Part shown: positions 1-46,701 of the stretch, piece by piece | Position numbering within the stretch: position 1 is the first letter of the stretch | How the letters are laid out: the number at the start of each line of letters is the position of its first letter | NCBI GenBank assembly: GCA_028868695.1 | Contig: JAGWTZ010000021.1 | Span: 1-46,701 of the forward strand | Reading direction: 5' to 3' | Source: Alphaproteobacteria bacterium | GTDB lineage: Bacteria > Pseudomonadota > Alphaproteobacteria > Rhizobiales > Aestuariivirgaceae | DNA: 46,701 nt | The notes under the pieces: model-generated | Database searches by the model: none | What the model was told of the DNA's origin: nothing | The model's input: only the letters and a program-made list of their open reading frames with translations | Translations under genes and position numbers: made by a program

Positions 1-2813
1 ATGATCTCAAAGCCCGTCACGCGCCAGCTTGCCGTGTCCCACTTCGGGGCCACGCCGATCAAAGCCAGGGCTTGCGCGATGTCATCGCCCCCGGTCCGCA
101 TGTTGGCGGTGCCCCAGGCGGAAAGTCCCGCAGATTTAAGGTGTTGGCCAGTCTCTTGAAAGTGGCGTGTGAGCAGCGCGGCGGCGGATTTCTGGCCCAG
201 AGCCCAGGCGGTGGGCGTAGGCAGAGTGCGGTTGTCCAACGAATAGAAATTCTTGCCCGTCGGCAACACGTCCAGCCGCCCACGCGTGGGCGCGCCCGAA
301 GGGCCGGGGGCCACCCGGTGGCCGGAGAGGCCGGTGAGGAGCGCGGAGATTTCCGCAGGGCCGCAGGCGGCGAGGGCGGGGCGGATGTTGGATTCGATAG
401 TCTGCAATACCACGCCCAACGCCTCCCTCCCCCTTGTGGGGAGGGCTGGGGTGGGGGTCGAGTGGAGTTCTAAATTTGTCCCAGCCAAAAAAAGCTCTGA
501 ATTGGGAGCGACCCCCACCCTTGATCCCTCCCCACAAGGGGGAGGGACACCGGCCCGGAGCATGGTGTTGGCCAACAGCTCAAGCCTTTCCACCGTGTCG
601 CCATTGCTGCGCCATGGGTCAATTGAAATGGCGGCAAGTTCTGCAGGGCGTGGGCCGGTCCATGGCTCCGCCATCGGGCAGGCGAGCGGATCAAACGGCG
701 CAAGACCTAGGGAATCGCTCAGTGCACGGATGAGTGAGGCATCGCCGCCTTCGCCCAGGCCGCGCGGCACGCGCGTGAGGGCCACGAGCAAATCGGCCTC
801 CTGCTGGCCGGCGGGTGAGGTTCCAAGGATGTGCAAGCCGTCGCGGATCTGCGCTTCCTTCAGATCACAAAGGAAGGCATCAAGCTTCTGCAGGTCATCA
901 TCGCTGGTGCCGCTGAGGCCGGCATCCTGATCAAGTTTCGCGCTTTGTGTGAGTTCGAAGATGCGGGCGCGCAGGTCGGCCAGCCTGCGCTTGTCGAGGC
1001 CGCTGGCCAGATAATATTCATCCACCAGCGTTTCCAAGTCCTTCATTGGCCCATAGGATTCTGCGCGTGTCAGCGGCGGTGTGAGATGGCTGATGATGAC
1101 AGCAGATGTGCGGCGCTTGGCCTGCGTGCCTTCGCCGGGGTCATTGACGATGAAGGGATAGAGCTGCGGCATGGGCCCCAGCGCCACTTCCGGCCAGCAG
1201 CTCTCGGTTAGCGCCAGAGCCTTGCCCGGCAGCCATTCGAGGTTGCCATGCTTGCCATTGTGGATGATGGCCTGCGCCCCGAAATGCTGGCGCAGCCAGA
1301 AATAGGTGGCGAGATAGAAATGCGGCGGCACGAGGGCGGGGTCGTGATAGGTGGATTTGGGGTCAATGCCATAGCCCCGCGCTGGCTGGATGGCGCAGGC
1401 CACATTGCCATGGGTGACGATTGCAAGGTTGAACGCGCCATTGGCGAACTGCGGGTCGGATTGCGGCTCGCCCCAGCGGGCGATCATCTGCGTGCGAATG
1501 GTTTCGGGCAGCGCCGCGAAGTGGCGTTGATAGTCGCCCAGCGGCATGGCAATGCCGTTGCCATCGCGGCGTGCGGCGATCAGGCTCTGCACAAGGTGGT
1601 TGCCATCATCGGGGATGGCTCCGGCGCTGTAGCCTTCCACCGCCAGCGCTTTCAAAATCGCGATCGTACTCGCCGGTGTGTCATAACCCACGCCATTGGC
1701 CACGCGGCCGTCCTTGTCGGGGTAGTTGGCGAGGATGATGGCGACTTTCTTCTCGGCATTGGGCGTTTCACGCAGCGCCGACCAGCGCGCAGCAAGATCG
1801 GCCACATAGGCAATGCGGTCTGGCTCCGGCTTGTAGGTGACGATGCGGCACTGCGTGGCGGCGTGCAGATGGTCATCGGCCTTGAAGGAAATGGCGCGGG
1901 TAAAAATGCGGCCATCCAATTCCGGCAGCACCACATTCATGGCCAGGTCCGTGGCGCGCAGGCCCTGCGATGAAGCATGCCATTCCGCCTCGGACGACCC
2001 CGCCAGCGCCACTTGCAACACAGGGCAACCCGGCTTTGCCAGTGGATCGCGCGCCTCATCGCCCACGGCAAAGCCGGTGGCATTGAGGATGACGGATGGC
2101 GGGTGCGCGGCGAAGTGTTCGGCGAGGAAGGCGGCGGAGGCTTCATCCTTCAGGCTGGAGACATAGATGGCGGCAGCGGGCAGGCCGCGCGCAGCCAAGG
2201 CTTCGGCCAGTGCATCAATGGGTGCCGTTTGGCCACCTTCAATCACTGAACGATAGAAGATGATGGCCGCCTTGGGCGACGGTGTAGTGGTGTGAAGCCC
2301 GGCCTTCGGCAAGGTTCGCGGCGCGGGCGCATCCGCTCCGGCGCAGAACTGCAGCAGCGCCTTGGCATTATCCACCCCGCCGAAGGCAAAGTATTGGCGC
2401 AGGCCCTCGACTTCCTCAGGCGGCAAGGTGGAGAGGGCCTGGAGTTCCACATCCGGTTCCTGCCCGCCGGGCAGAAGGGCGAGCTTGATGCTGTTTTCGC
2501 GCGCCAATGCCGCCACGGCTTCCACGCCATAGGGCCAATAGGCCTTGCCGCCGAGCAGGCGGATAATGATGATCTTAGCAGCACTGAGCGTTTTCTCCGT
2601 GTACAGATCAACCGAGAAATTGTGCTGCAGCTGCATCAGGTTGGCGAGGCGCAAAGTGGGCGCCGTGGCCCCCAACGCATCATGCGCTGCGGCGAGGCAG
2701 GCGAGCTCTGAATCCGCCGCCGAAAGGATCACCACGTCAGCGGGGCTTTGCTTCAGGTCGATCGCCTCGGCCCCGCCATCAACAACGCCCGATGTGGTGG
2801 CGAGGAGATGCAT
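1..2813 (-). CDS. cobN: Cobaltochelatase subunit CobN, 3' end missing
   Basis: Large subunit of the ATP-dependent aerobic cobaltochelatase, which inserts cobalt into hydrogenobyrinate a,c-diamide during B12 synthesis. About 937 residues are visible of a family usually near 1250; the C-terminus lies beyond the left edge. Family stretches include IIIIRLLGGKAYWPYG near residue 85, HNGKHGNLEWLPGKALAL near 520, and SGAPTRGRLDVLPTGKNFYS plus SAWGTANMRTGGDDIAQAL toward the end. The ATG at 2811-2813 overlaps the cobW stop by one base (TGATG), which suggests translational coupling. Between about residues 754 and 798 the frame runs without a stop through a roughly 120-bp palindromic repeat absent from the family as I remember it. 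Either the protein carries a low-complexity extra segment or its activity is affected. The partner genes cobS and cobT are not in the window. Confidence 0.93.
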   Translation of the reverse strand, partial: MHLLATTSGVVDGGAEAIDLKQSPADVVILSAADSELACLAAAHDALGATAPTLRLANLMQLQHNFSVDLYTEKTLSAAKIIIIRLLGGKAYWPYGVEAVAALARENSIKLALLPGGQEPDVELQALSTLPPEEVEGLRQYFAFGGVDNAKALLQFCAGADAPAPRTLPKAGLHTTTPSPKAAIIFYRSVIEGGQTAPIDALAEALAARGLPAAAIYVSSLKDEASAAFLAEHFAAHPPSVILNATGFAVGDEARDPLAKPGCPVLQVALAGSSEAEWHASSQGLRATDLAMNVVLPELDGRIFTRAISFKADDHLHAATQCRIVTYKPEPDRIAYVADLAARWSALRETPNAEKKVAIILANYPDKDGRVANGVGYDTPASTIAILKALAVEGYSAGAIPDDGNHLVQSLIAARRDGNGIAMPLGDYQRHFAALPETIRTQMIARWGEPQSDPQFANGAFNLAIVTHGNVACAIQPARGYGIDPKSTYHDPALVPPHFYLATYFWLRQHFGAQAIIHNGKHGNLEWLPGKALALTESCWPEVALGPMPQLYPFIVNDPGEGTQAKRRTSAVIISHLTPPLTRAESYGPMKDLETLVDEYYLASGLDKRRLADLRARIFELTQSAKLDQDAGLSGTSDDDLQKLDAFLCDLKEAQIRDGLHILGTSPAGQQEADLLVALTRVPRGLGEGGDASLIRALSDSLGLAPFDPLACPMAEPWTGPRPAELAAISIDPWRSNGDTVERLELLANTMLRAGVPPPCGEGSRVGVAPNSELFLAGTNLELHSTPTPALPTRGREALGVVLQTIESNIRPALAACGPAEISALLTGLSGHRVAPGPSGAPTRGRLDVLPTGKNFYSLDNRTLPTPTAWALGQKSAAALLTRHFQETGQHLKSAGLSAWGTANMRTGGDDIAQALALIGVAPKWDTASWRVTGFEI
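425..546. repeat. Palindromic interspersed repeat inserted in frame in cobN
   Basis: Two long arms form an imperfect inverted repeat: 425-460 on one side and about 509-546 on the other. Each arm has the core CCCTCCCCCTTGTGGGGAGG followed by a GGTGGGGGTCG-like block. They flank an A/T-richer centre of roughly 50 bp. Each core is itself partly palindromic. The design resembles the short palindromic elements scattered between genes in many Rhizobiales. Here it lies inside a coding sequence and adds whole codons without a stop. I saw no second copy in this window by eye. Confidence 0.8.
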
Positions 2814-3847
2814 CAGCCCCTGAGCGACTTCTCAATCGCCGCCTTGTCCATGGTTTTTTCGCCGATTACCACCAGGCGGGTTTCACGCTTTTCATTGGCG
2901 CGCCAGGGGCGGTCGAAATAGCTGGTCAGCCGCGGGCCCACGGCCTGGATGAGCAGGCGGGCCTCGCTGCCCGGCACTGCGGCGAAACCTTTCAGGCGCA
3001 GGATGTCATGCGCCTCAATGGTGCTGGCGATGCGGGTCAGCAGGGCCTTTTGGTCGAGTGCGCCGGGCAGGTCCACGATGAAGGTGATGAAGTCATCATG
3101 ATCATGCTGCTGTTCGCCTTCCATCTCGTGATGGGATTGGCGGTTGTGCAGGTCAATGGCGGCATCGGCCTTGACACCCAGCAGAACGGCAGGGTCAATC
3201 TCGCCATGCGTGGCGTTCACCAGCTTGGTGGCCTTGCGGAGCTGCGCCTTGAGTTGCGCTGAAACTTCGGCCAAGCCGGCGCTGTCCAGCAGGTCGGTCT
3301 TGTTCAGCACCACAAGGTCGGCGCAGTTCAGTTGGTCTTCGAAGAGTTCTTCGATGGGGTTTTCGTGGTCGAGGTTCGGGTCTGCCGCGCGGGCGGCGGC
3401 CACGGCCTCTTCATCGTCTGCAAAGCGGCCTTCGGCCAGCGCCTTGCCATCCACCAATGTGACCACGCCGTCGACAGTCACGCGCGACTTGATCTCGGGC
3501 CAATTGAAAGCGCGCACCAAAGGTTGCGGCAGGGCAAGGCCGGAGGTTTCGATGACAATGTGATCCGGCTTGCGCGGGGAGGCCAGCAGTTTCTCCATGG
3601 TGGGGATGAATTCATCGGCCACCGTGCAGCAGATGCAGCCATTGGCGAGTTCGATGATGTCATCCTCGCTGCAGGCGTCATTGCCGCAGGCTTTCAGGAT
3701 TTCGCCATCCACGCCCACATCGCCGAATTCATTGACGATCAAGGCAATGCGGCGGCCGCCGGCATTTTGCAGCAGGTGGCGCACGAGTGTTGTCTTGCCA
3801 GCACCCAGGAACCCGGTGATGACTGTTGCGGGGATTTTCTCGGTCAT
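2813..3847 (-). CDS. cobW: CobW-type GTPase / metallochaperone
   Basis: G3E-family P-loop GTPase (COG0523) tied to cobalt handling for cobalamin synthesis. The 344 residues show Walker A GFLGAGKTT at 12-20, the family metal-binding motif CICC at 71-74, an NKTD guanine-specificity motif near 178, and a His/Asp-rich stretch (SHHEMEGEQQHDHDD) near 240 that could bind metal. The C-terminal CobW_C domain follows. The start overlaps the cbtA stop by four bases (ATGA at 3844-3847) and the stop overlaps the cobN start, so cbtA, cobW and cobN should be translated from one mRNA. Position between a cobalt permease and the chelatase supports a role in delivering Co2+ to CobN, although other COG0523 proteins handle zinc or other metals. 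Confidence 0.93.
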   Translation of the reverse strand: MTEKIPATVITGFLGAGKTTLVRHLLQNAGGRRIALIVNEFGDVGVDGEILKACGNDACSEDDIIELANGCICCTVADEFIPTMEKLLASPRKPDHIVIETSGLALPQPLVRAFNWPEIKSRVTVDGVVTLVDGKALAEGRFADDEEAVAAARAADPNLDHENPIEELFEDQLNCADLVVLNKTDLLDSAGLAEVSAQLKAQLRKATKLVNATHGEIDPAVLLGVKADAAIDLHNRQSHHEMEGEQQHDHDDFITFIVDLPGALDQKALLTRIASTIEAHDILRLKGFAAVPGSEARLLIQAVGPRLTSYFDRPWRANEKRETRLVVIGEKTMDKAAIEKSLRG

Positions 3848-4578
3848 TGGTCAAACTTCTCGGCAATGGGAGGGAGGAAACGGCCCAGCAGCCATCCCAT
3901 CACCAGCCAGAACACGGCGGCTGCGGCGATGGCATTGGCGGCAAATTCGGCGGCCAGGGCAGGGGGAACGGTGGTGGCGCCGTCCGGGGCATGCGGCGCG
4001 CCGATGATGTGCGGAATGAGCAGCAGGGCGAGGCCAACCGCCTTGGCCCAAGGCTCATGGCGGATGGCAAAGCAATAGATGGCGGCACCGGTGGCGATGA
4101 TGGTGCCTGCCCACCAGATCTGCCGCGCGGCAAGATCAGTCACCGGCATGCCGGGAACTTCAGGTGCCAGGCCCAGCCCCGTGGCCACATGCACCGAGAG
4201 GAACCCAGCCATGCCCCAGGCCCAGCCATTGGCGCGGGTGATGGGCACATTGAGCAACAGGGACAAGCCCGCCAACAGCAGGGCGAATCCACCGCCCGCC
4301 AGAAGCGATGCTGCGCCGGTGAAGCCCAGGCGCGGCAAGCCGGGTGCAGGCTCCCATTCCCTGGCGCCATCATCCGGGCACATCTTCATGCCGGGCATGG
4401 ATTCCTTGCAGGCAGGTGCTGCCACGCCGCTGGCGGCGGCCTTGGCGGCGTCATCTGCCTTTTCATAAACCTCGGCGGCAGCAATCAGCGGCGAAAGGCG
4501 CCAGACCTGCACGCCTGTGAGCACAGCGCCAGCAATCAGCCCGGCGGCGAGCGCGGCCAGCACATAACGGCCAATCAT
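3844..4578 (-). CDS. cbtA: Cobalt transporter subunit CbtA
   Basis: Predicted inner-membrane cobalt transporter subunit of 244 residues. An N-terminal membrane segment (residues 1-25) is followed by a loop rich in Met, Cys, His and acidic residues (CKESMPGMKMCPDD near 57-70) that could bind metal. Four or more further hydrophobic segments follow, with conserved phrases such as SVHVATGLGLAPEVPGMP and LIPHIIGAPHAP. CbtA occurs with CbtB downstream of B12 riboswitches. The 102-bp gap to cbtB contains a small stem-loop (4612-4634), possibly an mRNA processing point. Function rests on family knowledge and on the riboswitch-controlled operon. Confidence 0.9.
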   Translation of the reverse strand: MIGRYVLAALAAGLIAGAVLTGVQVWRLSPLIAAAEVYEKADDAAKAAASGVAAPACKESMPGMKMCPDDGAREWEPAPGLPRLGFTGAASLLAGGGFALLLAGLSLLLNVPITRANGWAWGMAGFLSVHVATGLGLAPEVPGMPVTDLAARQIWWAGTIIATGAAIYCFAIRHEPWAKAVGLALLLIPHIIGAPHAPDGATTVPPALAAEFAANAIAAAAVFWLVMGWLLGRFLPPIAEKFDQ

Positions 4579-4680
4579 TGGGTTGTTTCCCGTTCGGCGA
4601 ATTCAGGCGAATTGGCCTCCCTTGCGGGAGCCAAGAACGCAGACGCGATTTTGTCTTTTCTTTCGAAAAGCCAAAACGCT

Positions 4681-4863
4681 TTAGTGGCAGGGAAAGCCGA
4701 TGGCGTGGCGCGTGTCGTGGGCCGCGTTGTGGACGGCGTCGATCTGCGACAGGCCAACCGTGAACACCATGCTCACGCCAATGAACAGGCAGGCGAGGCC
4801 AGCCTTGAGGCGGTCCGATACGCGCGCGATGGAAGCAGAGTTCGTCAAAATCCTGGTGGTCAT
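4681..4863 (-). CDS. cbtB: Cobalt transporter subunit CbtB
   Basis: A 60-residue protein with one membrane segment (about residues 22-42) and a His-rich C-terminus, HNAAHDTRHAIGFPCH, the hallmark of CbtB and the likely cobalt ligand region. It works with CbtA in cobalt uptake. The frame stays open further upstream, but that would read into the riboswitch. The ATG at 4861-4863 follows a good Shine-Dalgarno (GGAGGGTGAC) and gives the normal family length. First gene of the cbtB-cbtA-cobW-cobN operon. Confidence 0.88.
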   Translation of the reverse strand: MTTRILTNSASIARVSDRLKAGLACLFIGVSMVFTVGLSQIDAVHNAAHDTRHAIGFPCH

Positions 4864-4917
4864 GTCACCCTCCGTGAGACCGATGTGCAATAGAATGAAA
4901 CGCCTTGCATTTGGCGC

Positions 4918-5100
4918 TATCCGGCAGGTCTCCTGACTTGCGGTGTATCGGCCATTCGCGCCTTCCCGGGCAAAACCCAGTGGCAATTGCGAAGGGCCAC
5001 ACCGCTCACAGTTGCGGGGGCAGTCACGGTTTCGGCCCCTGTTGGGTCGTCCTCACCGTATTCCCTTTCAAAGCCCCGCAGCGATTGCCTTGGGGCACCG
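4918..5100 (-). promoter_or_regulatory. Adenosylcobalamin (B12) riboswitch
   Basis: Read on the minus strand, the region starts with GGTGCCCC, then GGGAATACGGTGAGGACG. It has the B12 box CTGCCCCCGCAACTGTGA at 5006-5023, GCCACTGGG, and closes with AGTCAGGAGACCTGCC about 55 bases before the cbtB start. These are the conserved blocks of cobalamin riboswitches in order. Binding of adenosylcobalamin should turn off cbtB and the downstream genes, probably through the cbtB ribosome binding site or a terminator. I did not resolve the expression platform. Confidence 0.95.
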
Positions 5101-5250
5101 AACAGCCCGCTTTTCGCAAGATTTGGCCAAGCTTGTCAATGCGGTTGCGCGCAAGTTGCGCCTGCGCCGCCAAAGCATGGCGAAACCGGGCATTTACCAA
5201 TATCATGGCAACTCCTGATTTGGTAAACTGCGGCTGGCCGGCGGCGAGGA

Positions 5251-7053
5251 ATGAACGTGTCTCAGAAAAAATCGAAAGAGTTGTGGCAAAGCCTGGTTTC
5301 GGCCAACCGCCCGGTGATCGCCGCCACGGTGTTTTTCAGCTTCGTGCTGAACATCCTGGCGCTGACTGGCTCGCTCTACATGCTGCAGGTCTATGACCGG
5401 GTGATTCCTTCGAGCAGCGTGCCCACGCTGGTGGCGCTGTCGGTGATCGTGCTGGTGCTTTATGCCTATTATGGGTTGCTGGACCATATCCGCTCACGCA
5501 TTTTCGTGCGGGTGGGGCGGCGCGTGGAAGAGGCCTTGCGCGGCCGGGTGTTTGACCTGATGTCCACCCTCTCGCTGAGCAAGACCAATCCGGTCGGCAG
5601 CCAGCCGGTGCAAGACCTGGCCACCGTGCGCCAGTTCATCAGCGGGCAGGGGCCGCTGGCCTATTTCGACATGCCCTATGTGCCGCTTTATCTGGCCGTG
5701 GTGTTCCTGCTGCATTGGGTTTTGGGCGTGGTGGCCACCGGCTCGGCCATCATCATTTTTGTGCTGGCGCTGCTGGCGGAGCGGGCCACAAGGGCGCCTG
5801 CCGTGGCGGCCAACCAGGCCACCATGAAGGCCCTGCTGATGACCGAGGAAACCCGGCGCAATGCCGAGGCGCTGCATTCCCTTGGCATGAAGGGGGCGAT
5901 GCGCCGCCGCTGGATGGCGCTGCAGGGCGAGGCGCTGGACTACCAGACCAAGGCCAATGACGCGGGCTCCAGCTATGGCACAGTGTCACGCGTGTTCCGC
6001 ATGGTGGTGCAATCCGGCATTCTTGGCATGGGTGCCTATCTTGCAGTGAAACACGAGATTTCCGGCGGCTCGATTGTGGCGGCCTCGATCATCATGGGGC
6101 GCGCATTGTCGCCCATCGAACAGGCTGTGGCGGGCTGGCAGAACCTGCTGGCGGCGCGCAAGGCCTATGAGCGGCTGTCCAAGCTTCTCGACATGGTGCC
6201 TGCCGACCGGGAACGCATGAAGCTTCCGGCCCCCAAGGGGCTTGTTGAAGTCGAGAATGCGGCAATCATGCTGCCGGGCTCGGACAAGCCGATCCTGCAG
6301 AACATCAATTTCAAGGTGGAGCCGGGCAAGGGCCTTGGCATCATCGGCCCCACCGGGGCTGGCAAATCCACCATGGCGCGGGCGCTGGTGGGCCTTTTGC
6401 CGCTACGCAGCGGCGCGGTGCGCCTTGATGGCGCAACCCCGGACCAGCGCGACAGCGACGAGCATGGCAGCCTGATCGGCTATCTGCCGCAGGATGTGCA
6501 GATGTTTGATGGCACCGTGGCCCAGAACATCGCCCGCTTCAGCGACAATCCGGACCCCGAAAAGATCGTGGCGGCGGCACAGATGGCCAATATCCATGAT
6601 TTCATCATGCGGCTGCCGCAGGGCTATGACACGCCGCTCAATGAAGGCGGCTCACGGCTTTCGGCGGGGCAGCGCCAGCGCGTGGCCCTTGCGCGCGCGC
6701 TGTATGGCGATCCTGTTTTGCTGGTGATGGATGAACCCAACTCCAACCTTGATGCCGAGGGCGAAGCGGCGCTGGACAAGGCGATCCGCGCCATGCTGGC
6801 CAAGGGCGCTTCGGTGATCGTGGTGGCGCACCGGCCTTCCGCCCTGCATGCCATTGATCATTTGCTCGTGTTGGCCAATGGCCAGGCGGTGGCTTATGGC
6901 AGCCGCGAGGAAATCATGGCCAAGGTGGGCGTGCGCGTGCCCGGCCCGCCGCCGCAGGGGCCGCAAACCCAGCCCCAGCAAGGCAAGGCGCAAGTGATCA
7001 GCACGCAAGCCGGCTTTGCCGTCACCCCCACTGGCACCACCACGAGAAACTGA
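5251..7053 (+). CDS. Type I secretion system permease/ATPase (PrtD/HlyB-like)
   Basis: Inner-membrane ABC exporter that powers one-step secretion through a membrane-fusion protein and an outer-membrane channel. The 600 residues comprise a membrane domain (about 20-310) and an ATPase domain with Walker A GPTGAGKST near 366, signature LSAGQRQR near 470, Walker B LLVMDEPNSNLD near 490 and a switch His (VVAHRPS). There is no N-terminal C39 peptidase, so substrates should carry an uncleaved C-terminal signal, as with PrtD. The tail is Pro/Gln-rich. The start follows GAGGA. The fusion-protein gene begins 6 bp downstream. Neither a substrate nor a TolC gene lies in the window. Confidence 0.92.
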   Translation: MNVSQKKSKELWQSLVSANRPVIAATVFFSFVLNILALTGSLYMLQVYDRVIPSSSVPTLVALSVIVLVLYAYYGLLDHIRSRIFVRVGRRVEEALRGRVFDLMSTLSLSKTNPVGSQPVQDLATVRQFISGQGPLAYFDMPYVPLYLAVVFLLHWVLGVVATGSAIIIFVLALLAERATRAPAVAANQATMKALLMTEETRRNAEALHSLGMKGAMRRRWMALQGEALDYQTKANDAGSSYGTVSRVFRMVVQSGILGMGAYLAVKHEISGGSIVAASIIMGRALSPIEQAVAGWQNLLAARKAYERLSKLLDMVPADRERMKLPAPKGLVEVENAAIMLPGSDKPILQNINFKVEPGKGLGIIGPTGAGKSTMARALVGLLPLRSGAVRLDGATPDQRDSDEHGSLIGYLPQDVQMFDGTVAQNIARFSDNPDPEKIVAAAQMANIHDFIMRLPQGYDTPLNEGGSRLSAGQRQRVALARALYGDPVLLVMDEPNSNLDAEGEAALDKAIRAMLAKGASVIVVAHRPSALHAIDHLLVLANGQAVAYGSREEIMAKVGVRVPGPPPQGPQTQPQQGKAQVISTQAGFAVTPTGTTTRN

Positions 7054-7059
7054 TCCGCC

Positions 7060-8397
7060 ATGGCCCATGCGCATGAAAAGCCCGCCACCGTGAACACCAG
7101 CAAATCGCTGCGCCGCCTGCAGTTTGCGGGCTTTGCGGCCATCGTCTCCATGGTGGCGGTGTTCGGGGTGTGGAGCTGGGCGGCCGACATCAACGGCGCG
7201 GTGATTGCGCCTGCCACCATCCAGGCCGAAAGTTATTCCAAGAAGGTGCAGCACCGCGAGGGCGGCAATGTGCTCAAGATCATGGTGCATGATGGCGACG
7301 TGGTGCAGGAGGGACAGGACCTGATTGAACTGGACCCCACCGAGATCAAAGCCAACCTCGGCATCATCAATGGCCAGCTTGATGAATACCTGATCAAGCG
7401 GGCGCGGCTGGAAGCGCAGCGCGACGGCCGCGCCACGCTTGAATTGCCGGAAGAGCTGAAGGCGCGCGCCGATGACGCACATATCATCGAAGTGGTGGCG
7501 GGCCAGCAGAAGCTGCTGCAATCGACGCTGGACACAGCTTCAGCAAAGGCAGAGCAATACAAGGTTCAGGCCGGGCAGCTGGAAGACCAGATCAAGGGCC
7601 TTGAGGCGCAGATCGAAGGCGACAAGAAGCAATTGGACCTCATCGCCCAGGAGACGGACAGCCTGCGCAAGCTGCAGCAGCAGGGCCTCGTTCCAGCAAC
7701 GCGGGTGATGGCCATGGACCGCGAGGCGGCGCGCATCGGCGGCGACCAGGGCCAGCTCAGCGCCAATATCGCCAGCTCGCAATCCAAGATCAGCGAAACC
7801 AAACTGCAGATCCTGCAGGTGCAGGAAGAGGTGCGCAACCAGGCGCTCACCGACTTGCGCGACACCGAGAGCAAGCTCGTCGAATTGCAGGGCCAGAAGC
7901 TGGCCTCGCAATCACGCCTGGAACATCTCACCATCAAGGCGCCGATCACCGGCACGGTCTATCAGCTTTCAGTGCACACCGAGGGCGGGGTGATCGCGCC
8001 CAACGAGCCGCTGATGATGATCCTGCCGCAGAATGACGACCTGGTGCTGCAGGCGGCGGTTTCGCCCAATGACATCAGCCATGTGCAGGTGGGCCAGCCC
8101 GCCGAGATCATGTTCACCGCCTTTGACACGCGGGTGACACCCAAGATCGCGGCCGAGGTGACGCAAGTTGCCGCCGACACCACGAGGCCGGACCCGAGCA
8201 AGGGCGAGGCGGCAGGCCAGCCTTACTACGCCATCCGCCTCACCATTCCCGCCAAGGAACTTGCAAAACTCGGCAGCAACAAGCTGAAGCCCGGCATGGC
8301 GGCGGAGGCCTTCATCCAGACGGAATCGCGCTCGCCCTTTTCCTATCTGATCAAGCCGCTGGTGCAGCAGTGGTCGCATGCGATGCGTGAAAGTTGA
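7060..8397 (+). CDS. Type I secretion membrane-fusion protein (HlyD/PrtE family)
   Basis: Periplasmic adaptor that bridges the ABC exporter and a TolC-like channel. The 445 residues have one N-terminal membrane anchor (about 27-47). A split biotinyl-lipoyl-like region follows (VQHREGGNVLKIMVHDGDVVQEGQDLIELDP), then a long alpha-helical coiled-coil hairpin (about 95-280). The HlyD C-terminal beta domain includes LTIKAPITGTVYQLSVHTEGGVI. The start is 6 bp after the ATPase stop, as expected for a T1SS operon. The hairpin length and PrtE-like layout fit alphaproteobacterial T1SS adaptors. Confidence 0.92.
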   Translation: MAHAHEKPATVNTSKSLRRLQFAGFAAIVSMVAVFGVWSWAADINGAVIAPATIQAESYSKKVQHREGGNVLKIMVHDGDVVQEGQDLIELDPTEIKANLGIINGQLDEYLIKRARLEAQRDGRATLELPEELKARADDAHIIEVVAGQQKLLQSTLDTASAKAEQYKVQAGQLEDQIKGLEAQIEGDKKQLDLIAQETDSLRKLQQQGLVPATRVMAMDREAARIGGDQGQLSANIASSQSKISETKLQILQVQEEVRNQALTDLRDTESKLVELQGQKLASQSRLEHLTIKAPITGTVYQLSVHTEGGVIAPNEPLMMILPQNDDLVLQAAVSPNDISHVQVGQPAEIMFTAFDTRVTPKIAAEVTQVAADTTRPDPSKGEAAGQPYYAIRLTIPAKELAKLGSNKLKPGMAAEAFIQTESRSPFSYLIKPLVQQWSHAMRES

Positions 8398-8480
8398 GCG
8401 CGTCACCGCCACTCGCGCGTTAAGGAAAAGTTGATAAAAATTCCGCGATTCCGGCAACGGAGTTTTAACCACGATCACTC

Positions 8481-9827
8481 ATGATTAACGCCATGATTGT
8501 TCGTCGCGTATCAAAAGCGTTTGTGTGTTCCGTGTTTTTTGCCGCGTTGGTCGCAAATGCCGGCTCTGCAAGCGCAGCCACATCCGGTGCTGCAGCCACC
8601 TCCGAAGCGGCCTATGCCGCGCTCAACGGCGGTGATGCTGCCAAGTCGGTCCTCCTTTACACGCAGGCCATTGAATCGCGCGAGCTTGCGCCCGATGCAC
8701 TGGCCAATGCCTTCCTGAACCGGGGCCTTGCTTATCAGAACAGCGGCCAGCACCAGCAGGCTGTGGATGACTATTCGGCGGCGCTCAATCTCGACGCCAT
8801 GCCGTCAGAACTTCGCGCCCGCGCGCTTTTCAACCGCGGCCTTGCCCAGGAAAAGACCGGCAAGCCAGCCTTGGCGATTGAGGATTTCACCAGCGCGCTG
8901 CTGATCGATTCCAGCTTCTCCTATGCCTATCTGGCGCGCGCCAATGCGCTGCGCGACAATGGCCAATATCTGTTCTCGATCTCGGATTATGAGCGGGCTG
9001 TCAAATATCATCACCCGGATCTGGCGCGCGTCTATTATGGCGAGGCGCAGGCCTTCGAACAGCTGAAGCGCCCGGTGGAAACCAAGCGCCTGCTGCAGGC
9101 CGCGCTGGCCGCCAACAGCGCCTTTGCCCCGGCGGCTGAAAAGCTGAAATCGCTCGGCGCGGTCGCTGAACTTGATGACGCCACCAGTGATCCCATCCTC
9201 ACCAGCAGCATTTCCGCCAGCGCATCTGGCAGCACCGATGTTGTGAAGCAGGGCCTGCCCAAGGGCGTGGAGCCGCCTGCCGCATTGATGGCCACGGCGA
9301 TCAACCTGCAGCCGCCCGCCTTGAACCAGGACACGCCCGCGCCGGAGACAACTCCGGTGGCGGATGCTGCTCCTGCGGCGGCCAAGGCTGATACCAAGGT
9401 GATCGTGGCTTCGGTGCCCAGCATTCCCAATGAAACCGCGCCCAGCAAGGCCGCCGCCAAAAAGCCGGCCGCCATGGCCGCGGCGCAAGTGAAGAAGCCT
9501 GCCGCGCCGGCAGAGCCTGCGGTTGACGAGATTGCGACGGGCGACACCGCGCCTGCCGCCGACGTTCCCGCTGCCTCGGGCTGGGCTGTGCAGATTTCTT
9601 CTGCCGCCAGCGAGGATGCCGCCTGGGCCAGCTGGAAGGCGCTGCAGAAGCAGCACCAGGTTCTGGCTTCCGTGAAGCCTGTGGTGGTGAAGGCCGAGCT
9701 TGGGGCCAAGGGCACGTTCTACCGCGTGCGCCTGCAAGGCTTTGAAGACCAGTCTTCAGCGCAAAGCGCCTGCGGCAAGCTCAAGTCTGGCGGCGTTTCC
9801 TGCTATATCGCCAAGGCGGCTGGCTGA
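8481..9827 (+). CDS. TPR and SPOR domain envelope protein
   Basis: Predicted exported protein of 448 residues with an N-terminal signal peptide ending near the SASAA stretch (residue 30). About five TPR-like helical repeats cover 38-220. A long Ala/Pro/Lys-rich linker follows (about 230-365), then a C-terminal SPOR domain (SGWAVQISSAASEDAAWASW onward) of the type that binds denuded peptidoglycan. This suggests a periplasmic, division- or cell-wall-associated scaffold. It lies 83 bp after the secretion adaptor in the same direction. A second ATG at 8493 is an alternative start. No enzyme motif is visible. Confidence 0.8.
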   Translation: MINAMIVRRVSKAFVCSVFFAALVANAGSASAATSGAAATSEAAYAALNGGDAAKSVLLYTQAIESRELAPDALANAFLNRGLAYQNSGQHQQAVDDYSAALNLDAMPSELRARALFNRGLAQEKTGKPALAIEDFTSALLIDSSFSYAYLARANALRDNGQYLFSISDYERAVKYHHPDLARVYYGEAQAFEQLKRPVETKRLLQAALAANSAFAPAAEKLKSLGAVAELDDATSDPILTSSISASASGSTDVVKQGLPKGVEPPAALMATAINLQPPALNQDTPAPETTPVADAAPAAAKADTKVIVASVPSIPNETAPSKAAAKKPAAMAAAQVKKPAAPAEPAVDEIATGDTAPAADVPAASGWAVQISSAASEDAAWASWKALQKQHQVLASVKPVVVKAELGAKGTFYRVRLQGFEDQSSAQSACGKLKSGGVSCYIAKAAG

Positions 9828-9958
9828 ATTCAGCCAGCGCCGCGCCTGCAATCACATCGTTAAGATTTGCTTAGGCTGATCGCTTGAGTTGCAAGGCGCT
9901 GTCTTACCCGCCATTTGGTTTTATCCGCTAGGCTGCATCCGTTAGTGGAGGGCAGTGC

Positions 9959-10636
9959 ATGAGCGACGACTATCAAAGCCTGATGAGACCATGGCTGGAT
10001 GCGGGGGATGATGAAGATGAAGCCCCTCCGCCAGAGCAAAGGCAGGGGCATTCACCAGCGCAGGTGCAGGCCCAATACGCCGCCGTGGCTGAGGCGCACC
10101 GGGCGCTCACCGAATGCCTGGAAAAAGACCTGCTGGGCTATATCCACGCGCAATCCGCCGACTTTTTTGAAGAGCTGATCCTTGATGTGGTGCTGGCCCT
10201 GGGCTTTGCCGGGCGGCGGCGCGATCTGGCGCGCAAGATTGGCCGCAGCGGCGATGGCGGCATCGACGGCATCATCGAACTGGATGAACTGGGCCTCGAT
10301 GCGATTTACCTGCAGGCCAAGCGCTTCAAGCCGGGCGCGGCTGTCTCGGCCCCGGCGGTGCGTGATTTCATCGGCAGCCTGGAAACGCGGCGCGCCACCA
10401 AGGGCATCTTCGTCACCACCGGCGATTTCACGGCGCGGGCGCGTGAAGCCTGCGAGACAGTGAGCAAGCGTGTGGTGCTGATCAATGGCAAGCGCCTCAC
10501 CGAATTGATGATCCGCCATGGCATTGGCACGCGGGTGACAGAGTCCTTCCAGTTCAAGGAAGTGGATGTGGCCTATTTTCAGGGCCGCACTTCGGGCGCC
10601 AGCAAGAGCCCGGCGCCAATCCATTCGCGCAAATAG
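9959..10636 (+). CDS. Mrr-type restriction endonuclease domain protein
   Basis: Probable DNA endonuclease of the Mrr branch of the PD-(D/E)xK superfamily, 225 residues. Catalytic motif residues are visible as GDGGIDGII (Asp near 103) and YLQAKRF (Gln119 and Lys121, the Q-x-K variant typical of Mrr). An upstream acidic helix (FFEELILDVVLALGF) precedes them and VRDFIGSLETRRATKGIFVTT follows, as in the Mrr_cat fold. The first 45 residues are acidic and low-complexity. The start follows GGAGGGCAG. No methyltransferase is adjacent, so it may be a modification-dependent (type IV) enzyme. Its 3' end overlaps the convergent downstream gene by 58 bp. Confidence 0.85.
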   Translation: MSDDYQSLMRPWLDAGDDEDEAPPPEQRQGHSPAQVQAQYAAVAEAHRALTECLEKDLLGYIHAQSADFFEELILDVVLALGFAGRRRDLARKIGRSGDGGIDGIIELDELGLDAIYLQAKRFKPGAAVSAPAVRDFIGSLETRRATKGIFVTTGDFTARAREACETVSKRVVLINGKRLTELMIRHGIGTRVTESFQFKEVDVAYFQGRTSGASKSPAPIHSRK

Positions 10637-11364
10637 GCGGCGGCGCGCTGGGGCGCCTCATCTGCCTTGTCCATCACGCTGATCATTTCACAAACCAGCG
10701 CGAAGTTCAGGCCCTTGGCGATGCAATCCAGCGCCATGGATTCTTCCGCGCCGATCATGCGGAAGCGGGAAGATGCGCCCTGCCGCCAGACCAGAATGCG
10801 CTGTGCCTCATCGAGGCGGTGCGGGGCGGGCGGCTGTTCCCCGCATTTGAGCGCCGACCAGATGCTGGTGGTGTTTTGCGTGAAGGTGAGATGCTGCACC
10901 GAGGGGTGGAAGGCGAAGACCTGTTCGCCGAAGTTTTCTGGATTGGCGGCCGCCAACTGCGCAAGGGTGTATGGCAGCGCATCTGCAGCGTCAAAGGCGG
11001 TGTTGAGCGCGCGTTCCAGCGCGGCAAGCTCCGCCACTTCGGGGTTGCGCCGCCAGCGCTCGCTGCGCGCAATAAAGTCGGGCAGGTGGGTGCTGAACCA
11101 GCGGGCGTTGGGGCTGCGCGATGTGTGGGCCGCAATGTAGGCCCTGCCCAGGCCGATGAATTCGGTATCGCCCACATAGCTGTGCAGCATCTCATAGTCA
11201 TGGGCGAGAAATTCGCCGAGCCGTAGCAGATAGGCCTGCTGGTAAACAGCCAGCGCCCCGGCCTTGCCGCCACGGGCGGGCTTGGCCAGGTGGGGCAGGG
11301 CGGCATCGTCACCCTCCCGCACCGAATGGGCCATGGCGTCCTGTATGGCGGCGAGGGATTTCAT
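10579..11364 (-). CDS. DUF2063 / BufC-HvfC partner protein
   Basis: Member of the DUF2063 family, 261 residues, with the characteristic N-terminal helical region (GALAVYQQAYLLRLGEFLAHDYEMLHSYVGD) and FIARSERWRRNPEVAELAALERAL in the middle. Members pair with DUF692 enzymes and are thought to present the precursor peptide for modification. The gene follows the DUF692 gene with a one-base stop/start overlap (11364), so both should be co-translated. The name DNA-binding in older annotations of this family is not supported here by any obvious motif. Confidence 0.85.
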   Translation of the reverse strand: MKSLAAIQDAMAHSVREGDDAALPHLAKPARGGKAGALAVYQQAYLLRLGEFLAHDYEMLHSYVGDTEFIGLGRAYIAAHTSRSPNARWFSTHLPDFIARSERWRRNPEVAELAALERALNTAFDAADALPYTLAQLAAANPENFGEQVFAFHPSVQHLTFTQNTTSIWSALKCGEQPPAPHRLDEAQRILVWRQGASSRFRMIGAEESMALDCIAKGLNFALVCEMISVMDKADEAPQRAAAYLREWIGAGLLLAPEVRP

Positions 11365-12203
11365 CAGGCAGCCCTTTCGCCAAACACGGCGGCGGCAATG
11401 GCGCGGGCTTGCTCAAGTTCACCCACCAATTCAGCCAGCGGCGGAATCTTGTCGTCGCGCTCGATCATCGTGCTCACCTGGCCGAAGCGCTTCAGCGCCC
11501 GGCCGTAAAGCTCCCACACTTCGGCGCGCACAGGTTCATCGTGGGTGTCGATCAGCATGTGCTCGCCCTCGGAATGGCCGGCGAGATGAAATTGCACCAC
11601 GCGCTCAGGCGGGATGGCATCAATGAAGGCATAGGACGAAAAGTCATGATTGAAGCTGGAGACGAACACATTGTTCACATCCAGCAGCAGCCAGCAATCA
11701 GCGCGCCTGGCCACTTCGGCCACAAACTGCCACTCCTCCATTTCAGAAGCGGCATAGGTGATGTAGCTTGAGACGTTCTCGATGGAGATGCGCTGGCCGA
11801 GATAATCCTGCACGCGTGAAACGCGCTCCACCACATGGGTGAGGGCTTCCTGCGTATAGGGAACGGGGAAAAGGTCATGCAGGTTGAAGCCGTGCACGCC
11901 CGTCCAGCACAGGTGATCGGAGATCCATTTGGGCTTCACGCGGGCCGCCAGGGTTTTCAATGCGGCGAGATAGTCCATGTCCAGCGGCGCGGTGGAGGCG
12001 ATGGAGAGCGAGACCCCATGCATCACCATGGGGTAGCGTTCGCGGATCACATCCAGCATGCGCAACGGCTGGCCGCCGGGGACCATGTAGTTTTCCGAGA
12101 TGATCTCGAACCAATCCACCGGCGGGTTGCCGTTGATAATCTCATGGTAGTGCTGGGCCCGCAGGCCCAAGCCAAACCCCAGATAATCCGGCTTTTGCGG
12201 CAT
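11364..12203 (-). CDS. DUF692 multinuclear iron oxidase (MNIO), BufB/HvfB-like
   Basis: TIM-barrel oxygenase of the DUF692 (MbnB/BufB) family, 279 residues, close to the usual length. Family features are GFGLGLRAQHYHEII at the N-terminus, DWFEIISENYM, VMHGVSLSIAS, WISDHLCWTG, LLLDVNNVFVSSFNH and VVQFHLAGHSE. Their His, Asp and Glu residues match the iron-binding set of the family. Such enzymes oxidise cysteine residues of small precursor peptides, giving thiooxazole-type products in bufferins. It sits directly between a Cys-rich exported peptide and its DUF2063 partner. The starting ATG is 2 bp after the peptide gene's stop. Confidence 0.9.
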   Translation of the reverse strand: MPQKPDYLGFGLGLRAQHYHEIINGNPPVDWFEIISENYMVPGGQPLRMLDVIRERYPMVMHGVSLSIASTAPLDMDYLAALKTLAARVKPKWISDHLCWTGVHGFNLHDLFPVPYTQEALTHVVERVSRVQDYLGQRISIENVSSYITYAASEMEEWQFVAEVARRADCWLLLDVNNVFVSSFNHDFSSYAFIDAIPPERVVQFHLAGHSEGEHMLIDTHDEPVRAEVWELYGRALKRFGQVSTMIERDDKIPPLAELVGELEQARAIAAAVFGERAA

Positions 12204-12205
12204 GA

Positions 12206-12478
12206 TCAGGACTTGACCGGATCGCCCAGCTTGCCGTGAAGGCTTTCACATTCGGCCTTGGTCTTGGACAGCCAGCCCTGGCCCTTGCAGGCGTTCATGC
12301 CATTGCAGCTCGATGTGGCTGTCTGGCACTCGGAGTGGCCCTTGCAGGAATTGACGCCGATGCATTGAAACTTTGCCTCGGCTGCGGCGCTGGCGTGGGT
12401 GACGATTCCAGCACCCGCCACGGCAAGGCCCAAGGCTGCGGCGGCCATCAGGGCGCCGGATTTTCCGATGTGTTTCAT
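12206..12478 (-). CDS. Cys-rich exported bufferin-type precursor (BufA2-like)
   Basis: A 90-residue protein with a signal peptide (about residues 1-33) and six cysteines (39, 45, 51, 58, 64, 77). The mature part contains a duplicated motif, CIGVNSCKG then CNGMNACKG, followed by QGWL. This matches the BufA2 group of bufferin-type metallophore precursors as I recall it. In that model the DUF692 enzyme modifies cysteines and the exported product buffers copper in the periplasm. The ATG at 12476-12478 follows GGAAGGAG and starts a clean signal peptide; the frame extends upstream but that part is not convincing. The metal is inferred, not shown. Confidence 0.82.
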   Translation of the reverse strand: MKHIGKSGALMAAAALGLAVAGAGIVTHASAAAEAKFQCIGVNSCKGHSECQTATSSCNGMNACKGQGWLSKTKAECESLHGKLGDPVKS

Positions 12479-12528
12479 GTCTGCTCCTTCCACCATGGGT
12501 TGGTGATGGAAGCAGCTTTGCCGCCCGG

Positions 12529-12549
12529 GCCAATCACGCGCCAATCACG
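12529..12549. repeat. Tandem 10-bp direct repeat upstream of bufferin operon
   Basis: GCCAATCACG occurs twice, at 12529-12538 and 12540-12549, an 11-bp period that places both on one face of the helix. It lies about 50 bp upstream of the bufferin precursor start (minus strand) and downstream of dodecin's stop. This is suggestive of a regulator binding site, but no matching consensus is known to me. Confidence 0.4.
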
Positions 12550-12592
12550 TTGGCTTGGCCGTGTTCAACTGGTTGTGAACGGGTGGTGTTTG

Positions 12593-12796
12593 CTATTTCA
12601 GCAGGAAAGTGACCTTCATGTTCACCCGCCACTCGGCCACCTTGCCGTTCTTCACGATGCACTTGATGTCCTGCACCCAGGCGCTCTCGATGTTGTCGAG
12701 GGAACTGTCGGCCTTGGCGATTCCGCCTTCGACGGCATCTTCGATGCTTTTCGGCGAAGATGACGTGATTTCAATGACTTTTGCTACTGTTGACAT
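12593..12796 (-). CDS. Dodecin, small flavin-binding protein
   Basis: Dodecin assembles into hollow dodecamers that bind flavins or flavin-like ligands. The 67-residue protein reads VAKVIEITSSSPKSIEDAVE, with ESAWVQDIKCIVKNGKVAEW in the second half, including the Trp that stacks on flavin. Family length is 65-72. The ATG at 12794-12796 gives the canonical MSTVAKV start; an in-frame ATG 16 codons upstream is unlikely. It is divergent from the DUF1489 gene. Confidence 0.9.
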   Translation of the reverse strand: MSTVAKVIEITSSSPKSIEDAVEGGIAKADSSLDNIESAWVQDIKCIVKNGKVAEWRVNMKVTFLLK

Positions 12797-12875
12797 GGCA
12801 TCCCCACATTTGATTGCGGAAAAGGTGTTGGCCACCCTTTCCAAGGCCCCCAGCCCATGGCTATTCCATCATGGC

Positions 12876-13292
12876 ATGACTTTGAATTTGGTGAAACTCT
12901 GTGTTGGTGTTTCCGAGCTCTCGGAGCTTGAGCGGTGGATTGCCGATGCCGCCGCGGGCCGCGACACGCTGGACCATGTGACCCGCATGTTCCCCAAGAG
13001 GCGCGATGAAATCCTCAAGGGCGGCTCGCTCTATTGGGTGATCCGCGGCATGATCCTGTGCCGGCAGCCGATTGTTGATCTTGAGAAAGTGGTGGGCGGC
13101 GACGGCATTGAGCGGTGCCGCATCATGTTTGCGCCCAAGATCATTCCGGTGCGGCCGGTGCCGCGGCGGGCTTTTCAGGGCTGGCGCTATCTCGAGGCGG
13201 CCGATAGCCCGCCAGACCTTGCCAAGGGCACGGGGAAGGCGGGGCTGTCAGACAAGATGCGGCGCGAGCTGGCCGAACTCGGCCTGCTCTAG
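12876..13292 (+). CDS. DUF1489 family protein
   Basis: A 138-residue protein of a conserved alphaproteobacterial family of unknown function. The N-terminus MTLNLVKLCVGV and the phrases TRMFPKRRDEILKGGSLYWVIRG and RCRIMFAPKIIPVRPVPRRAFQGWRYL are typical of DUF1489. The frame is open much further upstream over dodecin on the other strand; the family start is the ATG at 12876. There is no signal peptide or membrane segment, so it is probably cytosolic. The stop overlaps the panC stop by four bases (convergent). Confidence 0.82.
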   Translation: MTLNLVKLCVGVSELSELERWIADAAAGRDTLDHVTRMFPKRRDEILKGGSLYWVIRGMILCRQPIVDLEKVVGGDGIERCRIMFAPKIIPVRPVPRRAFQGWRYLEAADSPPDLAKGTGKAGLSDKMRRELAELGLL

Positions 13293-14131
13293 ACGGCAAT
13301 GTTGTCGATGAGCCGTGTGGTGCCCAGCCAGGCGGCGGCGAGCAGGCGCAGCGGCTCACCCGCCGTCTTGGGCACAGCCAGGGTTTCGGCATTGCGGGCC
13401 GCCACATAATCCACCTTGAAGCCCAGCGTGGTGAGCGAGCGGATGGCGGCGCGGGTGGCCGATTGCGGCTTGCCCCCGGCGCGGATCTTGGCGGCCGCCT
13501 GGGTGAGGCTCTTGTGGATCGCCGTGGCCTGCTGGCGTTCCTGTTTGGAGAGATAGCGGTTGCGCGAAGACATGGCCAAGCCATCGGCTTCGCGTTCGGT
13601 GGGGATGCCGATCACCTCAGTGGCAAGCCCCAGATCACGCGCCATGCGGGTGACGACTTGCAGCTGCTGGTAATCTTTCTCGCCAAACATGGCATAGTCA
13701 GCGCCGGCGGCGATGAACAGCTTGGCCACCACTGTTGCAACGCCATCAAAGAAATGGGGGCGGAACTTGTCTTCCAGCCCGGCCTTGGCAGGCCCCTCCA
13801 TGTGCACGGCGGTGACGAAGCCGGAGGGGTAGATCTCGCCTGGGTCTGGTGCAAACACGAGGTTCACGCCTTCGGCAGCCAGTTTGGCCACATCGGCTTC
13901 TTCATCGCGCGGGTATTTGCCCAAATCCTCAGTGGCCGAAAACTGCTTGGGGTTGACGAAGATGGTGGTGACCACACGGTCCGCCTTCGTGAAGCCTTCG
14001 CGCACCAGCCGCAAATGCCCCTCATGCAGGGCACCCATGGTGGGCACAATGGCGCTGGTCAGGCCTTCGGCGCGCCATGGGGCCATTTCCTTGCGCAGGG
14101 CGGCGACAGTGCGGATGATCTTGGGGGCCAT
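13289..14131 (-). CDS. panC: Pantothenate synthetase
   Basis: PanC condenses pantoate and beta-alanine with ATP to give pantothenate (coenzyme A pathway, cytosol). The 280 residues match family length. The ATP-binding HIGH-like motif appears as MGALHEGHL near 32-40, followed by FVNPKQFSATEDLGKYPR, a substrate-binding segment, FGEKDYQQLQ, and the KMSKS-like loop MSSRNRYL near 190. It stands alone here; panB is not adjacent. Confidence 0.96.
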   Translation of the reverse strand: MAPKIIRTVAALRKEMAPWRAEGLTSAIVPTMGALHEGHLRLVREGFTKADRVVTTIFVNPKQFSATEDLGKYPRDEEADVAKLAAEGVNLVFAPDPGEIYPSGFVTAVHMEGPAKAGLEDKFRPHFFDGVATVVAKLFIAAGADYAMFGEKDYQQLQVVTRMARDLGLATEVIGIPTEREADGLAMSSRNRYLSKQERQQATAIHKSLTQAAAKIRAGGKPQSATRAAIRSLTTLGFKVDYVAARNAETLAVPKTAGEPLRLLAAAWLGTTRLIDNIAV

Positions 14132-14218
14132 GGCAGCGGATTCCGGGGCATTCTATGGGTTGCGATTCAAGCGGATTTTCGCTTAAGTTGCAATGAGTTG
14201 AAAAGACACGTGAACTGA

Positions 14219-14232
14219 AAAACTTAAGTTTT
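14219..14232. promoter_or_regulatory. Perfect 14-bp palindrome upstream of LuxR-like gene
   Basis: AAAACTTAAGTTTT is a perfect palindrome 45 bp before the LuxR-like start. A second copy of its core CTTAAGTT occurs at about 14182-14189, 41 bp upstream. They lie in the divergent spacer between panC and the LuxR-like gene. It does not match a classical lux box; a regulator site is a guess. Confidence 0.35.
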
Positions 14233-14276
14233 GATTTAGGAATTTGGCGCAAAACCGAGGTTGAAAGCAAGCCAGC

Positions 14277-14816
14277 ATGTTCAACTTTGGATCAGAATCG
14301 AAGGCGGCGCCGTTCCACAGTGTGGAGGAGGCAACGGCTTTCCTGTTGAACCAGGCGGCGCTCAGCAAGGTGCGCCATTTGTCCTATTGGTACCTGCAAT
14401 ACCGCGACGGCGCCCCCGACCAGGTGATCTGGGTTGCAACTTATGACCCCGCCTACATGAGCCTCTACATGAGCAAATTCACGCCGCTCGATGATCCGGT
14501 GATCTCGAGCGTGATGGAGGACAAATTCGTTGATTGGTCAGAATGGTTCGAGGCTGACCATATCGCGCAATCGGTCGATCCAATCATGGCCCGCTATGGC
14601 ATCACGCGCTTTGGCATTTCCATGCCGCTGTTTGCGCCGGGTGATGACAAGGTGATCTTCTCGGTTTGCACCGACAGCAACCTCAAGGATTGGCCGGAGG
14701 TGCGCAACCAGCTGGCGCGCAAGTTCCTTCCCTTTGCCAAGGCCTTTGACGAGCGCATGCGCCCGCTGGTGCTGGCCGGCGAAGAGGCCACCAGCGTCTT
14801 CCGTATTTCGGCCTGA
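14277..14816 (+). CDS. LuxR-type autoinducer-binding domain protein lacking HTH
   Basis: A 179-residue protein that resembles the N-terminal acyl-homoserine-lactone-binding domain of LuxR regulators. Visible cues are YWYLQYRDGAP, TYDPAYMSLYMSKFTPLDDPVI and DWSEW, in the order of the Y/W...DP...W ligand-pocket residues, and a later FGISMPLFAPGDDKVIFSV. LuxR regulators are usually 230-250 residues with a C-terminal helix-turn-helix; here the protein ends after the ligand domain with no HTH. It could be a ligand sink or a dominant-negative partner, as known for the truncated TraR-like TrlR. No luxI is present in the window. The start has no strong Shine-Dalgarno. Confidence 0.72.
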   Translation: MFNFGSESKAAPFHSVEEATAFLLNQAALSKVRHLSYWYLQYRDGAPDQVIWVATYDPAYMSLYMSKFTPLDDPVISSVMEDKFVDWSEWFEADHIAQSVDPIMARYGITRFGISMPLFAPGDDKVIFSVCTDSNLKDWPEVRNQLARKFLPFAKAFDERMRPLVLAGEEATSVFRISA

Positions 14817-14823
14817 CACCTCT

Positions 14824-16107
14824 TTAACGCCCAGCCTTGCCCTTGAGGCTGATGCCGCGGTCCACCGCGCTGCGGCCGAACTTCTCGCGAATCGCATCCA
14901 TCGCCGCCTCGGCCTTGTTGAGTGAAAGGCGGCGTACATCCAACTCGCCATCTGGGCCAGTGGCTGATTCCACGAGGTGGGAAATGCCGACGCCGATCAG
15001 CCGGAAGTGCTGGCGGCCCACTTCCTTGCGCAACAGCTTTTTGCCGGCATCGAAGATCACATGCGCCAGATTTGTGGCTTCATCCAATGACAGGGCGCGG
15101 GTGCGGGTCTGGAAATCCGGGGTCTTGAGCTTCAGCGTCACGGTGTGGCCCACAGTGGCGGATTTCTTGGCGCGGCGCGAAACGCTTTGCGAAAGCTGCC
15201 ACAGCTTCGCCTCCAGGGTCTCATAGTCGCCGATGTCTTCATTGAACGTGGTTTCGGTGCTGATGCTTTTGGCCTCGCCCGATGTTTCGACCTCACGCGA
15301 GTCTTCGCCGCGGCTGAGGTGGTGAAGCCGGGCACCCATCTGGCCGAACTGGCGGATGAGTTCATTGCGGTCCATCTGCTGCACTTGGGCGATGGTGGTG
15401 ATGCCGCGCCGCTCCAACAGCTGTTGCGTGGCCTTGCCGATGCCCCAGATGGCGCCCACCGGCTTTTGTGCCAGCAAAGCCAGGGTTTCCGCGCGGCCGA
15501 TCACCGAGAAGCCGCGCGGCTTTTCCATGTCAGACGCCAGCTTGGCCAGAAACTTGTTGTGCGAAAGGCCAACCGAGGCGCTCACGCCCACCTCCTTCTC
15601 GATGCGCTGGATCAGGCGGGCCAGCACCAGCGCAGGGGAGGCGCCATGCAAACGCCCGGTTCCAGTGAGATCAAGAAAGGCCTCATCAATGGAAACAGGC
15701 TGAACCAGCGGCGTGAGCTCCAGCATCAGGTTGCGCACCGCGCGGCCAGCCTCGGCATATTTGGCCATGTTGGGCTTGACCACCACCGCGTCGGGGCAGA
15801 GCTTCAAGGCCTTGAACATGGGCATGGCGGATTTCACGCCATGGATGCGGGCAATGTAGCAGGCGGTGGAGACCACGCCGCGCTGGGCGCCGCCCACGAT
15901 CACCGGCTTGTCCTTCAGGGCCGGGTTGTCGCGTTTCTCGACTGCGGCGTAAAAGGCATCGCAGTCGATGTGCGCAATGGCCAGGGCGTGCAGCTCAGGG
16001 TGATGCTTAACGCGCGGGCTGTGGCAGGTGGGACAGCGTGCCGCGCCCTTCGGCACACTGGCCAGGCAATCGCGGCAAAATCCGGTGTTGGACGAAGCGC
16101 TGCTCAT
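14824..16107 (-). CDS. dinB: DNA polymerase IV with N-terminal zinc ribbon
   Basis: Y-family translesion polymerase, 427 residues. The catalytic motifs IDCDAFYA (47-54) and SIDEAFLDL (near 139) carry the metal-binding acids; the thumb HhH region (GAIWGIGKATQQLLERRGI) and little-finger domain follow. Ahead of the polymerase core is a four-cysteine zinc ribbon (Cys11, Cys14, Cys25, Cys28), seen in alphaproteobacterial DinB proteins but not in E. coli. The extra module may mediate protein or DNA contacts. No LexA box was recognised upstream. Confidence 0.95.
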   Translation of the reverse strand: MSSASSNTGFCRDCLASVPKGAARCPTCHSPRVKHHPELHALAIAHIDCDAFYAAVEKRDNPALKDKPVIVGGAQRGVVSTACYIARIHGVKSAMPMFKALKLCPDAVVVKPNMAKYAEAGRAVRNLMLELTPLVQPVSIDEAFLDLTGTGRLHGASPALVLARLIQRIEKEVGVSASVGLSHNKFLAKLASDMEKPRGFSVIGRAETLALLAQKPVGAIWGIGKATQQLLERRGITTIAQVQQMDRNELIRQFGQMGARLHHLSRGEDSREVETSGEAKSISTETTFNEDIGDYETLEAKLWQLSQSVSRRAKKSATVGHTVTLKLKTPDFQTRTRALSLDEATNLAHVIFDAGKKLLRKEVGRQHFRLIGVGISHLVESATGPDGELDVRRLSLNKAEAAMDAIREKFGRSAVDRGISLKGKAGR

Positions 16108-16156
16108 GGTGCAACCTTACCGCAGAATCCGGCGGCGGCGAAGCCAGCAGGCAAGG

Positions 16157-16450
16157 CTAGAATTCGGCGCCGGGCAATTTGCGCCGGGCCGCGACAACGG
16201 CCTCGGGCGGCAAGTTGGCCGCACCCGCAAACTCCATCACAAGGCTTTGATCTTGCAAGGCATAATCCATCACAAAGGCGAGGAATTGCGGCTCCTGCAT
16301 GCGGCTTTGAAGATCACCCTTGGTGATGCCGGTCAGGGCCACCAGCCGTTCCAGCCGCCCCTCATCCTGCAGCAGGAAGGTGAGGAGCTGCAATGGCACC
16401 TCACCAACAGCCGCATTTTGGGCCTTGGGCGCTTTCAGTCTGCTGTTCAC
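16157..16450 (-). CDS. DUF3572 family protein
   Basis: A 97-residue protein of a small alphaproteobacterial family of unknown function. The core (QLLTFLLQDEGRLERLVALTG, then QEPQFLAFVMDYALQDQSLVMEF) is all-helical and matches DUF3572 as I remember it. It precedes dinB on the same strand with a 49-bp gap and may be cotranscribed. No signal or membrane segment. Function cannot be stated. Confidence 0.75.
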   Translation of the reverse strand: MNSRLKAPKAQNAAVGEVPLQLLTFLLQDEGRLERLVALTGITKGDLQSRMQEPQFLAFVMDYALQDQSLVMEFAGAANLPPEAVVAARRKLPGAEF

Positions 16451-16635
16451 TGTGAATTAACCACGCAGTTGCACAAAGTCATTTACTTAACAAGTTGGTG
16501 AGGCGGCAGGGCCATCTTGCAACCCAAGCTAATCGAAGCGGGGCGATTTGGCAAAACTGACGGGTGCGACAAGACATGGACACGGGATTGGTTGATGCTG
16601 GGGTTGGCCAGGCGCCAACAGGGGCAAGTGCAGAC

Positions 16636-17010
16636 ATGAAGAAAACAGTTTTGGTTGTCGAAGACAACGAGTTGAACATGAAGCTGTTCAACGACCTGCT
16701 GGAAGCGCATGGCTATGGCGTGGTGCAAACGCGCGATGGGCTTTCGGCGCTGGATTTGGCGCGCAAGCACAGGCCAGACCTGATCCTGATGGATATCCAG
16801 CTTCCGGAAGTTTCCGGCATTGAGGTGACCAAGTGGCTCAAGGAAGATGACGACTTGCGGCGCATTCCGGTGATCGCGGTCACGGCCTTCGCCATGAAGG
16901 GCGACGAACAAAAGATCCGCGAGGGCGGCTGCGAAGCCTATATCTCCAAGCCGATCTCGGTGATGAATTTCCTGCAGACCATTGATGGATTCCTCAAGAA
17001 GGCATCATGA
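16636..17010 (+). CDS. divK: Single-domain response regulator DivK
   Basis: A 124-residue stand-alone receiver. In Caulobacter DivK controls the CtrA pathway through the kinases DivJ/PleC and CckA. Acidic pocket E9-D10, phospho-acceptor D53 ([10 protein letters not shown]), the switch Thr in VIAVTAFAM and Lys in YISKPIS are all present. The ATG at 16636 gives the family N-terminus [14 protein letters not shown]; the frame extends 24 codons upstream without support. The stop overlaps the pleD start (ATGA, 17007-17010), the same order as in Caulobacter. Confidence 0.93.
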
Positions 17011-18377
17011 CGGCCCGCGTTCTCGTTGTTGATGACATCATCGCCAATGTGAGGCTTCTCGAAGCCAAGCTGGCGGCTGAGTATTTTGATGTCGTGACGG
17101 CGATGAACGGCCTTGATGCCCTGGACATGGTGCAACGCACCAAGCCCGATATCATCCTCCTCGATGTGATGATGCCCGGCATTGACGGCATTGAAGTGTG
17201 CACGCGCCTCAAGGCCAACCCCGCCACCCAGCACATTCCCATCATCATGGTCACGGCGCTGGACCAGCCGGAAGACAGGCTGCGCGGCCTCAAGGCCGGG
17301 GCTGATGATTTTCTCACCAAGCCGGTGAATGACATTTCGCTGTTCTGCCGCGTCAAATCATTGGTGCGGCTGAAAATGCTCACCGATGAATTGCGCGGCC
17401 GGGCCGAGACTGGCGGCAGCATTGGCCTGATGCTGCGTGCCGAAGGCCAGCAGCAATCACGCGAGGGCAATGTGCTGCTGGTCGACACCAAGCAGACTTC
17501 GGTTGAACGCATTCAGGCGGCGCTGGCCGGCTATCACAAGATCACCGTGGCGGAAGACCCGCAGAAGGCGGTGGAAGTGGCCGCCGCGGGTGTCAGCCCC
17601 TTTGAACTGGTGATCATCAGCCTGGGCGCCGATGGTTATGACGGCTTGCGCCTGGTCTCGCAGTTCCGCTCCTATGAAGCAACGCGCCAAACCCCCATCC
17701 TGGTGGTGGTGGACCCTGCCGAGCAGCAGCAGCTTCTGCGCGCCCTCGACATGGGCGTGAACGATTATCTGATGCGGCCGGTGGACCGGCAGGAACTTCT
17801 GGCCCGCGTCAACACACAAGTGAAGCGCTGGCGCTATACCGAGCAGCTGCGCTCCAACGTGAAGGCATCGATTGAGATGGCCATCACTGATCCGCTCACT
17901 GGCCTCTATAACCGCCGCTATCTCGAAACCCATCTCAGCCACCTGATGGACAGCTATGTCAACCGCGGCAAGATTCTCAGTTCCCTGGCCATCGACGTTG
18001 ATTTCTTCAAGGCCATCAACGACACGCATGGCCATGATGCCGGCGACCAGGTGCTGCGCGAACTGGCGCAGCGCATCAAACAGGCGACACGCTCGGTGGA
18101 CCTTTGCTGCCGCACCGGCGGCGAGGAATTCGTTTTGGTGCTGCCCGGCACGGATTTGCCCTCCGCCATGATGATCGGCGAGCGCATGCGCAAGCTGATC
18201 GCCACGCGGTCATTCTCGATCGGCGGGGGCAAGGCCATTCCCGTCACCGTGTCGATTGGCGTTTCAAGCCTTGATGGCGTGGAAGACACGCCCGCGAAGC
18301 TCCTGAAGCGCGCCGACGAGGCGCTCTATGCCGCCAAGCGCGAAGGCCGCAACCGCGTTGAAATGGCCGCCGCCTGA
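17007..18377 (+). CDS. pleD: Diguanylate cyclase response regulator PleD
   Basis: Makes the second messenger c-di-GMP on phosphorylation and acts at the differentiating cell pole. The 456 residues have REC1 (1-120) with phospho-acceptor D53, a degenerate REC2 (about 152-270) where the acceptor Asp is replaced by Ser ([12 protein letters not shown]), and a GGDEF domain (about 285-456). The active-site motif is GGEEF at 371-375. The inhibitory site RSVD lies at 362-365, five residues before it, so product inhibition is expected. Coupled to divK by a four-base overlap. Confidence 0.95.
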
Positions 18378-18524
18378 GCAAGGCCCGCGCACAGCATCAG
18401 CCTTTCACGTTTCCGGCAACACCCAATGTCTTACAATGGCCGGGCGTTTAGGCCTTTAAAAAGCCCCGGCGGCCCCCTATAGTGTCTATTCAACACATGC
18501 ATTTTGCAAATTCAGGAGTTTGAC

Positions 18525-18740
18525 ATGGGTTCGCTTTCGATTTGGCATTGGATCATCATCATCGCGGTTTTGATGCTGGTGTTTGGTGGCAAGGGCAAGG
18601 TTTCCGATCTGATGGGTGACGTGGCCAAGGGCATCAAGAGCTTCAAGAAGGGCATGGCCGACGATGATGACTCGGTGAAATCGCTGGACGCCTCGGCCGA
18701 GCAGGCCGTGAACAAGGCGGCCGAAAAGACCAAGAGCTAA
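18525..18740 (+). CDS. tatA: Twin-arginine translocase subunit TatA
   Basis: A 71-residue pore-forming Tat subunit. The short N-terminal membrane helix ([18 protein letters not shown]) is followed by a Gly hinge, an amphipathic helix ([20 protein letters not shown]) and an acidic stretch DDDDSVK. The ATG at 18525 follows AGGAG; an in-frame ATG seven codons upstream is less likely. First of tatABC. NirK in this window has a twin-arginine-like leader and is a plausible client. Confidence 0.93.
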
Positions 18741-18773
18741 AGGGCGCAGGCGGGGCAGCCCGCCGCCATTCCC

Positions 18774-19208
18774 ATGTTCGATTTCGGATTGAGTTTCTGG
18801 CACATTCTGGTGATTGTGGTCTTGGCGGTGATTGCCGTTGGCCCCAAGGACCTGCCCATTGTCTTGCGCCGCTTTGGCCAGTTCATGAACAAGATGCGCG
18901 GAATGGCGCGTGAGTTCCAGGGGCAGGTGGATGCCGCGATGAAGGATGCCGGTATGGATGGCATCCGCCAGGATCTGCAAAGCCTCAAGACGGGCGTGGG
19001 TGCCGCCATGGCGCCGATGCAGACGGTGATGACCAATGTCGCCTCTTCGGCGATGGCCACGCCGGGCAGTGCCCCGGCTGCCGCCAGTGCTTCCTCGCCG
19101 CTGCCCACGCTTGGCGAGGCGGGTGGGGATTTCGCGCGGATGTTCGCCACCGGCAGCGCTGGTGAAACGCGCGTGCAGGGCCGCGCCCTGGATGGCGAAA
19201 CCCCATGA
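18774..19208 (+). CDS. tatB: Twin-arginine translocase subunit TatB
   Basis: Forms the Tat substrate receptor with TatC. The 144 residues start MFDFGLSFWHILVIVVLAVIAVGPKDLP, with the Pro-bearing TatB-type N-terminal helix. A long amphipathic helix follows (VLRRFGQFMNKMRGMAREFQ), then an Ala/Ser/Pro-rich tail. The tail is variable in the family. The stop overlaps the tatC start (ATGA). Confidence 0.93.
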   Translation: MFDFGLSFWHILVIVVLAVIAVGPKDLPIVLRRFGQFMNKMRGMAREFQGQVDAAMKDAGMDGIRQDLQSLKTGVGAAMAPMQTVMTNVASSAMATPGSAPAAASASSPLPTLGEAGGDFARMFATGSAGETRVQGRALDGETP

Positions 19209-19990
19209 CGCAAAGCGAGATTGACGCCAGCGAGGCGCCATTGATGGACCACCTGAATGAGCTGCGCTCGCGGCTCATCTATGCGGTGGCCAGTTTCTTC
19301 ATTGCCTTTCTTGGCGCGTTCTATTTCTCCAGCGAATTGCTGCACCTGCTGATCCTGCCCTTCAAGTGGGGCACAGGGCAGGATGTGAGCCTGATCTCGA
19401 TCAAGCTGCTGGGCGTGTTTCTGGTGAAGATCAAGATCGCCATGTTCGGCGGGCTGTTCGTGGCCTTTCCGATGATCGCCACCCAGCTTTACCGTTTTGT
19501 GGCGCCGGGCCTCTACCGCCATGAGCGGCAGGTTCTGCTGCCCTATCTGATCGCAACACCGGTGTTCTTCGTGCTCGGCGCGCTGCTGGTTTATTTCGGG
19601 CTGCTGCCGGTGGCGATCAAGTTCTTCTATTCGCTGGCCGCCGCCACGGGCGATGGCACTTCGGCGGGCATTCAATTGATGCCGGACATTGAAGCCTATC
19701 TCGACTTCGTGATGACGCTGATGCTGGCCTTTGGCGTCACCTTCCAACTGCCCGTGGTGCTCACGCTGCTGGGCCAGATTGGCGTTGTGAAACACGAGCA
19801 GCTGAAAAAGGGCCGCCGCTTTGCTCTGGTTGGCGTTGCGGTGCTGGCCGGCATCATCACGCCGCCGGACCCGATCTCGATGATCTCGATGATCGTGCCG
19901 CTGTTTGCGCTTTATGAAGTGGCGGTTCTGGCCGTGGGCCTGATCGAGCGCCGACGCAAACCAGATTCAACTGATGTAACAACCACTTAA
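19205..19990 (+). CDS. tatC: Twin-arginine translocase subunit TatC
   Basis: Polytopic core of the Tat receptor that binds the twin-arginine signal. The 261 residues contain six predicted membrane segments. The N-terminal motif MDHLNELRSRL is the conserved cytosolic region. The first periplasmic loop, FVAPGLYRHERQVLLPY and the GIITPPDPISM segment are typical. Overlaps tatB by four bases. Confidence 0.95.
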   Translation: MTQSEIDASEAPLMDHLNELRSRLIYAVASFFIAFLGAFYFSSELLHLLILPFKWGTGQDVSLISIKLLGVFLVKIKIAMFGGLFVAFPMIATQLYRFVAPGLYRHERQVLLPYLIATPVFFVLGALLVYFGLLPVAIKFFYSLAAATGDGTSAGIQLMPDIEAYLDFVMTLMLAFGVTFQLPVVLTLLGQIGVVKHEQLKKGRRFALVGVAVLAGIITPPDPISMISMIVPLFALYEVAVLAVGLIERRRKPDSTDVTTT

Positions 19991-20007
19991 GCGGTTATCT
20001 CGCCGCA

Positions 20008-21498
20008 TCACTTGAAGGTGATGCGGCCCTCAACCTTGGCGGTTGCCGGGTTTTGGTCCTTGAGCAGCACCATCAGGTCATTGGTCATCAGCTTGCCATT
20101 GGCGGCATTGATGATGACCTTGCCGCCCGCTAGCGCGGTGTAGGCATCGCCGCCGCCCAGCATGAAATCATTGGTGGCCAGCTTGTAGGTCGCAGCAGGG
20201 TCCAAGGGCTTGTCTCCCACGCTCACGGAGACCACGCGGCTTCCCGTAGGCTTGGATTTGTCGGCCACGATGGTGAGTCCAGAGACTTGCGGGAAGCGCC
20301 CGGCGCCATCCTCAACCTGGCTGAAGCCGTTTTCCAGCGCGTCCAGAAGCTGCTTGCCCGTCACCTCAACCAGCACGGTCTTGTTGCCGAAGGGCAGCTC
20401 GGTCAACACATCCTTGCGGGTGAGGGCGGCACCCGCGTCATAGGTCTTGTCGCCGCGGATGCCGCCGCCATTGGTGAGCGCGATGTCGGCCCCCGTGGCC
20501 TTGCGCAGCGCATCGGCGATCAGGTTGCCCATGGCCGTTTCCTGGGTGCGCACCATGTTGCGGCGGCTGTCCAGCGGGCCCTGCGTGGCGCCGATCACCA
20601 CGTCCAGATCCTTGGCAAGGTCGGCCTTGTATTGGTCCACCAGTTTCTGGGTTTCAGGGTCGGGCTGCACTGTGGCCGTGTCGATGAAACGGAAGGATGG
20701 CTCCCACTTCACACTGCGCTTGCCATCCTTCACATCAATGGTGACGGCAAGGTCAATGGGCACCAGATAGTTGGCGTCAATCGAGGTTTCGACATAGGCC
20801 GTCACGCCATTGTATTGCATGGCAAGGTCATGGTCATCGCCGGAGAGCAGGACATCGAAAGCCTTGGAGGCGATCATCTGATAATCCTGGCTGTGCGGCG
20901 CCTGCACCACGCCGACAACTAGATCGGCGCCATCGGCACGGGCCTTGCGGGCGGCCTCCACCGCTGTCTTGACCGAGTCGGTGAATTTGAGGTCGCCGGT
21001 GCTGGAGACTTCGGGTGAGGAATCCTGCGCGATGGGGATGAGCGCCAGCTTCACGCCCGCAACCTCCTTCACCATCACACGGCCCAGTCCCTCCACAGGC
21101 TTGCCATCTGCCGCTGTCAGGTTCAGCGCGGCCCAAGGGTATTTCGACTCCTTCACCTTGGCCACGAAGTTCTCCGGGCCAAAGTCAAACTCATGGTTGC
21201 CGGGCACGGCGAGGTCGAAAGGCACGAGGTTGGTGAGCATCACCATGTTCTCGCCGTGATCAAGCCCGGAGAGCAGGGAAGGCGAGAGCATGTCGCCATC
21301 AAACACATAAACAAAGTTGGGGTTGGCGGCCTTCTCGGCCTTGGCCAATGCGTTCAGCCGGGCGAGGCCGCCGCGCGCCTTGCCTCCGTCGAAATTGTAA
21401 AGGTCGCCCGCGCCCAGAAGCGTGATCTTCACGGTTTCGGCCTGGGCTGCGGAGATGAGTGCGGAAGAGAAAGCGAGGGCGAAAAGGGTTTTGCGCAT
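20008..21498 (-). CDS. 5'-nucleotidase / UshA-like metallophosphoesterase
   Basis: Probable periplasmic nucleotidase of 496 residues, with a signal peptide ending at AQAET (about residue 20). The metallophosphoesterase domain has FDGDMLSPS and GNHEFDFG; the C-terminal 5'-nucleotidase domain has TNGGGIRGD and the substrate-binding region near residue 440. The first metal motif reads GAGDLYNFDGG instead of the usual D-x-H form, and the late motif reads SGDDHDL instead of G-H-x-H. Two customary His ligands are therefore replaced. This could be a distinct subfamily with altered metal or substrate use. The ATG at 21496-21498 starts the signal peptide. Confidence 0.85.
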   Translation of the reverse strand: MRKTLFALAFSSALISAAQAETVKITLLGAGDLYNFDGGKARGGLARLNALAKAEKAANPNFVYVFDGDMLSPSLLSGLDHGENMVMLTNLVPFDLAVPGNHEFDFGPENFVAKVKESKYPWAALNLTAADGKPVEGLGRVMVKEVAGVKLALIPIAQDSSPEVSSTGDLKFTDSVKTAVEAARKARADGADLVVGVVQAPHSQDYQMIASKAFDVLLSGDDHDLAMQYNGVTAYVETSIDANYLVPIDLAVTIDVKDGKRSVKWEPSFRFIDTATVQPDPETQKLVDQYKADLAKDLDVVIGATQGPLDSRRNMVRTQETAMGNLIADALRKATGADIALTNGGGIRGDKTYDAGAALTRKDVLTELPFGNKTVLVEVTGKQLLDALENGFSQVEDGAGRFPQVSGLTIVADKSKPTGSRVVSVSVGDKPLDPAATYKLATNDFMLGGGDAYTALAGGKVIINAANGKLMTNDLMVLLKDQNPATAKVEGRITFK

Positions 21499-21624
21499 GG
21501 TGGCCTCCAGTGGCGGCATGAAATGCCTGATTGAAAGTGCTGTCAATGTGCTGGGCCAGTGTATCACTTGTATTGCGGCAGACTGGCTGTTTCATTCGCC
21601 AGCAGGCGCCGCTACAAGCGGGGC

Positions 21625-22362
21625 ATGACTTGCAAGCTCTCCGTCAATGTCAATGCCGTGGCCTATCTGCGCAACCGCCGCAGCGTGCCCTGGCCTGATC
21701 TCGAACATCTCGGGCGCATCGCGCTCGAGGCCGGGGCCGTGGGCCTCACGGTGCATCCGCGCCCCGATGAGCGCCACATCCGCCGCAGCGATGTGCCGCT
21801 GCTTCGCGTGCTGGTGGATGAATTCCCCGGCCGTGAATACAACATCGAGGGCTATCCCGATGAAGCCTTCCTCAAGCTGGTGGAAGCCAATGAGCCAGAT
21901 CAGGTGACGCTGGTGCCGGATGCGCCGGGGCAGGGCACTTCCGACCATGGCTGGGATTGCCTGTCGCAGGCCAAGCTGCTCACGCCCATCGTGGCAAGGC
22001 TGAAGGCCAGGGGCATGAGGGTGGCGATTTTCGTGGACCCAGACCCCGCCCAGCCCGCCGCCGCAAAGGCGCTGGGCGCAGACCGCATCGAAATCTACAC
22101 CGGGCCTTATGGCGACGCGGTGAAACCTGCCGATGTGGCGCATGAGTTCGGCAAGGTGGTGGCCACGGGCAAGGCGGCGCAGGCGGCGGGCATTGATCTC
22201 AACGCCGGCCATGATCTCACGCGCGCCAATTTGCCGGCGCTGGTCAAGGCGCTGCCCAATCTCCGTGAAGTGTCGATCGGGCATGGCGTGTTTGCCGATG
22301 CCTGGGAATTCGGCCTTGCCGCAACGGTGCGGAAATTCCGCGAGGCGATTGGTGACCTCTGA
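21625..22362 (+). CDS. pdxJ: Pyridoxine 5'-phosphate synthase
   Basis: Last step of the DXP-dependent vitamin B6 pathway: condenses 1-deoxy-xylulose 5-phosphate with 3-amino-2-oxopropyl phosphate. The 245 residues match the family. [15 protein letters not shown] at the start, [45 protein letters not shown] and [11 protein letters not shown] are the conserved barrel loops. The ATG at 21625 is chosen because the frame upstream does not look like PdxJ. The next gene starts 11 bp before its stop. Confidence 0.95.
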
Positions 22363-22978
22363 TCTCTGGACCATCGTTTCCATTGGCCTGGTGCAGATCA
22401 TGGCGGTGGTTTCACCGGGGCCAAGCTTTCTCATCACCGCGCAAACGGCGGTGGGCCGATCGCGCCTTGATGGCGTGAAGGTGGCGCTGGGGCTCGGCGC
22501 CGGCACGGTGATCTGGTCTTCGGCGGCGCTTCTGGGCCTCAATGTGCTGTTTCATGCCGTGCCGCCGCTGTTTCTGGCCATGAAGATTTTCGGCGCGCTG
22601 TTCCTGCTGTGGATCGCCTACAAGATTTTCACCCATGCGGAGGCCCCGCTGGACCTTGCGGGGCGGGATGGCACTGGTGGCAGCCCTTTTGCCAAAGGCT
22701 TCCTGGTGCAGATCGGCAACCCCAAGGTTGTGGTGTTTTTCGGCTCGATCTTCGTGGCCATGCTGCCTGCCTTCGTGCCCACATGGATGGCCGTGGTGTT
22801 GATCGGGCTCGTCTCGTTCAATGAAGTCTGGTGGTATTCGCTGGTGGCGCTGTTCTTCGGCGCCGGGCCGGTGCGGGCCTTCTACTTGCGGGCCAAGGCG
22901 GGCATTGACCGGGTGGTTGGCCTGTTCCTCGGGGCTGTTGGCCTCAAGCTTCTGTGGGCCGCCTGGGCGGAGCATTGA
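22352..22978 (+). CDS. LysE/RhtB family amino-acid exporter
   Basis: Inner-membrane exporter of 208 residues with about six hydrophobic segments. The family N-terminal signature is seen in [34 protein letters not shown], and the second half has [22 protein letters not shown]. The only sensible start is the GTG at 22352, inside the pdxJ 3' end (11-bp overlap), giving [15 protein letters not shown]; translational coupling is likely. Substrate not predictable. Confidence 0.88.
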
Positions 22979-23005
22979 GCGCCAGCAACTATCCACCACA
23001 GGCTA

Positions 23006-23033
23006 TTGACAATCTTTGGTTGTCCTTCATGAT
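23006..23033 (+). promoter_or_regulatory. Possible sigma-70-type promoter
   Basis: A perfect TTGACA -35 element at 23006-23011 is followed after 16 bp by CATGAT, a weak -10, about 35 bp ahead of the ATG of the unknown 95-residue gene. Plausible but based on sequence resemblance only. Confidence 0.35.
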
Positions 23034-23067
23034 GGGGCTCCGGGGGCTCTCAATTTGGGAGGCAGAC

Positions 23068-23355
23068 ATGGGTCCATTTCAATATGGTCTCAAGGAACGG
23101 GGTGGCCCGCGCAGCATCCTGCATAACTTCGGCGGCGCATTCGTGAAAATGTATGTGGTAAACCAATCCGCAGCCATGGCCGTGGAAATCCGTTTTGAGG
23201 CCAAGCCGGGTGCACCAGCCTTGGTGCCGGATCACTTGGACATTCCGCACAAATCTTCCGCATTTTTTACGGTAGGGGCCGATTGTTTCGAGGTAACGGC
23301 TACAAACCTGGGGCATAACGAAGGCTCTGCCCGGATTGCCGTGACCTACGAGTGA
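23068..23355 (+). CDS. Unknown 95-residue protein
   Basis: I do not recognise this protein. It has no signal peptide or membrane segment, and the alternating pattern (FVKMYVVNQSAAMAVEIRFEA, SAFFTVGADCFEVTATNLG, SARIAVTYE) suggests a small all-beta sandwich. The ATG at 23068 follows a strong Shine-Dalgarno (GGGAGGCAG, 6-7 bp spacing), which argues it is translated. It lies between the LysE-type exporter and ilvC with its own possible promoter and a hairpin behind it. Confidence 0.65.
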   Translation: MGPFQYGLKERGGPRSILHNFGGAFVKMYVVNQSAAMAVEIRFEAKPGAPALVPDHLDIPHKSSAFFTVGADCFEVTATNLGHNEGSARIAVTYE

Positions 23356-23360
23356 CTTGA

Positions 23361-24602
<1,242 letters not shown>

Positions 24603-24625
24603 CTCAGCCTACTGATGAGTTTGAG

Positions 24626-24654
24626 ATGGCGGGCCCGGTGACCGCCATTTTTTT
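24626..24654 (+). terminator. Rho-independent terminator of ilvC
   Basis: ATGGCGG at 24626-24632 pairs with CCGCCAT at 24642-24648, and a run of seven T follows. It lies just beyond the duplicated ilvC tail, so the transcript would include the duplication. Confidence 0.8.
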
Positions 24655-24859
24655 GTTGCATGCACCAATTGGTTGTGCCAAACGCCCGGTCCCAATTGAG
24701 AGATACCCGCGTGTTCCACGCCTTCGCCCATAGCGCCCATGCGCCATATTCGAACGAGCCCCAGCGGCCCGCCGGCGAAGCTTTGCCCATGGCATGGGCC
24801 AACATCAATCAATGCCAGCTAGCCACCCACACCAGTTAACCCGGCGCTGAGGCCATCGC
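24655..24859. other. Non-coding spacer without assigned feature
   Basis: About 200 bp between the ilvC terminator and the hairpin ahead of the rtcB leader. I see no convincing reading frame with a Shine-Dalgarno, no tRNA and no clear promoter. It should contain the promoter of the rtcB transcript. Confidence 0.5.
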
Positions 24860-24882
24860 CCTCTCGCCACAAACGAGAGGAG
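24860..24882 (+). promoter_or_regulatory. Hairpin overlapping the leader ribosome binding site
   Basis: CCTCTCG pairs with CGAGAGG around a seven-base loop. The 3' arm includes part of the GAGAGGAG Shine-Dalgarno of the small ORF at 24888, so folding could block its translation. Seen directly; the regulatory effect is inferred. Confidence 0.45.
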
Positions 24883-24887
24883 CCGAC

Positions 24888-25049
24888 ATGGCCAATCTAT
24901 ATTCAATATCACAGTTTCGCGCAGGGCGTTTTTCATCGCCCGTTCCCAGCATGCGCTGCAGGCAAGCCCGGCTTCTGTTCCGGTGCGCTGGCAGCGCCGT
25001 CATCGCAACCACATTTGAACACTTCAAAAGGACAAGGAGTCGAACATGA
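24888..25049 (+). CDS. Possible 53-residue leader ORF coupled to rtcB
   Basis: An open frame begins with ATG after GAGAGGAG and ends in a TGA that overlaps the rtcB ATG (ATGA at 25046-25049). The product would be 53 residues, MANLYSISQFRAGRFSSP onward, with many arginines (RCRQARLLFRC, HFKRTRSRT) and no recognised domain. The good ribosome site and the overlapping stop/start suggest a translated leader controlling rtcB, but a chance frame cannot be excluded. RtcB also has its own AGGACAAGGAG site. Confidence 0.45.
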   Translation: MANLYSISQFRAGRFSSPVPSMRCRQARLLFRCAGSAVIATTFEHFKRTRSRT

Positions 25050-26347
25050 CTCAGAAGAAAATCTATGGCGCACACGACGCCAAAACCCTGGCGCAGCTCG
25101 ACCGCTGCCTTTCCACGGGCAGCGCCGCGGCGGGCGTGCTCTGTGCCGATGGCCACTTGGGCTATGCCCATCCGATTGGCGGCGTGGTTGGTTACACCGA
25201 TCACATCTCCATCAGTGGCGTGGGCTTTGACATTGCCTGTGGCAACATGGCGGTGCGGCTGGACACCAAGTTCTCCGACATCAAGGCAAGCGCCGGGCTG
25301 ATCCTTCAGGATGTTGCCAAACAGATCAGCTTTGGCATCGGCCGCAAGAATGCCGAGACGGTTGATCACGGCCTCTTTGACAGCGACTTGTGGCAGGCGG
25401 CTGATGTTGCCGGCCTCAAGGCGATGGCGCGCAGCCAGCTCGGCACCGTTGGTTCCGGCAACCATTATGTTGACCTGTTCGAAGATGAGCAGGGCTTCGT
25501 GTGGATTGGCGTGCATTTCGGCTCCCGCGGGCTTGGCCACAAGATCACTTCCAAATATCTCGCCCTGGCGGATGCCAAGGATGGAATGGAGGTTGAGCCG
25601 GCCTTGCTGGAAGCGGATTCCGATCTTGGCCGCGGCTATCTGGCTGGCGTGGAACTCGGTGGGCTCTATGCCTATGCCGGCCGTGAATGGGTGGTGGAGA
25701 AAGTGCGTTCCATCATCGGTGGCGCGGTGACCTTCAGTGTGCACAACCACCACAACTTTGTCTGGCGTGAAACGCATGATGGAGTTGACATGTGGGTGGT
25801 GCGCAAAGGGGCCACGCCGGCCTTTCCGGGCCAGTTTGGCTTTGTCGGCGGCTCCATGGGGGATGATGCGGTGATCTTGCGCGGCGTGGAAAGCGCGGCT
25901 TCCAAGGCCTCCCTTTACTCCACGGTCCATGGTGCGGGGCGCGTCATGTCCCGTTCCCAGGCAACTGGCCGCACAAGCGTGATGGCGCTTTGCGTGGAAG
26001 AAGGCTGTGGCTTTCAGGTTCCCTATGCGGAATTTGAAAAGGCACGCGCCGATGCGGGCCTGAAGCAGGGCGCGCAGTTCACGCTTTGCCCGAAGCATCA
26101 GGGCGGTGCCATGCGCAAGGTGAAGCTGCGCCAGCAGGGCGCCATCCGCCATGATGAGTGGAAGGCTTGGGTGGCGGACAAGGGCGTGATGCTGATTGGC
26201 GGCGGTGTTGACGAGGCACCGCAGGCCTATCGCCGTCTGCCGGATGTGCTGGCCGCCCATCAAGGGACCATCGAGATCGTCCACCGCCTGCGCCCGTTCG
26301 GCGTCATCATGGCGGGCGAGAACGAGTTCGATCCGTTCAAGGACTGA
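25046..26347 (+). CDS. rtcB: RNA ligase RtcB
   Basis: GTP- and Mn-dependent ligase joining RNA 2',3'-cyclic-phosphate or 3'-phosphate ends to 5'-OH ends in RNA repair. The 433 residues have metal ligands in GVGFDIACGNMAV (Asp62, Cys65), GSGNHYVDL, HFGSRGLGH and NHHNF, and the guanylylated histidine in HGAGR at about 295. Between about 310 and 365 there is a segment with C316-x4-C321 and C348-x2-H351, a possible zinc-binding insertion. The start follows AGGACAAGGAG. No RtcA or RtcR is adjacent. Confidence 0.95.
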   Translation: MTQKKIYGAHDAKTLAQLDRCLSTGSAAAGVLCADGHLGYAHPIGGVVGYTDHISISGVGFDIACGNMAVRLDTKFSDIKASAGLILQDVAKQISFGIGRKNAETVDHGLFDSDLWQAADVAGLKAMARSQLGTVGSGNHYVDLFEDEQGFVWIGVHFGSRGLGHKITSKYLALADAKDGMEVEPALLEADSDLGRGYLAGVELGGLYAYAGREWVVEKVRSIIGGAVTFSVHNHHNFVWRETHDGVDMWVVRKGATPAFPGQFGFVGGSMGDDAVILRGVESAASKASLYSTVHGAGRVMSRSQATGRTSVMALCVEEGCGFQVPYAEFEKARADAGLKQGAQFTLCPKHQGGAMRKVKLRQQGAIRHDEWKAWVADKGVMLIGGGVDEAPQAYRRLPDVLAAHQGTIEIVHRLRPFGVIMAGENEFDPFKD

Positions 26348-26357
26348 CGAAAACTTG

Positions 26358-26381
26358 CGGCGGGGCACAGCGGCCCCGCCG
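26358..26381 (+). terminator. GC-rich hairpin after rtcB
   Basis: CGGCGGGG and CCCCGCCG form an 8-bp stem about 10 bp after the rtcB stop. There is no T run, so it may act as an mRNA 3'-end stabiliser rather than an intrinsic terminator. Confidence 0.4.
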
Positions 26382-26396
26382 TTAACCACGTCTTAA
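26382..26396 (+). promoter_or_regulatory. CtrA-type binding site (TTAA-N7-TTAA)
   Basis: TTAACCACGTCTTAA matches the CtrA full-site consensus of two TTAA halves spaced by seven bases. It lies 116 bp ahead of the coiled-coil gene. CtrA is the master cell-cycle regulator that DivK (encoded in this window) controls. A match of this length can occur by chance, though TTAA is rare in GC-rich DNA. Confidence 0.5.
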
Positions 26397-26511
26397 GCAT
26401 CTTCTTTAACGGCTGCGCGTCTTGTGCCTAGCTGCGGGCAGGACGGCAGTGATGCGGGCCCCGCGAGGGGCTTTGTACCTTGAATGGGACGGCCCAGGCG
26501 AGGAGCAAAAC

Positions 26512-27231
26512 ATGTCTATCACCAAAGTCGTCTCATTCCCTTCTGAGGCTGAATTTCCAAACCGGTTGCCGCCCTTTGCGGGCGGGGGCGGGTCTGAAAC
26601 GCCCTCCAGTGTCTTGCGGTTCCGCCAAGCGCTGCAGGACCAGGCCCCGGCCGAAACACTGATGGGCCAGCTGCGTGACATCATCACCGGGCCACAGGCG
26701 CGGCTCAGCGAGGCGCGCTTCGAGGAGATGCTCGACATTCTCGAAGAGCAGAAGGACGCCGCCACGGCGCGCCTTGACGTGCTGGAGGAGAACCTCGGCG
26801 AGGCGGTTCACAATGCCTCGCGCATGACCGGCCTTCTGGAAGACCAGCAGCACGACATCTTTGCGCTCACCCGCAAGCTGGATGACACGCTCAAACACCT
26901 GCGTGACGAGCAGGATGCGGCGCTGGACAAGCTGCGCGCAGACCTGCAGCTCGGCATGGAAATGATGTCGGATAGCTTCAAGGGCCAGGTTGAAGCGCTG
27001 GAAATGAACATGCGCGGCGGGCTGCTGGATCTTTCCAGCTCCCTGGTCGTTCACATTGCCGAAGAAGACAAGCGTTGGGACCGCGAGCGTGAAAGCGCGC
27101 GCCTGACGCTGGACCAGCGCATCGCCCAATGGCGCGCCGAGATGGAAGACGGACGGCGCGAAGACCGCGAGGAAATCGCCAACTCCATGGTTGACATCGG
27201 CCAGCGGCTTCTGGCCTTGCGCAAGAACTGA
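26512..27231 (+). CDS. Coiled-coil protein of unknown function
   Basis: I do not recognise this 239-residue protein. It has no signal peptide or membrane segment. After a Pro/Gly-rich N-terminus (about 1-35), nearly the whole length (about 55-235) is charged helix with heptad-like spacing (EEMLDILEEQKDAATARLDVL, LTRKLDDTLKHLRDEQDAALDKL), so a long coiled coil is likely. The ATG at 26512 follows AGGAGCAAAAC. A CtrA-like site upstream suggests cell-cycle-linked expression and perhaps a structural or polar role; that is inference. Confidence 0.75.
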   Translation: MSITKVVSFPSEAEFPNRLPPFAGGGGSETPSSVLRFRQALQDQAPAETLMGQLRDIITGPQARLSEARFEEMLDILEEQKDAATARLDVLEENLGEAVHNASRMTGLLEDQQHDIFALTRKLDDTLKHLRDEQDAALDKLRADLQLGMEMMSDSFKGQVEALEMNMRGGLLDLSSSLVVHIAEEDKRWDRERESARLTLDQRIAQWRAEMEDGRREDREEIANSMVDIGQRLLALRKN

Positions 27232-27234
27232 ACG

Positions 27235-27277
27235 CCCAAAAAAGACGGGATCGCGGAACATGTGCGCCGCGATCCCG
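27235..27277 (-). terminator. Rho-independent terminator of SDR gene
   Basis: An 11-bp stem, CGGGATCGCGG (27246-27256) with CCGCGATCCCG (27267-27277), is followed on the minus strand by a TCTTTTTT run. It sits just after the SDR stop and could also end the convergent coiled-coil transcript. Confidence 0.78.
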
Positions 27278-27283
27278 GATGGC

Positions 27284-28162
27284 TCAGCCCGCCAGAGCGG
27301 CGGCGTTGGCCTTCACCCAGTCTTCAAAGGGTTGCGGCTCCTGCCCGGTGATGGACTTGTAGTCCTTGGCGTCGCCTTCGAGGCCGCCCTTGGCGATGTT
27401 GTCATCGAAGGACGCGAAGATGCGGGCCACGGCTTCGGGCAGGCCAGCACCGATCATGCCCTGCACCAGGCCTTCCACCGGAACATGCACCACATTGAGC
27501 GGCTTGCCCGTGGCCTTGGAGACGAGGGCGGCCACTTCCTCAATGGTGTAAGCCTTGGCGCCGGAGAGCGTGTAGACAGCGTGGCCCGGTGCGTTCTTGG
27601 CGAGAACGGCGGCGATGGCGCGGGCTTGGTCATCGCGCGCGATGTGGGCCATCTTGCCCTGGCCAGCGGCGGAATAATGCGTGCCGGATTTCAATGCGAT
27701 GGGCATGGAGTGGAACAGGTTCTCGAAATACCAGTTGTCGCGCAGGATGGTCGAAGCCTTGAAGCCAGCATCCTTGATGGCTTTTTCGGTGCCCGCATGG
27801 TCTGGCGCAAACAGCACGGCGGAGGTCTCGGGCCGGGGCATTGAGGTGTAGACGATGTGGGCCACGCCAGCGGCCTTGGCGGCCTTCACGGCGGCGGCGT
27901 GCTGCCTGGCGCGGGCGCCGGGGGCCATGGCATCGGTGGAGATGAGAAGGAAGCGGTCAACACCAGCGAGGGACTTGGCAAGGCCCGCCTCATCGTCGAA
28001 ATCGGCATGGCGGATGGTCACGCCCTTTGCCTTCAAGTCCGCCAGTTTGGCGGCATCACGTGTGCCGGCAATAATCTCGCTGGCCGGCACCTTAAAGGTG
28101 GCGAGCAGGTGGTTGATGACAGCGCGGCCCAGATGGCCAGCGGCGCCTGAAATGAAAATCAT
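27284..28162 (-). CDS. NAD(P)-binding SDR, NmrA/QorB-like
   Basis: An atypical short-chain dehydrogenase of 292 residues. The N-terminal nucleotide-binding motif is SGAAGHLGRAVINHLL (5-20), followed by AGTRDAAKLADLKAKGV and FDDEAGLAKSLAGVDRFLLIS. TILRDNWYFENL is typical of the YtfG/QorB group, quinone or aldehyde reductases. It is divergent from an operon ending in an HxlR regulator. Such reductases are often paired with HxlR proteins, which sense quinones or aldehydes. Confidence 0.87.
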   Translation of the reverse strand: MIFISGAAGHLGRAVINHLLATFKVPASEIIAGTRDAAKLADLKAKGVTIRHADFDDEAGLAKSLAGVDRFLLISTDAMAPGARARQHAAAVKAAKAAGVAHIVYTSMPRPETSAVLFAPDHAGTEKAIKDAGFKASTILRDNWYFENLFHSMPIALKSGTHYSAAGQGKMAHIARDDQARAIAAVLAKNAPGHAVYTLSGAKAYTIEEVAALVSKATGKPLNVVHVPVEGLVQGMIGAGLPEAVARIFASFDDNIAKGGLEGDAKDYKSITGQEPQPFEDWVKANAAALAG

Positions 28163-28184
28163 GGGGAAGCCTTTCTTGAATTGG

Positions 28185-28197
28185 TCTCAAAATGAGA
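28185..28197. promoter_or_regulatory. Small inverted repeat in the divergent SDR/HxlR spacer
   Basis: TCTCAAAATGAGA has 5-bp arms around a 3-bp centre and lies 23 bp upstream of the SDR start. It is a candidate HxlR operator only by position. Confidence 0.3.
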
Positions 28198-28277
28198 GTA
28201 GGGCTTATTTATAGTCAAATCGCAAAGCCGCAAGACGGCACTTTCGCCGCTGGTGGTTACTTCAAGGGAACCGCTGC

Positions 28278-28793
28278 ATGACCCAGGTTACGAACAAGGC
28301 CAGCCCACAGGCATTGCAGCCCAATGACGTGCCCGTGCTGCTCAAGCGCATGCTGCAGGCGCAGGTGATCGGGCCGATCCATGCCGAGATGGTGGCAGCC
28401 CTGGGAAAGGACAAGGCCGATGCGCTGCTTGATGCCGCGATCCAGAAGGCGGCCATTGCCGAGGGGCGCTCCTTCGCGGCGGCGGCACCTGAAGGCAAGC
28501 CCTCCATGGCGCACTTCCAGAAGCTGTATGAGCTGTGGTCGCGCAATGGCGCGCTGGAGATTGACCTCATCGCCGCAACGGACAGCAGCTTTGACTTTGA
28601 CGTGACGCGCTGCCGCTATGCCGAAACCTACAAGGAGATGGGGCTGGGCCACATCGGCCACCTGATGTCCTGCAACCGCGATGGCACGTTCTGCCAGGGC
28701 TATGACCCCAACATCGTGCTGGAGCGCAAGGAAACAATCATGAGCGGTTCACGCCGCTGCACCTTCCGCTACCGCGCCAAGGAGATTGCGTGA
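28278..28793 (+). CDS. L-2-amino-thiazoline-4-carboxylate hydrolase family protein
   Basis: A 171-residue protein resembling the ATC hydrolase family. The conserved core reads FDFDVTRCRYAETYKEMG, then LMSCNRDGTFCQGYDPNI and LERKETIMSGSRRCTFRY. The named enzyme opens a thiazoline ring on the way to cysteine, but many members have unknown substrates. The stop overlaps the HxlR start (TGATG), and the SDR gene is divergent, so it may act on a compound sensed by that regulator. Confidence 0.8.
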   Translation: MTQVTNKASPQALQPNDVPVLLKRMLQAQVIGPIHAEMVAALGKDKADALLDAAIQKAAIAEGRSFAAAAPEGKPSMAHFQKLYELWSRNGALEIDLIAATDSSFDFDVTRCRYAETYKEMGLGHIGHLMSCNRDGTFCQGYDPNIVLERKETIMSGSRRCTFRYRAKEIA

Positions 28794-29200
28794 TGGAAAT
28801 TCTTGTTGAAGCTGGTGCGCCGCGTGGCAAGACCCCGCGCCGCCAAACGGCGGAACTCACCGCCGCCTGCCCGGTGCGCGATGTGCTGGACAGGGTGGGC
28901 GACAAATGGAGCGCGCTGGTGGTGCGCGAGCTTGCGGGCGGGGCCAAGCGCTTCGGCGTGTTGCGGCGGGCGATTGTGGATATCTCGCAGCGCATGCTCA
29001 CGGAAACGCTGCGGCATTTGCAGCGCGATGGCTTCATTTCGCGCCGGGTCATTCCGGCAACGCCGCCACAAGTGGAATATGCGCTGACGGACCTTGGCCA
29101 TTCGTTGCAGGGGGCGCTGGGCGGGCTGGCGCGCTGGTCCGAGCAGAACCACGGTGCCATCCGCGCGGCGCGGGCGGCCTTTGACCAGGGCGGCGCATAA
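28793..29200 (+). CDS. HxlR family transcriptional regulator
   Basis: Winged-helix regulator of 135 residues. The family core CPVRDVLDRVGDKWSALVVREL (about 24-45), RFGVLRRAIVDISQRMLTETLRHLQRDGFI and PPQVEYALTDLGHSL are all present. The N-terminal Cys in the core is the redox or electrophile sensor in some members. A GTG one codon upstream (28790) is an alternative start. Probably controls itself and the divergent SDR. Confidence 0.92.
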   Translation: MEILVEAGAPRGKTPRRQTAELTAACPVRDVLDRVGDKWSALVVRELAGGAKRFGVLRRAIVDISQRMLTETLRHLQRDGFISRRVIPATPPQVEYALTDLGHSLQGALGGLARWSEQNHGAIRAARAAFDQGGA

Positions 29201-29221
29201 GGCTGCCACCACGTGAAAACA

Positions 29222-29247
29222 AAAAGGCCCCGTTTCCGGGGCCTTTC
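29222..29247. terminator. Bidirectional terminator
   Basis: GGCCCC-GTTTCC-GGGGCC is flanked by A on the left and TTT on the right. On the minus strand it runs into TTTTTGTTTT. It can end both the HxlR operon and the convergent secreted-protein gene. Confidence 0.75.
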
Positions 29248-29272
29248 GCATTCTTGCCGTGAGGCGTTGGGC

Positions 29273-30010
29273 TTACATGCCCTTGGCCTTCATGTCCTTG
29301 TTGCACTGCGACCAATACTGCGGCCACATCAGGCCAGCCGGAACCTTGTTCGCAGCCTTCATGCCGCGCCACTGTTCGCCGCACATCTTGATGCGCTTGT
29401 GGGCAGCCAGCTGGCCGGGGGTGTAGGGCTTGCCGTTCTTGTCGGCGGTGGCCAGCGGGGTGTTGTCCGGGGTGGCCGAGGGTTCCGGCGGAGCAACCGA
29501 GACCGCCTTGGCGCCCTTGGCGGCGGCGGCAGGAGCGGCAGGAGCAGCCGGGGCGGCAGGAGCCGCAGCGCCAGCAACCTGGCATTTGGCAGCCACGAAA
29601 TCCTTCCAGGTCATGCCGGCGGGAACCGTGTTGGCGACCTTCATCGCCTTCCATGCGGCCGAGCAATCCTTCATGAAGCTGCCCGACGGGGTGGTGGCGG
29701 CAGCGGCAGGCGCAGCCGGAGCGGCAGCCTTGGCGGTGGTGGTGGCAGCGGCTGGAGCAGCCGGAGCCTTGGCACCCTTGGCGGCGGCCGGAGCAGCGGG
29801 CGCAGCCGGAGCGGCAGTCGCATCAGTGCCGCACTGGGCCTTGCGGAAATCGTTCCACTTCATGCCGCCGTCGGTGCCGGCGGCCTTGGCGGCCTTGTAC
29901 TTGGCGCTGCATTCGGCCATGCTAAGGGCCGAGGCGCTGCCAGACATGAAGGCGCTCGCCGAAACTGCGAGCAACGCAGCCAGGCCGAGAGTGCGCAAGT
30001 TATGGGACAT
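29273..30010 (-). CDS. Secreted protein with three two-cysteine modules and Ala/Pro linkers
   Basis: A 245-residue protein with a signal peptide (about 1-29). It holds three copies of a ~27-residue module bounded by cysteines: 34-60, 116-143 and 210-236. Each module reads roughly C-x3-[WY]-K/R-x-x-K-A-x(4-6)-G-M-x-W-x-[DQ]-[FY]-x(3-4)-C. The modules are separated by low-complexity Ala/Pro/Lys linkers. Each pair of cysteines probably forms one disulfide in a helical hairpin. I do not know the function; similar Ala/Pro-rich repeats occur in rhizobial secreted proteins. The start follows AAGGAAC. Confidence 0.8.
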   Translation of the reverse strand: MSHNLRTLGLAALLAVSASAFMSGSASALSMAECSAKYKAAKAAGTDGGMKWNDFRKAQCGTDATAAPAAPAAPAAAKGAKAPAAPAAATTTAKAAAPAAPAAAATTPSGSFMKDCSAAWKAMKVANTVPAGMTWKDFVAAKCQVAGAAAPAAPAAPAAPAAAAKGAKAVSVAPPEPSATPDNTPLATADKNGKPYTPGQLAAHKRIKMCGEQWRGMKAANKVPAGLMWPQYWSQCNKDMKAKGM

Positions 30011-30025
30011 TTTTTGTTCCTTACT

Positions 30026-30042
30026 ATGTAGCCGCCCTACAT
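30026..30042 (-). promoter_or_regulatory. Leader stem-loop of the three-module gene
   Basis: ATGTAG and CTACAT pair around CCGCC, 16 bp ahead of the start codon and close to the ribosome binding site. It could modulate translation initiation. Confidence 0.35.
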
Positions 30043-30059
30043 GATGCGGACTAAGGTTG

Positions 30060-30087
30060 AAAAAGAGCAGGATTCGCCATCCTGCTC
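30060..30087 (-). terminator. Intrinsic terminator inside the leader of the three-module gene
   Basis: GAGCAGGAT (30065-30073) pairs with ATCCTGCTC (30079-30087) and is followed on the minus strand by TTTTT. It lies 50 bp upstream of the gene's start in the sense direction, with no minus-strand gene ahead of it. It is therefore either an attenuator or the end of a short RNA starting before 30160. Confidence 0.6.
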
Positions 30088-30163
30088 CGGCGCATTCTAA
30101 TCTTTCAGAATGATGTTTAAAAGGCGGCGGAAAGATTAACGATTTGTCATGGAGGCGAAGCCC

Positions 30164-30667
30164 GTGTCACTGGCGCAAGACATTGCCAAAATTGAAGAGC
30201 AGGAACAGGTTCTGCGCTTCAAGGCCTTTGATGAACACACCGCCTGGGCGCTGGGCAGCGCCATGCGCGCCGAAGCCGAAAAGCAGAAGCTTCCCCTGGT
30301 CATCGACATCCGCATCGGGCCGCGGCAAATGTTCTTTGCGGCCCTTCCGGGCACCGCCCCTGACAACAGCGAGTGGGTGCGGCGCAAGGCCAACAGCGTG
30401 CTGCGCTTTCACCGCAGCTCCTATCTGTTGAACCGCCAGTATGAGCAGAGCGCGCGCAGTTTCGGCACAGCCATGGGCATTGACCCGATGGACCACGCCA
30501 ATGCCGGCGGCGGCTTCCCGCTCACCATCGAGGGCGTGGGCGTGATTGGCTCGATCACCGTATCGGGCATTCCGCAGCGTGATGACCATGGCTTCGTGGT
30601 GCAGGCGCTATGCGCGTTTCTGGGCAAGAACCACGCCAAGCTGGCGCTGGAGCCGGAGGGCAAATGA
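30164..30667 (+). CDS. UPF0303 / HbpS-GlcG-like protein
   Basis: A 167-residue member of the UPF0303 family, related in fold to heme-binding HbpS/GlcG. Family phrases include FDEHTAWALG, PLVIDIRIGPRQMFFAALPGT, WVRRKANSVLRFHRSS and GGGFPLTIEGVGVIGSITVSG. I chose the GTG at 30164: GGAGG lies 8 bp before it, and the product MSLAQDIAKIEEQE matches family N-termini. The ATG at 30149 overlaps that ribosome site. The stop overlaps the TSUP permease start (ATGA). Function is unknown; heme binding is a family-level guess. Confidence 0.82.
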   Translation: MSLAQDIAKIEEQEQVLRFKAFDEHTAWALGSAMRAEAEKQKLPLVIDIRIGPRQMFFAALPGTAPDNSEWVRRKANSVLRFHRSSYLLNRQYEQSARSFGTAMGIDPMDHANAGGGFPLTIEGVGVIGSITVSGIPQRDDHGFVVQALCAFLGKNHAKLALEPEGK

Positions 30668-31440
30668 GTTCTGCCGATCTGCTCTATTGGAGCCTTGCTC
30701 TGCTCGCTTCATTTCTGGTCGGCGCTTCCAAGGGCGGGCTGCCGCTGGTGGGGCTGCTTTCAGTTCCGCTGCTGTCGCTGGTGATGCCGGCCGGGCAGGC
30801 AGCGGGCCTGACGCTGCCGATCTACATTCTCTCCGACATGTATGGCCTGTGGATTTACCGGCGCGAGTTTGACAAGCGCAACATCTACATTCTCGTTCCG
30901 GCCGGGGCCATTGGCATCGCCGTTGGCTGGGCCACGGCGCACATGACCAACGAGAACATGGTGAAGCTTTTTGTGGCGGTGATTGGCATCGCCTATTGCC
31001 TCGATGCGATCTCCAAGGCCTGGCGCAAAGTGCCGTCCAAGCCAGCCGATGTGCCGCGCGGCATGTTCTGGGGAACGATTGCCGGCTTCACCAGTTTTGT
31101 CAGCCATGCGGGCGGGCCGCCCTACAACATGTTCGTGCTGCCGCAGCGCCTGGAAAAAATGATCTATGCGGGCACCACCACCATCATCTTCGCGGCCATC
31201 AACATGATGAAGCTGCCGCCCTATTGGTTCCTCGGGCAGGTCAATGTCAGCAGCCTGAACCAGTGTCTTTATCTGGCGCCCATCGCCTTGTTTGGCGCCT
31301 GGGCGGGCTACAAGCTTACGGGCGTGCTGCCGGAGAAGATTTTCTTCCGCTCCATCGAAGTGGCGCTGCTGATTGTTTCGGTTTTGCTGATCAAGGAATC
31401 GGTGCCCCCGCTGTGGGCCATGGCGCATGGCGGCGGTTAA
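30664..31440 (+). CDS. TSUP (TauE/SafE) family permease
   Basis: A 258-residue membrane protein with about eight hydrophobic segments and two half-repeats. The first repeat has FLVGASKGGLPLVGLLSVPLLSL and the second GTIAGFTSFVSHAGGPPYNMFVLP, the signature of sulfite/sulfonate/organic-anion exporters of the TSUP family. Four-base overlap with the UPF0303 gene suggests coexpression. Substrate not predictable. Confidence 0.88.
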   Translation: MSSADLLYWSLALLASFLVGASKGGLPLVGLLSVPLLSLVMPAGQAAGLTLPIYILSDMYGLWIYRREFDKRNIYILVPAGAIGIAVGWATAHMTNENMVKLFVAVIGIAYCLDAISKAWRKVPSKPADVPRGMFWGTIAGFTSFVSHAGGPPYNMFVLPQRLEKMIYAGTTTIIFAAINMMKLPPYWFLGQVNVSSLNQCLYLAPIALFGAWAGYKLTGVLPEKIFFRSIEVALLIVSVLLIKESVPPLWAMAHGGG

Positions 31441-31572
31441 GCTGAAATTTCGGTAATCTCATCGCGGCCAATTGCCAAGCTTTTGCGGCTTGTGCTCACC
31501 TGCGCGGTGCAGCGCATGGGGGACAAGACCGTTCAGCGCGCTGCGCAAGCAATGTGCAAACAGGAGCAAGTG

Positions 31573-31920
31573 ATGCTGAAAGAATTCCGGGATTTCGCGC
31601 TGAAAGGCAATGTGCTGGACCTCGCCATTGGCGTGATCATGGCCACCACATTCGGTGGGGTGGTGGCGTCGGCGGTGAAGGATGTGATCATGCCCATCGT
31701 TGGCATGATTTTCGGCCACCCGACTTTTGATGATCTCGCCCTCGGCAGTGTGGCCTATGGCAAGTTCCTCACCCAGGTGGTCAATTTCCTGATTGTCGCC
31801 TTCTCGCTGTTCATCATCATCAAGGCCATCAACACGGCCACGGGCGGCGGCATGAAGGGCGAGGTCAATGAGGAGATGAAGGACGGCCTCAAGGATTCGC
31901 TGAAAGAACAGAAGGAATAA
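31573..31920 (+). CDS. mscL: Large-conductance mechanosensitive channel MscL
   Basis: Homopentameric channel that opens under membrane tension in osmotic downshock. The N-terminal helix and TM1 (MLKEFRDFALKGNVLDLAIGVIMATTFGGVVASAVKDVIMP) and TM2 (VVNFLIVAFSLFIIIKAIN) are canonical. At 115 residues it is shorter than E. coli MscL (136), with a shorter periplasmic loop and a reduced C-terminal bundle ending in acidic and basic residues. The ATG follows AGGAGCAAGTG. Confidence 0.93.
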   Translation: MLKEFRDFALKGNVLDLAIGVIMATTFGGVVASAVKDVIMPIVGMIFGHPTFDDLALGSVAYGKFLTQVVNFLIVAFSLFIIIKAINTATGGGMKGEVNEEMKDGLKDSLKEQKE

Positions 31921-31958
31921 CCACGCAGCGCGTGGGGTTTTGGAGGCGGCGGCAGGGG

Positions 31959-33533
31959 TTACTCGATCGCCGCCTCAATCACGTCATCGGGGATTTCATC
32001 TGGCTTGGCCGTGGCCGAGGCTGGTTTTTTGGGCGGCGTGCGGAGGATGAGGATCAGCGGGCTAGCGGCGAGCGTGATCCACATCATCAGGCGGAAATCC
32101 TGCAGGTAGGCCAGGTCTGCCGCCAGCGACGTCACGCCGGCATTGGCCACCGAAAGCCCGTAGGTGGAGCCCAGATCCAGCGCGCCCTTCGACATGGCGT
32201 AGGCCGCGCCTGGGCTGAAGGGCGACACATAATCCGCAAAGGCGGCGTGATTGATCTGGGTGCGCTCGGCCAGATAGGTGATCACCACCGAGATGCCGAT
32301 GCTGCTGCCGATGTTGCGCACCAGGCTGAACAGCGCCGTGCCCTCGTTGCGGTAATGGCCCTGCAGCGTTGAGAAGGTCAGGGTGGAAAGCGGCACGAAG
32401 ATGAAGCCCAGCCCAAAGCCCTGCAGCACGCCGGAGGAAATGATGCCGCGTGCCGGCATGTCGGTGGTGAAGCCGGTCATCAGCCACATGGACAGGCAGG
32501 TGAGGGCGAGGCCAAAGCCGATCATGTAACGCGCGTCAATCTTGCCGGAAAGGCGGCCCACGGTGATCATCGCCACCATGGTGCCAATGCCGCGCGGCGC
32601 CAGCAGGAAGCCCACGTCAATCACCGGATAGCCCATCAGCGATTGCAGATAGGGCGGCAGCAGCGCCATGGTGGCCAGCAGGATCACGCCGATGATGAAA
32701 ATGAAGATCAGCCCGATGCTGAAATTGCGATCCTTGAAGATCGCGGGCTCAATGAAGGCGTGTTCGGTGGTGAAGATGTGGGCGATGAACAGATACATGG
32801 CCAGTGCGGCAATCATCGCCTCGATGATTACCTCATTGCTCGAGAACCAGTCCAGGCTTTCGCCACGGTCAAGCATCATCTGCAATGCACCAATGCCGAG
32901 CGAGAGCAGCGAGAAGCCCAGCAGGTCAAACTTGCGTTTGGGGTCGATCGCCGTTTCATGGACGTAAGCCATGATGCCGGCCCAGGCGAGAATGCCGAAG
33001 GGCAGGTTGATGTAAAACACCCAGCGCCAATTGTAATATTCGGTCAGCCAGCCGCCCAGAGATGGGCCGAGGATGGGGCCCACCATCACGCCCACGCCCC
33101 ACAGCGCCATGGCCGAGCCGTGCTTCTCGCGCGGATAGGCATCGAGCAGCACGGCTTGCGACAGCGGCACGAGGCTGGCCCCGAATATGCCCTGCAACAG
33201 GCGGAACAGCACGATCTGCGACAGGTTCTGCGCCGCGCCGCACAGCATCGAGGTGAGCGTGAAGCCCACCACTGCCCACAGGAAAATGCGCTTTCGCCCC
33301 AGCCGCGCCGAGAGGAAGCCGGTGAGCGGCATGAAGATCGCGGCGGCCACGATGTAGGATGTCAGCACCCAGGAAATCTGGTCCTGGGTTGCCCCCATGT
33401 TGCCCTGCATGTGCGGCAGGGCGACATTGGCGATGGTGGTGTCCAGCGCCTGCATGATGGTGGCCAGCATCACGGCAATGGTCACCATGCCGCGGTGGTT
33501 GGCTTCCGGGTTCTGGGGGGCGGCGGCGCTCAT
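31959..33533 (-). CDS. DHA2 family multidrug efflux MFS transporter (EmrB-like)
   Basis: A 524-residue proton-driven exporter with about 14 membrane segments. The DHA2 motifs are present: LDTTIANVALPHMQGNMGAT in TM1, LSARLGRKRIFLWAVVGFTLTSMLCGAA (motif A), and GVGVMVGPILGPSLGGWLTEYYNWRWVFYINLP (motif C region). It follows the fusion-protein gene by 5 bp, so the pair should form an EmrAB-type pump with an outer-membrane channel. Likely controlled by the adjacent MarR regulator. Confidence 0.93.
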   Translation of the reverse strand: MSAAAPQNPEANHRGMVTIAVMLATIMQALDTTIANVALPHMQGNMGATQDQISWVLTSYIVAAAIFMPLTGFLSARLGRKRIFLWAVVGFTLTSMLCGAAQNLSQIVLFRLLQGIFGASLVPLSQAVLLDAYPREKHGSAMALWGVGVMVGPILGPSLGGWLTEYYNWRWVFYINLPFGILAWAGIMAYVHETAIDPKRKFDLLGFSLLSLGIGALQMMLDRGESLDWFSSNEVIIEAMIAALAMYLFIAHIFTTEHAFIEPAIFKDRNFSIGLIFIFIIGVILLATMALLPPYLQSLMGYPVIDVGFLLAPRGIGTMVAMITVGRLSGKIDARYMIGFGLALTCLSMWLMTGFTTDMPARGIISSGVLQGFGLGFIFVPLSTLTFSTLQGHYRNEGTALFSLVRNIGSSIGISVVITYLAERTQINHAAFADYVSPFSPGAAYAMSKGALDLGSTYGLSVANAGVTSLAADLAYLQDFRLMMWITLAASPLILILRTPPKKPASATAKPDEIPDDVIEAAIE

Positions 33534-33538
33534 GGGCG

Positions 33539-34561
33539 TTACCAGAAGGCCAGGTCGCCCAGGCTGCGCTTGTGGCCGGTGTCGATCGAGACAGAAGCGC
33601 TCATGCCGACGCGCAGTTGCGGGCCATCGGCCTGCGGCTCCAGCTTGATGCGCACGGGCACGCGCTGGGCAATCTTCACCCAGTTGCCGGTGGCGTTCTG
33701 GGCGGGGATGACAGAGAAGGCAGCGCCGGTGGCGGGGCTCAGTGAATCCACCACGCCCTTGAAGGTGACGCCGGGGTAGGTGTCCACGGTCACGGTCACG
33801 GGCTGGCCCGCCTGCACATAGGTGATTTCTGTTTCAGTGAAATTGGCGTCCACGCGCATGTTGGCGCTGGCCACCAAAGCGAAGGCAGCAACGCCCGCGG
33901 TTTCATATTGGCCGGCAGCGGGCAGCTTGCTCACCATGCCATCGGTGGGCGCCTTCATTTCGGTGTGGGCAAGGTCCAGCTGCGCCTGGGCAAGGTCTGC
34001 CTGGGCGGAAACATAGGCTGGGTATTTCTCGAGCGGCGTATCCAGGCTGCCGCCGAGCGAGGCGGTGATGCGGTTCAGATCCTGCTGCAATTGGCTAATC
34101 TGCTGCTTGGCTAGCTCGCTGGCCTGGGTGGCGTCATCCATCGCCTGTTCGGAAAGCACGTTTTTGGCTGCCAGAGAGGATTGGCGCACGAAAGCCTTCT
34201 GCGCGAAATCATACTTGGTCTGGGCGGCGTCAATCTCCGCCTGCTTTTCGGAATAGCTGGCCTTCAGGCTGGCGAAGTCGATCTGCACTTGCGCCAGCTT
34301 GGCCCGTGCGCGGTCCAGCGCCACCTTGAAGGGCGCGTCATCAATGTGAAGGATGGCGTCTCCCGCCTTCACCAGCTGGTTCTCATGCACGGCCACATCC
34401 TTCACCACGCCGGAGATTTCCGGGCTGATGAGGATCAGCGAGGATTGCACATAGGCATTGTCCGTCGCGGCGTAGCGCCCGCCATGCAGATAGAAGGCGG
34501 CCACCACAATCAGTGCCGCAACAGGGATGCCAACCAGAAGTACAAGCCGTTTCATTCTCAC
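33539..34561 (-). CDS. EmrA-like membrane-fusion protein
   Basis: A 340-residue adaptor of the HlyD/EmrA family. N-terminal anchor at about 5-25, then TDNAYVQSSLILISPEISGVV and VHENQLVKAGDAILHIDDAPF (first lipoyl half). A helical hairpin (about 85-180) is followed by LAHTEMKAPTDGMVSKLPAAGQ (second half) and a beta-barrel domain. Partner of the DHA2 pump immediately downstream; the MarR gene lies 9 bp upstream of its start. Confidence 0.93.
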   Translation of the reverse strand: MRMKRLVLLVGIPVAALIVVAAFYLHGGRYAATDNAYVQSSLILISPEISGVVKDVAVHENQLVKAGDAILHIDDAPFKVALDRARAKLAQVQIDFASLKASYSEKQAEIDAAQTKYDFAQKAFVRQSSLAAKNVLSEQAMDDATQASELAKQQISQLQQDLNRITASLGGSLDTPLEKYPAYVSAQADLAQAQLDLAHTEMKAPTDGMVSKLPAAGQYETAGVAAFALVASANMRVDANFTETEITYVQAGQPVTVTVDTYPGVTFKGVVDSLSPATGAAFSVIPAQNATGNWVKIAQRVPVRIKLEPQADGPQLRVGMSASVSIDTGHKRSLGDLAFW

Positions 34562-34570
34562 TCCAGAAAA

Positions 34571-34999
34571 TCAGATGCCGTGTAAATTGCCGCGGATCGC
34601 GCCAAGGGCCGCATGCAACGCCTCCACCTGGGCGGTGTTCAGGCCCTTGGTGGCAGTGGCGCGGATGGATTTGGCGGTCGATTCAAATTCGCTCAGCACC
34701 TCATGGGCGGCTGGCCGCAGATAGATGTGGTAGGCGCGCCGGTCGTCCGGGGCGGGGCGGCGCTCCACCAATTTCAACTTCTCAAGCACGTCAATGTGGC
34801 GGGCCAGGCGGATGGGCTGCAGCTCCAGCAGCTCCGCGAGATCAACCTGGCGCACGCCCTCATGGCGCGAAATGTAATAGAGCGCGCGGGCCTGGGCGAA
34901 GGAGAGCGGCGTGCCGCCCATCTGCCGTTCAAAGGCACGGCGCAGCAGGCGCGAGACATCCGCCACCAGAAAGCCCCATGTGTCGCGGTTGGAATGCAA
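34571..34999 (-). CDS. MarR family regulator
   Basis: Winged-helix regulator ending IRGNLHGI. The DNA-binding core is GTPLSFAQARALYYISRHEG, VRQVDLAELLELQPIRLARHIDVLEKLKLVERRPAPDDRRAYHIYL, with the conserved D-x-R wing. The start is uncertain: there is no good ATG near the expected place. I use the TTG at 34997-34999 (142 residues); a GTG at 35039-35041 or ATGs further upstream are alternatives. Located in front of the efflux pair, it probably represses the operon until bound by a drug-like ligand. Confidence 0.82.
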   Translation of the reverse strand: MHSNRDTWGFLVADVSRLLRRAFERQMGGTPLSFAQARALYYISRHEGVRQVDLAELLELQPIRLARHIDVLEKLKLVERRPAPDDRRAYHIYLRPAAHEVLSEFESTAKSIRATATKGLNTAQVEALHAALGAIRGNLHGI

Positions 35000-35027
35000 G
35001 TGCGCCGATGCCCGTTTGCTAAATAAC

Positions 35028-35040
35028 TGATATAATATCA
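35028..35040. promoter_or_regulatory. Palindromic candidate MarR operator
   Basis: TGATATAATATCA is a perfect 13-bp palindrome in an AT-rich patch just upstream of the MarR gene, between it and the divergent PhzF gene. MarR proteins bind palindromes of this size, often over the -10 region, which the TATAAT-like centre resembles. Confidence 0.55.
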
Positions 35041-35174
35041 CTCGTATATTAATCGGTGCCACGGGGCAAGGCGAGGGTGCGGGCATCTCCCATGCGGCGC
35101 GGGCATGGCAGGGGTACAAGCGGAACAATGTTTTCGTTGCCCGCAACCTTTGGCTTTGCCATGTTCGCGGCATC

Positions 35175-36086
35175 ATGCAGCTTGAGTTTCACACGCTGGA
35201 CGTGTTCACCACCGCCAAGTTCTCCGGCAACCCGCTGGCGGTTGTGCTGGGGGCGGAACGCCTGTCCACCGAACAAATGCAAACCATCACGCGGGAGTTC
35301 AACCTCTCCGAGACAACCTTCGTCATGGCGCCGGAAAACCCTGCCAACACAGCCAAGGTGCGCATCTTCTTTCCGGGCGGCGAGATGCCCTTTGCCGGCC
35401 ACCCGACGCTGGGCACGGCCATCCTTCTTGCGTCCTTGCGCAACAAGCCGGAGTGCAACTTTGAAACCGAGATCAGGCTGGAACTGAAGGCGGGGCTCAC
35501 GCCGGTTCGCGTGTCGCGCATTGCGGGCCGCGCCCATGGCATGTTCACAGCACCTGTCATTCCCTTTGCTGCCAATGTGCCGCTGCCCGCCGTGGCCGAT
35601 GTGGCGCAAGCCTTGAGCCTTGCTCTTGAAGACATCGGCTTTGACGGGCACGGCCTTGCCTCGCTCGAAGGCGGCCCCAGGTTTTTCTACGTGCCGGTGA
35701 AGTCGCGTGCCGCGCTGGAGAAATCGCAAGTGCGCGAGCCTTATTGGAGCGCCTTGCTGAAACCCATGGCCGGGGTGGATGCCGCCTATCTCTACACGCG
35801 TGGCGGGGATGGGCCGCAGGCTGCGTTTCGCGCCCGCATGTATGCGCCCACGGGCGGCATTCCCGAAGACCCGGCCACCGGCTCGGCCACGGCGCTGCTG
35901 GCGGCGCAACTGCTCAAGGCCGAAAGGCTGGCTGATGGCCGCCATGCCTGGCAGTTGGAGCAGGGCTATGAAATGGGGCGGCCTTCCGATTTGCGGCTGG
36001 AGGCTGATGTGCAGGGCGGCAAGCTTGCCGCGGTGCGCGTCGGCGGCGGGGCCGTGCACATGATGAGTGGAGAAATTGAATTATGA
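35175..36086 (+). CDS. PhzF family isomerase/epimerase-like protein
   Basis: A 303-residue member of the PhzF fold. FSGNPLAVVLGAERLS, the catalytic-Glu region FNLSETTFV (Glu46), IFFPGGEMPFAGHPTLGTA and the late EDPATGSATALLAAQL are conserved. Most members outside phenazine clusters have unknown substrates; here there are no phenazine genes. The stop overlaps the DUF2269 start (ATGA). Confidence 0.9.
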   Translation: MQLEFHTLDVFTTAKFSGNPLAVVLGAERLSTEQMQTITREFNLSETTFVMAPENPANTAKVRIFFPGGEMPFAGHPTLGTAILLASLRNKPECNFETEIRLELKAGLTPVRVSRIAGRAHGMFTAPVIPFAANVPLPAVADVAQALSLALEDIGFDGHGLASLEGGPRFFYVPVKSRAALEKSQVREPYWSALLKPMAGVDAAYLYTRGGDGPQAAFRARMYAPTGGIPEDPATGSATALLAAQLLKAERLADGRHAWQLEQGYEMGRPSDLRLEADVQGGKLAAVRVGGGAVHMMSGEIEL

Positions 36087-36511
36087 GCCTGCATCAAGCC
36101 TTGTTGATTCTGCACCTGTTTTCCGTGGCCGTGGTGATGGGGGTTGGCGTGGCCAACATCGTCAGCTTCCGCGTCAGCCGCAATTCCAGCGGCGATGTGG
36201 CATTGGGCGTGGCCAAGGCGCGCGAGGCGACGCTGATCTATTCCGATATCTTCGTGCCGCTCTTGGTGCTGGCGGGCCTTGGTCTGCTCTGGAACAGGGG
36301 CGGGGCCTCAGACCTCAGCTTCTGGTTCCACATCAAGATGGCGGCAGTCGCGGCCTGGCTGATCAGCTTTGTGGTGATGCGCGTCATCATCCGGCGCTAT
36401 CTGAAATCGCGCGATGGCGCGCTGGTGCCGCGCATCCGGCTTCTGGCCCATGTGGCCATCTCGGGCGCCATGGTGGCGCTGATTTGCGCAGTGATGACCT
36501 TCGCCGGGTGA
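36083..36511 (+). CDS. DUF2269-like integral membrane protein
   Basis: A 142-residue protein with four hydrophobic segments (about 7-28, 55-72, 80-102, 120-141). The helical pattern and HLFSVAVVMGVGVANIVSF start resemble DUF2269 proteins. Translationally coupled to the PhzF gene by a four-base overlap. Function unknown. Confidence 0.7.
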   Translation: MSLHQALLILHLFSVAVVMGVGVANIVSFRVSRNSSGDVALGVAKAREATLIYSDIFVPLLVLAGLGLLWNRGGASDLSFWFHIKMAAVAAWLISFVVMRVIIRRYLKSRDGALVPRIRLLAHVAISGAMVALICAVMTFAG

Positions 36512-36554
36512 TCCGCCGCACCTTTCGCCTGCGTAAGGGGGCAAGGAGATGCCC

Positions 36555-36794
36555 ATGATCTTGAGACTTGCCGCCCTGGCTGCGCTATTCGTTGTTGTTG
36601 CCGATGGCGCAGGGGCTGTCAGCCTGCGCGAGGTGATCCGCGCCTGTGGCGATGACGGCAAGACCTATTGCCCCAAGGTGGGTTACGGCCAGCCGATGCA
36701 GGATTGCCTGATTGCCCATGAAAGCCAGCTTGGCGCGGCGTGCAAGGGCGTGGTGGGGAAGCTGAAGCAGGGTGAGCGCGTCACCCTGTTCTGA
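36555..36794 (+). CDS. Small secreted Cys-rich repeat protein
   Basis: A 79-residue protein with a signal peptide ending near GAGA (about 21). The mature part holds four cysteines: REVIRACGDDGKTYCPKV, QDCLIAHESQLGAACKGVV. The pattern of C-x6-C ... C-x11-C resembles one Cys-rich (GLG1-type) repeat. The ATG at 36555 is preceded by AAGGAG at good spacing; the ATG at 36549 is too close. Convergent with the first of the three 80-residue proteins. Confidence 0.72.
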   Translation: MILRLAALAALFVVVADGAGAVSLREVIRACGDDGKTYCPKVGYGQPMQDCLIAHESQLGAACKGVVGKLKQGERVTLF

Positions 36795-36799
36795 GCGCA

Positions 36800-37042
36800 T
36801 CAATCAATCTTGAGAATCTGCTTGGCCTGGGCGGCCACGTCCTGGCCGGCGCTGTCATTGCCGGCGCCACACAGTTGAATCGCCTGTTCGCGCAAGTCCG
36901 ACACTTCCTGCTTCTGGTCGGCAGGCAGCTTGCTCTTGGCCAGGGCCGCATCAATCTTGGCGATGTCGTCCTTGCAGGAACCGGCAAAGGCGGCTGGCGC
37001 GAGGGCCAGGCAAGCCGCAAGGGCGACGGTAAAACGGATCAT
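36800..37042 (-). CDS. 80-residue secreted two-cysteine protein A
   Basis: Unrecognised. Signal peptide to about residue 21 (MIRFTVALAACLALAPAAFAG), then SCKDDIAKIDAALAKSKLP and an all-helical remainder with a second Cys in AIQLCGAGND. It shares length, signal, the C-x2-D-[IF]-A-K start of the mature part and helical make-up with the next two genes, so the three look like diverged paralogues. Its second Cys sits about two helical turns earlier than in the other two. Confidence 0.7.
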   Translation of the reverse strand: MIRFTVALAACLALAPAAFAGSCKDDIAKIDAALAKSKLPADQKQEVSDLREQAIQLCGAGNDSAGQDVAAQAKQILKID

Positions 37043-37157
37043 GGTTGCACATCCCAAAACAGAGGCGAGTCGGTCATTCGCCTTGGCCAGTATAGGCGCA
37101 TTGTGACCATTTTGCGCCCGGGAATTGTGCGGCGGGCGGGTTGGTAAACGCGGCGTT

Positions 37158-37400
37158 TCAGCCCTTCTTGCCCATCATCAGGTTCAACCCCTTGATGGCG
37201 TCGGAGCAGGAGCGTTCGTCCTTCTGGTCCTTGGCCTTCTGCGCCTTCTCAACCAGCGCCTTGATGCGCGGCTTGGTGGTGTCGAGGCCCGTTGCCTTGG
37301 CGTCGGCGTTCACCTTGGCAAAATCCCCCTCGCAATCGGCATGCGCGGCCAAGGGGGCCAAAAGCATGGCGGCAGAAAAGATCAAGGCGGCAAATTTCAT
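37158..37400 (-). CDS. 80-residue secreted two-cysteine protein B
   Basis: Unrecognised. Signal peptide ends at AAHA, mature start DCEGDFAKVNADAKATGLD, then LVEKAQKAKDQKDERSC and a C-terminal LNLMMGKKG. Closest to protein C: both read DC-x2-DFAK ... T-x-LD ... LV-x-KA ... KDE-x2-C-x2-A-x3-LN-x-[LM]. A single disulfide joining two helices is likely. Confidence 0.72.
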   Translation of the reverse strand: MKFAALIFSAAMLLAPLAAHADCEGDFAKVNADAKATGLDTTKPRIKALVEKAQKAKDQKDERSCSDAIKGLNLMMGKKG

Positions 37401-37466
37401 GGCAACTCCTCAGCGCGGCATCCGGCCGGAGCTAAGGCCGCAATGGTTAAAAATGTCTGCAAACAA

Positions 37467-37497
37467 AAACCCCGGCCTGCAGGGCAGGCCGGGGCCG
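37467..37497 (-). terminator. Rho-independent terminator of protein C gene
   Basis: CCCCGGCCTG (37470-37479) pairs with CAGGCCGGGG (37485-37494). On the minus strand GTTTTTGTTT follows. Lies 30 bp after the stop of the protein C gene. Confidence 0.82.
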
Positions 37498-37526
37498 TCA
37501 TTCCCGGGTTTTGAACCCGGAGATGA

Positions 37527-37769
37527 TTACTTGGCGCCGAGCAGCTTGTTCAGGTCAGCCACGGCAGCGGTGCAGGCAGCTTCGTCCTTCTTGGTGGAAG
37601 CGTCGGTGGCCTTGGCCACGAGGTCCTTGGCGGCAGCCTGGCCCTTGTCGTCGAGCTTGGCGGTCTTCAGGGCTTCCTGGGCCTTGGCAAAGTCAGCGGC
37701 GCAGTCAGCGAAAGCCGGAGCGGCGAACAGGCTGGTGGCAATGGCGGAAGCAATGAGAATGCGGTTCAT
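37527..37769 (-). CDS. 80-residue secreted two-cysteine protein C
   Basis: Unrecognised. Signal peptide ends at PAFA, mature start DCAADFAKAQEALKTAKLD, then LVAKATDASTKKDEAACTAA and LNKLLGAK. It has its own terminator, so the paralogues are probably separate transcripts. The periplasmic, soluble, helical design suggests a small binding or buffering protein; the ligand is unknown. Confidence 0.75.
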   Translation of the reverse strand: MNRILIASAIATSLFAAPAFADCAADFAKAQEALKTAKLDDKGQAAAKDLVAKATDASTKKDEAACTAAVADLNKLLGAK

Positions 37770-37835
37770 GAGTGATACTCCATTTCAGATTTAGATTTAG
37801 CAAAGTGCCAAATATTTCAGCACGTTGCACTTACA

Positions 37836-37854
37836 CAGGGATGATTCATCCCTG
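37836..37854. promoter_or_regulatory. 19-bp palindrome upstream of protein C
   Basis: CAGGGATGATTCATCCCTG has 9-bp arms around one base, 67 bp upstream of the protein C start codon (minus strand). There is no T run, so an operator or a leader hairpin is more likely than a terminator. Confidence 0.4.
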
Positions 37855-38018
37855 CCGCCAAACTGGGTTTGGCTTGTGGCGGGAGGCTGGCGATTTGGTG
37901 ACAAAATTGTGGCAGCAACATTGACCTTTTGTCGCGGAACATGAACAGATTTTTAGTTGCCTTCGCAAACGCAGAAAACGCCGATGTTGCGGCGCGTCAT
38001 AGGCAGTGGCGATGGGGG

Positions 38019-38705
38019 TCAGCGGTCAGAGACCAGGCGGAAGCCGAGATAGGTGGGCGGTGTTCCCAGCGCGCAGCCGCCAGCCGCAGGGTTGCGCAGG
38101 AAGACGGGGATTTCGGCCTCATGGGCGCCTTCCACCTTGAAGGCCGGGCAATCATGCGCCGCCTTGCCCTCAAAGCCTTGCACGGCGCAGGTTGATGTCC
38201 ATTCCCAGACATTGCCGTCGAGATCAGAGATGCCATCTGCCGTCGTGGTGAAGGAGCCGGACTTGCGCACCGGGCCGCCGGGGCTTTCCTCCTGCCCATA
38301 ATTCGCGGCCCAGGCGAGGCGCGGGTCGGTGAACAGTGGCTCGGCTTTTGGCTTTTCGAGGCTGCGGTTCAGCCAGCGCCATTCATCCCGTGTGGGCAAG
38401 CGCAGGCCGCCGCCGCTCTTGGCATTGGCCCAGGCGAGATATTGGTGGATGTCGAAATAATTGACCCCCGTCACGGGCTGGGGGGAAGTTGGCGTGACGG
38501 GGGCCTTGGGGCTGAAAGTGCAGCCCTTGTCTTGAACGCAGAGAGCCCAATCGGCGGCAGTCACCTCAATCGGGGCGACATGGAGGATGTGGCCATCCGC
38601 CATCTTCACCGGAACCATGCGCTCGCGCAGCGAGGTATCATGCGGCAGCCCGGCCCAGGAAAGGATCAGGGCACCCACCGCCATGGCAACCGCGCTGCGC
38701 AGCAT
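38019..38705 (-). CDS. nirV: NirV-like formylglycine-generating-enzyme fold protein
   Basis: A 228-residue exported protein (signal or anchor 1-20) with the sulfatase-modifying-factor fold. VAPIEVTAADWALCVQD, PVTGVNYFDIHQYLAWANAKSGGGLRLPTRDEWRWL, GISDLDGNVWEWTSTC and LGFRLVSD at the end are family motifs. NirV is encoded next to nirK in many denitrifiers; its exact role is not settled. It starts 4 bp after nirK's stop, so it belongs to the same operon. Confidence 0.85.
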   Translation of the reverse strand: MLRSAVAMAVGALILSWAGLPHDTSLRERMVPVKMADGHILHVAPIEVTAADWALCVQDKGCTFSPKAPVTPTSPQPVTGVNYFDIHQYLAWANAKSGGGLRLPTRDEWRWLNRSLEKPKAEPLFTDPRLAWAANYGQEESPGGPVRKSGSFTTTADGISDLDGNVWEWTSTCAVQGFEGKAAHDCPAFKVEGAHEAEIPVFLRNPAAGGCALGTPPTYLGFRLVSDR

Positions 38706-38709
38706 GGCC

Positions 38710-39837
38710 TTAGCCCGAGATCGGCCGCGGCTTGGCGACTTGCATCATCAAGTCGTCATTCCACTGGCCATCCACCTTGAAGTGGGCAGTAGCACCCAGC
38801 ATCACGGCTTCGATGAGGTTGTGGTTCACATAGGCGTAGATGCCCGGCTGGCGGAACTTGTAGATGGCCGCGCCCGCAGAACCGCCGCGGATGAACCAGG
38901 TTTCAAAGTCGGTCTGCGGGGCATTGCCGAACTTGCCATGCTCCCAGACATAGTCGCCATGGCCGCCGATGAGGTGGGGCCTAGAGTCGCGGTTGGCCTG
39001 GGCGTGGATGATCAGCACATTGTCGCCCACCTTGGCCTTCATGGCCTTGTCGCCGGTGAGCGAGCCCACCGCGCCGTTGAACACCACATGGCTGGGGATC
39101 AGCCCGCGCATCACGTCGAGCGCCTCGGCCAGGTCTTCGCCCGCCGTCTCATACTTCTTGAAGGCGCCCTTCTCGGTGCGCGGGATGTAGAAGTCCTGCT
39201 CGCCAATGTAATAGGCCAGGTCATATTTCAGGGCGTTGCCCTTGCCGTCCTTCAGGCCGTCGCGCGGCAGAACCATCACGGCACCGTTCATGCCATGCAC
39301 CACGTGATAGGGGATCATCACATCGCCCGGCGCGCAGTGATAGACAAACACGCCCGGCTTGATCGCCTTCCAGCGCAGCACAACTTCCTGGCCGGGGAGG
39401 ATCTTGGTCAAGGCACCGCCGCCCAATGCGCCGGTGGAGGCGTGGAAGTCGATATTGTGCTCCATCTGGTTGGTGGGCAGGCTCTTCATCGTCAGTTCGA
39501 CATAGTCGCCCTCATGGCAGACGATGATCGGGCCAGGCACGGTGCCGTTATAGGCGAAGGCCCAGATCTCGGTGCCTTCCTTGTCGATGATGATCTTCTT
39601 TTCCTCGATGGTCATCGTTACTTCGACGACAACGGGGCCGCCCTTGGCCACCTGGTCATGCTGCGGCAGGCCGGGTGGGGGAACAAGTTCCTGCTTGACG
39701 CGCGGAAGCTTGGAAACATCCACCGCATCATCTGCCTGGGCCGCGGTTGTGGCCAGCGTGGCTGCCGCCGCGGCAGTAAGGGCGCCGACGCCCAAAAGGT
39801 TGCGCCGGGAAAATTGGAGGCCGTTCTTGTTGGTCAT
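38710..39837 (-). CDS. nirK: Copper-containing nitrite reductase NirK
   Basis: Periplasmic trimeric enzyme reducing nitrite to nitric oxide. The 375 residues have a twin-arginine-like leader (SRRNLLGVG) and two cupredoxin domains. Copper ligands are visible: [11 protein letters not shown] (two His), [19 protein letters not shown] (His, Cys, His, Met) and GGHGDYVW (the third type 2 His). The loop between Cys and the next His is one residue longer than in the Alcaligenes enzyme, as in the Rhodobacter-like group. The ATG at 39835-39837 gives the Tat leader. It lies 38 bp after the cupredoxin gene. Confidence 0.96.
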
Positions 39838-39875
39838 GATCAAATCTTTCTTGAAACCGGTGTTGGCGAGTGGGT

Positions 39876-40361
39876 TCACTTCACTTCGATCGTCGTCCAC
39901 ATGCCGGCCATGTAGTGGCCTGCCACATTGCAGAAGAGCACGTATTTGCCGGGGGCGAGATCAAGGATCAGCGAGGCGGACTTGTTGGGCATGATTTCCG
40001 AAACACTGCCCAGCACTTCGAGGCCCTGAGTGTCGACCTTGTTACGGCTTTGGTCATAGGTCAGCACCTGGCTTTCGTCGGTGATGCGCGCCACCTGCAC
40101 TTCGTGCACCAGCGAGGAGGCAAGGTTGGTGACATCGAGGCGAACAGCACCCGGGGTGGCAACCTTCGGGTTCACGGCCACGCCCATCGGGGCCTTGGAC
40201 ATATCCGCCTTCATGCCCATGCCAAGGCCCAATGGCTTGGAAAGGTCACCGCCGCCCATCTTGTCGATGAGGGTGACTTTCAGCACCGTCTCGGCAAAGG
40301 CGGCAGGGGCGAACAGGCTGGCAGCAAGCAGGGCGGCCGTGAGGGTCTTGTGCAACTTCAT
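39876..40361 (-). CDS. Periplasmic cupredoxin (type 1 copper protein)
   Basis: A 161-residue exported blue-copper protein. Signal peptide to about residue 23. Copper ligands are His86 (SLVHEVQV), Cys144, His149 and Met154 or Met151 in [13 protein letters not shown]. The C-x4-H-x4-M spacing is rusticyanin/sulfocyanin-like rather than that of plastocyanin. It precedes nirK and probably donates electrons to it, a role played by azurin or pseudoazurin elsewhere. First gene of the operon, with an AGAGGAGAA ribosome site. Confidence 0.87.
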
Positions 40362-40375
40362 GGGATTCTCCTCTA

Positions 40376-40398
40376 AAGATGCAACATAAATGCATCTT
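40376..40398 (-). promoter_or_regulatory. NsrR-type operator at the cupredoxin-nirK promoter
   Basis: A 23-bp inverted repeat: AAGATGCA on the left, AAATGCATCTT on the right. This fits the 11-1-11 NsrR consensus known from E. coli; the right half is a perfect match. If the FNR/NnrR box is at -41.5, the operator covers about -18 to +5, ideal for repression. An nsrR gene lies 3.6 kb away. Confidence 0.8.
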
Positions 40399-40414
40399 TA
40401 TGCGCAAGGCGGCA

Positions 40415-40428
40415 TTGATTTGGATCAA
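40415..40428 (-). promoter_or_regulatory. FNR/NnrR box of the cupredoxin-nirK operon
   Basis: TTGATTTGGATCAA is a perfect TTGAT-N4-ATCAA site for CRP/FNR-family activators such as NnrR, NnrR-like DNR or FnrL, centred 60 bp upstream of the cupredoxin start. Low oxygen or NO should activate the operon. Confidence 0.85.
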
Positions 40429-40442
40429 GCCGCTTGGGGGCA

Positions 40443-41339
40443 CTAATGCGGGGTGGAATTGAGGCTGATCAGCGCCGTGCCCATGATGGCGATGAAAGCG
40501 CCCGCCCAGGCAGCCATGCCAGGCCTCCTGCCGGTTCTCACCCAGACCATGGGCAGGATGACAATGGGCGTCATGGATGACAGGGTGGATACGATGCCGA
40601 CATTGCCGGATTTCAGCGCCGCCATCAGCAGCACCATGCCAAGCCCGGTGCCGAAAAAGGCGGAGGTGAAGATCAGCCCGAATTCCCGGCGGCTGATGGC
40701 GACATCACGGCGGCGCAGCGCCGGCAGGGCGGCGGCGGCCCAGAAGATCACTACGGCCACGCCAATGCGCACGGCCATGGCGGCAAAGGGGTCAACACCA
40801 CTCGCCATGGCAGGCCTGGCAAACAGGCTGCCCAGCGCCTGGCCGAAGGCGGTGACAACGCCCAGCGCAATGCCAAGGCTGGAAGCCTTGGGTTCCGATG
40901 CCCCCTGTTGCGCGGACATGTGGCCGGGCAGGGCCACGGCAACGAGAATGCCGATCAGCACATAGGCAATGCCAAGGCCCTGCCAGGCCTGGATGGTTTC
41001 GCCATAGGCGCCATAGGCCAAAGCCAGCGCAAAGGGTGAGGTGAGCGAGAACAGCAGGGCCGTGAGGCGCGGCCCGGCCTTGAAGATGGTGGCGAAATAG
41101 GTGGTGGAGGCGAATACAATGCCGAAGAAGCCGGAGGCTGCCAGTTCCTCAATCTGCTTTTGCCCCAGCGAGGCCCAGCCGCCCGTCACGGTGGCGGCCA
41201 GTGCCGTCATCACGAAAGCGGCACCCAGCTGCCAGCGCGCCAGCTGCAGCAGCGGCAGGCGGTTGTTGAGTGCGGCCACAAACATCGAGCTGAGGGCGAT
41301 GCAGAAGGCCGCGGCAAGGGCGAGGGAGTTGGAAAGCAA
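40443..41339 (-). CDS. EamA/DMT family permease
   Basis: A 298-residue membrane protein with ten hydrophobic segments in two EamA repeats (about 1-135 and 150-290). The second repeat ends LSSMTPIVILPMVWVRTGRRPGMAAWAGAFIAIMGTALI, as in drug/metabolite exporters. It ends 14 bp before the FNR box of the nirK operon on the same strand. Substrate unknown. Confidence 0.87.
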   Translation of the reverse strand: MLSNSLALAAAFCIALSSMFVAALNNRLPLLQLARWQLGAAFVMTALAATVTGGWASLGQKQIEELAASGFFGIVFASTTYFATIFKAGPRLTALLFSLTSPFALALAYGAYGETIQAWQGLGIAYVLIGILVAVALPGHMSAQQGASEPKASSLGIALGVVTAFGQALGSLFARPAMASGVDPFAAMAVRIGVAVVIFWAAAALPALRRRDVAISRREFGLIFTSAFFGTGLGMVLLMAALKSGNVGIVSTLSSMTPIVILPMVWVRTGRRPGMAAWAGAFIAIMGTALISLNSTPH

Positions 41340-41491
41340 ATTTAAGCCGTTGGTTGGGCCTTGCGCTTAGCCCAGTTCGCACCGGATGGGAATGCCGCGC
41401 TGCAATGATTGCCTTGGCCGCGGCGGCAGAGTTGCTTTAAAGCTGGTGCGCCGCGGCATGCAATTGCCCCGCGGGGCTGGGCGGAGGCGGA

Positions 41492-42709
41492 GTGGCACAG
41501 GCAGTGGTTGAAGAGGCGCGGCAAGGGGCGTGGGCGCAGGTTCTCAAGTCTCCCTTGTTCCGCGGCGCCACCTTGGCCTTGTTCCTTTCAGGCATCGGCA
41601 CCTCGGCCGCAGCGCCGCAAATTGTTTCGTTTCTGGTCAAGGACCTTGGAACATCCCTGCCGGTGGCCGGCCTTTATTACCTGACCAGCCTTGCAGCGCC
41701 TCTGGCCGGCTATGTCATCGGCCAATATTCCGACCGCTCGGGCATCAGGCTTGGGTTATTCCGCCTTTGCGCCGTCATGGGCTTTGTGGGCTGGGCCGCC
41801 ATGGCGCTCAGTGCGGCGGTGTGGCAACCCTTCGTGATCGGCGCATTGCTTCTGGCATTTTCCACGGCCGCGACACCGCAGATCTTTGCCGCAGTCCATG
41901 ATGAATTGAAACACCATCCCGGACACGCCAATGAAAGCGTGGTGGGCATCATCCGCATGGCGCTCACGGCAGGCTGGATCGTCGGCCCCGTGCTGGGCGC
42001 GTGGCTGGGCACGGCTTACGGCCTGCGGGCCATGCTGTGGGCCACGGCGCTGTGCTGGCTGGCGCAGATTCTTCCGCTGGGCACGCTGCGTTCGGCACCG
42101 GGCGGGAAGGAAGGTGCGGGCGGCAAGGCGGCGGGCCATGTGGGCTTGCGCGAAATGCTTCCACTGCTGGCCTTCACCGGCTTGTTTGTGATGGTTTATG
42201 TGGGAGAGCCGATAAAATACGGCTTCCTGCTTCTCTACATGGAAGACAAGCTTCACACCGGGCCTGCCATGCGTGGCGCGGTCATCGGCATCCAGCCATT
42301 CATTGAGCTCCTCATCATGCCCTTCAGCGTCATGCTCGGAAGACGGCTGGGGAATTTCTGGCTCATGTGCATTGCCGCGGCCTGTGGCGTTGCGGCCAAC
42401 CTGTGCTTTGCGATGTGGCCCAGCCTGGCCAGCATGTTCGTGGGGCAAATCCTGATGGGCGGGGTCTGGGGCCTGTTCATGGTGTTGGGCCTCATTGTGG
42501 CGCAGCGCCTGTTGCCGCGGGCGGTCGCCACAGCGTCAGCCATTTTCATGAGCGCGATGCCCCTGGGCTCGGCCATCGGCGGCGTGGTGGGCGGGCTCGG
42601 CGTTGCGGCGCTTGGGCTGCCAAGCGTGTTCTTCCTGCCTGCCATATTCGGTGTGCTGGCCATGGCCGGCCTTGCGGCGATGGCCATGGGCGGCAAGGGC
42701 GGGAATTGA
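41492..42709 (+). CDS. MFS exporter, sugar-efflux (Set) type
   Basis: A 405-residue transporter with about 12 membrane segments. ALFLSGIGTSAAAPQIVSFLVKDLG, GYVIGQYSDRSGIRLGLF (motif A region) and GEPIKYGFLLLYMEDKL resemble SetA/SetB sugar efflux proteins. The start is the GTG at 41492, preceded by GGAGGCGGA. Substrate not predictable. Confidence 0.85.
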   Translation: MAQAVVEEARQGAWAQVLKSPLFRGATLALFLSGIGTSAAAPQIVSFLVKDLGTSLPVAGLYYLTSLAAPLAGYVIGQYSDRSGIRLGLFRLCAVMGFVGWAAMALSAAVWQPFVIGALLLAFSTAATPQIFAAVHDELKHHPGHANESVVGIIRMALTAGWIVGPVLGAWLGTAYGLRAMLWATALCWLAQILPLGTLRSAPGGKEGAGGKAAGHVGLREMLPLLAFTGLFVMVYVGEPIKYGFLLLYMEDKLHTGPAMRGAVIGIQPFIELLIMPFSVMLGRRLGNFWLMCIAAACGVAANLCFAMWPSLASMFVGQILMGGVWGLFMVLGLIVAQRLLPRAVATASAIFMSAMPLGSAIGGVVGGLGVAALGLPSVFFLPAIFGVLAMAGLAAMAMGGKGGN

Positions 42710-42716
42710 GCGCCAG

Positions 42717-43295
42717 CTATTGCGGCGGCGCTATCTTGATTGTCTTGTCGAAGATGATCCGGGCCGCCAGCGCGCCGGAGCTGCTTTGTCCCTGCTTCAA
42801 CACTTGCATGGCCACGGGCAGGTTGTTCTTGCCCTTGTAGAGCGTCAGATGTTGCAAGGCCCGCGCGCAGAGGAAAGCCTCCACATCAAAGGAATAGGCT
42901 GGCAGTTTCTTGCCTGCAAAGCTCTGCGCGCCGAGGCATTTGAGGTTGGCCAGTTTTTCCGGCTGGGCCCACCAAGGGGCTTTCAGCTCCGCCTGGCTTT
43001 CGTCCACAGCACCTTGCGGGGCAGGCTGCCAGGCGCCGCCCACCTTGATCCATCCGCCGGACAGGGTGAACACCTGTTCGCCGCCCTCCCAGGCAAAGCG
43101 CATGGCCGTGGCCGGAACCAGCTCCATGGTGATGGCCATGGGCTTGCCGCTGGAATTGTCGGTGATGGCATAGCGCAGCGGGCCTGCGGCCGTGATGGCG
43201 GCCGCCATGGATTTGACTTCGGCGGCGCAATCGGCATGTGCCGCGGTGGCCGCAACGGCCAGGCCAAGAAAAGAAAGGCTGGTAGATTTCAACAT
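42717..43295 (-). CDS. Exported protein of unknown function
   Basis: Unrecognised, 192 residues. Signal peptide ends at AAHA (about 21), then DCAAEVKSMAAAITAAGPLRYAI. The body looks beta-rich with many Trp (APWWAQPEKLANLKCLG) and three mature cysteines. It resembles periplasmic outer-membrane-associated proteins in style only. The ATG at 43293-43295 follows TGAGGAAAG. Convergent with the MFS gene, 7 bp apart. Confidence 0.72.
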   Translation of the reverse strand: MLKSTSLSFLGLAVAATAAHADCAAEVKSMAAAITAAGPLRYAITDNSSGKPMAITMELVPATAMRFAWEGGEQVFTLSGGWIKVGGAWQPAPQGAVDESQAELKAPWWAQPEKLANLKCLGAQSFAGKKLPAYSFDVEAFLCARALQHLTLYKGKNNLPVAMQVLKQGQSSSGALAARIIFDKTIKIAPPQ

Positions 43296-43384
43296 GGCTT
43301 TCCTCATCAGGTCAGCCCCCGTGCCTGTTGGGTTAGCCTGTCGCCGTAGGCTGGGCAAGGGCAGTGGCCAGCGCGTCAGCCCAT

Positions 43385-43414
43385 AGAAAAAGGCGCCGGA
43401 TGGCCGGCGCCTTG
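43385..43414 (-). terminator. Rho-independent terminator of the cytochrome c gene
   Basis: GGCGCCGG (43392-43399) pairs with CCGGCGCC (43404-43411) around ATGG. On the minus strand a TTTTTC run follows. Lies 37 bp after the cytochrome c stop. Confidence 0.82.
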
Positions 43415-43447
43415 AAGTCAGGAGGTAAGCAATTAAGACGCGAAGGC

Positions 43448-43822
43448 TTACTGCTTGGTCTTGAGGAAGGCGATGAGGTCGGCGCGCTGGGCGTCATCCT
43501 TCACGCCGGCGAAAGCCATCTTGGTGCCGGGCACCACGGCCTTCGGGTCTTTCAGGTAGGCGTCGAGGGTGGCGTCATCCCAGGCGGCGGCGGTCGCAGC
43601 ATATTTCTTGAAAGCGTCGGAATAGTTGTAGGCATCAGCCGTGCCGGGCTTGCGGCCCACAATGCCACCGAGGCCAGGGCCCACCTTGTTGGTCTTGTCG
43701 AAGGCGTGGCAGGCCATGCAAACCTTGGCCACTGCTTCGCCCTTGGCGGCATCGCCATCGGCATGCGCCAGGCTGGCGCCCGCAAACAGTGCCACACCCA
43801 CCAGAATTGCCCGCTTGATCAC
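43448..43822 (-). CDS. Class I cytochrome c
   Basis: A 124-residue periplasmic monoheme cytochrome. Signal peptide to about residue 21, heme-binding CMACH (Cys35, Cys38, His39), GPGLGGIVGRKPG, and axial Met102 in PGTKMAFAG, all as in cytochrome c550/c2 types. The start is a GTG at 43820-43822 with GGAG 8 bp upstream. A perfect FNR/NnrR box sits 63 bp ahead of the start, so it is probably coexpressed with nirK and may carry electrons to it or from bc1. Confidence 0.92.
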   Translation of the reverse strand: MIKRAILVGVALFAGASLAHADGDAAKGEAVAKVCMACHAFDKTNKVGPGLGGIVGRKPGTADAYNYSDAFKKYAATAAAWDDATLDAYLKDPKAVVPGTKMAFAGVKDDAQRADLIAFLKTKQ

Positions 43823-43884
43823 GTCCGTTACTCCATTTGATTCAGGGTTATGGCCCTCAGTATAAGCCAAGAGGCCGCAGGGCA

Positions 43885-43898
43885 TTGATGTAGATCAA
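43885..43898 (-). promoter_or_regulatory. FNR/NnrR box of cytochrome c gene
   Basis: TTGATGTAGATCAA is a perfect TTGAT-N4-ATCAA box in the divergent spacer. At -41.5 it would place the cytochrome c start of transcription near 43850, leaving a 28-base leader. For nsrR the same spacing would put transcription almost at the ATG, so the cytochrome gene is the better target. Confidence 0.8.
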
Positions 43899-43936
43899 AT
43901 ACAGCAATCTGGAAACGCGGCAAAGGAGCGCCATCC

Positions 43937-44416
43937 ATGCGATTGACCAGTTTCAGCGACTATGCCCTCAGGCTTCTCATATTCGCGGCCACGCGGCCCG
44001 AGAAGCTGGTGACTATTGCTGAGGTTTCAAGAGTTTATGGCATCTCGCGCAACCACTTGATGAAGATCACTTCGGCCCTTGCGCAAGGCGGATATGTTGA
44101 AACCCAGCGTGGCAATGGCGGCGGCTTGCGCCTTGCAAGGCCGCCCAGCGAAATTAGCATAGGTGCCGTGCTGCGCCTCACCGAGGCTTCGACCGATCTG
44201 GTGGAATGCGCCGACCGCAGGACCAACACCTGTGTCATCGCCCCGGCCTGCGGGCTGATGGGCGTGCTGTTTGACGCGCTGCAGGCCTTCTATGAGCGGC
44301 TTGACCGGGTGACGCTGGCCGACGTGACGCGCAACCCCGAGCGCCTGAACCGGATTTTCGAGCTGCAATCGCAGCGCGGCCCCGAAGCGCCAGGGCAGGG
44401 CTTGCCAAGCGCGTGA
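43937..44416 (+). CDS. nsrR: Nitric-oxide-sensing repressor NsrR
   Basis: Rrf2-family regulator of 159 residues with an Fe-S cluster that reacts with NO. MRLTSFSDYALRLLIFAA, the HTH and wing (VYGISRNHLMKI, GYVETQRGNGGGLRLARP) and cluster cysteines 91, 99 and 105 (ECADRRTNTC, APACGL) match NsrR; E. coli uses 91, 96 and 102, so the first spacing is longer. The start follows AAGGAG. An NsrR-type operator is present at the nirK promoter in this window. Confidence 0.9.
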   Translation: MRLTSFSDYALRLLIFAATRPEKLVTIAEVSRVYGISRNHLMKITSALAQGGYVETQRGNGGGLRLARPPSEISIGAVLRLTEASTDLVECADRRTNTCVIAPACGLMGVLFDALQAFYERLDRVTLADVTRNPERLNRIFELQSQRGPEAPGQGLPSA

Positions 44417-44439
44417 ACTGCCCTTAAAGCTTCGCATCG

Positions 44440-44526
44440 ATGATTTCGCCTGCAGCCATTTCCGCCGCCTTTGCGCGTCCCGCGCCGGCGCTGCTGCTTG
44501 GCCTGCTGCTTCTTAGCCGCCCTTAA
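44440..44526 (+). CDS. Leucine-rich leader peptide of leuA
   Basis: A 28-residue reading frame ending SRP-stop. It holds a run of seven Leu codons interrupted by one Gly (LLLGLLLL) just before the stop, 78 bp upstream of leuA. This is the design of amino-acid biosynthetic leader peptides, in which ribosome stalling at Leu codons signals leucine shortage. The ATG has only a weak ribosome site. Confidence 0.78.
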   Translation: MISPAAISAAFARPAPALLLGLLLLSRP

Positions 44527-44558
44527 GGGCCGCCCGGGCATTTGCCTTGGCCCTTGAG
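44522..44558 (+). promoter_or_regulatory. leuA leader stem-loop (attenuator candidate)
   Basis: AAGGGCC (44525-44531) pairs with GGCCCTT (44549-44555), extendable to about 10 bp with a wobble pair. It overlaps the leader peptide stop codon. There is no U run after the stem, so either the true terminator uses another pairing or the control is not simple intrinsic termination. Confidence 0.5.
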
Positions 44559-44603
44559 GGAACTTGAACGGCCAAACAAAACCCCTAAGAAGCTTTCCCC
44601 ATC

Positions 44604-46271
44604 ATGATGATCAATCCGACCCACAAATACCGTCCGTTCCAAACCATCAGCTTGCCTGACCGCAAGTGGCCCAATGCCGTCATCTCCAAGCCGCCGATCT
44701 GGTGTTCGGTGGATTTGCGCGATGGCAACCAGGCGCTCATCGAGCCCATGGGCCATGACCGCAAGATGCGCATGTGGAACGCGCTGCTCAAGATCGGCTT
44801 CAAGGAAATCGAGATCGGCTTTCCTTCCGCCAGCCAGACGGATTTCGATTTCTGCCGCCACCTGATCGACAACAACTGCATTCCCGATGACGTGACGATC
44901 CAGGTGCTCGTCCAGTGCCGTGAGGATCTGATCAAGCGCACGTTTGAAGGCATCCGCGGGGCCAAGCACGCCATCGTGCATTTCTACAACTCCACATCGG
45001 AATTGCAGCGCCGCGTGGTGTTCCAGAAGGACAGGGCAGGCATCAAGGAAATCGCCGTCAACGCCGCGAAGCTGGTGCGCAAGCTCACTGACGAGAGCGG
45101 CATGGCCGATGCCATCCGCTTCCAATACAGCCCCGAAAGCTTCATGGGGACGGAGCTCGATTTCTCCAAGGAGATCTGCGAGGCGGTGATGGATGTGATT
45201 GAGCCCACGCCGCAAAAGCGCCTGATCCTCAACCTGCCCTTCACGGTGGAGGCGGCCACCCCGAACGTGCATGCCGACCAGATTGAATGGTCGATCCGCA
45301 ACATCAAGAACCGCGACAGCATCATCTATTCCATCCACGCGCATAATGACCGCGGCTGCGCCGTGGCCGCCACGGAACTCAGCATCATGGCGGGGGCCGA
45401 CCGGGTGGAAGGCACGCTGTTCGGCAATGGCGAACGCACCGGCAATGTCGACATCATCACGCTGGCCATGAACATGTTCAGCCAGGGGGTGGACCCGGGG
45501 CTCGATATTTCCAACGTCAATGAACTCGTGCGCATGGCGGAATATTGCAACCAGCTGCCGGTGCATCCGCGGCACCCTTACGCGGGCGAGCTGGTGTTCA
45601 CCGCCTTCTCAGGTTCCCACCAGGATGCGATCAACAAGGGCTTCAAGCACATGAAGGCCAAGAACGCGCCGCTGTGGGAAGTGCCCTATCTGCCGATTGA
45701 CCCGATGGACCTCGGCCGCAGCTATGAAGCCGTGGTGCGCATCAACAGCCAAAGCGGCAAGGGCGGCATTGCCTATGTGATGGAGACGGAACACGGCATT
45801 GAGCTGCCGCGCCGCCTGCAGATCGAGTTTTCAAAGGTGGTGCAGGCCATCGCCGATGGCGAGGGCGTGGAACTGGCGGCCGACAGGCTGTGGAGCGCCT
45901 TCGAGAGGGAATATCTTGAGGGCAATGGCAAGTATCAGTTCGTCGAGCATCACGCCACATCCGACCATGGCGACCAGCCGCTCACCGCCAAGGTGATGGT
46001 GGATGGCAAGCCCAAGGCCATCAAGGGCCACGGCAATGGCCCGGTGGATGGCTTTGTGAACGCCATCAAGAAGGAAAGCGGGCTGGCCTTTGACCTGGTG
46101 GATTACCGCGAGCACATCATGGGCCATGGCCAGGACGCCAGCGCCGTGGCCTATGTGGAACTGCGCCTGCCCGATGGCAGCACGCTGTTCGGCGTGGGGA
46201 TAGACAAGAACATCGTGGTGGCCAGCTTGAAGGCCGTGGTGAGCGGCGTGAACCGGGCGGGGAAGCGGTAG
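44604..46271 (+). CDS. leuA: 2-isopropylmalate synthase
   Basis: First committed step of leucine synthesis: acetyl-CoA plus 2-ketoisovalerate. The 555 residues fit the long (type 2) LeuA. The catalytic and metal motif SVDLRDGNQAL (36-46), IEIGFPSASQTDFDF, the HxH metal site in YSIHAHNDRGCAVAATEL near 250, NGERTGNVDIITLAMN, and a C-terminal leucine-sensing domain (about 430-555) are present. A second ATG at 44607 is possible. Regulation by leader-peptide attenuation is expected from the upstream sequence. Confidence 0.96.
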   Translation: MMINPTHKYRPFQTISLPDRKWPNAVISKPPIWCSVDLRDGNQALIEPMGHDRKMRMWNALLKIGFKEIEIGFPSASQTDFDFCRHLIDNNCIPDDVTIQVLVQCREDLIKRTFEGIRGAKHAIVHFYNSTSELQRRVVFQKDRAGIKEIAVNAAKLVRKLTDESGMADAIRFQYSPESFMGTELDFSKEICEAVMDVIEPTPQKRLILNLPFTVEAATPNVHADQIEWSIRNIKNRDSIIYSIHAHNDRGCAVAATELSIMAGADRVEGTLFGNGERTGNVDIITLAMNMFSQGVDPGLDISNVNELVRMAEYCNQLPVHPRHPYAGELVFTAFSGSHQDAINKGFKHMKAKNAPLWEVPYLPIDPMDLGRSYEAVVRINSQSGKGGIAYVMETEHGIELPRRLQIEFSKVVQAIADGEGVELAADRLWSAFEREYLEGNGKYQFVEHHATSDHGDQPLTAKVMVDGKPKAIKGHGNGPVDGFVNAIKKESGLAFDLVDYREHIMGHGQDASAVAYVELRLPDGSTLFGVGIDKNIVVASLKAVVSGVNRAGKR

Positions 46272-46328
46272 CTTCGCGAGTATTTTTTGTTTGGTTCTTG
46301 AAACTGCAGTTATAAAGGGGGTTGCAAG

Positions 46329-46701
46329 GTGATACTCAGGATTACTTCCCCGAAACGACTAGGCGGCCCCGTTTCAAACTGGGAGCAGTTCTTTCCATAT
46401 TATGCGGGCTATCCACTACACTTTGCTTCGAATATAATTGACTCCGCTGATCTGCTTCCGGGTTCGCGTGTTTTGGATCCGTGGAATGGCAGCGGCACGA
46501 CGACTTATGCCGCGTCTGTCAGAGGACACACTGCGATTGGGATTGACGTCAATCCTGTTATGGCCGTAGTCGCGCGTGGCCGAATGCTGTCCCCAACTGA
46601 AGCAGATTCGATTGTCCCGCTCTGCACAGAAATTATTCGCGGAGTAAAATCAAGAAAGCCGGCGGTCAATGAGCCGTTGTATGATTGGTTCGACCGAGAT
46701 A
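46329..46701 (+). CDS. DNA methyltransferase, N-terminal part (cut by window edge)
   Basis: About 124 residues of a protein that runs off the right edge. RVLDPWNGSGTTTYAASVRGHTAIGIDVNPVMA is the S-adenosylmethionine-binding motif of DNA N4/N6 methyltransferases (DP-x-x-GSGTT, then G-x-D-x-N). The preceding FPYYAGYPLHFASNIID resembles the region ahead of that motif. The GTG at 46329 follows AAGGGGG at seven bases. The codons are visibly AT-richer than in leuA, so the gene may be acquired. Could be part of a restriction-modification or other defence system. Confidence 0.75.
   Translation, partial: MILRITSPKRLGGPVSNWEQFFPYYAGYPLHFASNIIDSADLLPGSRVLDPWNGSGTTTYAASVRGHTAIGIDVNPVMAVVARGRMLSPTEADSIVPLCTEIIRGVKSRKPAVNEPLYDWFDRD

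Follow-up and report, generated by a model that had tools for sequence, protein, structure and literature searches.

Rickettsia palindromic elements (RPEs), given as 105-146 bp in the accessible part of PMC2229807, are by description among the closest known likenesses of the element reported here: palindromes of similar size that are read through in frame by conserved genes. For several species other than Rickettsia, genes that contain REPs were catalogued by Di Nocera et al. in 2013 (PMC3733652, in the accessible parts of its text, as for all statements from it here), including different REPs at about one place in recB of two Xanthomonas species; the CGTC-1 group of REP head-to-head dimers includes R. 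conorii RPE-6 and Neisseria dRS3. The same catalogue describes RAYT REPtrons and TIRtrons, in which a small gene lies between inverted palindromic repeats that are also found gene-free. Rhizobial genomes contain Rhizobium-specific intergenic mosaic elements (RIME), palindromic intergenic repeats described in the accessible part of PMC2573895, which we liken to the present repeats by description and not by sequence. The word cobN does not occur in the accessible text of PMC3733652, and a literature search for palindromic repeats with cobN returned a sole match, whose visible part deals with shrimp-pond strains. An earlier note on this DNA had regarded an alphaproteobacterial in-frame repeat outside Rickettsia, in a vitamin B12 enzyme, as notable; given the 2013 catalogue, it is not supported as a novelty.

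The window, i.e. the whole stretch of 46,701 nucleotides that was analysed (genome G000), begins inside cobN, and the features that concern us are the following.

3-2813, minus strand: cobN (cobaltochelatase subunit CobN), first 937 codons; TIGR02257, 1083.7 bits, and Pfam CobN-Mg_chel.
424-547, no strand assigned: palindromic element of 124 bp with two inverted hairpin arms, in frame in cobN at residues ~756-797; recognised by its inverted repeats and multicopy in the genome.
424-445, plus strand: outer arm, a hairpin by itself, CCCTCCCC-CTTGT-GGGGAGGG, from the inverted-repeat search.
448-472, plus strand: stretch of 25 nt identical, by sequence comparison, to the right arm that accompanies a DUF559 gene elsewhere in this genome (contig C21); it includes the inner arm 449-460.
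509-520, plus strand: inner arm that pairs with 449-460, from the inverted-repeat search.
526-547, plus strand: second outer arm, the reverse complement of 424-445, from the same search.

The cobN product belongs to TIGR02257, whose curated cut-off of 822.05 bits is exceeded by the 1083.7 bits scored on 937 residues. Because the contig begins within cobN, the 3' end of the gene and the last part of the protein (about 290 of 1226 profile positions) are absent, and a search of the source genome gave no cobN piece beyond this contig-start fragment. The adjoining open reading frame (2813-3847, minus strand) has, by eye, the look of a CobW-type GTPase. As the earlier note had stated, no stop interrupts the cobN frame across the element, and similarity to CobN continues on both sides.

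We propose, with a probability of about 0.72, that the cobN segment is a gene-less, hairpin-armed repeat, carried in frame as a tolerated disordered loop and related to units built around a DUF559 gene. A short repeat of this kind, REP-dimer or MITE-like, would have entered the tip of a helix-loop-helix of CobN with the reading frame kept, and would be translated as a disordered loop of ~41 residues, tolerated because the length of this loop is little constrained; the element would itself have arisen from DUF559 units, or be moved as they are. A CobN protein containing the insert is presumably made and working. The earlier note had missed that the repeat arms also flank a DUF559 nuclease gene and that related species have other repeats in this loop.

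The inverted arms described in the earlier note are real, but its two arms of ~37 bp are in fact helices of 22 nt and 12 nt with short unpaired spacers. The outer arms (22 nt) and the inner arms (12 nt) are each 100% complementary, whereas 100 shuffles of positions 300-700 of the window yielded exact arms of at most 13 nt. The 124 bp correspond to ~41 codons, in line with the 40-45 added residues that had been estimated, but the net gain of CobN over its three closest relatives is 30-36 residues, the loop measuring 51 residues in the window vs 15, 18 and 21 in those relatives, in which the repeat-free loop is short. With its two hairpin units in inverted order the element resembles a CGTC-REP dimer; it differs in ending with TCCCTCCCC / GGGAGGGA in place of an outer CGTC, and contains neither a CGTC nor a GTAG tag, which sets it apart from GTAG-REPs and RAYT REPtrons as well. 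In being a palindrome of the ~100-150 bp size class, in frame inside a conserved gene, it resembles RPEs. No target-site duplication was seen by eye in the insert flanks examined; not all kinds of MITE or REP produce one. An Rfam identity was looked for in window 1-3000 and rejected: five matches had E <=1 and none reached its gathering score, and the three best, which overlap the element, were animal-type miRNA hairpins that we take as chance.

The element sequence has 56 matching pieces in the 3.09-Mb source genome, and in the stretches that were fetched it forms 26 pieces; among these stretches are 15 near-full copies (111-132 bp, the cobN copy counted, three rejoined by hand from two halves). 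Of the 90 strand and frame readings of the 15 copies 48 are free of stops, so that a readable landing is easy. A Pfam scan of 16 open frames through or beside CCCTCCCC copies, covering those copies with a longer open frame, found none with a family on both sides of the copy: four frames gave families, three only downstream of the element and one, DUF559, between arms. The check on other copies in genes, proposed by the earlier note, came out as no other scanned copy of the genome inside a Pfam-supported gene. This is a difference from RPEs: apart from the one in cobN, the sole coding host found, the scanned copies are not in genes. Of 72,556 plasmid records, 20 contain similar arms (from Rhizobium, Sinorhizobium, Aminobacter, Methylobacterium, Shinella and Neorhizobium), and the nearest named records to the element are MAGs of Hyphomicrobiales or Alphaproteobacteria. 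A RAYT was considered as mover and rejected for the source genome, which has 0 matches to PF01797 (Y1_Tnp); such a match is present in 11 of the 37 genomes searched.

One copy locus of the source genome, on contig C21, consists of arms around a DUF559 endonuclease gene, and the cobN element shares with this unit an identical 21-nt hairpin and 25 nt of identical arm. Like a MITE, it has arms in common with a gene-bearing unit of the same genome, and this match is a possible clue to how the repeat spreads. Further CCCTCCCC arms crowd around the DUF559 gene (L063, 2500-3039), and contig C21 ends just beyond the right arm of the unit. The arrangement resembles RAYT REPtrons and TIRtrons in general plan and differs from RAYT REPtrons in its gene, which is DUF559 endonuclease-like and not a tyrosine transposase. 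The genome has a second DUF559 unit (C47), whose arm is found at 29 places with <=3 mismatches. Two of these places belong to that unit, ten make up five short inverted pairs (121-150 bp), and the others are placed differently.

To score arms around DUF559 genes, the two 400-bp flanks of the domain were searched for their best inverted repeat (+1/-2, threshold 17), some flanks being shortened by contig ends. With one locus per relative, 22 of 30 reached the threshold when the discovery locus L139 was included, and 21 of 29 without it; so did 16 of 29 loci in a sample of other members of the class, and 12 of twenty further loci partly hand-picked for nearby repeats. Scores fell below 17 in 8/30 of the first set, 13/29 of the class set and 5/10 named records. 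Neither HxlR control genes from the same set of 61 genomes (0/30, highest 12) nor 320-bp segments taken at random from the window and the cobN loci (0/400, highest 15) reached the threshold; the window has an HxlR-type regulator gene of its own at 28895-29152 (PF01638 match). A harder control paired the left flank of one DUF559 locus with the right flank of another: the 95% point was 26 and the maximum 235, and in a second run 5.8% of pairs scored >=17. Since arms resemble one another from locus to locus, this control is not a clean one. Even so, 38 of the 59 loci that were not selected for repeats (a set that contains the discovery locus) score >=17 within 200 bp. For 24 of the 38, no right arm among all 59 matches the left arm as well as the one at the same locus does; 58 of the 59 have the D..E.DG motif. 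In the plasmid collection 44 records have a DUF559 match. Ten were examined, and five have arms scoring >=17 (S. meliloti Ak57 pSymB, 102; D. psychrotolerans, 53; A. lipoferum, 24; Sphingomonas parapaucimobilis, 23; Deinococcus NW-56, 20), the others being two A. brasilense records, Sinorhizobium K101, Shinella and E. coli.

The DUF559 units look inserted. On the D. psychrotolerans plasmid (L178, 1088-1583) the unit lies in the paa (phenylacetate) cluster, right after the paaD stop; in Deinococcus QL22 the gap between paaD and paaZ is 83 bp, and neither unit nor arms were seen there by eye. In Sinorhizobium C101 a unit stands between two genes that, by eye, abut in Shinella PSBB067, in a part that automatic alignment places poorly. 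We suggest tentatively, at somewhat under even odds, that DUF559 genes with inverted arms are widespread and so far unrecognised REPtron-like mobile units of Alphaproteobacteria and Deinococcus, in which the enzyme may move the arms, and whose gene-less dimers would be MITEs, some of them becoming protein segments. Another account is about as likely: a nuclease gene may have invaded the centres of repeat dimers and now hitchhike in a homing-like manner, DUF559 not being the mover. The units do look like repeat dimers whose centre holds a gene, the solved relative 3hrl goes by the name endonuclease-like, DUF559 is presumably kin to Vsr-like and PD-(D/E)XK enzymes, and some genomes have repeats without a DUF559 match (G018, with 41 hairpin matches); at the two empty sites, however, unit and arms are, by eye, missing together. 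DUF559 becomes a testable candidate mover for a large group of bacterial palindromic repeats. Apart from the family itself, PADLOC and NCBIfam gave weak partial matches of DUF559 to anti-phage proteins. In the printed arms no link between CGTC repeats and DUF559 was seen. The literature covered for a link of DUF559 with repeats is a word search of two papers, neither of which contains 'DUF559'.

The CobN loop near query residue 754, here called site D, was compared in an alignment of 45 genomes, 32 of the window's genus and 13 rows from other families; five further genomes of the genus (G006, G014, G015, G024 and G032) did not yield this part of CobN. In the printed stretch, site D measures 51 residues in G000 and 49 in G016, vs 10-21 in element-free rows. 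A palindromic element, a decayed element or a remnant is present in 16 of the 32 genus rows and in 0 of the 13 other rows. Two of these inserts are of the CCCTCCCC type (G000 and G016, in the same frame) and 14 are of the CGTC type, several beginning with CGTC; the inserts of many relatives fit the CGTC-REP dimer family (CGTCATTCCCGC...GGGAATGACG), whose tag the window's own element does not have. In G000, G016 and eight CGTC-type rows (G003, G020, G021, G036, G017, G008, G026 and G009) inverted-repeat scores of 12-31 stand against maxima of 7-11 in 40 shuffles per row. G034 is narrowly above its own shuffles (10 vs 8) and G029 below (7 vs 12), both being counted as occupied on sequence and peptide; in G005, G010 and G023 no palindrome is seen, and these rows are included for their homology with G026, and G022 has an apparent 5' remnant on our reading of its sequence. 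Among related species, a single permissive loop of a vitamin B12 enzyme has taken up repeats of unrelated families.

The nearest relatives of G000 and G016 lack the element that these two share, or have a CGTC-type one. The site D columns were left out of a CobN tree, which requires 6 or more changes between presence and absence (7 if G022 and G034 are called empty), and 7 with families as states; it is a gene tree, some of its branches are weak, and only 47% of the G009 row is filled. A single ancient CGTC-type insertion in the ancestor of the genus, later converted by other copies, replaced or deleted, could account for part of this same-site pattern. Most CGTC-type inserts start at one codon and in one frame across deep branches, the centres in G003 and G021 are related, and the remnant in G022 agrees with such a history; on the other hand, G029 starts in another frame, G020 has a different centre from its sister G003, and the two CCCTCCCC-type inserts fall outside any single old CGTC insertion because they are unrelated to it in sequence and stand in separate clades. 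As an account of the whole we find it rather doubtful, and prefer repeated entry of gene-less repeats into a tolerant loop.

Structural comparison, another check that had been suggested, places the insert at the loop of a helix-loop-helix. In an AlphaFold model of CobN (38 sequences, mean pLDDT 79) pLDDT is <50 for residues 759-789, which are bracketed by helices at 737-752 and 796-829; the alignment with the solved CobN 9uk9 breaks off after query residue 759 (799 of 9uk9) and resumes at 801 (807 of 9uk9), so that residues 800-806 of 9uk9 stand opposite query 760-800. From model and structure together, the insert is probably a disordered extension of a loop of variable length.

In G005, G010 and G023 the palindrome is gone and the peptide is nearly unchanged. 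Over 22 codons, nonsynonymous differences per site are 0.051-0.070 and synonymous ones 0.40-0.82 (Fisher p of 2.8e-6, 0.0099 and 1.3e-8, from rounded counts). The rest of CobN in this clade has a dN of 0.024-0.025, that of the insert being two to three times as large; against G026 the insert has a dN of 0.24-0.32 and the rest of CobN 0.08-0.10. Since the peptide has outlived the palindrome in one lineage, the fate of coding palindromes can be traced on a tree. This conservation might mean that the protein has adopted the insert in at least one lineage, the peptide being selected rather than merely tolerated, which we consider unlikely: only three close sequences are involved, the insert is less constrained than the remainder of the protein, and nothing similar can be argued for the perfect palindrome of the window itself. 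The predicted RNA fold of the element region is very stable (-109.3 kcal/mol over 195 nt), as would suit an element that acts as RNA, in processing or attenuation within the cobN message, with an incidental peptide; the loss of the hairpin with retention of the peptide in the same three genomes makes this decidedly improbable. An assembly error or a decaying cobN, towards which the start of the contig inside the gene and the tendency of repeats to break assemblies might point, is very improbable, because the separately assembled G016 has a same-family element in the identical place and frame, and the cobN frame is open, with whole-gene identities of 72-77% to the three nearest relatives.

CobN is unusual as a host of these repeats. 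The CCCTCCCC peptide gave 283 matches (summed from the table) against 37 genomes of the genus, and among the matches listed the only stop-free frames of >502 residues were cobN of G000 and G016; the CGTC peptide gave 82 matches in 14 genomes, with four stop-free frames of >436 residues, all of them cobN (G003, G020, G021 and G008). Nine other long element-bearing frames, hand-chosen from seven genomes, included two with Pfam families, both downstream only. None of the exact-pattern CGTC copies, 21 in G000 and 22 in G020, has Pfam families to its left and right within one gene. Open frames that extend 30 residues or more to each side of such a copy number 20; all were scanned, and one gave a family, on one side only; variants are missed because an exact pattern was used, and four G020 matches (C61:47097 and three on C63) were left out of the scan. 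General in-frame insertion into other genes was thus not found within the Pfam-scanned copies and the peptide searches, tests that are blind to genes without a Pfam family and to diverged copies.

CobN itself has elements at other sites too: G008 carries them at sites A and B, and four genomes (G016, G003, G036 and G051) at site C. Site C, another CobN loop, holds a different palindrome (L046, L047 and L049), and its inserts in G016 and G036 (L046 and L049) share 28 nt with the arm of the second DUF559 unit (C47). Inserts at site C are also present in G011 and G031; those of G018 and G019 score under the shuffled maximum and that of G001 one point over it (13 vs 12), and the CobN of G041 contains a CCCTCCCC hairpin whose inverted repeat is not above its own shuffles. 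In G020 a CGTC repeat (C63:44227-44250) lies ~80 bp off the cobN match (40523-44146), besides the one within the gene, and the cobN of G008 (L045) carries three separate CGTC-type elements, at sites A, B and D, all in frame.
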